Of a stretch of DNA of 32,757 bases, positions 1-32,757 are shown in pieces. Under the pieces are notes generated by a model. It did no database searches. It saw only the letters and a list, made by a program, of their open reading frames with translations, and had not been told where the DNA came from. The position numbers and the translations under genes were made by a program. Positions within the stretch are counted from its first letter, which is position 1. Each line of letters begins with the position of its first letter. Source of the DNA: a virus; the IMG/VR virus record IMGVR_UViG_3300031645_000007, positions 1-32,757 of that record. The stretch is one strand, 5' to 3'.

Positions 1-93
1 GAGGATGCTCCCAGGCCCATTCCGGAGACAATCAATATAGGTCAAATACAGATGCTCTTCCAAGGTAAGCTCAATCAAGGTGAGGGTAAATAG
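1..93 (+). CDS. C-terminal end of an upstream gene (partial)
   Basis: The frame is open from the first base and ends at a TAG at 91-93, giving the last 30 residues of a protein. The fragment is proline- and glutamine-containing and polar (it begins EDAPRPIPETINIG and ends QGEGK), which looks like a disordered C-terminal tail. No family can be recognised from this piece. The start lies outside the window, and no other frame here is open from the edge with such protein-like composition. It reads in the same direction as every other gene and is followed by about 340 bases without a convincing gene. Confidence 0.5.
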   Translation, partial: EDAPRPIPETINIGQIQMLFQGKLNQGEGK

Positions 94-435
94 GGGTGTG
101 TTTCATGTGGTGCAACAGCGTTCTTGTAAGTAGTTGATATTATTGCAACGTCTGATAAATAATCATTATGTCAACCTGCACTCAGTTACGGGCAGTACAG
201 ACAGCATAGAGACAGGGGGGATCAGTTGATATTAATAAAGCATGCTTTCTATATAGAGAGGCCGGGAGGGGTAAGACCCGCCCCCTTGCAATACAGTATA
301 TATCCCCTCTCACACTTTTCAGCCCGAAACCAAAGGTATATAGGTCGTATATATCTTTTTGAATTACTTGCTTGACAAACGGTATATAACCTACTACCTT
401 ATATAGTACATATAAATTATATAAGGGGGTATGTT
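94..435 (+). promoter_or_regulatory. Non-coding control region upstream of the RHH gene
   Basis: No convincing gene is seen in this 342-base stretch. It holds an 11-base direct repeat, AGTTGATATTA, at 132-142 and 224-234; a GC-rich run near 260-285 (GGGAGGGGTAAGACCCGCCCCC) that could form a weak stem; and four GTATATA boxes at 296-302, 336-342, 347-353 and 382-388. The boxes at 336 and 347 are 11 bases apart, one helical turn. An inverted repeat TATATAA (383-389) / TTATATA (399-405) flanks the likely -10 region. Such clusters suit operator binding by a ribbon-helix-helix repressor like the one encoded just downstream; that link is inference. Confidence 0.45.
372..400 (+). promoter_or_regulatory. 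Likely sigma70-type promoter
   Basis: A perfect -35 hexamer TTGACA lies at 372-377. After a 17-base spacer a moderate -10 candidate, TACCTT, lies at 395-400; other AT-rich -10 choices lie a few bases further on. The first gene starts at 436 with a GGGGG ribosome-binding sequence at 425-429, leaving a short 5' leader. The promoter overlaps the GTATATA boxes, so it is probably repressed by whatever binds them. The -35 match is clear; the exact -10 is uncertain. Confidence 0.45.
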
Positions 436-777
436 ATGAAAAAGATGATTTGGGTGCCTGATGATTTAGTTGAGGAGATTAAGGCGGCGGCGAAGGCAGA
501 TGGTCGGTCGGTGAGCAATTATTTAGTTCAACTGCACAGGGATCATGGCGGGAATGTTGGTCAGCTCGAAAGGGATTCATGCGGGACTAAAGATCGCCCC
601 CCTGACAGTCCGGGTTCGAGTCCCGGTCCCGCTTCCAAAGAGGAGTCATGGGGTACGAGTCCAGGGGAAAAGGCTGCGAAAAAGAAAGAGGTTGTTAAGA
701 ACAATTTAGCGAAGCGAATAACTGAGAAAGCAGCAGGCAAGAGTTACGGCAAACCCTGTCCGAAAGGCGGTGCATAA
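436..777 (+). CDS. Ribbon-helix-helix (CopG/Arc-like) protein with tRNA-like insert
   Basis: The 113-residue product starts with a segment typical of ribbon-helix-helix DNA-binding proteins: a short beta strand (KKMIWVP, residues 2-8), then helix DDLVEEIKAAAKADG, then a second helix after GRSVSNYLVQLHRD (about residues 23-36). RHH proteins bind DNA as dimers through the strand and often repress their own promoter, matching the boxes upstream. Residues about 38-67 are encoded by a tRNA-like sequence (547-637) and are low-complexity (Pro, Ser, Gly), not a normal fold. The tail is Lys-rich. The ATG at 436 follows an AAGGGGG ribosome site. The stop overlaps the next start as TAATG. The N-terminal domain is likely real; how far the frame is translated through the tRNA-like part is uncertain. 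Confidence 0.6.
   Translation: MKKMIWVPDDLVEEIKAAAKADGRSVSNYLVQLHRDHGGNVGQLERDSCGTKDRPPDSPGSSPGPASKEESWGTSPGEKAAKKKEVVKNNLAKRITEKAAGKSYGKPCPKGGA
547..637 (+). tRNA. tRNA-like element, non-canonical (acceptor stem, T-arm and CCA)
   Basis: Bases 547-553 (GGCGGGA) pair with 627-633 (TCCCGCT) over seven positions, the first being a G-U pair. Bases 610-614 (CCGGG) and 622-626 (CCCGG) form a perfect five-pair T-stem around the classic loop TTCGAGT (615-621). Then come discriminator T634 and an encoded CCA at 635-637. The length of 91 would fit a tRNA with a long variable arm. The D-arm and anticodon arm are not convincing: a stem around CTAAAGA (587-593) is interrupted, and GTCAG (560-564) pairs instead with CTGAC (602-606). 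It may be a decayed tRNA, a tRNA-derived attachment site core, or a tRNA mimic. No anticodon is assigned. Confidence 0.45.
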
Positions 778-839
778 TGGCTGACTGGATTCAGGTGATT
801 CTTTTAGTTTTGATAATCATTATTTTACTGACGGATTGA
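777..839 (+). CDS. 20-residue single-pass membrane peptide
   Basis: A 20-codon frame starts at the ATG that overlaps the stop of the previous gene (TAATG, 775-779) and ends at TGA 837-839, two bases before the next gene. The peptide is MADWIQVILLVLIIIILLTD: a short polar start, an unbroken hydrophobic run of about 14 residues, and an acidic end. This is a plausible small membrane peptide translated by coupling. No family can be assigned. The tight packing and composition support it, but a frame this short can occur by chance. Confidence 0.45.
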   Translation: MADWIQVILLVLIIIILLTD

Positions 840-840
840 T

Positions 841-1125
841 ATGGACCTGTGTTTAGGTTGTCACCGATGCTGCGAGAAGCTTGTTTTCCCTTTAAAGATA
901 TCCCTGGGATGGGAGAAGGATGTCAGGGAGTTTTACGAGGCGCGGGGCTGTGAGGTGAGGATCAAGGACGGTGTGATATTTGCGGTTCTTGATTTCAAGT
1001 GTCCTCATTTAAAGGATGGTTGCGACATATACGACAACAGGCCGAGAACGTGCAGGGATTACGATGGCCGGGACGATTTCATAATAGGGGATGAATGCGC
1101 ATGGGCGGGGAAGGAGGTAGGATGA
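841..1125 (+). CDS. YkgJ-family cysteine cluster protein
   Basis: The 94-residue product carries the cysteine pattern of the YkgJ/CxxCxxCC metal-binding family: C4, C7, C10, C11 near the N terminus, then C54 P H L, C61 with IY, R67-P68 and C71, and C86 near the end. Family members are thought to bind zinc or iron; their reaction is unknown. The length is close to short bacterial YkgJ-like proteins. The ATG starts two bases after the preceding stop, and the stop overlaps the next start (ATGA, 1122-1125). The family call is made on the motif alone; the role in a phage is unknown. Confidence 0.75.
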   Translation: MDLCLGCHRCCEKLVFPLKISLGWEKDVREFYEARGCEVRIKDGVIFAVLDFKCPHLKDGCDIYDNRPRTCRDYDGRDDFIIGDECAWAGKEVG

Positions 1126-1331
1126 AAACAGAACAGCTTTTGATTGCAGCGGACAGAATTGCCTCAGAAAGAGAGAATACAAGCAAAATTGATCCGTTGA
1201 TTCTTGCTCTTTCAAAGGAACTTGACGAGTTAAGGGCAGAATTTAACATAGCGAACAGGACGATAAGGAATTTAGATGATGATGTCCACGTGATGAAACA
1301 CGAAAAAAAGAAGGGATGGTTTAAATATTGA
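1122..1331 (+). CDS. Small coiled-coil protein
   Basis: The start is placed at ATG 1122, preceded by a strong AAGGAGG site (1111-1117) and overlapping the upstream TGA, rather than at an in-frame ATG 27 bases upstream (1095). The 69-residue product is helical and charged, with heptad-like spacing in ILALSKELDELRAEFNIANR, and ends in a basic patch HEKKKGWFKY. It looks like a short coiled coil, perhaps an oligomeric accessory protein. No family is recognised. Its stop overlaps the following ATG (TGATG, 1329-1333). Confidence 0.6.
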   Translation: MKTEQLLIAADRIASERENTSKIDPLILALSKELDELRAEFNIANRTIRNLDDDVHVMKHEKKKGWFKY

Positions 1332-1495
1332 TGGACAACCCACAAAGCCCCAAAATAAGTCGAGACAAGGCGGAGGGCATGGCGAAGGACGGTTCTGTTT
1401 TGGGCAGCCGGGAGAACTTGCTGTGTAGTGACCATAAGGTGAGCACTGAGGCGTACCGGGACGGTTGGGGGAACATTATTTGGAAGGATGAATAA
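1331..1495 (+). CDS. Small hypothetical protein (54 aa)
   Basis: A 54-codon frame starts at the ATG inside TGATG (1329-1333) and ends at TAA 1493-1495. The product begins MDNPQSPKISRDKAEGMAKD and ends WGNIIWKDE; it is polar, with no membrane segment or metal motif. No family is recognised. Overlapping start and stop codons tie it to the gene cluster just before the terminase. In some phages a small subunit of terminase sits here, but nothing in this sequence shows that, so no function is given. Confidence 0.5.
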   Translation: MDNPQSPKISRDKAEGMAKDGSVLGSRENLLCSDHKVSTEAYRDGWGNIIWKDE

Positions 1496-1559
1496 GGGCT
1501 TTTTTTTACCGGATGTTGTGTCAATTTAGACATATATCAGGTTTGACATAAGGGTGTAG

Positions 1560-3062
1560 ATGGCTGTAGTTAAAACGATTGCTGAAATAGACGAACAAAC
1601 TCAAATGCCAAAGGACTGGCTGCCTTTGTTTGTTTGGTTTGAGTATATGTACAAGCAGCAGAAGGATTTTCTCAGGAGTGACGCGTGGCAGGTTTTCATG
1701 ATAGCCGGGAACGGGACGGGCAAGACGTTTGTAGTTTACTACTACGTTGTCATGCAGGCGCTGGGGATTCACCCGAAGCAATTAGCGAAACCGCCTATTA
1801 AGATCCAGGCGATTGTCCCTGATTTTGACAAGGTTCAGGACATTGCCCTTGAGAAGTTGTTAGAGGCCCAGATAATTCAACCTTCGGGGGTAGAGGTTGG
1901 GCCTTTATTGCCTCACAGCATGATAAAGAAGGGTTTTTCGCGAGAGCATCGGAGTATTGAACTGAACAACGGGTCTGTAATTGGCTGGATGACTGACGAG
2001 CAGGGCTGGCAGGCGCATAGAGGAAAGCAGTTTGATTTACTGGTCATCGATGAGGAATGTTCTGAGAGGGTGTATGACGAGAACATCCGTGGGTTAAGGA
2101 ACGCCAAAGGCGGGGGGAAGGTTATTGCGGGTCTGACACCGCCTTACGAGGCCGGGAAGGGACCGACCTGGACAAAAGAGAGGATATTAGACAAGTCGGT
2201 GAATAATCCCAACATTGACGTTATAAATGCTTGCATGGCGGACAATCCGGCTATTACGCAAGAGTTTATCAAGGTGTTTTCCGAAGGCAAGACCCAGGAG
2301 ATGATAGACGTTCAGATTTACGGCAAATATCCGTCCTGGGGGGACTTGGTTCATAAGGGGTTCCAGGATTTTCTATGGGATTCCGCGAAGTGCGAAGGGA
2401 ATTTATTGCCGAACGATCATCCTATGCCGGAGAATTGGGACGTTGATTGGGTTATGGCCTTTGACTGGCATCCGAGCAAGGCGTGTGCTGCTGTGTTCGG
2501 GTTTATAGATCAGGACGGCAACCCTGTTTTCTTTGACGAGCTTGATAAGGACGTAGCGAAAGACAAGGAAATTGACGAATTAGCGGCTATTTTCAGGGCA
2601 ATCGAGGGTTTTCCGCACGAAAAACGGAGATTTAAGCGTTGGCAAGATCCTTCGGCAAAGAGCAAGTACCAGGCGGTCCAAAGAGGGTTTAACGCGTGGG
2701 ACGCTTTCAGGAAGGCGGGTATCATAACTTCTGCCGGGAAGAATCGAGATCCGAACGTAGGGATTGACATAGTAAATGAGTACATTCGCGGGAACAAGAA
2801 AGACCATCCCAGGATGCTTGTGTACGAAAGGTGCAAACATTTACGGCATTACTTAAACAATCATTATTGGAAGAGGGCCGGGGACGGGATTGCGAAGCCT
2901 GACCCTAAATGGAGCGATTACCCGATCACGGTTAGATACATTCTTGGAGAAATTGGAATTAGCAGGCGAAATCGTGGAAGAAATAGGGTTGACTGGCCCT
3001 TGCAGAGCTTTAAGAAACCACAGGACAAAAGGCAGATAACAGATTTAAGCAGGTATGTGTAA
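1560..3062 (+). CDS. terL: Terminase large subunit (TerL)
   Basis: The 500-residue product is the ATPase-nuclease that pumps DNA into the prohead. The N-terminal ATPase has a Walker A motif GNGTGKT at residues 50-56, a Walker B LLVIDEE at 160-166 with the acidic pair D164/E165, and an AGLTPP coupling motif near 190-195. The C-terminal RNase H-like nuclease shows candidate metal-binding acidic residues at D302 (AFDWHP) and D363 (WQDPS), with another likely at D453 (WSDYP). The length is normal for the family. The start ATG at 1560 follows an AAGGGTG site. It stands apart from the portal gene by about 9.5 kb of fibre and sugar genes. The catalytic assignments are by motif and spacing only. Confidence 0.93.
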   Translation: MAVVKTIAEIDEQTQMPKDWLPLFVWFEYMYKQQKDFLRSDAWQVFMIAGNGTGKTFVVYYYVVMQALGIHPKQLAKPPIKIQAIVPDFDKVQDIALEKLLEAQIIQPSGVEVGPLLPHSMIKKGFSREHRSIELNNGSVIGWMTDEQGWQAHRGKQFDLLVIDEECSERVYDENIRGLRNAKGGGKVIAGLTPPYEAGKGPTWTKERILDKSVNNPNIDVINACMADNPAITQEFIKVFSEGKTQEMIDVQIYGKYPSWGDLVHKGFQDFLWDSAKCEGNLLPNDHPMPENWDVDWVMAFDWHPSKACAAVFGFIDQDGNPVFFDELDKDVAKDKEIDELAAIFRAIEGFPHEKRRFKRWQDPSAKSKYQAVQRGFNAWDAFRKAGIITSAGKNRDPNVGIDIVNEYIRGNKKDHPRMLVYERCKHLRHYLNNHYWKRAGDGIAKPDPKWSDYPITVRYILGEIGISRRNRGRNRVDWPLQSFKKPQDKRQITDLSRYV

Positions 3063-3157
3063 ATGCAATTAGTTATGGCACGTATCCAGACTCAGGGGCT
3101 ACACAGGCAGAGAGAGCTTATTACGCTGCAAGTTTTGGACTAAGACATACTCTATAA
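3014..3157 (+). pseudogene. Possible remnant coding frame after terL
   Basis: The second reading frame from 3014 to the TAA at 3155-3157 overlaps the terL 3' end and has no start codon. Between 3062 and 3154 it reads as a protein-like string starting NAISYGTYPDSGATQAER and ending FGLRHTL, with better composition than the alternative 26-codon ATG frame at 3063-3143. It may be the tail of a gene whose front was deleted, or a terL extension lost by frameshift. Either frame could be chance; the next gene has its own ribosome site (AAGGAGAAGGGG). Confidence 0.25.
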
Positions 3158-3169
3158 GGAGAAGGGGTA

Positions 3170-4537
3170 ATGCCAACAGTTAAACAAATAGATCCTAAAC
3201 ATACTCCTGAGAAGTTCTTTCTCAAAAGGGACACAGGAGAAGTCAATCCTGAGTCCAAAGAAAAGATCTATGCTTATGATTTGCCGAATAAAGAAGTGAT
3301 CTACGCAGAGGGCAAGGCTTTTCAGAGGAAGTCGGAGAATGGTGTTCAGGATATCCATATCTATAACAATTGCTATAAGATATATGAGGATGATGTTCTT
3401 GTAGCAGAGGCCAAGGTTTATCCTGAGATATGGGATGCTGTTGGTAAAGTTTGGTTGAGAGAGAAGTCATACAAAACAACCCCAACAAAGATTGATGGAA
3501 CACTTAGTCAAGTACCAGACAGTCTTGAAAGTTATTATGTAGACGGCCTTAATACTTTCGGCTTGCAGATTAAATGGCAAGGTGGAGAGAATCAATCGGG
3601 GAAAGCCTTGTTTGAGTTTGAAGCTCCAGGCGAGACTATTAGAATCGTTTGGGTAATAGATGTCAAAGTTCCTGATAATTTGGTTATCAGTTGGAATGAC
3701 TATAAAGGTAATGTAGAAAGTAATGTTCCAGAGAAAGATGAGCATGGAGACAGGCATTTAGAAGCTGCAACATATGAAATTATCTTTGAGCCAAAAGGGG
3801 TTGAGGATAAGCTTCTGGTTGATCCTTATTTGAGTGTTAGTGAAGAATCAGGATACATATGGGTTGGATGTGATGGATTTGGGTATAGGTGCTATTATGG
3901 TAATAATGAAACAACAGATTATATAACAGATACTTCCAATTCAATAACATATTATTTCTATGTTCGTATAGCACAGTTTGTTAAGGAGGGAGTTCTTAAC
4001 AATGCTTTATTGTTTGATCTTGGGTCTACATTAGAGATAATAGAAAATACCCCAACAAGAGTGGTCTTACGCAAAGTAGGGCAAATGGAGGATACAGATC
4101 AAAGCGTTTTAGCTGATAGTGGGGAAGTATGGGCCACACATTATTTTTATTCCGATAGAATTTTCATTGAGACAAGTTGGGTAACCACCGATGTTATTGA
4201 GGTTGATAACTTAAATATCTATCAGTATTGGACATCGATAGATGAATATGGAAATAATTTAACAAGTAATGCTAACATTTATGAGAGCGGAGATAGTGAA
4301 TCAACAGGTGGTAGTGGCGAGGTAAACACAGCAAAATATATAGGAATTACTTCTGATGAAATGAATGTTATTTTGATTAATATTGCTCACAGTGACAATG
4401 ATGATTATGTTCAGACACTTAGAGATACAGGACAGGTAAGTTTTGGTTGGAATAATGATGCTACTTTCCCTGCTGGAACTCACACTATGACATCTGTTAT
4501 GATCATCGACTCCGCAGAACGAGAAATAAGAATATAG
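3170..4537 (+). CDS. Putative structural/surface protein of unknown fold
   Basis: The 455-residue product starts MPTVKQIDPKHTPEKFFLKR and is rich in Asp, Tyr, Asn, Thr and beta-branched residues in an alternating pattern, suggesting an all-beta protein such as a virion decoration or fibre part. There is no signal peptide, membrane segment or recognisable catalytic motif. The gene is visibly richer in A and T than the terminase before it. A strong ribosome site (AAGGAGAAGGGG) precedes the ATG. It sits first in a run of fibre-like genes. The family is unknown; the structural role is inferred from context and composition. Confidence 0.55.
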   Translation: MPTVKQIDPKHTPEKFFLKRDTGEVNPESKEKIYAYDLPNKEVIYAEGKAFQRKSENGVQDIHIYNNCYKIYEDDVLVAEAKVYPEIWDAVGKVWLREKSYKTTPTKIDGTLSQVPDSLESYYVDGLNTFGLQIKWQGGENQSGKALFEFEAPGETIRIVWVIDVKVPDNLVISWNDYKGNVESNVPEKDEHGDRHLEAATYEIIFEPKGVEDKLLVDPYLSVSEESGYIWVGCDGFGYRCYYGNNETTDYITDTSNSITYYFYVRIAQFVKEGVLNNALLFDLGSTLEIIENTPTRVVLRKVGQMEDTDQSVLADSGEVWATHYFYSDRIFIETSWVTTDVIEVDNLNIYQYWTSIDEYGNNLTSNANIYESGDSESTGGSGEVNTAKYIGITSDEMNVILINIAHSDNDDYVQTLRDTGQVSFGWNNDATFPAGTHTMTSVMIIDSAEREIRI

Positions 4538-4551
4538 GGAGGAACGATGTA

Positions 4552-4839
4552 ATGGAAATAACAGTACACAAAAGCATTTACCGACCCTGGGGATACGAAA
4601 CACCGTACACTGTCAATGATGCAGACGAGATATTCAATGAGTATTTGCTCGATACTAAGTTGATAAAAATTGAGCAAACAAGAATCGAGGATGCAATTAT
4701 TGAAATTAAAGCTAAACGAAATTTTGTATCCGAAACACATGAAGAGATTGAAAGTCTTTACGATCAGAAAAAAACATTGATAGCCGAAATCGTTATTTTG
4801 CAAAAACAAAAGGATGATTTGGTGGAGGCGGTGAAATAA
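4552..4839 (+). CDS. Coiled-coil protein (95 aa)
   Basis: The first 35 residues (MEITVHKSIYRPWGYETPYT...) look compact, and the rest is a long charged helix with heptads, for example IEQTRIEDAIIEIKAKR and LIAEIVILQKQKDDLVEAVK. The ribosome site GGGAGG (4537-4542) serves the ATG at 4552; a start-stop ATGTAA lies between them at 4547-4552, so the true start overlaps that stop. The gene ends directly against the next ATG. A coiled coil beside fibre-like genes could be an oligomerisation or fibre-assembly factor; that is inference. No family recognised. Confidence 0.6.
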   Translation: MEITVHKSIYRPWGYETPYTVNDADEIFNEYLLDTKLIKIEQTRIEDAIIEIKAKRNFVSETHEEIESLYDQKKTLIAEIVILQKQKDDLVEAVK

Positions 4840-7023
4840 ATGGCTGATATAACAAGTACACAGTCTGGATTATGGTCGGCAGGTGGCACATGGGTAGGTG
4901 GAGCAGCCCCTGCCGATGGTGATAAAGCAATTATAGCTGCTGGACACGAAGTCCAAGTTGACGTTGATCAGTCTGCTTGGACTGGAATGCTTGGTATGTC
5001 TGTTACTGGTGGCGCTACTCCGGGGATGGTTTATTGGAAAGATGGACAATCGGGGACTTTAAAACTCCGAACCGGCGCAGATATAGTTGGAACATTTAGT
5101 ACAAATAATGGCAGGATATTAGCTAACAGCGATGGTTCATGGGCTACAACTACCAATTTAGTATCCACTACTGACGCAATAATTATGCTTGAAGGAACAG
5201 CAACGTTAGATTGTGATACTCTTGACATTAGAATGCGTTGTGCCAATCCGACCAATCAACGAGTGAGAACATACGGAACAAAGTACGATTTTGATGGTGC
5301 TACTGCTGTTGATCCAGCGACTGACATTATTGATTTAGGCGTATCTCCACCATCTGCGGATACAAAAGTCATGGTGACAACGGCTGCCGGCGTGCTCCCG
5401 ACAGGTCTTCTGGCAGACACGATGTATTATGTGCGATCTGTGTCTGGGAATACCTGTAAGTTAGCTACTTGGAGTAATGATGACTCTATCGTCGATATCA
5501 CGGCAGACGGCTCTGGGACTTGTACGCTTTATACCGGATATGCATCCGGCAGTGCCACCGTCAATGTTTTAGACGATGTTACTGCTGATTTATGGGCAAC
5601 AAATGATGCTGTTGTATTGGCTAATAATGGCCCACAAAACTATGACCAACAGCGGTTGACGCTCAGTACGATCAATGCCGGGACTATTGTCTTGAGTGCA
5701 GTGGTTGATAGTGCTCAACATTCTGGCAGCAGTATTTATTTATCAACACGAAATTGCAGTATTTTACATAGCACAACAAGTACATCGCAAAATATTATAG
5801 AAGATGGTGACAGTTGTATTTTTGGTGAAATCAGGGCTACTGCTGGCACTGGTACAACTTTTTATGGTTATGGCCTTTATTCCGGTTCTGGGCACACAGC
5901 CACGACGATTACTGGATGTAACAATGGCATTCATTACGGTTCTGGGCACACAGCCACGACGATTGCTGGATGTAGCATCGGCCTTTATTCCGGTTCTGGG
6001 CACACAGCCACGACGATTACTGGATGTAGCGTCTTCGGCATTCTTTACGGTTCTGGGCACACAGTCACGACGATTACTGGATGTACCAATGGCCTTTATT
6101 CCGGTTCTGGGCACACAGCCACGACGATTGCTGGATGTAACAATGGCCTTTATTCCGGTTCTGGGCACACAGCCACGACGATTGCTGGATGTAACAATGG
6201 CATTCATTCCGGTTCAGGGCACACAGCCACGACGATTACTGGATGTAGCGTCGGCATTTATTACGGTTCAGGGCACACAGCCACGACGATTACTGGATGT
6301 AGCGTCGGCATTTATTACGGTTCTGGGCACACAGTCACGACGATTACTGGATGTAGCGTCGGCATTCGTGCCGGTTCGTATAATTTTGTAAGAAATTTAT
6401 CAGGGAACAGTACTGATCTTTATGAAACAGGCTCTGTTTATTCACGGGATGGCATTATCCCAGCTACTCCATCATTAAACGATGTGAATACTCTCGGAGC
6501 TATGTCTAAATTATTCTCAGATCATCATGCAGGTGTTTTTGACGCTTACAGAATTTTTCAATGCATGGGAAATACAACTAAAGTAACGGCTGGTGATGGT
6601 TCTCCGACTCCGGATCAAAGGTCCGGGGGCTGTACCGAAAACATAGAACTGTCTAACTTGCAATCCAATCTAAGCGACGATCCAAAGGGCTTATGGGCCT
6701 GGGATACAGATGCAGTAAAAATATGGGCTACGGCAGATGCAGCTAAAACATACCGCTTTTATATACAATCGACATTTGCTTTAACTGCGGCGGCGGAATT
6801 AGTTTTGAGAGCCGAGTATTTAGATGATGCTGGTGATACTGGTATGGCAACCATTGACAGCGACGAAACAATAACCGCCAGGTCAGGGATCACGGATTGG
6901 AGCCAATACATCGAGGTTTCAGTAACTCCAGTGCGTACAGGATGGATATTTTTCAATATAAAATTATATAAATATGATTCTGGGGGACAAGTTTTTATTG
7001 ATCCTCTTTTGGTGATTAGCTAA
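4840..7023 (+). CDS. Repeat-bearing beta-helix fibre/spike-like protein
   Basis: The 727-residue product opens with SGLWSAGGTWVGGAAPADGD (about residues 9-28), similar to the start of G8-type beta domains in secreted and fibre proteins. Residues 345-507 are nine tandem repeats of 18 residues, consensus GLYSGSGHTATTITGCNN, one unit having 19. Such short Gly-Thr-Cys repeats suit a right-handed beta-helix or beta-solenoid rod. The C-terminal part (from about 560) is non-repetitive and beta-rich, possibly a trimerising or receptor-binding tip. It lies in the fibre-like gene run and its stop overlaps the next ATG (TAATG). Receptor binding is inferred, not shown. Confidence 0.7.
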   Translation: MADITSTQSGLWSAGGTWVGGAAPADGDKAIIAAGHEVQVDVDQSAWTGMLGMSVTGGATPGMVYWKDGQSGTLKLRTGADIVGTFSTNNGRILANSDGSWATTTNLVSTTDAIIMLEGTATLDCDTLDIRMRCANPTNQRVRTYGTKYDFDGATAVDPATDIIDLGVSPPSADTKVMVTTAAGVLPTGLLADTMYYVRSVSGNTCKLATWSNDDSIVDITADGSGTCTLYTGYASGSATVNVLDDVTADLWATNDAVVLANNGPQNYDQQRLTLSTINAGTIVLSAVVDSAQHSGSSIYLSTRNCSILHSTTSTSQNIIEDGDSCIFGEIRATAGTGTTFYGYGLYSGSGHTATTITGCNNGIHYGSGHTATTIAGCSIGLYSGSGHTATTITGCSVFGILYGSGHTVTTITGCTNGLYSGSGHTATTIAGCNNGLYSGSGHTATTIAGCNNGIHSGSGHTATTITGCSVGIYYGSGHTATTITGCSVGIYYGSGHTVTTITGCSVGIRAGSYNFVRNLSGNSTDLYETGSVYSRDGIIPATPSLNDVNTLGAMSKLFSDHHAGVFDAYRIFQCMGNTTKVTAGDGSPTPDQRSGGCTENIELSNLQSNLSDDPKGLWAWDTDAVKIWATADAAKTYRFYIQSTFALTAAAELVLRAEYLDDAGDTGMATIDSDETITARSGITDWSQYIEVSVTPVRTGWIFFNIKLYKYDSGGQVFIDPLLVIS
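5872..6360 (+). repeat. Nine tandem 54-bp coding repeats (one 57 bp)
   Basis: Units begin at 5872, 5926, 5980, 6037, 6091, 6145, 6199, 6253 and 6307; the third is 57 bp. A tenth, diverged unit starts at 6361. The core TCTGGGCACACAGCCACGAC is nearly invariant in DNA, while codons at the unit ends vary between LYS, IHY, ILY, IHS, IYY and between NN, SI, SV, TN. High DNA identity points to recent expansion or gene conversion. Because the period is a multiple of three, other frames across the array are also open but are shadows. Confidence 0.95.
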
Positions 7024-7211
7024 TGGCAATTAATGATCCCAAATGGTCAAATGGTAGCATAGTATTAATACAATCTGTTGGTGACGAACCAACTGTGAGA
7101 TGGTTAGTTGGGTCTACTGTTTTTGACGCTGTATGGACAGCAGCAGGTGGTCTTTCAATACCAGTAGCAATGGCAAATTACAGCAGAATACGAAGAATGA
7201 TGATGGATTAG
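7023..7211 (+). CDS. Small hypothetical protein (62 aa)
   Basis: A 62-codon gene starts at the ATG inside TAATG (7021-7025) at the end of the repeat-fibre gene and ends ten bases before the next start. The product reads MAINDPKWSNGSIVLIQSVG and ends SRIRRMMMD. It has a Trp/Val-rich, beta-looking middle and no membrane segment. No family is recognised. Coupled translation with the fibre gene suggests a partner or a small structural protein; this is inference. Confidence 0.55.
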   Translation: MAINDPKWSNGSIVLIQSVGDEPTVRWLVGSTVFDAVWTAAGGLSIPVAMANYSRIRRMMMD

Positions 7212-7221
7212 GAGAATATAA

Positions 7222-8379
7222 ATGGGCGGATTTCTAAAACAATCGACAGCGGCGGTTATTTCTTTCGGCCCGATTTTGGATAAAGGGGACGGTGTAACCT
7301 TAGAAATAGCGGCAGGGATTGTAACGAGCCTGGACCACGCTACAACGGGCATTTGGCTTTCAAAGAATGGTGGGGCTTTAACTGTCAGGCATCAGAACGT
7401 CACAGCGACCACTTATGACGCTCATGGTTGTTTTCTGGTGACATTAGATACTACAGATACAGCCACTTGCGGCAGGCTTCGGGTAATTCATACGGAACCG
7501 GCTACCTACTTGGCGGCATGGGATGATTTCATGGTGGTCAACGCCAATGTGTTTGACTCGTTATTCGCCGCTGCTGCTACGGATTATTTACAGGTGGATG
7601 CTGTTCAATTGTCTTCTAATACAGCGATGGCCGAACGGCAGACCCACGATGGCATGGTATGGGTGGATGCTGGTGGCACAAACTCTACGGCTTGGCCTTA
7701 TGGTACAGCGACATACCCAACAAACACCATTGCTAATGGCAAGACCATAGCCGATGCTTTTAGCATGGACCAAATCCATGTTCACGGTGCTCTCGTTGTT
7801 GCAGAAGCTATGGCACATTACCGTTTTATTGGCACAGGTCATATTGGGGCTACTGACTTGTTTAGCACGAATGGTCAGAACGTTTCCAACAGTGTTTTCA
7901 GCCACATGATTGTGACGGGTGCAACTGGAAACACGGCTGTTGCGGCTGACCAGTCGCGGTATGTTGATTGCCTTCTTTACGTTCACACCAACATCAACGC
8001 TGTTGTGATAGACGGGGCGTTGGGTGGTGCGTGTAGCTTAAAGGACGGAGGTTATGCCCTATTTAGCGGCACGTTCTTTGGCGAGGTGGCGGCTTGTACT
8101 CTAACGCTACAGGCTCCTTCTCAGTGTGATATTGTGGATATGCGCGGGACATTGACGCTTGCCGGTATGGATGGTGGCGTATGCAGTGTTTGTATGTTGC
8201 CAGGGGCAAACCTCACGATTGCCGCATCTTGCACGGCAGGAGCGATCACGGTTTCAGGTTTTGGAACGCTCACGGATAACCACGCTGGAACTTGCACCGT
8301 GACAGTAAAGGAAGCGACAGGCGATTTGGGCAGTCTTTTAACGGTAGGACAATTCATAGCTTTAAACGAGAGGCCATAA
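7222..8379 (+). CDS. Beta-rich tail fibre/baseplate-like structural protein
   Basis: The 385-residue product starts MGGFLKQSTAAVISFGPILD. The N-terminal third (to about residue 115) reads like a phage fibre or upper-baseplate domain: GDGVTLEIAAGI, ATTGIWLSKNGG, YDAHGCFLVTLDTTDT, GRLRVIH. A stretch VWVDAGGTNSTAWPYGT (about 146-162) leads into a repetitive beta-strand region with many Gly, Ala and Cys, compatible with a beta-helix to the end. Cysteine content is unusual for a virion protein outside reducing cytoplasm. Ribosome site AGGAGA precedes the ATG. The structural role is supported by composition and neighbours; the exact family was not established. Confidence 0.6.
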   Translation: MGGFLKQSTAAVISFGPILDKGDGVTLEIAAGIVTSLDHATTGIWLSKNGGALTVRHQNVTATTYDAHGCFLVTLDTTDTATCGRLRVIHTEPATYLAAWDDFMVVNANVFDSLFAAAATDYLQVDAVQLSSNTAMAERQTHDGMVWVDAGGTNSTAWPYGTATYPTNTIANGKTIADAFSMDQIHVHGALVVAEAMAHYRFIGTGHIGATDLFSTNGQNVSNSVFSHMIVTGATGNTAVAADQSRYVDCLLYVHTNINAVVIDGALGGACSLKDGGYALFSGTFFGEVAACTLTLQAPSQCDIVDMRGTLTLAGMDGGVCSVCMLPGANLTIAASCTAGAITVSGFGTLTDNHAGTCTVTVKEATGDLGSLLTVGQFIALNERP

Positions 8380-8380
8380 G

Positions 8381-8632
8381 ATGTCAGATCCGGTCGGTGG
8401 GGTATTATCAAGAGATGCCATAATAGGCTTAAACGCCTATTGGAAGCTGAAGAAGATTGAATATACAAGCAACCTCCCAATTTATATAGGATGCCATTAT
8501 TTGCATGATGCCACTGACGGCAATACTAACTGGGAAGTCTGGAAATTCACATGGACCGGTACTGATTGCACACAAATTGAGGGACCATTGACGGGAAGCT
8601 GGACCGGGAAAGCGTCCCTTGCCTGGATATAG
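8381..8632 (+). CDS. Small fibre-associated hypothetical protein (83 aa)
   Basis: This 83-residue product begins MSDPVGGVLSRDAIIGLNAY and contains several aromatic residues and a Trp-rich end (NTNWEVWKFTWTGTDC, SWTGKASLAWI), typical of small beta-sheet phage structural proteins. It starts one base after the stop of the fibre-like gene and ends shortly before a zinc-ribbon gene. There is no membrane segment. No family is recognised; the gene may encode a fibre accessory or capping protein. Confidence 0.55.
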   Translation: MSDPVGGVLSRDAIIGLNAYWKLKKIEYTSNLPIYIGCHYLHDATDGNTNWEVWKFTWTGTDCTQIEGPLTGSWTGKASLAWI

Positions 8633-8641
8633 GAGATAATT

Positions 8642-8947
8642 ATGGCAGTAAAAGTACATTGCAGTAAGTGCGGTGTGTTTATCAAGAACGCAGAACAAGC
8701 CGAAATACAGAAACTTACGGGCAAGGAGATTTGCCCTGAGTGCAACGCAAGGATACAGGCTGTTTTTAAGGAGCTTGATACTTTTGAAAAGAAGTACAAG
8801 GAAGACATCAAGAAACTCGATGTGAAGTCAAGGCAGGACATGGCATCGTTCGAGAAAGCTATTGTTCGCTTACGGAATGACGGGCAGGGATTATTTACCA
8901 CCATAAAGGCCGAACTGAAATCAATCACGGAGAACTTGCTTGAATGA
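8642..8947 (+). CDS. Zinc-ribbon coiled-coil protein
   Basis: The 101-residue product has two CxxC pairs, C7-C10 and C31-C34, forming a likely zinc ribbon, then a long charged helix (about residues 38-98; FKELDTFEKKYKEDIKKLD). A ribosome site GGAGA precedes the ATG. The stop overlaps the start of the methyltransferase gene (ATGA, 8944-8947), linking it to the sugar module. Zinc binding is predicted from the cysteines. It is one of several small zinc-ribbon genes in this window; the partner is unknown. Confidence 0.65.
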   Translation: MAVKVHCSKCGVFIKNAEQAEIQKLTGKEICPECNARIQAVFKELDTFEKKYKEDIKKLDVKSRQDMASFEKAIVRLRNDGQGLFTTIKAELKSITENLLE

Positions 8948-10122
8948 AATGTAGAATATGTGGAAATGAGAAATTAGTTGGCATCTTAGACTTTGGGTTT
9001 CATCCCCCAAGCGATGCCTTCTTAACCAAAGACCAATTATCTCAAGCCGAGGCCGTCTATCCCCTTGCTTTGTGGTGGTGTCCTGACTGTACACTTGGAC
9101 AGTTAAGCTATGTCGTAGATCCGGAGACATTGTTCAACGAGTCCTACCCTTATGCCACAGGGGTGAATCCTGGCGGTGTGAAGCATTTTACTGAGTTTTC
9201 CTTGGACGTTGTTTCTAAGTACGAATTAGGCAATTCTGATTTGGTAGTTGATATAGGAAGTAATGACGGTACGTTACTTAAAGGTTTTCAAGAACAGGGC
9301 TGTCAGGTGGCGGGAGTTGAACCTTGCAGACATCTTGCTCAAATTGCAAAGGAGCGGGGCATCCTAACCTTAAATACCTTTTTCAGCAAGGAAAATGTTA
9401 AAAAGAGGTTCGATACTGAGTCAGCTACGGTCATTACTGCCACGAACGTATTTGCCCATATTGACGATATTCATGGAGTTATGGATGGGGTCGATTATTT
9501 ACTGAAAAGGTATGGGGTTTTCATAGTGGAAGCTCCTGCCTTTAGCGACATGGTAAAGTTCAATCAATTTGACCAGATTTACCATGAGCATTTGTCTTAC
9601 CTGTCTCCTGACGCAATGGCAACAATCGCCCGAATGCACGGTATGAGCATGACATACGAACACAACGAAATGCACGGGGGATCTATCCGATATTTTCTGA
9701 CAAAAGGGTTCGGGAGAACGTGCATAACGGACCCTCCAATGACGCTGAAAGAATTAATGGACTTCGCTGAGAGGGTGGAGGCTAATCGAGAGAAGGTAAG
9801 GACCACCCTTCAAAGCTTAAAGGAACAAGGGAACAGGATAGTGGGCGTGTCGGCTCCGGCAAAGGGCAACACTCTTTTGAATTATTATGGGATAGGCGCT
9901 GAAACCCTTGATTATCTTACGGACATAAGCCCCTATAAAATAGGACTGTATTCCCCCGGGCAACACTTGGAGGTCAAGACTGACGAACAATTCATAAAAG
10001 ACGCTCCTGAGTATGCCTTACTATTAGCCTGTAATTTCAAGAAGAACATCTTAAAGGCAGTTAGGAAAAAGGGTTTTAGGGGCAAGTTTATAATCCCATA
10101 CCCTGAAATGACGGTGGAATGA
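8944..10122 (+). CDS. Sugar C-methyltransferase (NovU/TylCIII type)
   Basis: The 392-residue product has the full architecture of deoxysugar C-methyltransferases: an N-terminal zinc domain (C3, C6, C46, C49), a class I SAM-binding core with VVDIGSNDGTLL (101-112), the YHEHLSYLS motif (213-221) that carries catalytic Tyr/His residues in characterised members, GGSIRYF (245-251), and the C-terminal SAPAKGNTLLNYYGI (303-317). These enzymes methylate carbon 3 of NDP-4-keto-6-deoxysugars. Here the natural substrate would be the product of the GDP-mannose 4,6-dehydratase two genes downstream, or a derivative of it; that pairing is inference. The length is normal and no key residue is missing. Start overlaps the preceding stop. 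Confidence 0.9.
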   Translation: MKCRICGNEKLVGILDFGFHPPSDAFLTKDQLSQAEAVYPLALWWCPDCTLGQLSYVVDPETLFNESYPYATGVNPGGVKHFTEFSLDVVSKYELGNSDLVVDIGSNDGTLLKGFQEQGCQVAGVEPCRHLAQIAKERGILTLNTFFSKENVKKRFDTESATVITATNVFAHIDDIHGVMDGVDYLLKRYGVFIVEAPAFSDMVKFNQFDQIYHEHLSYLSPDAMATIARMHGMSMTYEHNEMHGGSIRYFLTKGFGRTCITDPPMTLKELMDFAERVEANREKVRTTLQSLKEQGNRIVGVSAPAKGNTLLNYYGIGAETLDYLTDISPYKIGLYSPGQHLEVKTDEQFIKDAPEYALLLACNFKKNILKAVRKKGFRGKFIIPYPEMTVE

Positions 10123-10123
10123 A

Positions 10124-10288
10124 ATGCAACGAATATGCCCAATATGTAAAGCCCCTTTAATCAGGGATGGAAAGCCAGAAAATGCTTGCGTTATGCATAC
10201 AAGCGAAAAAACGTGTCCTAAAAAATATCTTATAAAATGGATTCATAATTCTTGTGCCAAAGAAAATAACATTGGGGTTCCGGGATGA
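10124..10288 (+). CDS. Small cysteine-rich, zinc-binding-like protein (54 aa)
   Basis: A 54-codon frame fills the gap between two enzyme genes. The ATG at 10124 lies one base after the upstream stop and the TGA overlaps the next ATG (10285-10288). The product begins [17 protein letters not shown] and has C5, C8, C22, H25, C31 and C44, enough for a small zinc site. No family is recognised. Perfect packing between its neighbours and the Cys spacing argue that it is real. Confidence 0.6.
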
Positions 10289-11256
10289 AACGAGCCTTAG
10301 TAACCGGAATTACGGGTCAGGACGGAGCCTATCTTGCCGAGCTACTCTTAGAAAAAGGGTACGAGGTGCATGGCATTATCCGCAGGGCCAGTACGTTTAA
10401 CACCGGACGGATAGACCATATCATAAATGACTTGAAGCTGTCTCATGGGGATATTACGGATGGATGTTTTATTGCTTCTACAATTCTAAAGACGGATTTT
10501 GACGAGGTTTACCATTTGGCTGCACAAAGCCACGTTCGGGTAAGCTTCGATAATCCTGTTTTCACGAACGATGTAACGGGAACCGGAACGTCAATTATTC
10601 TTGAATCCATTAGGATGAGTGGCAATAAGAATACGCGGTTTTACTTTGCGGGATCAAGCGAGATGTTTGGGAACTCCCCCTCCCCCCAAAGAGAAGACAC
10701 TCCAATGATCCCGCAAAGCCCGTATGGATGTGCTAAATGCTACGGGTATTGGATGACAAGGAATTACCGCGAAGGATATGGAATGCATTGCAGTACGGGG
10801 ATCTTGTTCAACCATGAATCACCGAGGCGTGGGGAGACTTTTGTAACCCGGAAAATAAGCCGGGCAGCGGCAAGGATTAAATTAGGGCTTCAGGATGAGC
10901 TTTATCTTGGCAACATAGAATCCTTCAGGGATTGGGGTTATGCCCCTGACTATGTGGAAGCTATGTGGATGATGTTGCAACAGGACAAACCGGATGATTA
11001 TGTGATTGCAACCGGGGAAGCTCATTCAGTAAAGGAGTTTTTAGAGAAAACCTTTGAGCATTTTGGGTTAGACTACAGGGATTGGGTAAAGATTGACCCT
11101 AAATACTTTAGGCCAACAGAGGTGAATTATTTATTGGGGGATTCAACCAAGGCACAGAAAGACTTGGGCTGGAAACCAAGGGTAACTTTCAATGAACTGG
11201 TAGATATAATGGCAAAGGACGCCTATGAAAATTGCTCACATCGTCAACCCATTTGA
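10285..11256 (+). CDS. gmd: GDP-mannose 4,6-dehydratase
   Basis: The 323-residue product is a short-chain dehydrogenase with the NADP-binding GITGQDG (G8-x2-G11-x2-G14), the active-site SSEMFG (124-129, Glu126), YxxxK at Y147/K151, [16 protein letters not shown] (175-190), [16 protein letters not shown] (213-228) and the C-terminal [11 protein letters not shown] (276-286). It converts GDP-mannose to GDP-4-keto-6-deoxymannose, the precursor of GDP-fucose, rhamnose, perosamine and C-methylated sugars. It is slightly shorter than typical 350-370 residue enzymes, but all motifs are present. Its start overlaps the small Cys protein gene and its end overlaps the next gene by 32 bases. Confidence 0.93.
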
Positions 11257-12088
11257 CGCCAAGCCACCGTCAGACCTTGTGACGGCACAGGCTATCACGT
11301 TCAAGACAATGCTCTGGGCAAAGAAGTTTGCAAAGGAAACATGCCCCGACCTTGACGTTGAACAGTATGTGACGGGGTATGAATGGGATGAGCCAGCGTT
11401 TCCGCCAGGATTCAGGAAAGCCAAGTATCTCGACAGGGAAATACGGGATTTATACGAATTACCCGACATTGGCAAGCATCTTCCTTTATTCAGGGACATA
11501 CTTGACAGGCTGTATGAAGCTTGCCCTGACGCTGATTACATGATTCAGACCAATGCCGACATCGGGCTAATGCCCCACTTTTATACATCCATTAAGAGAT
11601 TCATTGAACAGGGGTACGATTCGTTTATCATTAACAAAAGGATTATCAGCCGACACTACAAGAAAATAGAAGAAATCCCCGAAATGTATTGTGACTTAGG
11701 GACCAACCATAACGGGTACGACTGCTTTGTGTTCAGGCGAGAGGTTTACCCGAAGTTCCAGAACGGTGACATCTGTATGGGCATACCGTGGTCTGAGGCT
11801 GCCCTGGCTGCAAGTATGGTTGCATACTCAAGGGATTGTATAGTCTTCAAGCAACCTCACCTCACGTTCCATATAGGGGACGAGAGATCGTGGATGCAAA
11901 AACATGAGTACAGGAAGCACAACACGGAACAGTTTGCCAAATGCCTTATGAAGATAGGCAGGGAAGTACCGGAAGCGCTTAAGCATCCGCTAATGAACTA
12001 TCAGGTCCAGAAACTTAAATTAGAGCTTCAGCCTCATTATAGTAAAAACTGTCACGACTTATGTGATTCAACAGCTTTGTTGTTTTAA
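11225..12088 (+). CDS. Putative glycosyltransferase-like protein
   Basis: The 287-residue product begins [18 protein letters not shown]. Motifs suggestive of a GT-A glycosyltransferase are [16 protein letters not shown] (105-120, Asp112), [13 protein letters not shown] (163-175) and [10 protein letters not shown] (214-223). The position at the end of the sugar module, overlapping gmd by 32 bases, fits a transferase that uses the new nucleotide sugar. The typical DxD is not present in a canonical form. It could be a non-catalytic relative or another sugar-modifying protein. A small hairpin CAACA-GCTT-TGTTG sits just before its stop, and an intrinsic terminator follows at 12143. Confidence 0.45.
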
Positions 12089-12142
12089 AAAAAATAGGGT
12101 TCTGAAAAATCCGGCCAGGTTTTTTGGACGCAAGAATAAATT

Positions 12143-12181
12143 AAGGGATTATGGGTGCACCCACTCGTAGTCCCTTTTTTT
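12143..12181 (+). terminator. Rho-independent terminator after the sugar module
   Basis: AAGGGATTA (12143-12151) pairs with TAGTCCCTT (12168-12176) over nine positions, one of them a G-T pair. The loop itself contains the palindrome GGGTGCACCC (12153-12162). A T-run follows from 12175 to 12181. This is a classic intrinsic terminator on the + strand and the clearest transcription boundary in the window. The 114-base gap around it is otherwise free of genes. Confidence 0.85.
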
Positions 12182-12202
12182 ATTGCCCTGTGAAAGGAAA
12201 GC

Positions 12203-12541
12203 ATGGAACGGACACACGGAAGCTGGGGAGAGAAAACGAACATCTTTCAGAACGATTTATGCGAAGTAAGCATACTTGATCTTATTCCAAAACAACGCTG
12301 TTCTTGGCATCTACATAAAAGTAAGTATAACCTGTTTTATGTGCTTGAAGGCGAGTTATTCATAAAGACAGACAAGGGGATATCAGAGTTAAAGAAAGGA
12401 GAGTATTTCACAACGCACCCTGGAGAACCGCATGAGTTCCAAACAGCCATAGCATCCGCCAAGATTATCGAGATCATGTATGTGCAATATGATTCGCAAG
12501 ATATTGAACGCGAAAAACTTGGTGGGGCAATAGAGGAATAA
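12203..12541 (+). CDS. Cupin-fold protein, sugar-modification type
   Basis: The 112-residue product is a single cupin domain. Metal-binding positions of motif 1 are visible in SWHLHKSKYNLFYVLEGE (H36, H38) and of motif 2 in KKGEYFTTHPGEPHEFQ (H77). The N-terminal GSWGEKTNIFQND resembles the start of cupins related to type II mannose-6-phosphate isomerase or to polysaccharide-biosynthesis cupins. It could epimerise or isomerise a sugar nucleotide or only bind a sugar. It lies after the terminator but directly before portal (three-base gap), so it is probably expressed with the head genes. Ribosome site AAAGGAAAG precedes the ATG. Confidence 0.75.
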   Translation: MERTHGSWGEKTNIFQNDLCEVSILDLIPKQRCSWHLHKSKYNLFYVLEGELFIKTDKGISELKKGEYFTTHPGEPHEFQTAIASAKIIEIMYVQYDSQDIEREKLGGAIEE

Positions 12542-12544
12542 CTT

Positions 12545-14494
12545 ATGAGCAAGCGAGATGATGACGTTTTAAAGTTTTTTCTTGCCAGGTACAAAGACCA
12601 ATACGACAGGAACAGCTATGCCAGGTCGAACTACGATGAAGACTTGACGTATTATCGAGGCCATAGAAACGCAGGGGATTATCCGCTTGTTTACAACGAG
12701 AACTTCAACCGGATCTTGCCTATAATCCATACCATTCTTTCCCGGTTTATGGATCAGTTATACCAGGGCGGAAACATTATATCCGTCAAGGCAAGACATC
12801 GCCGGGACATGCAAAAGGTAAAAGCGGTTGAAGGGGTCTTAAACTATCAAATGGATTCCCTGAACGATGTGGACGTTCATGGCGGGTCTTACCTGACCAT
12901 GTTTAAATGGTTTTTCAATACATTGACGTTCGGTAAGGGAATAGCGAAATGCTATTGGCGAAAAGAAGAAAGAATAGGACCAAGACGGGTGGCGTTACCC
13001 GTACCGAACTTTGATCGGTTTGGCAATTTTCAGGGCATGGATGTCATAGACCACGTTAGCCAAGAAATGCAGACAGTGTATGACGGGCCCTATGTTGAGA
13101 TCCTTCACAATAAACTCTTTGTTCCTCATCCCGAATACAAAGACATTCAGCAAATGCCCCAATGCTTTATCGTTTACAAACGGTCTTTGGATTATTGCAA
13201 GAGACAGGCAGACAAGGGGATTTACAAAAACCTGAACAAGATTGGGTGGGGAGAAACAGGCGGGGCGGGGGATTGGGAAAGAGATTCAAAGGAAGCTACC
13301 CAAAAAAGCATTTCTATGGAAGGAGTGACAGACATTCCAGACGGCAATCAAGATAGAAAGTCCCCTGAGATAGACATAGTGGAAGCTTACGGAAAATGCA
13401 TTCTGGAGGATACGCCTTATGAGGTCGGAAGTGGGTACAAGCTAAAAGGAAAAGAAGAGGAGGTTATTGCCCATATCGGGAATTACAAAGCCTTATTGTC
13501 TCTCCAGAAAGCCCAGTACGGGGTAAGGCCATTGTTTGATATGGGTTGCTATTATCATCCTGAGTTGTATTGGGATCTGGGCATGGTGACGCTCACTAAG
13601 GGCATTCAAGAACAAGTGAATAACCTTGGAAACCTGAGAATCCAAAACGCTATGATGCAGATAAACCAAATGCTTTTGGTGAACAACGAATCCAACATTG
13701 ATCCTGCGGCCTTGACCTGGAAACCGTTTGGAATTGTCCCGGTAGATGACATGGACGATGTGAAACCCCTTGTTGTTCCTGATTACAATTCCGGTGTTTT
13801 TATGGAGCAGGAAAGTTTTTACAAGAACACCATCCAGGACATTATGGGCATGTACGACTACGGCATGGGCCAAACGCCTGAAAGACAAGAGAGGGTTGGG
13901 GTCGTGTACGGCATTCAGGCAATGGGAGAAGCCAGAAGCAAGTTGCTTTTAATGTCAATGGATTATTTGGGGATTCGGCCTTTGCTCAAGTACATGATGA
14001 TTTTAAACACGTTTCATCTTCCAAGCGGGTTTGAGTACAGGATCGGAGCGACAGACCAACAGGAATTTGGGCAGATATTTGGCGAGGACATTCATTCCGA
14101 CTTTGATTTTTCCGCGCGGTACACGGGGATGGAGCCTGCCCTTGGAAAACAAGCCCGTATGGACAGGTTAGTGCAATTAGCCGGTATGTGGAAAGACAAC
14201 CCGTGGATTAATCAGTACCAATGGAACAAGGTTTTAATGGAGTTAGGGGATATCAGAGAAGCCGAATCCCTCTTGAAAACGCCGGATCAAATGCAACAGG
14301 AAATGCAGCAACAAGTCAAAATGCAGATGATGGCGGAACAACAGAAAAAGAACTACGAAACCCAAGGAAAGCTGAATGTCAGCAAACAGGACTTTAAGGA
14401 AGATGTGGCTTTAAACACACAGGAGTTCGGACACGACATGGCTTTAGAAGCTTTTAAAGCGGAAGCGGAGAAAGATGCGCAACCTGCTAAATGA
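12545..14494 (+). CDS. Portal protein
   Basis: The 649-residue product fits a P22-like portal, which forms the dodecameric ring for DNA entry and exit at one capsid vertex. Length, position before a scaffold-like gene and capsid gene, and sequence style support this: an N-terminal helical region (KFFLARYKDQYDRNSYAR), a wing-like middle with beta segments, the long helical stem region (QESFYKNTIQDIMGMYDYGMG, about 420-440), and a C-terminal helix very rich in Gln and Met (MQQEMQQQVKMQMMAEQQ, about 582-599) that may form the barrel or coiled coil. No single invariant motif proves it. It overlaps the next gene by 20 bases. Confidence 0.85.
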   Translation: MSKRDDDVLKFFLARYKDQYDRNSYARSNYDEDLTYYRGHRNAGDYPLVYNENFNRILPIIHTILSRFMDQLYQGGNIISVKARHRRDMQKVKAVEGVLNYQMDSLNDVDVHGGSYLTMFKWFFNTLTFGKGIAKCYWRKEERIGPRRVALPVPNFDRFGNFQGMDVIDHVSQEMQTVYDGPYVEILHNKLFVPHPEYKDIQQMPQCFIVYKRSLDYCKRQADKGIYKNLNKIGWGETGGAGDWERDSKEATQKSISMEGVTDIPDGNQDRKSPEIDIVEAYGKCILEDTPYEVGSGYKLKGKEEEVIAHIGNYKALLSLQKAQYGVRPLFDMGCYYHPELYWDLGMVTLTKGIQEQVNNLGNLRIQNAMMQINQMLLVNNESNIDPAALTWKPFGIVPVDDMDDVKPLVVPDYNSGVFMEQESFYKNTIQDIMGMYDYGMGQTPERQERVGVVYGIQAMGEARSKLLLMSMDYLGIRPLLKYMMILNTFHLPSGFEYRIGATDQQEFGQIFGEDIHSDFDFSARYTGMEPALGKQARMDRLVQLAGMWKDNPWINQYQWNKVLMELGDIREAESLLKTPDQMQQEMQQQVKMQMMAEQQKKNYETQGKLNVSKQDFKEDVALNTQEFGHDMALEAFKAEAEKDAQPAK

Positions 14495-14813
14495 TTTTTA
14501 CCAGTTATTTTTGACTAACGAGGCTTTCCAGGAACAGGCGAATAAATACGAACGCGCCATGAAAACCGATGACTGGAAGTTCTTGAGGGACACGATTTTA
14601 GTTATACGGTCTAACATGCTGAGTGACATGCTTTCTTCTAAGCACACTAAGCTGTCTGCCCAAGAGAAGGACGTTATTCAGCAAACGTATTACAACTTAC
14701 ATCAGATACTCGACTTCATATTAGATCCCTTTACATGGGGTCAGAAGAAGAGCATCCGACACAAATCTTTAACCAACCTGGGGAAGAGCAATCAACCTCA
14801 AGGGAAGGAGTAA
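14475..14813 (+). CDS. Small helical protein between portal and scaffold
   Basis: The 112-residue product begins MRNLLNDFYQLFLTNEAF and is predominantly helical, with many charged and Gln residues (TDDWKFLRDTILVIRSNML, AQEKDVIQQTYYNLHQ). It overlaps the end of the portal gene by 20 bases and ends three bases before the next start, so it is translated with the head genes. No family is recognised. It may be a head-assembly helper; nothing in the sequence identifies a reaction. Confidence 0.6.
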   Translation: MRNLLNDFYQLFLTNEAFQEQANKYERAMKTDDWKFLRDTILVIRSNMLSDMLSSKHTKLSAQEKDVIQQTYYNLHQILDFILDPFTWGQKKSIRHKSLTNLGKSNQPQGKE

Positions 14814-14816
14814 GTC

Positions 14817-15608
14817 ATGCCAGATGAACAAATAGCGCCCGTGATTGTGGAACCCAAAGCGGAACCTCAACCGATAGAAGATGCGCAGACGGAAGAACAA
14901 ATCGCGTCTTTAATGGACACATTAAAGGCATCGTCTGTAACAACCACCGAACAACTGCAAGGGAAGCTTGACGCAAGCAATCAAGCCGGGAATTTAGCCA
15001 ACATGGTCGGAAACCTGCGGTCTGAAATTGCTGAACTCAAGGAAACCAAAGCAGCCCCTGCGCCAGCCGTGCAACCGGATTTTAGTCTGGATAACATGGA
15101 TAATCTCGGTGAGGGGCAAACCGTAGACCTGGAAGGTATGATGACAAACGTCATACGCAAAGAAGATGCTCGAAAGGAAAAAGTTGCAGTCCAGAGACAG
15201 CAGCAGGCAGTCGCCTCTTGGAACACCATTCAAACTGACGAAGACTATGGCCTTGTAAAAGCTGTATGGGAAGACAAGCTCAAAGATCCGAACTTCGTAA
15301 TGAAGATTCAGACGGGAACTGTTGACCCAATACAAGCCTATCAGGAGACAGTCAGAGGGTACTACAAGGGCATGATGAAACAATCTCTGTCAACCATTGA
15401 GCAGCTTCAAAAAAGTGGTGGGAAGATACCGCCTCCGCATGTAGAAGGTGGGGAAAGAGTACCCCAAAACCTTGTGCAAGCAGAAGGGGGCGAGGAAACC
15501 CCTGCGATGAAACAATTTAAAGCATTACAGGAGAAGGTTAAAACAAAAGGGGTCTTGGATGTAGCGGATGAACAACAGCTTGCAGACCTTGTTTTACAGG
15601 GACTTTAA
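14817..15608 (+). CDS. Scaffolding-like protein
   Basis: The 263-residue product is hydrophilic and acidic (starts MPDEQIAPVIVEPKAEPQPIED), with an N-terminal disordered region, coiled-coil segments (NLRSEIAELKETK, about 67-78; KEDARKEKVAVQRQQQ, about 114-130), and a helical C terminus (ALQEKVKTKGVLDVADEQQ). The order portal, this gene, major capsid protein is the usual place for a scaffold protein that directs prohead assembly and leaves before packaging. The call rests on composition and position. No protease signature is seen. Confidence 0.7.
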   Translation: MPDEQIAPVIVEPKAEPQPIEDAQTEEQIASLMDTLKASSVTTTEQLQGKLDASNQAGNLANMVGNLRSEIAELKETKAAPAPAVQPDFSLDNMDNLGEGQTVDLEGMMTNVIRKEDARKEKVAVQRQQQAVASWNTIQTDEDYGLVKAVWEDKLKDPNFVMKIQTGTVDPIQAYQETVRGYYKGMMKQSLSTIEQLQKSGGKIPPPHVEGGERVPQNLVQAEGGEETPAMKQFKALQEKVKTKGVLDVADEQQLADLVLQGL

Positions 15609-15632
15609 TTCTCCTGTTGGGGAGATAAATAA

Positions 15633-16880
15633 ATGGCAACTTATACTTCAACATGGATGATGACCCGTGCAGACGCCTTTGACCAGGGCGGGTTTTCGCG
15701 GGACATTGTTGGGGACACCCCGTATGGGGTCGTAACCGGCACGGAAAAAAGGGACGTATCCGATGTGTTGGATCTTTTGGCACTTGCGGATACCCCGTTT
15801 ATTAACACAATTAGCTGGGGCCCGGAAACCGGCGGAACCACGATTGAGTGGATGTCCGAGGATTTAGGCAAGGGGTATGTTCAAACCGCAGCCGATATAG
15901 AAACCGGACAGCTTTCTATGGCTATTGGAAGCACTGATGGGATGGACGGATCTGATTCTATGCGTCAGATGGGTGAAGGTGCGATGCTGTATTACTTCGA
16001 CTCTGCCCAGGGTGTTCATGCGATGTTTGCGGTTACTTCGATAACGGCTAATGGCGTGAGTGCTTTCATATCTCAGATCAGTACGGACCATGACGCTTCT
16101 ATCTTTGATAGCGCGGTTTGCTCTATTGTCGCAGATTCCAAAATGTATATCGTTGGTAATGTGGCAAATGAAGGGTCTATGCCACACCCGCCTAATCCGA
16201 GGGACAGGGCGTTGCTCTCTAACGCTTTCACTATTCTGCGAAAAGACGTACAGATCACCGGAACCATGAAGGCCACGGATATGTACATTGTCGGGCGTGA
16301 GGACCGACACCAAGTTCTGATGCGCCTGAAGGAGCTACAGAGAGAACGCGAGAGGCAGGCCTTGTACGCGATAAGCGTGGCAAAGTCTTCTGTTCTCGCA
16401 GGGCAGATGAATGGCGTGCTTGGATTCCTTGGGCAGCAATCCGGATCTCATATTGATAATTCGACTTACACTTTGACGGAAAGTGCTGTCAATACGGTTG
16501 TTTCCAAGATTTGGGAGAACGGAGGCCGGAACTTGTCTTTCTTTGGTGCGCTTTCTCAGACGGCCAAGTTTACCAGGTGGGACAAGAACCGTATCAGGAT
16601 GCGCCAGAACGATAGAAAGGGCGGGGGTTTGGTAACTTCCTACCTCTGCGAGTCTGGCATCGAGCTTGACCTGCATCCGATGGCAAATGTTCCCACAAAC
16701 ATTGCCTATGTGATCGACACCAGTCGGCCCAAGTTGCGTGCCAAGAAAGGGCGTAAGGCCATCATGGAAAAGCTTGGCAAATTGGGTGACTTCGATTCAT
16801 GGCAGATCCTCTCGGAGTTCTCTTTTGAATTTCCGGGGTACAATCTGGGTCAGCACGGAGCTTTCTGGAAATTAGTTTAA
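15633..16880 (+). CDS. Major capsid protein, SU10/DUF5309-like
   Basis: The 415-residue product resembles the HK97-fold capsid proteins of the DUF5309 (SU10-like) family. Recognisable parts are LLALADTPFINTISWG (about 48-63), the VGNVANEGSMP loop, NAFTILRKDVQITGT (about 193-207), the helical MRLKELQRERERQALYA (about 230-246), and the MNGVLGFL region (about 259-266). Hundreds of copies would form the capsid shell. The ATG follows a strong GGGGAG site. Its family places this phage near podoviruses or metagenomic phages with SU10-type heads. A GC-rich hairpin follows the stop. Confidence 0.85.
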   Translation: MATYTSTWMMTRADAFDQGGFSRDIVGDTPYGVVTGTEKRDVSDVLDLLALADTPFINTISWGPETGGTTIEWMSEDLGKGYVQTAADIETGQLSMAIGSTDGMDGSDSMRQMGEGAMLYYFDSAQGVHAMFAVTSITANGVSAFISQISTDHDASIFDSAVCSIVADSKMYIVGNVANEGSMPHPPNPRDRALLSNAFTILRKDVQITGTMKATDMYIVGREDRHQVLMRLKELQRERERQALYAISVAKSSVLAGQMNGVLGFLGQQSGSHIDNSTYTLTESAVNTVVSKIWENGGRNLSFFGALSQTAKFTRWDKNRIRMRQNDRKGGGLVTSYLCESGIELDLHPMANVPTNIAYVIDTSRPKLRAKKGRKAIMEKLGKLGDFDSWQILSEFSFEFPGYNLGQHGAFWKLV

Positions 16881-16889
16881 CCTTTAACC

Positions 16890-16914
16890 GGGGGGAGACT
16901 AATTCTCTCCCCCC
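16890..16914 (+). other. Strong GC-rich hairpin behind the capsid gene, no U-tract
   Basis: GGGGGGAGA (16890-16898) and TCTCCCCCC (16906-16914) form a perfect nine-pair stem with a seven-base loop. It is followed on the + strand by seven A residues, not T, so it is not a standard intrinsic terminator. It lies 12 bases from the next start (16926), which has no clear ribosome site. It could slow ribosomes, block 3' decay of capsid mRNA, or attenuate the following gene. Confidence 0.8.
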
Positions 16915-16925
16915 AAAAAAACCTT

Positions 16926-18173
16926 ATGAGAAAAAAGAAAAAGAAGAAAACTGCTGAGTTTAAAGAGTTTATCGATAAAAGCAAGCAGGTCAAGTACGAG
17001 GACCACAAGGCTTTGCACGGCATAATCTCTAAGGCAAGCTTTGATTTTGTCCACACGATAAACGACCAAACAGTTCAACACTTAGGGATTGAATGGCTTA
17101 ACAATATTGCCCAGAACAAGAGGCTATGGAAAAAACACCATTCTTTAAGGGACTGTCTTCATCTTGGGCAAGGCAAGGCCATCATAGGAATAGGGGCCGG
17201 GAAGTCCTTAGACAATAACTTTGACCAAGTTTGTGACCTTATAAATTGGGACGGCAGAAAGGATTGGGAAGACCGGGACTTTATTTCTATTGTCTGTAAC
17301 CACCAACTAAAGCCCATGTTGGAGAGGGGATGCATACCGGACTTTGTGCTGTTAGTAGATGCAGGGGATAAGGTCTATCACCAGCTTTGCAAGGATATAC
17401 CAAAAATAGCAAAAGGTGTGACGCTTATAACCGGCCTTCAATGCTCCCCTAAAGTTTTAAGTGCGTGGAGCAAGCAAGGCAGAGAGATAGCATTTTACAT
17501 TTCGCCTGCAAAAGCCTTGTTGGAAGAGTTTACCAGGGTAACGGGGAAAAAGGCAAAGTTTCATCAAATAGAGTTGGGCGGCAATGTCCTAAATGGCTGC
17601 TGGATGATAGGCATGGCGGTGTTTCAGTCCAATCTTTTTTTAGGCGTAGGAAACGACCTGTCATTTGAAATAAAGGAAGAGGATAAGGACACGCAGGATG
17701 CTTATTATTCGGACGGGGATTACTCGACTAACGCTCCAAAAACGGGATCTGGGAGAGACGAAGCGAAAAGCAAGAGACGATGGGGCGGGTATTCTATGAC
17801 GAAAAACCCGTTCTTTGCGGAGGGCATAACAAAGGCAAGCGACAGGTACAATATTAATCTCGATATCGTGGGAACGTCTTACACGCTATGGGTTTACAAA
17901 ACATGGCTGGAAACAGCGATAGTGAATTTAGGAACCAATGCCCCTGGAGCACATTATTTTAACTGCTCAGAGGGTGGGATTTTAGGGGTGATGGCAAAGG
18001 ACAATAACCCCGATGCTTTTGAGAAGATAGACAACTGGTTCATGTTAGACGAGAGATGCAAATATTACCACACGGCAATGTTTGAAGATGCCGTAAAAAC
18101 CGTATTAAAATCAAGGGAGGTTTTAAAATGTCACGCGTACAATGCCCCAGCTGCGGCGGGCTTGGTTCTTTAA
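16926..18173 (+). CDS. DUF115/MptE/Maf-like protein
   Basis: The 415-residue product contains the main motifs of the DUF115 domain shared by archaeal MptE and bacterial motility accessory (Maf) glycosyltransferases: GIGAGKSLDNN (88-98), IPDFVLLVDAGD (137-148), GGNVLNGCWMIGMAVF (218-233), FLGVGNDLSFE (238-248) and FNCSEGG (345-351). Maf proteins transfer nonulosonic acids to flagellin; MptE phosphorylates a pterin. Which activity applies here is unknown. The N terminus is a Lys run (RKKKKKK). The gene is directly behind the major capsid gene and leads the second modification module. A weak start site and upstream hairpin suggest low or regulated translation. Confidence 0.8.
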   Translation: MRKKKKKKTAEFKEFIDKSKQVKYEDHKALHGIISKASFDFVHTINDQTVQHLGIEWLNNIAQNKRLWKKHHSLRDCLHLGQGKAIIGIGAGKSLDNNFDQVCDLINWDGRKDWEDRDFISIVCNHQLKPMLERGCIPDFVLLVDAGDKVYHQLCKDIPKIAKGVTLITGLQCSPKVLSAWSKQGREIAFYISPAKALLEEFTRVTGKKAKFHQIELGGNVLNGCWMIGMAVFQSNLFLGVGNDLSFEIKEEDKDTQDAYYSDGDYSTNAPKTGSGRDEAKSKRRWGGYSMTKNPFFAEGITKASDRYNINLDIVGTSYTLWVYKTWLETAIVNLGTNAPGAHYFNCSEGGILGVMAKDNNPDAFEKIDNWFMLDERCKYYHTAMFEDAVKTVLKSREVLKCHAYNAPAAAGLVL

Positions 18174-18355
18174 AGAGAGATGGCTTTTGCAAGAATTGTG
18201 ACCCTGACAAGACCTATAGGTTTGGAGAGAAAGGTAATGACGGTATGGTTGGGGGACGGTCCTTATTGGACAGAGGTTATGAGATAGGGGAAAGCTTTGT
18301 CGAAAAAAACACGGGGTTCGGGTGTATTCAAGACAAGTTCGGGTATGAAAGATGA
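18128..18355 (+). CDS. Zinc-ribbon small protein (75 aa)
   Basis: The 75-residue product begins MSRVQCPSCGGLGSLKRDGF with C6-C9 and C21-C24, a typical zinc ribbon, followed by a Gly-rich, probably loose tail. The start has a strong GGGAGG site at 18115-18120 and lies inside the end of the Maf-like gene (overlap 46 bases). Its stop overlaps the next ATG (18352-18355). Zinc binding is inferred from cysteine spacing. No family beyond that. Confidence 0.6.
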   Translation: MSRVQCPSCGGLGSLKRDGFCKNCDPDKTYRFGEKGNDGMVGGRSLLDRGYEIGESFVEKNTGFGCIQDKFGYER

Positions 18356-18552
18356 CACAAGGGCGATTAAATAGTGGGAAATGCTTAATGTGTGGCAATC
18401 CTCTTATCGTGATAAACGAGTTCCAGGCATGTTCTATATGCACGGAACGTATCAAAAAAGAGCAGTACGAATTAAGCCAAAGAAAACACAGGAAAGGACT
18501 GCGGACTAAAATGAAAGTTCCTGCAGTAAAGGTAACACCACAGGTAATATGA
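18352..18552 (+). CDS. Zinc-ribbon small protein (66 aa)
   Basis: The 66-residue product has C11-C14 and C27-C30, again a zinc-ribbon pattern, then a basic helical tail (KKEQYELSQRKHRKGLRTKMK) that could bind nucleic acid. It is linked by ATGA overlaps to the genes on both sides. With the gene before it, it forms a pair of zinc-ribbon genes. No specific family is recognised. Confidence 0.6.
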   Translation: MTQGRLNSGKCLMCGNPLIVINEFQACSICTERIKKEQYELSQRKHRKGLRTKMKVPAVKVTPQVI

Positions 18553-19229
18553 TTTATAAAAACACAAAAGACATGCCTTCTGCTATGGGATTTACCTTAG
18601 TTACTGGGGACAAAAGAGAAGTTGTAAAATGCCCTGGGCCACGGTTTCATACATGGGACTTGTTACAGCCTGAACCGATTATCGGCGTAAGATATAATAA
18701 GATGGCAGGTTGGGCTATCCTTGAGAAGCAATGCGATATCATTCTGTACTTCAGGCCATACTGTGTCGTTGAGATAGGGGCGGGCGAAAGCTCTAAAGTG
18801 TTGGCTCTCGCGGCAGAAAGAGCAGGCGTGACGTTCCATAGCGTAGACATTAGACCAGAAAAGAAAGCCAAGTATTTTTATAGCCATATTTATCATAACA
18901 TGACCTCAGAAGAGTTTATGGATGATTTTGAGGACAATCCGGCTATTGTTTTAATTGACGGGGACCATCACTATGAAGCGGCCAAGGAAGAGTTTGACTT
19001 CTTTTTCGAGAAGCTTGTTCCGGGCGGTGTGATTTTCATACATGACACTCTCCCTCCTGCGAAAGAGCTTTTAGTTGAACCTGCATGTGGGGACGTTTAC
19101 AAGTTAAGGCAGGAGCTTGAGAAAAGAACTGACGAGATGGATTGTTTTTCATGGCCTTATTCTGCGGACTGGATGGGCCTAACTCAAATAATTAAGAAAG
19201 AGAAAGGCAGGCCATATTGGGAAAAGTAG
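18549..19229 (+). CDS. Methyltransf_24-type SAM methyltransferase
   Basis: The 226-residue product shows the class I methyltransferase fold of the Methyltransf_24 type: VVEIGAGES (73-81, SAM-binding), VTFHSVD (94-100, acidic end of the second strand), VLIDGDHHYEAA (134-145, metal/substrate residues) and PGGVIFIHDT (158-167). Family members include O-methyltransferases acting on sugars and other small molecules. The C terminus SWPYSADWMGLTQIIK (about 201-216) is shared with the next gene, so the two are paralogues. The ATG overlaps the previous stop (18549-18552). Substrate unknown; a sugar hydroxyl is a plausible guess from context. Confidence 0.8.
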   Translation: MIYKNTKDMPSAMGFTLVTGDKREVVKCPGPRFHTWDLLQPEPIIGVRYNKMAGWAILEKQCDIILYFRPYCVVEIGAGESSKVLALAAERAGVTFHSVDIRPEKKAKYFYSHIYHNMTSEEFMDDFEDNPAIVLIDGDHHYEAAKEEFDFFFEKLVPGGVIFIHDTLPPAKELLVEPACGDVYKLRQELEKRTDEMDCFSWPYSADWMGLTQIIKKEKGRPYWEK

Positions 19230-19885
19230 ACGAGACACTCAGGAAGACATTTTTTGAGGGAAAGATAGTATATAAAAAAGACGTTGGGAACAATACAATA
19301 CTTAACATAACTATTCCGTTAGGTTCGTGGGACATATTAGACGCCATTGTTGCCAAGGTTTTAAAGTACGCCAAGGGGGATATTGTAGAGGTAGGCATGG
19401 GGGAATCTTCCATTGTATTAGCCAGCCGTGCAAATGAAGCCGGTGTAAGCCTATACAGTTGCGATCTTCAAATGGGCGGGATGTTTAGGGTGTTTGACAA
19501 CCCGTTATTTAAGAATCATTTTTGCTATATCGAAAGATCAGAACATTTCATGGAAAAATACGAGGGCAGACCGTCCGTTGTGTTTCTTGACGGAGAACAT
19601 AAATACGAAACCGTGAAAAAAGAAGTGGATTTCTTTTTGTCTAAAATGACTCCAAGCGGTGTGATGTTTTTGCATGACACTTTGCCTAAAAACGAAGAAC
19701 AATCTGTTGTTGACGATGAAGGCATTAGCCCTGGAGATGTGTACAGGATAAGACGAGATTTAGAACTAAGCGAAAAAGTTGACTGCTTTACCTGGCCTTA
19801 TTCGGCGCTAAGTATGGGATTAACAATGGTTATAAAAAGGAATATCCGAAGGGAATACTGGTTAAATGAAACTGAAAAATCCTGA
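19217..19885 (+). CDS. Second Methyltransf_24-type methyltransferase (paralogue)
   Basis: The 222-residue product has EVGMGES (58-64), LYSCDL (79-84), VFLDGEHKYETV (122-133) and SGVMFLHDT (147-155), the same order as the previous gene. It also shares the end DVYRIRR...DCFTWPYSALSMGLT. The start is taken as TTG at 19217, after AAAGGCAGG and overlapping the upstream stop by 13 bases, because the first in-frame ATG would remove the SAM-binding motif. The two genes arose by tandem duplication and have diverged strongly at the N terminus, suggesting different substrates or positions of methylation. Confidence 0.8.
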   Translation: MGKVDETLRKTFFEGKIVYKKDVGNNTILNITIPLGSWDILDAIVAKVLKYAKGDIVEVGMGESSIVLASRANEAGVSLYSCDLQMGGMFRVFDNPLFKNHFCYIERSEHFMEKYEGRPSVVFLDGEHKYETVKKEVDFFLSKMTPSGVMFLHDTLPKNEEQSVVDDEGISPGDVYRIRRDLELSEKVDCFTWPYSALSMGLTMVIKRNIRREYWLNETEKS

Positions 19886-20780
19886 AGTAAGACTTGAGAA
19901 CACGAATTTTTGTCAGGCATCTTGCACGATCTGTCCGCGTGAGAAAATGACCCGGAATAAATGCACGATGTCCTTGGAACACTTTAAGCTTTTAGCAAAC
20001 CAAGCCAAAGAATTAGGGGCAGAAACTATCTCTGTGTTTGGCTATGGCGAGCCTTTCATGGACGCAGGGTTAGCTGAGAAGATAGAAGTCTGCACACTGA
20101 ACGGACTGGACACCTTTGTAACGTCAAACGCCGGCTTACTTAATGTCGCCTGGGCAAAGAAAGTATTAAGGGCAGGATTAAAGCATATCAGGTTTTCCGT
20201 TCACGGAATCTCAGCCCCAGACTATGAGAAAGTACATAAAGGACTTCCTTACATGGAGGTCATGTCGAATATATTTAATTTTATCACGATTAATAACGAA
20301 CGGCTTGACCATGCTTGCAAGGTAAGCGTGACGGCAATCCCTCAGAAAGAAGAGCATGTCGAAGGGATCAAGGCTTTCTGGGAAAAGCACGTTGACTACC
20401 TGGAGCTTTGGAAGCCGCATAACTGGACGGATGGCAGGAGCTTTAGGTCGGTCGAGAAGAGAAAGAAGACTTGTGGCAGGCCGTTCAGCGGGCCGGTTCA
20501 AATCCAGGCAGACGGGCAAATGATAGTTTGCTGTTTTGATTTTGATGGCAAGATAGTAGTTGGAAATACACACAACGAATCGATTGAGGACATACTGAAA
20601 GGTGATAAATTCAACGAAATTAGGCGGAAGCACGAAACAGGCGAGCTTAAAGGGCTACCCTGCGAATCGTGTGACCAGCTTAATATCGAAGAGGACAACC
20701 CTTTGCTGTATTCGTCAAGAGATCCTGACAGGAACATAAACACGACAAGCAGCACTAAATTTAAAATACAAGGAGAATAA
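19866..20780 (+). CDS. Radical SAM/SPASM-domain enzyme
   Basis: The 304-residue product carries the radical SAM cluster motif C16-x3-C20-x2-C23, a GYGEPF motif (59-64) equivalent to GGEP, and a SPASM-like C-terminal domain with C203, C222, C223, C266 and C269 (CGRPFSGPVQIQ, VCCFDFDG, GLPCESCDQL). These enzymes use an iron-sulfur cluster to form a radical and modify peptides, sugars or small molecules; the SPASM cysteines usually hold extra clusters. It overlaps the methyltransferase by 20 bases. The usual full SPASM cysteine set may be reduced. Substrate unknown: neither a leader peptide nor a RiPP recognition gene was found nearby. Confidence 0.88.
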   Translation: MKLKNPEVRLENTNFCQASCTICPREKMTRNKCTMSLEHFKLLANQAKELGAETISVFGYGEPFMDAGLAEKIEVCTLNGLDTFVTSNAGLLNVAWAKKVLRAGLKHIRFSVHGISAPDYEKVHKGLPYMEVMSNIFNFITINNERLDHACKVSVTAIPQKEEHVEGIKAFWEKHVDYLELWKPHNWTDGRSFRSVEKRKKTCGRPFSGPVQIQADGQMIVCCFDFDGKIVVGNTHNESIEDILKGDKFNEIRRKHETGELKGLPCESCDQLNIEEDNPLLYSSRDPDRNINTTSSTKFKIQGE

Positions 20781-20782
20781 TT

Positions 20783-21073
20783 ATGGCTATAACGCTGGCC
20801 GAGAATTTCAGGATGGTGGCAGGCGGGCGAAAAATGATGTTCATAACCGTAACCCACGATGAAAGCGATATGGAGTTTACTGCGGCATCAGTTGCTTTGG
20901 ATTATATTGAGCATATTCAAATGGGCTTTCCTTATACGGCAAGCGAGGCCGCCAATCTGTCAACCTTCGCTATGGCGGGGCATTGTTCCATTAACGCTAC
21001 TCACGACACGGTAGCTTACCTTAATGTCCCCAAGACTGGATCAACTCAAAATCTTATAATAGTGGGGTGGTAA
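20783..21073 (+). CDS. Small structural-like protein, tandem paralogue 1
   Basis: The 96-residue product starts MAITLAENFRMVAGGRKMMF and ends STQNLIIVGW. It has alternating hydrophobic residues (FITVTHDE, ASVALDYIEHI) suggesting a small beta sandwich. The next gene encodes a clear paralogue of equal length. A strong AAGGAGAA site precedes the ATG. Position behind the modification module and before the adaptor suggests a head decoration or head-fibre protein; this is inferred. Confidence 0.65.
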   Translation: MAITLAENFRMVAGGRKMMFITVTHDESDMEFTAASVALDYIEHIQMGFPYTASEAANLSTFAMAGHCSINATHDTVAYLNVPKTGSTQNLIIVGW

Positions 21074-21074
21074 T

Positions 21075-21365
21075 ATGGGCCTGGGATTAACAGAAAACTT
21101 TAGAATGGCGGCAGGCGGCAATAAAATGCTGTTCATAACTGTCACTCACGACGGGGCTACTACATCCTTTGAGGCTGCATCGATAGACCTGAGTTACATT
21201 GAACATATTGACCGAAGCTTTCCTTTTATCGGGAGCTTGGTTGCGGACTTGTCTGTGCTTGTTTGTAACGGACATGCTTCTATGGATGCTGCTCATGCTA
21301 CTGTCACGTTTAAAAGTGTTCCTATCGCCGGAGCAACACAAAACCTGATCGTTGTAGGTTGGTAA
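21075..21365 (+). CDS. Small structural-like protein, tandem paralogue 2
   Basis: This 96-residue product matches the previous one along its length: both have ENFRM-AGG-KM-FITVTHD, YIEHI, and the end TQNLI-VGW. The start lies one base after the previous stop (TAATATG). Changes are spread evenly, so the duplication is not recent. Identical length and retention of both copies suggest that both are used, perhaps at two sites in the virion. No family is recognised. Confidence 0.65.
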   Translation: MGLGLTENFRMAAGGNKMLFITVTHDGATTSFEAASIDLSYIEHIDRSFPFIGSLVADLSVLVCNGHASMDAAHATVTFKSVPIAGATQNLIVVGW

Positions 21366-21379
21366 CGGAGGTATAAATC

Positions 21380-22102
21380 ATGTCTTTAACTGTTGCCTCC
21401 GCAGCCCTTGACTTCGCATGGACAGAGTTTGGCGCGGTTGAATATACGGCAGGAACACTTAACACTTTAAGCGCGTGTATTGACCATGTTGGGGGGAAGC
21501 TGAACCGGAACACCCCTTTGAGTGCCTCGACTGTCCCTACTGACACGCAGGTAAGCGAATGGCTCATACGAGCCAAGGAAGAGCTCCAGGAAGCCCGTCA
21601 GTTCACTTGGGGGAAGAGGTATGTCACAGCTACCTTGACGGTAGGAACGTACAGGTATGCCCTTCCTCCTGATTTTTCAGGGGATGCCAGCTTTCGGGAC
21701 ATGACGGATGATAGGAAGATTGGGCTTGTTTCTCCGCATCAGTTTGATGTGCTGTTTCCTGACGTTACGGAATCCGACAACGGCACAATCCTGGTTGGTT
21801 GTATTAGGGGTAGGGAAGTCTGGTTCGGTCCTTCTCCTGATAGTGCCAATGTGATTGAATTGCATTATCAGAGATCCGGGGAAGACATTACGGCCACTGA
21901 TTTTTCCTGGTTGCCGGAACTATCACGGTTTATGATCTGTGATTTTGCGATTGCAGAAGCGTTTGAGGCTCTTCACCAATGGGGAGAAGCGGACAGGTTT
22001 AGGATGAAATGGGAAATCAGTTTAAAGAAAACCTCTATTGCCGATGGTAGAAAAAAATGGTCAGAGATGGGGTTTAGGGCAAGGAGCGTATTTCAAGCAT
22101 AG
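21380..22102 (+). CDS. Head-tail adaptor protein
   Basis: The 240-residue product resembles SU10/P22-type adaptors that bind the portal ring. Features are VSEWLIRAKEELQEARQFTW (about 58-77), TVGTYRYALPPDFSG (about 87-101), VWFGPSPDSANVIELHYQR (about 145-163) and the helical, Arg/Lys-rich end (RFRMKWEISLKKTSIADGRKKW). The order adaptor then nozzle fits. A strong ACGGAGG site precedes the ATG. The call rests on the characteristic central motif and neighbours. Confidence 0.7.
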   Translation: MSLTVASAALDFAWTEFGAVEYTAGTLNTLSACIDHVGGKLNRNTPLSASTVPTDTQVSEWLIRAKEELQEARQFTWGKRYVTATLTVGTYRYALPPDFSGDASFRDMTDDRKIGLVSPHQFDVLFPDVTESDNGTILVGCIRGREVWFGPSPDSANVIELHYQRSGEDITATDFSWLPELSRFMICDFAIAEAFEALHQWGEADRFRMKWEISLKKTSIADGRKKWSEMGFRARSVFQA

Positions 22103-22111
22103 GAGGTAATT

Positions 22112-22405
22112 ATGACAGTTTTTGCAAAAACTAATCCAATACACTCGGCTGCAACGGCTAATTGGGTGGGAACAAACCTTGTTTATGAGATAGATTGGAT
22201 TGACGATGCCGGAGATGTCACGCATGACTCGCAACTGACGCTGTTAATAAACGGGGTCACGATTGTTTTGAAAGTACAACCTTTGGCCGACCAGTTAGGT
22301 ATGGGTGGGATTGTGGCTAAGTTCGGGCCGTTTGCCAACCCAATTGCGATGAAGGACGTAACGGCGACAATTTCTCAGGGTGCAGTTCTTTTCTGGTTAG
22401 CGTAA
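22112..22405 (+). CDS. Small beta-rich structural protein (97 aa)
   Basis: The 97-residue product begins MTVFAKTNPIHSAATANWVG and has alternating hydrophobic residues (LVYEIDWIDDAGDV, LTLLINGVTIVLKV), consistent with a beta barrel. It sits between adaptor and nozzle genes, with an AGGAGG site, and its stop overlaps the next ATG (TAATG). It is probably a minor head-tail or tail component. No family is recognised. Confidence 0.6.
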   Translation: MTVFAKTNPIHSAATANWVGTNLVYEIDWIDDAGDVTHDSQLTLLINGVTIVLKVQPLADQLGMGGIVAKFGPFANPIAMKDVTATISQGAVLFWLA

Positions 22406-24006
22406 TGGCATATCAAACCTTCAGGATTTTACCCTTTTTAGGGCGGAAGACTGACGTTCCGATGGATGACCCTTCTTTGTTTAAAGCTATAGCCGAAGGG
22501 GTTTCTGTTACGCACGATGTCGGGGGCGTTAATTTTGACCTTGCCCGAAAAAGAAATTGCTGTGTAAAGTCTTATGGGTATAGCGAATGGTCTAACACAG
22601 CTAATGCTCAAGCGACCAAGTGTTTGGGATTGTTCGAGTTATACGATGGAACCAATCGGGACCATGTCTTTTTCGATAATGGCAAGGTGTTTGTATTTAA
22701 CGGGTCGTTAAATCCGGTTGATGTAAGCGGCGCAGTCACGTTTGCTACGGGCGATGCGGCTCTTTATTGTCCCATTCGGGTAGGCTCTTATATGGTCTTC
22801 GCCGACAAAGGTACGACTACACCCTATAAATGGAAGAACGGTGATGCGGCAGTCACGAAGCTGATAGATCCGGGTGGGGCTTCAGGTTACACAGAGTTTA
22901 AGTTCCGATACCTTGAGTATTTTATACGAAGGATAATCGGGTTTTACTCTGGGCAGACAAACGGAAACATTGATATGAGATATACGGCTGCCCTTCCTGA
23001 CTTGTCGGGTAATGTAGAGTTTCCGGCAGCTAATCAGCTATACGTTCCAAATGATGATCCTATTCACGGTCCTGCCAAAATGGGCCAAGACAGATGTTTT
23101 GTATATTGCGAGAACTCTATTAATCAGCTTATTTACTATCCTGATTATCTCGCCCCATTTAGGATTTATACGGTAGTGGCGGACCAAGGGGCAGAGAATT
23201 ATCATAGTATTATTAATTTAGGAGACAAGCATCTTTTCTTTAACCGAAACTACGGGTTTTGCGAATATGACGGTGGCCGTCAAATAACGCCTATCAGCCA
23301 AGACATTGAAGCTGATCTTCAAAACATAGAATCAAATTATTACGACCGGATAGTTGGTATTTACAGACCTCTTCATAGGCAGGTAGTTTGGTCTGTTCCA
23401 ATGGCCGGAGAAGTAGCCAATAACCGCCTTTTATTTTATGACATTGATACTAAACAGTTCACATGGGAAGACAAGGCCATGCGGTTTATAGCTTCGTGGC
23501 GAATATACGATAGTTTCACATGGAATGATCTTATCACGGAATTAGGCGGGACGGGAGCCAAATGGTCGGATGCAGGTAGCCATACATGGGCGTATTATAC
23601 ATCTTTGAGACAGAGGTTCGTGTACGCCAATACGGATGGAAAGTTATACTATCATACAGGAGAAGGTTTAGACGGAAGCAACCTTGACGGGTATCGGATA
23701 GAGCCGATCATGGATTTTGGGGACAGGACCAGGAGGGACTTGCTTGCCGAAATATGGTTTGACATTGTTGAAGACGGGGCTTTCTCGATTGACGTTCATC
23801 ATAGAAGCGGGAGTACGGTAGGAGAAGTGGAAGACGCGACCTGGACTGCCCTTGATTCCGTGTCTTGTGATAATCCCGAATATCCTGTTGTCAGATGTAA
23901 TAAAAATGACAAGCTTCACCAAATAAAATGGGGGACTGATGCCTTGAGTGAGAAATGGTCTGTCAACGGTATCACGTTTCATTATGCCCCTGAAGGAAAG
24001 TTCTAA
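22405..24006 (+). CDS. Tail nozzle/stabilisation protein (P22 gp10-like)
   Basis: The 533-residue product fits the P22 gp10/nozzle family, beta-propeller-like proteins that close the portal-adaptor channel. It has repeated blades with hydrophobic-aromatic strands: CLGLFELYDGTNRDHVFFDNG (about 73-93), YMVFADKGTTTPYKWKNG, DRCFVYCENSINQLIYY, KHLFFNRNYGFCEYDGG and RPLHRQVVWSVPMAG (about 322-336). The end (about 440-533) is a separate beta domain with IEPIMDFGDRTRRDLLAEIWFD. The start overlaps the previous stop. The propeller assignment is from pattern, not structure. Confidence 0.7.
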   Translation: MAYQTFRILPFLGRKTDVPMDDPSLFKAIAEGVSVTHDVGGVNFDLARKRNCCVKSYGYSEWSNTANAQATKCLGLFELYDGTNRDHVFFDNGKVFVFNGSLNPVDVSGAVTFATGDAALYCPIRVGSYMVFADKGTTTPYKWKNGDAAVTKLIDPGGASGYTEFKFRYLEYFIRRIIGFYSGQTNGNIDMRYTAALPDLSGNVEFPAANQLYVPNDDPIHGPAKMGQDRCFVYCENSINQLIYYPDYLAPFRIYTVVADQGAENYHSIINLGDKHLFFNRNYGFCEYDGGRQITPISQDIEADLQNIESNYYDRIVGIYRPLHRQVVWSVPMAGEVANNRLLFYDIDTKQFTWEDKAMRFIASWRIYDSFTWNDLITELGGTGAKWSDAGSHTWAYYTSLRQRFVYANTDGKLYYHTGEGLDGSNLDGYRIEPIMDFGDRTRRDLLAEIWFDIVEDGAFSIDVHHRSGSTVGEVEDATWTALDSVSCDNPEYPVVRCNKNDKLHQIKWGTDALSEKWSVNGITFHYAPEGKF

Positions 24007-24227
24007 TGAATTTACAGCCTCCGCCACAAACAAATGATATTGATGACCTTAGAAGATGGTGCGAAGAAGTCCACAGGTTTTTGCAATATCCAACCTTTCA
24101 TCAGATTAAATTTGTTCCACGGGCTACTTGTTCAGGAACAGATGAAGGGAACGTGTATTATGATAGCGATACGGACAAATTGACCTTACGAGTAGCAGCA
24201 GCATGGGAAACTATAACAAGTGCATAG
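24006..24227 (+). CDS. Small tail/fibre-like protein (73 aa)
   Basis: The 73-residue product starts MNLQPPPQTNDIDDLRRWCE and ends with a strand-turn motif GTDEGNVYYDSDTDKLTLRV followed by AAAWETITSA. That ending is a typical phage fibre motif (EGNVYYDSDTDKL-type) seen in small spike or fibre proteins. The ATG overlaps the preceding stop (TAATG). Its size suggests an accessory fibre piece or a short adaptor. The role is inferred. Confidence 0.6.
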   Translation: MNLQPPPQTNDIDDLRRWCEEVHRFLQYPTFHQIKFVPRATCSGTDEGNVYYDSDTDKLTLRVAAAWETITSA

Positions 24228-24236
24228 GAGTAAGTA

Positions 24237-25286
24237 ATGGCAACTTGGAACACCGATAATCCAAAAATTGGGAACACGATAGCAGCGGACATACCCGACA
24301 TTGAAGAGAACCTTCAGGAACTACATGAGGCAGTAGGGCAACATGCCCCTGGCATCAATATGCGCCCGAAGTTCACGTTCTGCGAAACCGTGTCTTATAC
24401 AGGCGGGGGTACGCATGAGGTTCTGGTAGGAGACACCCTGACAGGGGCCACAGGAGGAGGAACAGGGGTTGTGGTTGCCCTTACCCTTACGAGTGGAACA
24501 TGGGCTGGTGGCACTGCTGCGGGGGTGCTTTATCTAAACACTCGAAACGCAACGGCTTTCCAGGCAGAGGACTTGAACGAAGGGGCAAACGCTAATGTCT
24601 GTACTATCGGGGCGGCCACTGTAAAGGACGGGATAGTGTTGTCTCCCTTTGTGTATCACCACAACGGCACAACCGAACAGTTGGTATATGCTGACTTAAA
24701 TGTTCCGTTCAAGTTTGCCAACCTTGCTGTCTTTGATATGTCTTATCTGTATCTTGATGACAGCGCGATTGTCACGGCAGGAACGAATGTTATTACCGCG
24801 TCGGAACTTATTGACTCGACGACGGAACCGGCGTGGAGCGCTGCAAAGCATGGCTGGTATTCAGGAGAAGACAAGTGCATCTTCGCGGTCTTGACGAACT
24901 GGAGCTCTAATATTTTAGAGTTTTTTCATGACGGCGATTATATGGCTTATGCTGATGATATTGCCGAATTGGCATCTACAGACATTGACACTACTTGGAC
25001 AGATATTGACGTGAAATCGTCAATCCCAAAGTTTACTACAAGGGCTATTTGTCAATTTTACACACTTTTTGGTAATGCGGCAACAGAAAGTTTTTGGAGG
25101 ACAAATGGTCAGTCTGGCTCAACTGGAAAAAGGATTGCTCAAGCAAGTGTGGGAAATACTTTAGTTTCTAACACGATAGAAGTTCTATCCGATGCAAGTC
25201 AAATAATTGAGGTGAAACACGCAGCAAGCAATACAAGTACAGCCTCCATGAAAGTTCATGGCTGGTATTTCCCATCTGGAATGTAA
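24237..25286 (+). CDS. Fibre/spike-like structural protein (349 aa)
   Basis: The product begins MATWNTDNPKIGNTIAADIP, with a short helical start (residues 20-35, DIEENLQELHEAVG) that resembles N-terminal attachment helices of phage fibres. A Gly/Thr-rich beta region follows (TGATGGGTGVVVALTLTSGTW, about 69-88), then a beta domain ending TASMKVHGWYFPSGM. No enzyme motif is seen. The gene follows the small fibre-like protein and precedes small tail genes. A receptor-binding fibre is plausible but not proven. Confidence 0.6.
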   Translation: MATWNTDNPKIGNTIAADIPDIEENLQELHEAVGQHAPGINMRPKFTFCETVSYTGGGTHEVLVGDTLTGATGGGTGVVVALTLTSGTWAGGTAAGVLYLNTRNATAFQAEDLNEGANANVCTIGAATVKDGIVLSPFVYHHNGTTEQLVYADLNVPFKFANLAVFDMSYLYLDDSAIVTAGTNVITASELIDSTTEPAWSAAKHGWYSGEDKCIFAVLTNWSSNILEFFHDGDYMAYADDIAELASTDIDTTWTDIDVKSSIPKFTTRAICQFYTLFGNAATESFWRTNGQSGSTGKRIAQASVGNTLVSNTIEVLSDASQIIEVKHAASNTSTASMKVHGWYFPSGM

Positions 25287-25297
25287 GGAGATAAAAA

Positions 25298-25624
25298 ATG
25301 GAAATTTTTGTGATCTACAATAAGTTGACAGGATATATTGACGGCGGGGCTGGCAGGGTAAACAGGGAACGGGATCGGAACATTTCTGACGGATCTTCCA
25401 CAAGTAACGGAATAGCAAGAATCCTGGCAAAAGACCCTGATCGTGCTGTTGTTTATTTGCCGAAACAGGCCTTGCCAGACCCTGAAAAATACAAGATTAA
25501 AAACGGCAAGATCATTGAATTGACAAAAGATGATTTGACCACGATTGAGGCAGTTAAACCAAAATCAGAAATTGAGCTTTTAGAGGAAAGGATTAAGGTA
25601 TTAGAAGATGCTCAAGCCCGTTAA
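25298..25624 (+). CDS. Small hypothetical protein with C-terminal coiled coil (108 aa)
   Basis: The product starts MEIFVIYNKLTGYIDGGAGRV and ends with a helix EIELLEERIKVLEDAQAR (about 91-108) that looks like a coiled coil. The N-terminal two-thirds is mixed beta, reminiscent of the short proteins that follow phage fibres and may act as fibre-assembly chaperones; that is inference. AAGGAGAT precedes the ATG. It overlaps the next gene by 17 bases. Confidence 0.55.
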   Translation: MEIFVIYNKLTGYIDGGAGRVNRERDRNISDGSSTSNGIARILAKDPDRAVVYLPKQALPDPEKYKIKNGKIIELTKDDLTTIEAVKPKSEIELLEERIKVLEDAQAR

Positions 25625-26084
25625 GATTACCCAAACTCTTTGGCTGAACGCTATTGCGGATAAGATTGACGCTTTTGCCAGAAAAATGAAAGTGCCGAGC
25701 ATATTCCCTCAGACTTTAGCGACCTACTTTCACAGCACGATTCAGTATGGCGGAGACAAAGCTGAGTTTTGGGTAGTGTTTGAAGATGAGCAGCCGGTTG
25801 CCTTTGCCCATTTCTTTGTAAGGGGACTTCCGCATATTGGGGTTGTGTACTGCGACTTCATTCATTCCTGGACCAACGACAGGGAAGCCGTAATGATGCT
25901 TCTCAGGGAGATTGACAAATTTGCGACCAAGAACAGGGCAACGCTTTTAGAGGGGGATGTCCTTAATCAAAGGCTATACACGCACTTTGAAAGAGTGGGG
26001 GCATCGATCGGATGGAAGCCGACAAAGAACAATATTATAAACTTTATGGCTAAACGAATACCACAGGAGAAAAAAGATGTTTAA
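25608..26084 (+). CDS. GNAT-like acetyltransferase-fold protein
   Basis: The 158-residue product looks like an N-acetyltransferase fold: central strands AEFWVVFEDEQPVAFAHFFV (about 52-71), VVYCDFIHSW (about 79-88), helix REAVMMLLREIDKFATKN, then strand ATLLEGDVLN and a final helix/strand YTHFERVGASIGWKPTKN. The classic Q/RxxGxG/A acetyl-CoA loop is not clear, so it may be a degenerate or non-enzymatic GNAT-like virion or accessory protein. It overlaps both neighbouring genes. Confidence 0.5.
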   Translation: MLKPVKITQTLWLNAIADKIDAFARKMKVPSIFPQTLATYFHSTIQYGGDKAEFWVVFEDEQPVAFAHFFVRGLPHIGVVYCDFIHSWTNDREAVMMLLREIDKFATKNRATLLEGDVLNQRLYTHFERVGASIGWKPTKNNIINFMAKRIPQEKKDV

Positions 26085-27441
26085 ACACTTCAGTTCCGAG
26101 TTTGGACATGAGTTCAGGTGCTTTAAGGGGGGTAGTAGCTCAGTAGAATACTCTCAATCGCCAGAACAGCAGCAAGTATTTCAGGCTCTTATGCCTGTCA
26201 TCAATAAGCTTGCAATGGCTGGAGTTCAAGGAGGGACAACTCAGGCGGCTATGCCTTCTTATCAGCAGTCCTACCAGCAACCGTACAACTACCTCCCCAG
26301 AGGCGGGTTCCCCAGAGGCGGGGATGCGTGGAGGCCACAACCTACTACTGCACAGCAGCTGGTACAGCAAACACAGCAGCCCTACCAGCAACCGTATTCA
26401 CCCTATGCCGGGATTAGTGGGGCAACGCCATTCAACTACTTCCCCAGAGGCGGGAATGCGGTGAGGCCACAACCTACTACTGCACAGCAGCTGGTACAAC
26501 AGACACAGCAGCCAACACAACAAGCACAGCAGCTGGTACAACAGACACAGCAGCCAACACAACAAGCACAGCAGCTGGTACAACAGACACAGCAGCCAAC
26601 ACAACAAGCACAGCAACAGGCAGGTTACAGCATCAATGAAGACAAGGTGACGGCTTGCGGAACATCAAGGTCACAAGCATATTGGGATAGGTTAAGATCC
26701 GGGAACATAGACAATGTTCAATATCAAGATGCCCTTTCAAAGGGAATGATAACCCCGACACCGGCAGATGCAAGCCAGGGAATTGCCCCGTCAGGTCAAC
26801 AGCCCTTATGGGACATCCCGCCTGCTCCTTCAGCGGCAGGGGTAGCCACGGACGTTCCGATGTACGACACTCCCGATGTGTCCTCAATTCAGCCTACAAA
26901 GCAATGGTGGGAATCCTTGTCGCCTGACGTCAAGGCCGGTGCATGGCAACCTTACTTAGAAGGTGCGCAGCAATTAGCCGAAATGCTTGGCAGCTACGGC
27001 CAGGGTTCTCAGATGGGGGGTGCTTCCGGGTCCATGCAGGCAGGGTTGGGCCAATTCTTTAGCGATGCGAGTCAACAGGTAGGCCAAGACCTATGGAAAA
27101 TGTCTTCACCGGGGGCATTTACAGATTACGGAGCCCAAGCACAACAAATGATGCTTCCTTACCAGCAGGCCATTCAGGAACGCCAAACCGATTACGGAAC
27201 TTCTATGAATATGTGGCAACAAGGACAGCAGCAAGCGGCCTTGCCGTTCTCTATTCTACCTGGACTGATGGGCGGGACTTACTCGAATCCCGTTGTGGAC
27301 CAGGGCGGGGGCGGGATGAGCCTTGGTGGGGGAATCTCTGGGGCAACTTCAGGTGCTATGATGGGAAGTGCTGTTCCAGGATTAGGTACTGTTTTAGGTG
27401 GTGTTTTAGGTGGTGTCGGTGGACTATTAGGAGGTAAGTAA
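26077..27441 (+). CDS. Gln-rich repeat protein with glycine-zipper end, probable ejection protein
   Basis: The 454-residue product has a Gln/Pro/Tyr-rich N-terminal half with three exact 14-residue repeats (QQLVQQTQQPTQQA, residues 137-178) and a larger duplicated segment (PRGG...RPQPTTAQQLVQQTQQP). The end (about 410-454) is Gly-rich with SGAMMGSAVPGLGTVLGG and GVLGGVGGLLGGK, a glycine-zipper membrane-insertion pattern. Such low-complexity proteins with zipper ends occur among internal virion proteins that are ejected with DNA and help to make a channel. The start overlaps the GNAT-like gene. Ejection is inferred. Confidence 0.6.
   Translation: MFKHFSSEFGHEFRCFKGGSSSVEYSQSPEQQQVFQALMPVINKLAMAGVQGGTTQAAMPSYQQSYQQPYNYLPRGGFPRGGDAWRPQPTTAQQLVQQTQQPYQQPYSPYAGISGATPFNYFPRGGNAVRPQPTTAQQLVQQTQQPTQQAQQLVQQTQQPTQQAQQLVQQTQQPTQQAQQQAGYSINEDKVTACGTSRSQAYWDRLRSGNIDNVQYQDALSKGMITPTPADASQGIAPSGQQPLWDIPPAPSAAGVATDVPMYDTPDVSSIQPTKQWWESLSPDVKAGAWQPYLEGAQQLAEMLGSYGQGSQMGGASGSMQAGLGQFFSDASQQVGQDLWKMSSPGAFTDYGAQAQQMMLPYQQAIQERQTDYGTSMNMWQQGQQQAALPFSILPGLMGGTYSNPVVDQGGGGMSLGGGISGATSGAMMGSAVPGLGTVLGGVLGGVGGLLGGK
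26485..26610 (+). repeat. Three exact tandem 42-bp repeats
   Basis: Units at 26485-26526, 26527-26568 and 26569-26610 encode QQLVQQTQQPTQQA three times. A longer near-repeat of about 72 bp (26310-26381 and 26442-26513, offset 132 bp) overlaps the first unit. Perfect identity suggests recent slippage or recombination; copy number probably varies between relatives. Confidence 0.95.
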
Positions 27442-27442
27442 A

Positions 27443-28261
27443 ATGCCAAGTCCTATTTACATAAATCAAAACCGACAGAACCCGTTTACTGCCATGCTTC
27501 CTCAAATGATGATGATGATGATGCGGAAGAAGTGGCAACAGGAAGATCAAGTAAATGACCTCAAGGCCGAGGCGAATAAGATTGCCCTTAAAAGAACGCA
27601 GGATTTAGCAGACCAAAAGCGTTTAAGAGATCAATCCAACGCTGACTACGAGAGAGATCTCTATGACAAGAGGGTTGGCAAGGGTTGGAGTCCGCCTGAA
27701 GAGGGGTCTGCTGATCCGTACACCGCGGCTCCGGCTGATGTTAGGAAAGGCACGGGCAAGGCGTTAAATAGACCTGCACAGCGGATTAAAGTTGGTGGTG
27801 ACGTCTATGTGCAGTTACCGGGGGGACAATATAAGAAAGAGGGAGATCCCAGAGCAAAACTGGAAAGGGATAAAGAATTGGCATCCCATAAGGCAGGGCT
27901 GAAGGGGCAGGAAAAGAGCTTAAAGGGTAAAATAGGGGCAGTAAAAGAGAAAATTCTTGATAAAGTAGCGACTGGCGGAAAACTTACGACAGGTGAAAAG
28001 AAAGCTTGGAATATGTTAAGCGATGAAGATCAGATTGTTGGAAAGGGGGTAATCTCTTTATTGAGTAAAGATGATGATTGGAGATATGAGTCAGATCCTA
28101 CTAAGAAAAAAGCAATAAGAAGTCAATACGAAAAAATGGTAAGGGGGTTGTATGGATTAGAAAATGGAGAACCGGAAATTGATTTAACGGGTAAGCCTGC
28201 CGGAATTTATTCAGTAAATGGCAAAAGAATTAAATGGGACGGCAAGGGGATTGTTAAATAA
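27443..28261 (+). CDS. Lys-rich internal virion-like protein (272 aa)
   Basis: The product begins MPSPIYINQNRQNPFTAMLP, followed by six Met in a row (residues 22-27, from a GAT/ATG slippage-prone run at about 27506-27523), then a basic coiled-coil region (QVNDLKAEANKIALKRTQDL). The C-terminal half is a compact Lys-rich region (GLKGQEKSLKGKIGAVKEK, about 153-171). High Lys content suggests DNA contact inside the capsid or an ejection role. The stop overlaps the next ATG (TAATG). No family is recognised. Confidence 0.55.
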   Translation: MPSPIYINQNRQNPFTAMLPQMMMMMMRKKWQQEDQVNDLKAEANKIALKRTQDLADQKRLRDQSNADYERDLYDKRVGKGWSPPEEGSADPYTAAPADVRKGTGKALNRPAQRIKVGGDVYVQLPGGQYKKEGDPRAKLERDKELASHKAGLKGQEKSLKGKIGAVKEKILDKVATGGKLTTGEKKAWNMLSDEDQIVGKGVISLLSKDDDWRYESDPTKKKAIRSQYEKMVRGLYGLENGEPEIDLTGKPAGIYSVNGKRIKWDGKGIVK

Positions 28262-31245
28262 TGCCTGTTGAATATCTTGGCCCCTTAGAAGGGGAACAAA
28301 ATAAGGCCGAGTATTTAGGGCCATTAGAAAAAGTCGAGTATGTTGGGCCTTTAAAGGCTAAAGAACCCTCTGGAGCAGGCGGGTCATTTAAAGAACCGTG
28401 GGAAGAAAAGTTCGTGAAAGACAATCCTAACCTTTATGGTCTTTATGGGGCGGTTACTGAAACCCCAAAAGAACTTACCAAGATAGGGCATTTAAAATAT
28501 GCTTACCCCGAAGAAAGAGAAAAATATAATGCCTTAACTACACAACAACAAACTCGCCAGCTACTTTGGGACACCTTAGAAGATGTGGGCGTATTGGGAG
28601 CAGGAAGAATATTAAAAGGTGCAAGCCAAATAGTTCAAAAATATGCACCTGACACTTATAAGTTTTGGACTAAATCACGATCTTTATGGGGCAAGAAACC
28701 AGCAGTCAATCCAACAACTGAAGGTGCTTCACAAGTTGAAAGCATGTATGACGAAACCAGCGAAGCAATAAAAGAAATCCATAAGCGAACCCCAAAAGAT
28801 ATTTATAAATCCCTTAAACGGGCCATAGTAGATGTAAGCGGAAACATTAAAAAAGAACTACATAAGCAAGGAGACTTAGGAAGACAGGCAGTTATAAGGC
28901 ATGACCTAATTGCAGGTGCAAATTCTAAGGCCATTAGACAAATTGACGATGCAACTAAGCAAATCTTTGGGGATTTAACAGGGCAAGAACAGGAATATTT
29001 GAATAGGGCCATCCAGTCAAGACGAACCATAGCCATTGAAAAATACAAAGACATTAAACATCCTAAAGGGTTAGGGGCAAAACAACATCAAGAATGGTTG
29101 GACTCTCTTGCGCCAGAAATCCAAAACAAAATTAATACTAAAACCGGGGCATATTTTGAGGTAATGAAAGGACAACTTGACGATCTATTAAATGAGGGGT
29201 TGATAACCAAAAAATCACATGAAACATTAAGGCAAATCGAATATTCTCCCCGAAGGTTCTTGCAACACATAGACCCTGAAAAATCTTATGGCTTTGGGGG
29301 ACAAAAAATAAGTATTCCTGATAGCGGGATTAAGCAGTTAGCAGGAGGTAGTGAGGAATTATTAGAAAAAGATGCTTCCTTGTTAATGCAACAAACTATC
29401 TCCCGCACACAAACAAGAATATTTAGGAATAAGGCTAACAAAGCATTATATGCTTTAGCCGAAACACAACCTACAAATGGTATTGTAAGTAAATTAAAAG
29501 GGAGACCACCCGCTGGCCATGAAACCATAGACGTTATGATTGAAGGGCAAAAGAAAGAAATGATAATGCCCTCAGAAATGGCAAGAGAATGGGTACAACG
29601 TGACCCAGCCATAAATTCTCAGATGGCAAATGTAATAGGGTGGATGTCTGGCGCTAAGGTATTAAGGGCTATGGCAACAGGCTACAATCCCGAATTTGCC
29701 CTTACCAATTTTCCCCGGGATATTGCCCATATTTGGCTTACAACACAAGAATATTCTTCAACAGCACCAAAAGCAGGGGCGCAACTTGCCAAGGATTTAA
29801 TAAGTGTCCTGCCTGATGCTATTTTTCGTAAAGGAAGATGGACTGAATATATTAATGAAGGTGGGGGGATGGAGTTTCTAACCCATCAAGGCAAAGTGAC
29901 TCAGCATAAGGGCATTTGGGACTCACTACACAAGGTTTTTGGGTGGCTTGGAGAAACCTCAGAAATATTACCACGGTTAGCTTTGAGACAAAGGGCAATT
30001 AATAGCGGGAAATCAACAGAGGAAGCTACATGGATAGCTCGTAACTATCTTGATTTTTCTCAAGGGGGCAATTTTGCAAAAGCAATGGATTCGGGAGTTC
30101 CTTATTTAAATGCAAGCATTCAAGGAACAAGGGGTATTGTCAGAGCAGCCTCACAAAACCCAGGAGAATTTGTCTATAAAGTTAGCCAAATAGGAACTCT
30201 TGCAACAGGGATGTACCTTGCTAATAAAAACCAAAACCCTGAAGCATGGGACCAAATATCAGATAGGGACAAAATAAACAACTGGATTATTACAACCCCC
30301 CATAGTTATTTAGATAAAGATGGGAACAAAAAACATATTTATTTTAAGATTGCTAAAGACCAAGGGCAAAGAGCAGTTGCCACTTTATTTGAAAATCTAA
30401 TGGGTAAATACATGGGGGAAGAGATAGACGTTGACCAGATAACCGACTCGATTGCCGATGCAATTCCTATGCTCCCTACAGATTTAATGCCTCCAACGCT
30501 TGATGCTATCATGGGGTACACGGTCAATAAAGACTTTTGGCGTAATCAAGACATTTGGAGAGGTCCAGAAATTGAACCAAAAAAAGAATATACTAAATAT
30601 ACACATCCTGCTTTCGTAAAAGCTGGAGAGGCAACAGGTCTTAGCCCCGAAAGAACCAAATATGCCCTTAGCCAATACTTTACTCACGGAAATGTTTATA
30701 CATCTTTGGCAGGGTACGGGTGGAACCAATTATTAGAAAATCTGCCAGAAGAAAGTAAGGAACTGGTAACAGAAGAAGTTATTTTAAACCAGCCGTTTGT
30801 TAGACGAATCGCTAACGACACAAACCCATACTATCAATACGATAAAGAACTAAAAGAAACCAAAATAAAAGCTGATACAGAAAGGTATGTAAGAACGCGC
30901 AATTTCGATAAACTTTCTCAGGGAGTATATGATAAAGCAACAACAAAGGAAGAGCTAAACGAATTTATCAAGGCTACTCCAAGGGAAGATCAAAAAAGGT
31001 TGAGACAACGGCATCAAAGACGGGGCAAGCTACAAGAAATACCAAACAGGAGATGGTGGCTTGAATTAAGCAGGCTAAATCCAGAAGCAAAAGCCACTGT
31101 TTTTTGGAACAGACTAAGAGATGCAGATGAAGAAGAAACGAAAATGCTCAACAAATATCTAAGGAAAGTTCCCGGAATAAGAAGCGACCGTTTTCAAAGA
31201 CGCCTACAACAACTAAAGGCGAAAAAGATTCCATCTGACCAATAA
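28261..31245 (+). CDS. Large LPD38-like internal/ejection protein
   Basis: The 994-residue product has an N-terminal triplicate EYLGPLE, EYLGPLE, EYVGPLK (residues 4-32), a helical mid-part, and from about residue 450 a segment like the large polyvalent-protein-associated domain 38: AMATGYNPEFALTNFPRDIA (about 468-487), ARNYLDFSQGGN (about 594-605) and PYLNASIQGTRGI. LPD domains occur in large phage proteins thought to be delivered into the host. The last 250 residues are helical and charged. The gene is richer in A and T than the head genes. Role as an ejected protein is inferred from size, order and domain; no catalytic motif was found. Confidence 0.65.
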   Translation: MPVEYLGPLEGEQNKAEYLGPLEKVEYVGPLKAKEPSGAGGSFKEPWEEKFVKDNPNLYGLYGAVTETPKELTKIGHLKYAYPEEREKYNALTTQQQTRQLLWDTLEDVGVLGAGRILKGASQIVQKYAPDTYKFWTKSRSLWGKKPAVNPTTEGASQVESMYDETSEAIKEIHKRTPKDIYKSLKRAIVDVSGNIKKELHKQGDLGRQAVIRHDLIAGANSKAIRQIDDATKQIFGDLTGQEQEYLNRAIQSRRTIAIEKYKDIKHPKGLGAKQHQEWLDSLAPEIQNKINTKTGAYFEVMKGQLDDLLNEGLITKKSHETLRQIEYSPRRFLQHIDPEKSYGFGGQKISIPDSGIKQLAGGSEELLEKDASLLMQQTISRTQTRIFRNKANKALYALAETQPTNGIVSKLKGRPPAGHETIDVMIEGQKKEMIMPSEMAREWVQRDPAINSQMANVIGWMSGAKVLRAMATGYNPEFALTNFPRDIAHIWLTTQEYSSTAPKAGAQLAKDLISVLPDAIFRKGRWTEYINEGGGMEFLTHQGKVTQHKGIWDSLHKVFGWLGETSEILPRLALRQRAINSGKSTEEATWIARNYLDFSQGGNFAKAMDSGVPYLNASIQGTRGIVRAASQNPGEFVYKVSQIGTLATGMYLANKNQNPEAWDQISDRDKINNWIITTPHSYLDKDGNKKHIYFKIAKDQGQRAVATLFENLMGKYMGEEIDVDQITDSIADAIPMLPTDLMPPTLDAIMGYTVNKDFWRNQDIWRGPEIEPKKEYTKYTHPAFVKAGEATGLSPERTKYALSQYFTHGNVYTSLAGYGWNQLLENLPEESKELVTEEVILNQPFVRRIANDTNPYYQYDKELKETKIKADTERYVRTRNFDKLSQGVYDKATTKEELNEFIKATPREDQKRLRQRHQRRGKLQEIPNRRWWLELSRLNPEAKATVFWNRLRDADEEETKMLNKYLRKVPGIRSDRFQRRLQQLKAKKIPSDQ

Positions 31246-31275
31246 CCCAGATTGAGTCTAAAATGGAGACACAGC

Positions 31276-31566
31276 GTGGATATTATACCAGAAGTTCTCG
31301 GAGGAGGAGGAGCATTAGGTATGGTGGCTTTGGCGATAAAAAACCTTTATAGGAGGTTCACTCTTCTCGATGAGCAGAAGCAAGACGTTGCCATGTGTGA
31401 CGTTATGCATGCCCAGATCCTTAAAGATTTAGACAAAGGGGCGGCAAGATTCAGCAGTGTGGAAATTGAAATGAAGTCATTATCCACTACCCTTACTGAA
31501 ACCAACACTCTCCTAAAAGAATGGCAAAGGCATAACGGAAATTCTAAAAAATCTTCGGGGGCATAA
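31276..31566 (+). CDS. Holin/XhlA-like small membrane protein
   Basis: The start is placed at GTG 31276 because GGAG (31265-31268) lies at good distance; a TTG 24 bases upstream (31252) has no such site. The 96-residue product has a hydrophobic stretch (GGGGALGMVALAIKNLY, about 9-25) followed by a long charged coiled coil (AARFSSVEIEMKSLSTTLTE). One membrane span plus coiled coil is the XhlA/holin-accessory pattern. It sits one gene before the endolysin, which supports a lysis role. Assignment from pattern and place only. Confidence 0.55.
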   Translation: MDIIPEVLGGGGALGMVALAIKNLYRRFTLLDEQKQDVAMCDVMHAQILKDLDKGAARFSSVEIEMKSLSTTLTETNTLLKEWQRHNGNSKKSSGA

Positions 31567-31718
31567 TGACAGAACAGGAAAAGAAGAACAGGGAATACTT
31601 GGACCTCTACCTTGAGGGGACAGTCAGGAAAATGCAGGCATTAGCCGATGAAGCCAGCGAGAAACTGGCACAGGCAAAAAAGATCATAGCAACACATAGA
31701 AAGGGATCAACCATGTAG
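31566..31718 (+). CDS. Small charged helical protein (50 aa)
   Basis: A 50-codon frame starts in TAATG (31564-31568) at the stop of the holin-like gene. The product reads MTEQEKKNREYLDLYLEGTV and continues as a charged helix with LADEASEKLAQAKKIIATHRK. It ends 12 bases before the amidase start. It has no membrane segment. It may be a small lysis-cassette accessory; no family is recognised. Confidence 0.5.
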   Translation: MTEQEKKNREYLDLYLEGTVRKMQALADEASEKLAQAKKIIATHRKGSTM

Positions 31719-31730
31719 TAAGGGAAGCAA

Positions 31731-32153
31731 ATGAAACCCACGCATATCATACTCCATCACAGTCTCACCAAGGATAGCGGTACTGTCTCCTGGAACGCTA
31801 TCAGGCGGTATCACGTTCACCGTCTGGGGTGGGACTATATCGGGTATCATTGGGGGATCGAGCTTGTAGGAGACCGGTACGAGAGCCTAATGGGCCGACT
31901 GCCTAACATGACCGGAGCACATTGTCGACAAGCAAGGATGAATCACCTCTCTTGGGGAATCTGCCTTGTGGGTAACTTTGACAAGGAACCGCCGGACCCG
32001 ACTCAGCTAATGCTTGCCAAGAACCTTGTAAGATCCTTGATGGAGATAGGAGACATACCGAAACATCATATCCTAATGCACAGGGAGTTTGCCCATTATA
32101 AGACGTGTCCAGGGATATTATTTCCTTTTGAGAAGTTTGTGGACTCCTTATGA
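31731..32153 (+). CDS. N-acetylmuramoyl-L-alanine amidase (endolysin)
   Basis: The 140-residue product is an Amidase_2/peptidoglycan-recognition type endolysin that cuts the bond between N-acetylmuramic acid and L-alanine. Zinc ligands are visible: H9 or H10 in ILHHS, H117 in LMHRE and C126 in YKTCPG. The conserved GYHWGI (38-43, Tyr39) and NHLSWGICLVGNF (71-83) match the family core. At 140 residues it is a single catalytic domain without a cell-wall-binding domain, typical of phages of Gram-negative hosts (compare T7 lysozyme). AAGGGAAGC precedes the ATG; the stop overlaps the next start. Confidence 0.92.
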   Translation: MKPTHIILHHSLTKDSGTVSWNAIRRYHVHRLGWDYIGYHWGIELVGDRYESLMGRLPNMTGAHCRQARMNHLSWGICLVGNFDKEPPDPTQLMLAKNLVRSLMEIGDIPKHHILMHREFAHYKTCPGILFPFEKFVDSL

Positions 32154-32416
32154 ACCGAGCAATCCTGATTATCATATTGGCTGCATCGCTATCCGCCTGC
32201 GGTGTCACGGACCTGTCAAAGAAACACGCATGGATTGACGGAGTTAATAAAGAAAGGATAACGATTGCCACGCCTCCGGGAACAATGTCTAAGTTTGAGA
32301 TCACCAAGCCGGACGGAACCACGATCAAGGCTGTGATCGACGATAAAACTATCCCCTGGTGGAAAGCGATGTTTGGCTGGATGGCGAGTAAGCCGAATTA
32401 TCAGATAACGAATTGA
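32150..32416 (+). CDS. Lipoprotein, possible o-spanin-like
   Basis: The 88-residue product has a signal peptide MNRAILIIILAASLSAC with a lipobox LSAC (14-17). Cys17 would be lipidated; the residue after it is Gly, not Asp, so outer-membrane sorting is expected in a Gram-negative host. The mature part (about 71 residues) starts GVTDLSKKHAWIDGV and ends WWKAMFGWMASKPNYQITN with an aromatic patch. Position directly behind the amidase suits an outer-membrane spanin subunit; Pro richness typical of Rz1 is weak, so another lipoprotein role is possible. Confidence 0.75.
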   Translation: MNRAILIIILAASLSACGVTDLSKKHAWIDGVNKERITIATPPGTMSKFEITKPDGTTIKAVIDDKTIPWWKAMFGWMASKPNYQITN

Positions 32417-32443
32417 CGTGAGCTTTTAAAGAAGGAGAAAGAT

Positions 32444-32566
32444 ATGGACGTTAAATTAGGAGGTTCCCAGGATTGCCCGAAATGCGGACAGTCATGCCCA
32501 AAAGGTTTAATTTTGCCAGACGAATGCCCGAATTGTGGACAGTCGAAACCTAACGATTCAAAGTGA
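32444..32566 (+). CDS. 40-residue zinc-ribbon peptide
   Basis: A 40-codon gene with a strong AAGGAGAAAG site. The product reads MDVKLGGSQDCPKCGQSCPK and ends SKPNDSK, with C11, C14, C18, C28 and C31, giving two CPxCGQS-like knuckles that would bind one zinc ion. It lies between the lysis genes and the window end. No larger family is recognised; the good ribosome site and cysteine pattern support it. Confidence 0.6.
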   Translation: MDVKLGGSQDCPKCGQSCPKGLILPDECPNCGQSKPNDSK

Positions 32567-32632
32567 AAATTAAACTCATCTACCAAGAGTAGAAGGAGAT
32601 GGGGGCTCCGTCTGAGGGTCCCTAATTAAACC

Positions 32633-32757
32633 GTGAGCAAAGTGAAGCCAGCAATACAATACAAAGAGAACGTCTTTTATCGGGCAGGCTATAAATACCA
32701 ACTCGCAGCAGATTACAGTATTGACACCCCTTTTCGCCCTAAAGAAGATATTGTCCT
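32633..32757 (+). CDS. N-terminal part of an unknown gene (truncated by window end)
   Basis: The frame from GTG 32633 is open to the end of the window. The visible 41 residues include YKENVFYRAGYKYQLAADYS and TPFRPKEDIV. This could be the start of a DUF1353-like phage protein, but the diagnostic part is missing. The GTG has no clear ribosome site, and an in-frame stop lies only two codons upstream (32627-32629), so the real start is uncertain; a hairpin-like run near 32601-32621 might matter. Gene existence is likely; family is a guess. Confidence 0.45.
   Translation, partial: MSKVKPAIQYKENVFYRAGYKYQLAADYSIDTPFRPKEDIV

Follow-up and report, generated by a model that had tools for sequence, protein, structure and literature searches.

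A putative virion-glycosylation cassette with a Maf-type transferase and a radical SAM enzyme behind the capsid gene of a phage

Six intact open reading frames, all on the + strand, overlap one another at positions 16926-20780 of the window (the whole stretch of viral DNA that we analysed, 32,757 nucleotides of IMG/VR record IMGVR_UViG_3300031645_000007). They are flanked by the gene for an SU10-type major capsid protein (MCP) and by two small ORFs (Table 1). We consider it reasonably likely that they form a virion-glycosylation cassette that is built into the head operon, with an acceptor, a sugar, a transferase activity, and a radical SAM reaction that we infer. We also put forward, more tentatively, a fuller scheme: a Maf-type transferase tied to the capsid and a swappable segment, including a radical SAM enzyme that acts on a sugar or nucleotide sugar, would give related virions interchangeable glycan coats.

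Genes between the capsid and adaptor genes

The genes are tightly packed: the successive overlaps are 46, 4, 4, 13, and 20 nt, and 45 nt separate the end of the capsid gene from the start of the MptE/Maf-like gene. A preliminary description of this DNA had reported six overlapping genes here, and all of them were recovered. They are not chance ORFs: the MptE-like and radical SAM proteins are intact in all of 14 diverged phages, with mean identities of 40% and 51%, respectively.

The two small beta-rich proteins encoded behind the cassette are 55% identical to each other, and most relatives have one to three copies of the gene. They had been described as structural paralogues: they are paralogues, and "structural" comes from their position. 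Neither belongs to a Pfam family or has a significant match in PDB by profile or fold search (the best fold match for paralogue 1 was a phage tail fibre, E = 0.12, not significant), so the label of decoration protein stays unproven.

Table 1. Features of the window discussed in the text
Feature	Coordinates	Strand	Length (aa)	Evidence or remarks
Sugar C-methyltransferase type enzyme	8944..10122	+		Methyltransf_14 1.7e-32, Methyltransf_13 7e-23; probable supporting module
GDP-mannose 4,6-dehydratase	10285..11256	+		TIGR01472 equivalog 9e-138, above cut-off; probable supporting module
Putative GT-A-like protein	11225..12088	+	287	Conserved QTNxDI and GxDCFVF motifs, 5-phage alignment
Cupin, mannose-6-phosphate isomerase C-terminal type	12203..12541	+		Cupin_2 4.5e-10, MannoseP_isomer 5.8e-4
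SU10-type major capsid protein (MCP)	15633..16880	+		SU10_MCP PF17236 3e-37
MptE/Maf-like putative glycosyltransferase	16926..18173	+	415	PF01973 (MptE-like, former DUF115) 8.1e-12; constant gene of module
Small zinc-ribbon protein 1	18128..18355	+	75	Sequence (CPxC...CKNC)
Small zinc-ribbon protein 2	18352..18552	+	66	Sequence (CLMC...CSIC, basic tail)
Class I methyltransferase 1 (variable cargo)	18549..19229	+	226	Methyltransf_24 2.9e-14
Class I methyltransferase 2 (variable cargo)	19217..19885	+	222	Methyltransf_24 2.6e-11; TTG start
Radical SAM enzyme, twitch-type auxiliary Fe-S domain	19866..20780	+	304	Radical_SAM 6.5e-12, SPASM 4.7e-11
Small beta-rich protein, paralogue 1 (candidate decoration protein)	20783..21073	+		AF2 pLDDT 83
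Small beta-rich protein, paralogue 2	21075..21365	+		
SU10-type adaptor protein	21380..22102	+		PF24175 (SU10_adaptor) 7.4e-13; downstream boundary of cassette

A protein resembling Maf glycosyltransferases

The earlier assignment of the first gene to DUF115 held up: the protein scores 45.7 bits against PF01973 (the curated cut-off is 34.6), and the family was above its cut-off in all nine tested records that reach this gene. When an AF2 model (pLDDT 82, pTM 0.84) was compared to PDB with Foldseek, the best match was 5mu5, a Maf flagellin glycosyltransferase (4e-9). The TM-scores are modest (0.44/0.30), and with 383 columns the match goes beyond the shared Rossmann core. Sequence searches of PDB with the single protein and with its profile gave no match to Maf. 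Two aspartates of the MptE-like protein, D145 and D244, are invariant. NeuB (nonulosonate synthase) was absent from 14 contigs (its control was positive in 9 of the 14), so the donor would differ from the usual Maf donor unless it is made by the host.

Could this protein be a genuine pterin kinase, or another small-molecule enzyme, with the set making a cofactor or signal? The Pfam family is named after archaeal MptE, and an archaeal MptE pterin kinase (8sd5) was the second structural match (2.3e-5). However, the match to Maf is better and covers more columns, and the phage protein has 415 amino acids, while MptE has about 210-240. The kinase patterns of MptE, DLDG and HxHGD, are absent from all 14 of the phage proteins. 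We think that this explanation is very unlikely.

Linkage to the capsid gene

We gathered relatives by four separate anchors (MptE, MCP, radical SAM, and portal). The preliminary description had made its reading depend on co-occurrence in relatives, and the survey found the MptE/Maf-like gene directly behind the MCP gene in all 18 non-redundant relatives. Thus, at the level of genes, the locus looks like a virion-glycosylation system: glycosyltransferase-type genes lie among the head genes and are kept in relatives. Distances between the proteins were strongly correlated for MCP and MptE (Mantel r = 0.86) and for portal and MptE (0.82); for MptE and radical SAM, r was 0.08. Judging from these comparisons, the MptE/Maf-like gene is inherited with the capsid and the radical SAM segment is exchanged between phages. 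The MCP is the presumed acceptor, or else a merely co-inherited neighbour. Co-inheritance of MCP and MptE would also be expected from plain linkage; the portal correlation is nearly as high.

Pairs of similar genes recur in unrelated phages. In a phage with a P22-type portal and Phage_capsid_3 (L048), a relative of the radical SAM gene lies three genes behind the MCP gene. In another (L047), a DUF115-like gene (PHROG alpha-2,3-sialyltransferase, 2.7e-16), an FkbM methyltransferase gene, and a radical SAM gene adjoin head-tail adaptor genes, and in a 363-kb phage, an MptE-like gene is immediately ahead of a radical SAM gene.

The preliminary description knew of no described phage system with this set, and our searches agree: a literature search returned no paper describing one, and the MptE-like protein had no tblastn match in 50,697 phage records. 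The MCP also had none in these records. Among named phages, there was one remote match to the radical SAM protein, in Kyanoviridae phage C48C1 (29%). One scan of 84,980 genomes for a bacterial origin returned only an 8-kb contig from a Solincola assembly, which has the same phage gene order.

Alternatively, the enzymes might act on a glycan of the host's cell surface, for instance to prevent superinfection, and their place in the late operon would be incidental. Genes of this kind do occur in phages; the GT2, acyltransferase, and methyltransferase types in the relatives also serve surface polysaccharides, and the nucleotide-sugar genes upstream are compatible with this role. Yet a surface-modifying gene would have no need of the tie to the capsid gene and the co-inheritance, hydropathy showed no transmembrane segment within the module, and no integrase was found in 14 contigs. 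Since both were not found, expression with the late head operon fits. Overall, modification of the host surface seems unlikely.

An exchangeable segment with a twitch-type radical SAM enzyme

The genes between the MptE/Maf-like and radical SAM genes vary among the relatives, and nearly all are of glycan-tailoring types: hexapeptide acyltransferase (Hexapep, 4.6e-24), GT2 (Glycos_transf_2, 6.8e-9 and 2.6e-7), Methyltransf_23/24, and, with a weak match, a sulfotransferase-like protein (Sulfotransfer_3, 0.0012). Both Methyltransf_24 genes reported for this phage were confirmed; the first was found in two relatives (L001 and L002), and the second has a homologue in L008. The two reported zinc ribbons are visible by eye as CxxC...CxxC proteins, without a family match above cut-off. 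Homologues of the first are at the same position in L002, L003, L009, L013, L043, L082, and L084. More broadly, each of the 16 relatives whose contigs extend this far has a small cysteine-rich ORF behind the MptE-like gene (the copy in L014 is atypical).

The radical SAM gene is present in 14 of 16 testable relatives. Two of them (L082 and L084) keep the MptE/Maf-like gene and the zinc ribbons without it, so we dropped the idea that it is an invariant core member: the enzyme seems to be a tailoring component that can be swapped, not the centre of the module. All 14 proteins have the CxxxCxxC motif in the Radical_SAM domain (CQASCTIC in this phage); its seeming loss in L014 was an artefact of the assigned start codon. 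The SPASM cysteines of the preliminary description need correcting. There is an auxiliary domain, but it has just four cysteines (C203, C222 or C223, C266, and C269), conserved in 14 of 14, and the seven-cysteine set of a full SPASM domain, with two auxiliary clusters, is not present. The four align with those of BtrN (4m7s residues 164-248), which corresponds to a twitch domain, in which four cysteines bind a single auxiliary cluster (PMC9012708). By profile, BtrN, an aminocyclitol dehydrogenase, is also the best solved relative, over both domains (8.6e-18), followed by cytosylglucuronate decarboxylase (1.7e-10) and, more weakly, a PqqE-type enzyme (3.4e-8). Both BtrN and cytosylglucuronate decarboxylase act on sugar-like substrates.

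We also considered whether the radical SAM enzyme and methyltransferases act on the polypeptide of a virion protein itself (in the manner of RiPPs, or as protein methylation), with no sugar involved. Many SPASM-type enzymes do act on peptides, a PqqE-type enzyme is among the weaker relatives, and the gene adjoins those of small conserved proteins. However, the twitch domain in place of the full SPASM set, the sugar-like substrates of the nearest solved relatives, and the glycosyltransferase, sulfotransferase-like, and acyltransferase cargo point to glycans instead, and there is no recognisable precursor leader peptide. We judge direct modification of a peptide to be improbable.

Nucleotide-sugar genes upstream

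Upstream of the capsid gene is a probable supporting module. Its GT-A-like protein has neither a Pfam match nor, by profile, a PDB match. The cupin gene adjoins the portal gene in most relatives. The contigs are fragments, and no full donor pathway could be followed through them.

DNA hypermodification in other phages makes use of glycosyltransferases and radical SAM enzymes, so the sugar and radical enzymes might decorate DNA bases here as well. (Glucosylation of phage DNA is mentioned in PMC12619734.) However, the module sits in the head operon, not among replication genes, and no thymidylate-synthase-type gene was found in 14 contigs, which are incomplete (control positive in 9 of 14). A search for Tet_JBP found no match, but its control was silent too and the search carries no weight. 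DNA modification strikes us as most improbable.

A proposed route to changeable glycans

Under the virion-glycosylation reading, the MptE/Maf-like protein would be a cytoplasmic glycosyltransferase that adds a sugar to a virion protein soon after its synthesis. The most likely targets would be the MCP or the small decoration-like proteins whose genes come right behind the cassette. The dehydratase, C-methyltransferase, putative glycosyltransferase, and cupin would probably supply a branched deoxy-sugar donor. The exchangeable genes between the MptE/Maf-like and adaptor genes, which in this phage encode both methyltransferases and the radical SAM enzyme with its twitch domain, would then alter the sugar, and the radical SAM enzyme may oxidise or rearrange it, as BtrN and BlsE do; this order of steps is presumptive. 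The sulfotransferase-like, acyltransferase, or GT2 genes of relatives would give differing glycans with a common attachment enzyme. As a guess, the zinc ribbons might recruit the transferase to the assembling capsid protein.

The preliminary description had proposed a Maf-like pathway that decorates the virion. Its Maf-like component gained support from the match to 5mu5, the co-occurrence with the capsid gene, and the glycan-tailoring cargo. Its radical-made modification fared less well: most relatives have the enzyme, but as one exchangeable part only.

The particles of these uncultured phages probably bear a coat of unusual sugars that can be changed. If so, virion glycosylation would be ancient and conserved throughout a clade of podovirus-like phages rather than a rarity seen in mycobacteriophages, and flagellin-type transferases and radical chemistry would be used for it. 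This would raise the question of what a bacterial virus in nature needs a variable sugar coat for, be it to adhere to surfaces or mucus, to evade grazers or antibodies, or to gain stability, and these phages would be a source of new protein-glycosylating and sugar-modifying enzymes.

Comparison with known systems

The upstream genes resemble the Coxiella virenose pathway (PMC3539893) in pairing a GDP-mannose dehydratase with an NDP-hexose C-methyltransferase, but here the pair is encoded by a phage and is carried by only some relatives. Like BtrN and MoaA, which are twitch-domain radical SAM enzymes, the phage enzyme has CxxxCxxC, and its four auxiliary cysteines are as in BtrN; it differs in a conserved C-terminal tail (PLLYSSRD...TSSTKF, in a protein of about 300 amino acids) that is not in the BtrN alignment.

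The likeness to Maf flagellin glycosyltransferases (PF01973; 5mu5) lies in the domain family, the predicted fold, and the position of a cytoplasmic transferase gene beside the gene of the self-assembling protein that it would modify. Here, however, the neighbour is a capsid gene instead of a flagellin gene, no NeuB or nonulosonate genes were found, and the phage protein is too diverged for a direct sequence match to a Maf chain.

Finally, the capsid and tail tube of mycobacteriophages (Corndog, Che8, and Myrna) are glycosylated (Freeman et al. 2023, as cited in PMC12363180, PMC12619734, and PMC4351075), and Corndog has an O-methyltransferase and glycosyltransferases encoded between its portal and protease genes (PMC4351075). 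As in our phage, glycosyltransferase and methyltransferase genes lie among structural genes; there, the citing papers place glycans on the capsid and tail-tube proteins, while here a glycan product is predicted from the genes. In those papers, neither a Maf/MptE-like transferase nor zinc ribbons nor a radical SAM enzyme is described, and they concern another type of phage with other hosts. Virion glycosylation is therefore already known, with other enzymes; what would be new here is the set of a Maf-type transferase and a radical SAM enzyme.

The cassette in the window and its relatives

The window is a 32,757-base viral contig from IMG/VR. Its SU10-type major capsid protein (MCP) gene is separated from its adaptor gene by six overlapping genes and, after them, two small paralogues. 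It is essentially certain that this cassette is present as first described. The gene that the preliminary description called DUF115-like belongs to PF01973 (formerly DUF115, now named MptE-like), and both predicted methyltransferases are Methyltransf_24 proteins. The radical SAM/SPASM assignment holds for the radical SAM enzyme and its SPASM-type C-terminal domain, but the auxiliary domain has just four twitch cysteines, which align with those of BtrN. Neither zinc ribbon matched a family above the cut-off, and profile and fold searches gave no assignment for the small paralogues.

We scanned 2.9 million viral contigs with four independent anchors (MptE-like, MCP, radical SAM, and portal), and 84,980 prokaryote genomes were searched in a single scan. 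Viral contigs are denoted by L numbers. After we merged duplicates (L008 with L011, L009 with L010, and L061 with L062), 18 non-redundant contigs, including the window, had a complete MCP gene and sequence beyond it. The expected co-occurrence was found: the MptE-like gene comes after the MCP gene in all 18, directly in 16 of them and with one intervening ORF in L037 and L040. The ORF in L040 contains a LAGLIDADG-like stretch (AYLAGIIDGEGCI), which suggests a homing endonuclease.

Genes past the MptE-like gene could be judged in the 16 contigs that extend far enough. All 16 have a small Cys-rich ORF behind it (the L014 copy is atypical), and 14 have the radical SAM gene. In L082 and L084, which do not, the MptE-like gene and two zinc ribbons are followed by small proteins and the adaptor. 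The simplest order with the radical SAM gene, in L013, is MCP, MptE-like, two zinc ribbons, radical SAM, one small protein, and adaptor. In L009, two small beta-rich protein genes share 81% DNA identity, a recent tandem duplication, so the copy number of this gene changes.

The MptE-like and radical SAM proteins

An AlphaFold2 model of the MptE-like protein, built from ten phage sequences (pLDDT 82, pTM 0.84), best matched the Maf flagellin glycosyltransferase of Magnetospirillum among solved structures (4e-9, 383 columns). The archaeal kinase MptE came second (2.3e-5, about 210-240 columns). The core fold is common to both matches; given the length of the protein and the extent of the match, we favour Maf for the modeled protein. 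However, TM-scores were modest and a search of 14 contigs detected no NeuB gene, so the earlier Maf reading is kept as "Maf-like" and not as proven Maf. The PF01973 domain of Maf resembles the sialyltransferase Cst-II (PMC11339370). In L047, which lies outside the phage clade, the counterpart is a short DUF115-like gene that matches a PHROG named alpha-2,3-sialyltransferase (2.7e-16).

The radical SAM profile best matched BtrN (8.6e-18, both domains covered), which oxidises an aminocyclitol (PMC9012708), and then cytosylglucuronate decarboxylase (1.7e-10). The superfamily is broad; these matches and the glycan-type neighbours suggest a sugar substrate. In L014, a radical SAM frame including CxxxCxxC has no ATG, GTG, or TTG start ahead of it, due to either a rare start codon or a sequencing error.

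Relatives of this enzyme (35-39% identity) also occur outside the clade: three genes past the capsid gene in L048 and L052 (P22-type portal, Phage_capsid_3 coat), and adjoining head-tail adaptor genes in L047, alongside a gene similar to sialyltransferases and an FkbM methyltransferase. In L054, a 363-kb phage, an MptE-like gene lies immediately 5' of a radical SAM relative. Because the pairing recurs in these phages, it arose or was transferred repeatedly. An even more distant relative, in L057, lies inside a nucleotide-sugar and glycosyltransferase cluster; L055 and L057 each carry several clustered radical SAM genes, distantly related to the window's.

Variable genes and inheritance

The genes that separate the zinc ribbons from the radical SAM gene differ among phages, and nearly all of them are of glycan-tailoring types. 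The window has the Methyltransf_24 pair; L001, L002, L003, L008, L009, and L024 have Methyltransf_23-type genes, with a hexapeptide acyltransferase and two GT2 glycosyltransferases in L002; L008, L037, L040, and L061 have sulfotransferase-like genes (the Pfam score is weak, 0.0012, for the L008 copy); and L012, L014, and L040 have a methyltransferase and a small protein with no function assigned. Such gene content suggests a tailoring segment that can be exchanged, placed at a constant site behind a constant transferase. A similar-looking protein of 250-330 amino acids recurs in two phage types that are unrelated to each other, in the head operon and close to either the radical SAM gene or the adaptor gene; the copies tested had no Pfam or PHROG match, and it is possibly another Rossmann-type glycosyltransferase.

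We compared between-phage distances gene by gene across 12-14 contigs. MCP and MptE-like distances were correlated at r = 0.86, a figure that linkage alone would also yield and that is therefore no proof of the MCP as acceptor. Portal distances gave r = 0.82 with MptE-like and r = 0.90 with MCP. In contrast, MptE-like and radical SAM distances were not significantly correlated (r = 0.08; the genes are one to four kilobases apart), and MCP versus radical SAM gave r = 0.23; correlations with radical SAM are noisier because its identities span a narrow range (43-63%). For the adaptor, on the far side of the radical SAM gene, r was 0.58 with MptE-like. Thus, the head genes and the MptE-like gene move together, whereas the radical SAM segment is exchanged, a pattern that fits a putative capsid-matched enzyme with a swappable sugar set.

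Upstream of the capsid gene, the window has a second sugar module. In L001, L008, and L016, an epimerase-family (GDP-fucose-synthase-like) gene takes the place of the dehydratase. Nearly all relatives keep the cupin gene beside the portal gene, even where they have lost the preceding sugar genes, and the cupin therefore may be part of the cassette core. The window also has two repeat arrays; one lies in an ORF whose product may be a surface protein or a beta-helical spike.

Features of the window and of related viral contigs
Feature	Contig	Position	Remarks
Repeat ORF	window	4840-7023	727 aa
Repeat array	window	5872-6377	54 bp, nine copies, 89% match; encodes GSGHTATTITGC-type repeats
Second sugar module	window	8944-12541	C-methyltransferase; GDP-mannose 4,6-dehydratase (equivalog match); 287-aa protein with GT-A-like motifs; cupin
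Cupin	window	12203-12541	
Major capsid gene	window	15633-16880	SU10-type
Adaptor gene	window	21380-22102	SU10_adaptor
Repeat array	window	26482-26615	
ORF between MCP and MptE-like genes	L037	7292-7651	
ORF between MCP and MptE-like genes	L040	6137-6661	
Small beta-rich gene pair	L009	13395-13998	
Radical SAM frame	L014	12408-12540	
Recurrent protein	L040	11493-12473	
Recurrent protein	L061	13140-14096	
Recurrent protein	L084	17130-18065	
Recurrent protein	L048	10894-11640	

Comparison with known systems

The preliminary description proposed that the capsid or another virion protein may be decorated with an unusual sugar or a radical-made modification. The cassette is very probably glycan-related and tied to the head genes; that the acceptor is a virion protein seems somewhat likelier than another target. 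The window's C-methyltransferase and GDP-mannose 4,6-dehydratase are like an enzyme pair in the proposed virenose route of Coxiella. Cluster O mycobacteriophages have an O-methyltransferase and glycosyltransferases between their portal and protease genes, from which capsid modification was proposed (PMC4351075), and later work demonstrated glycans on the capsid and tail tube of mycobacteriophages (Freeman et al. 2023, as cited in PMC12363180 and PMC12619734). Virion glycosylation itself is thus already known, and the mycobacteriophage cassettes have the same position in the head operon, but the enzymes of the present cassette are different and its product is putative.
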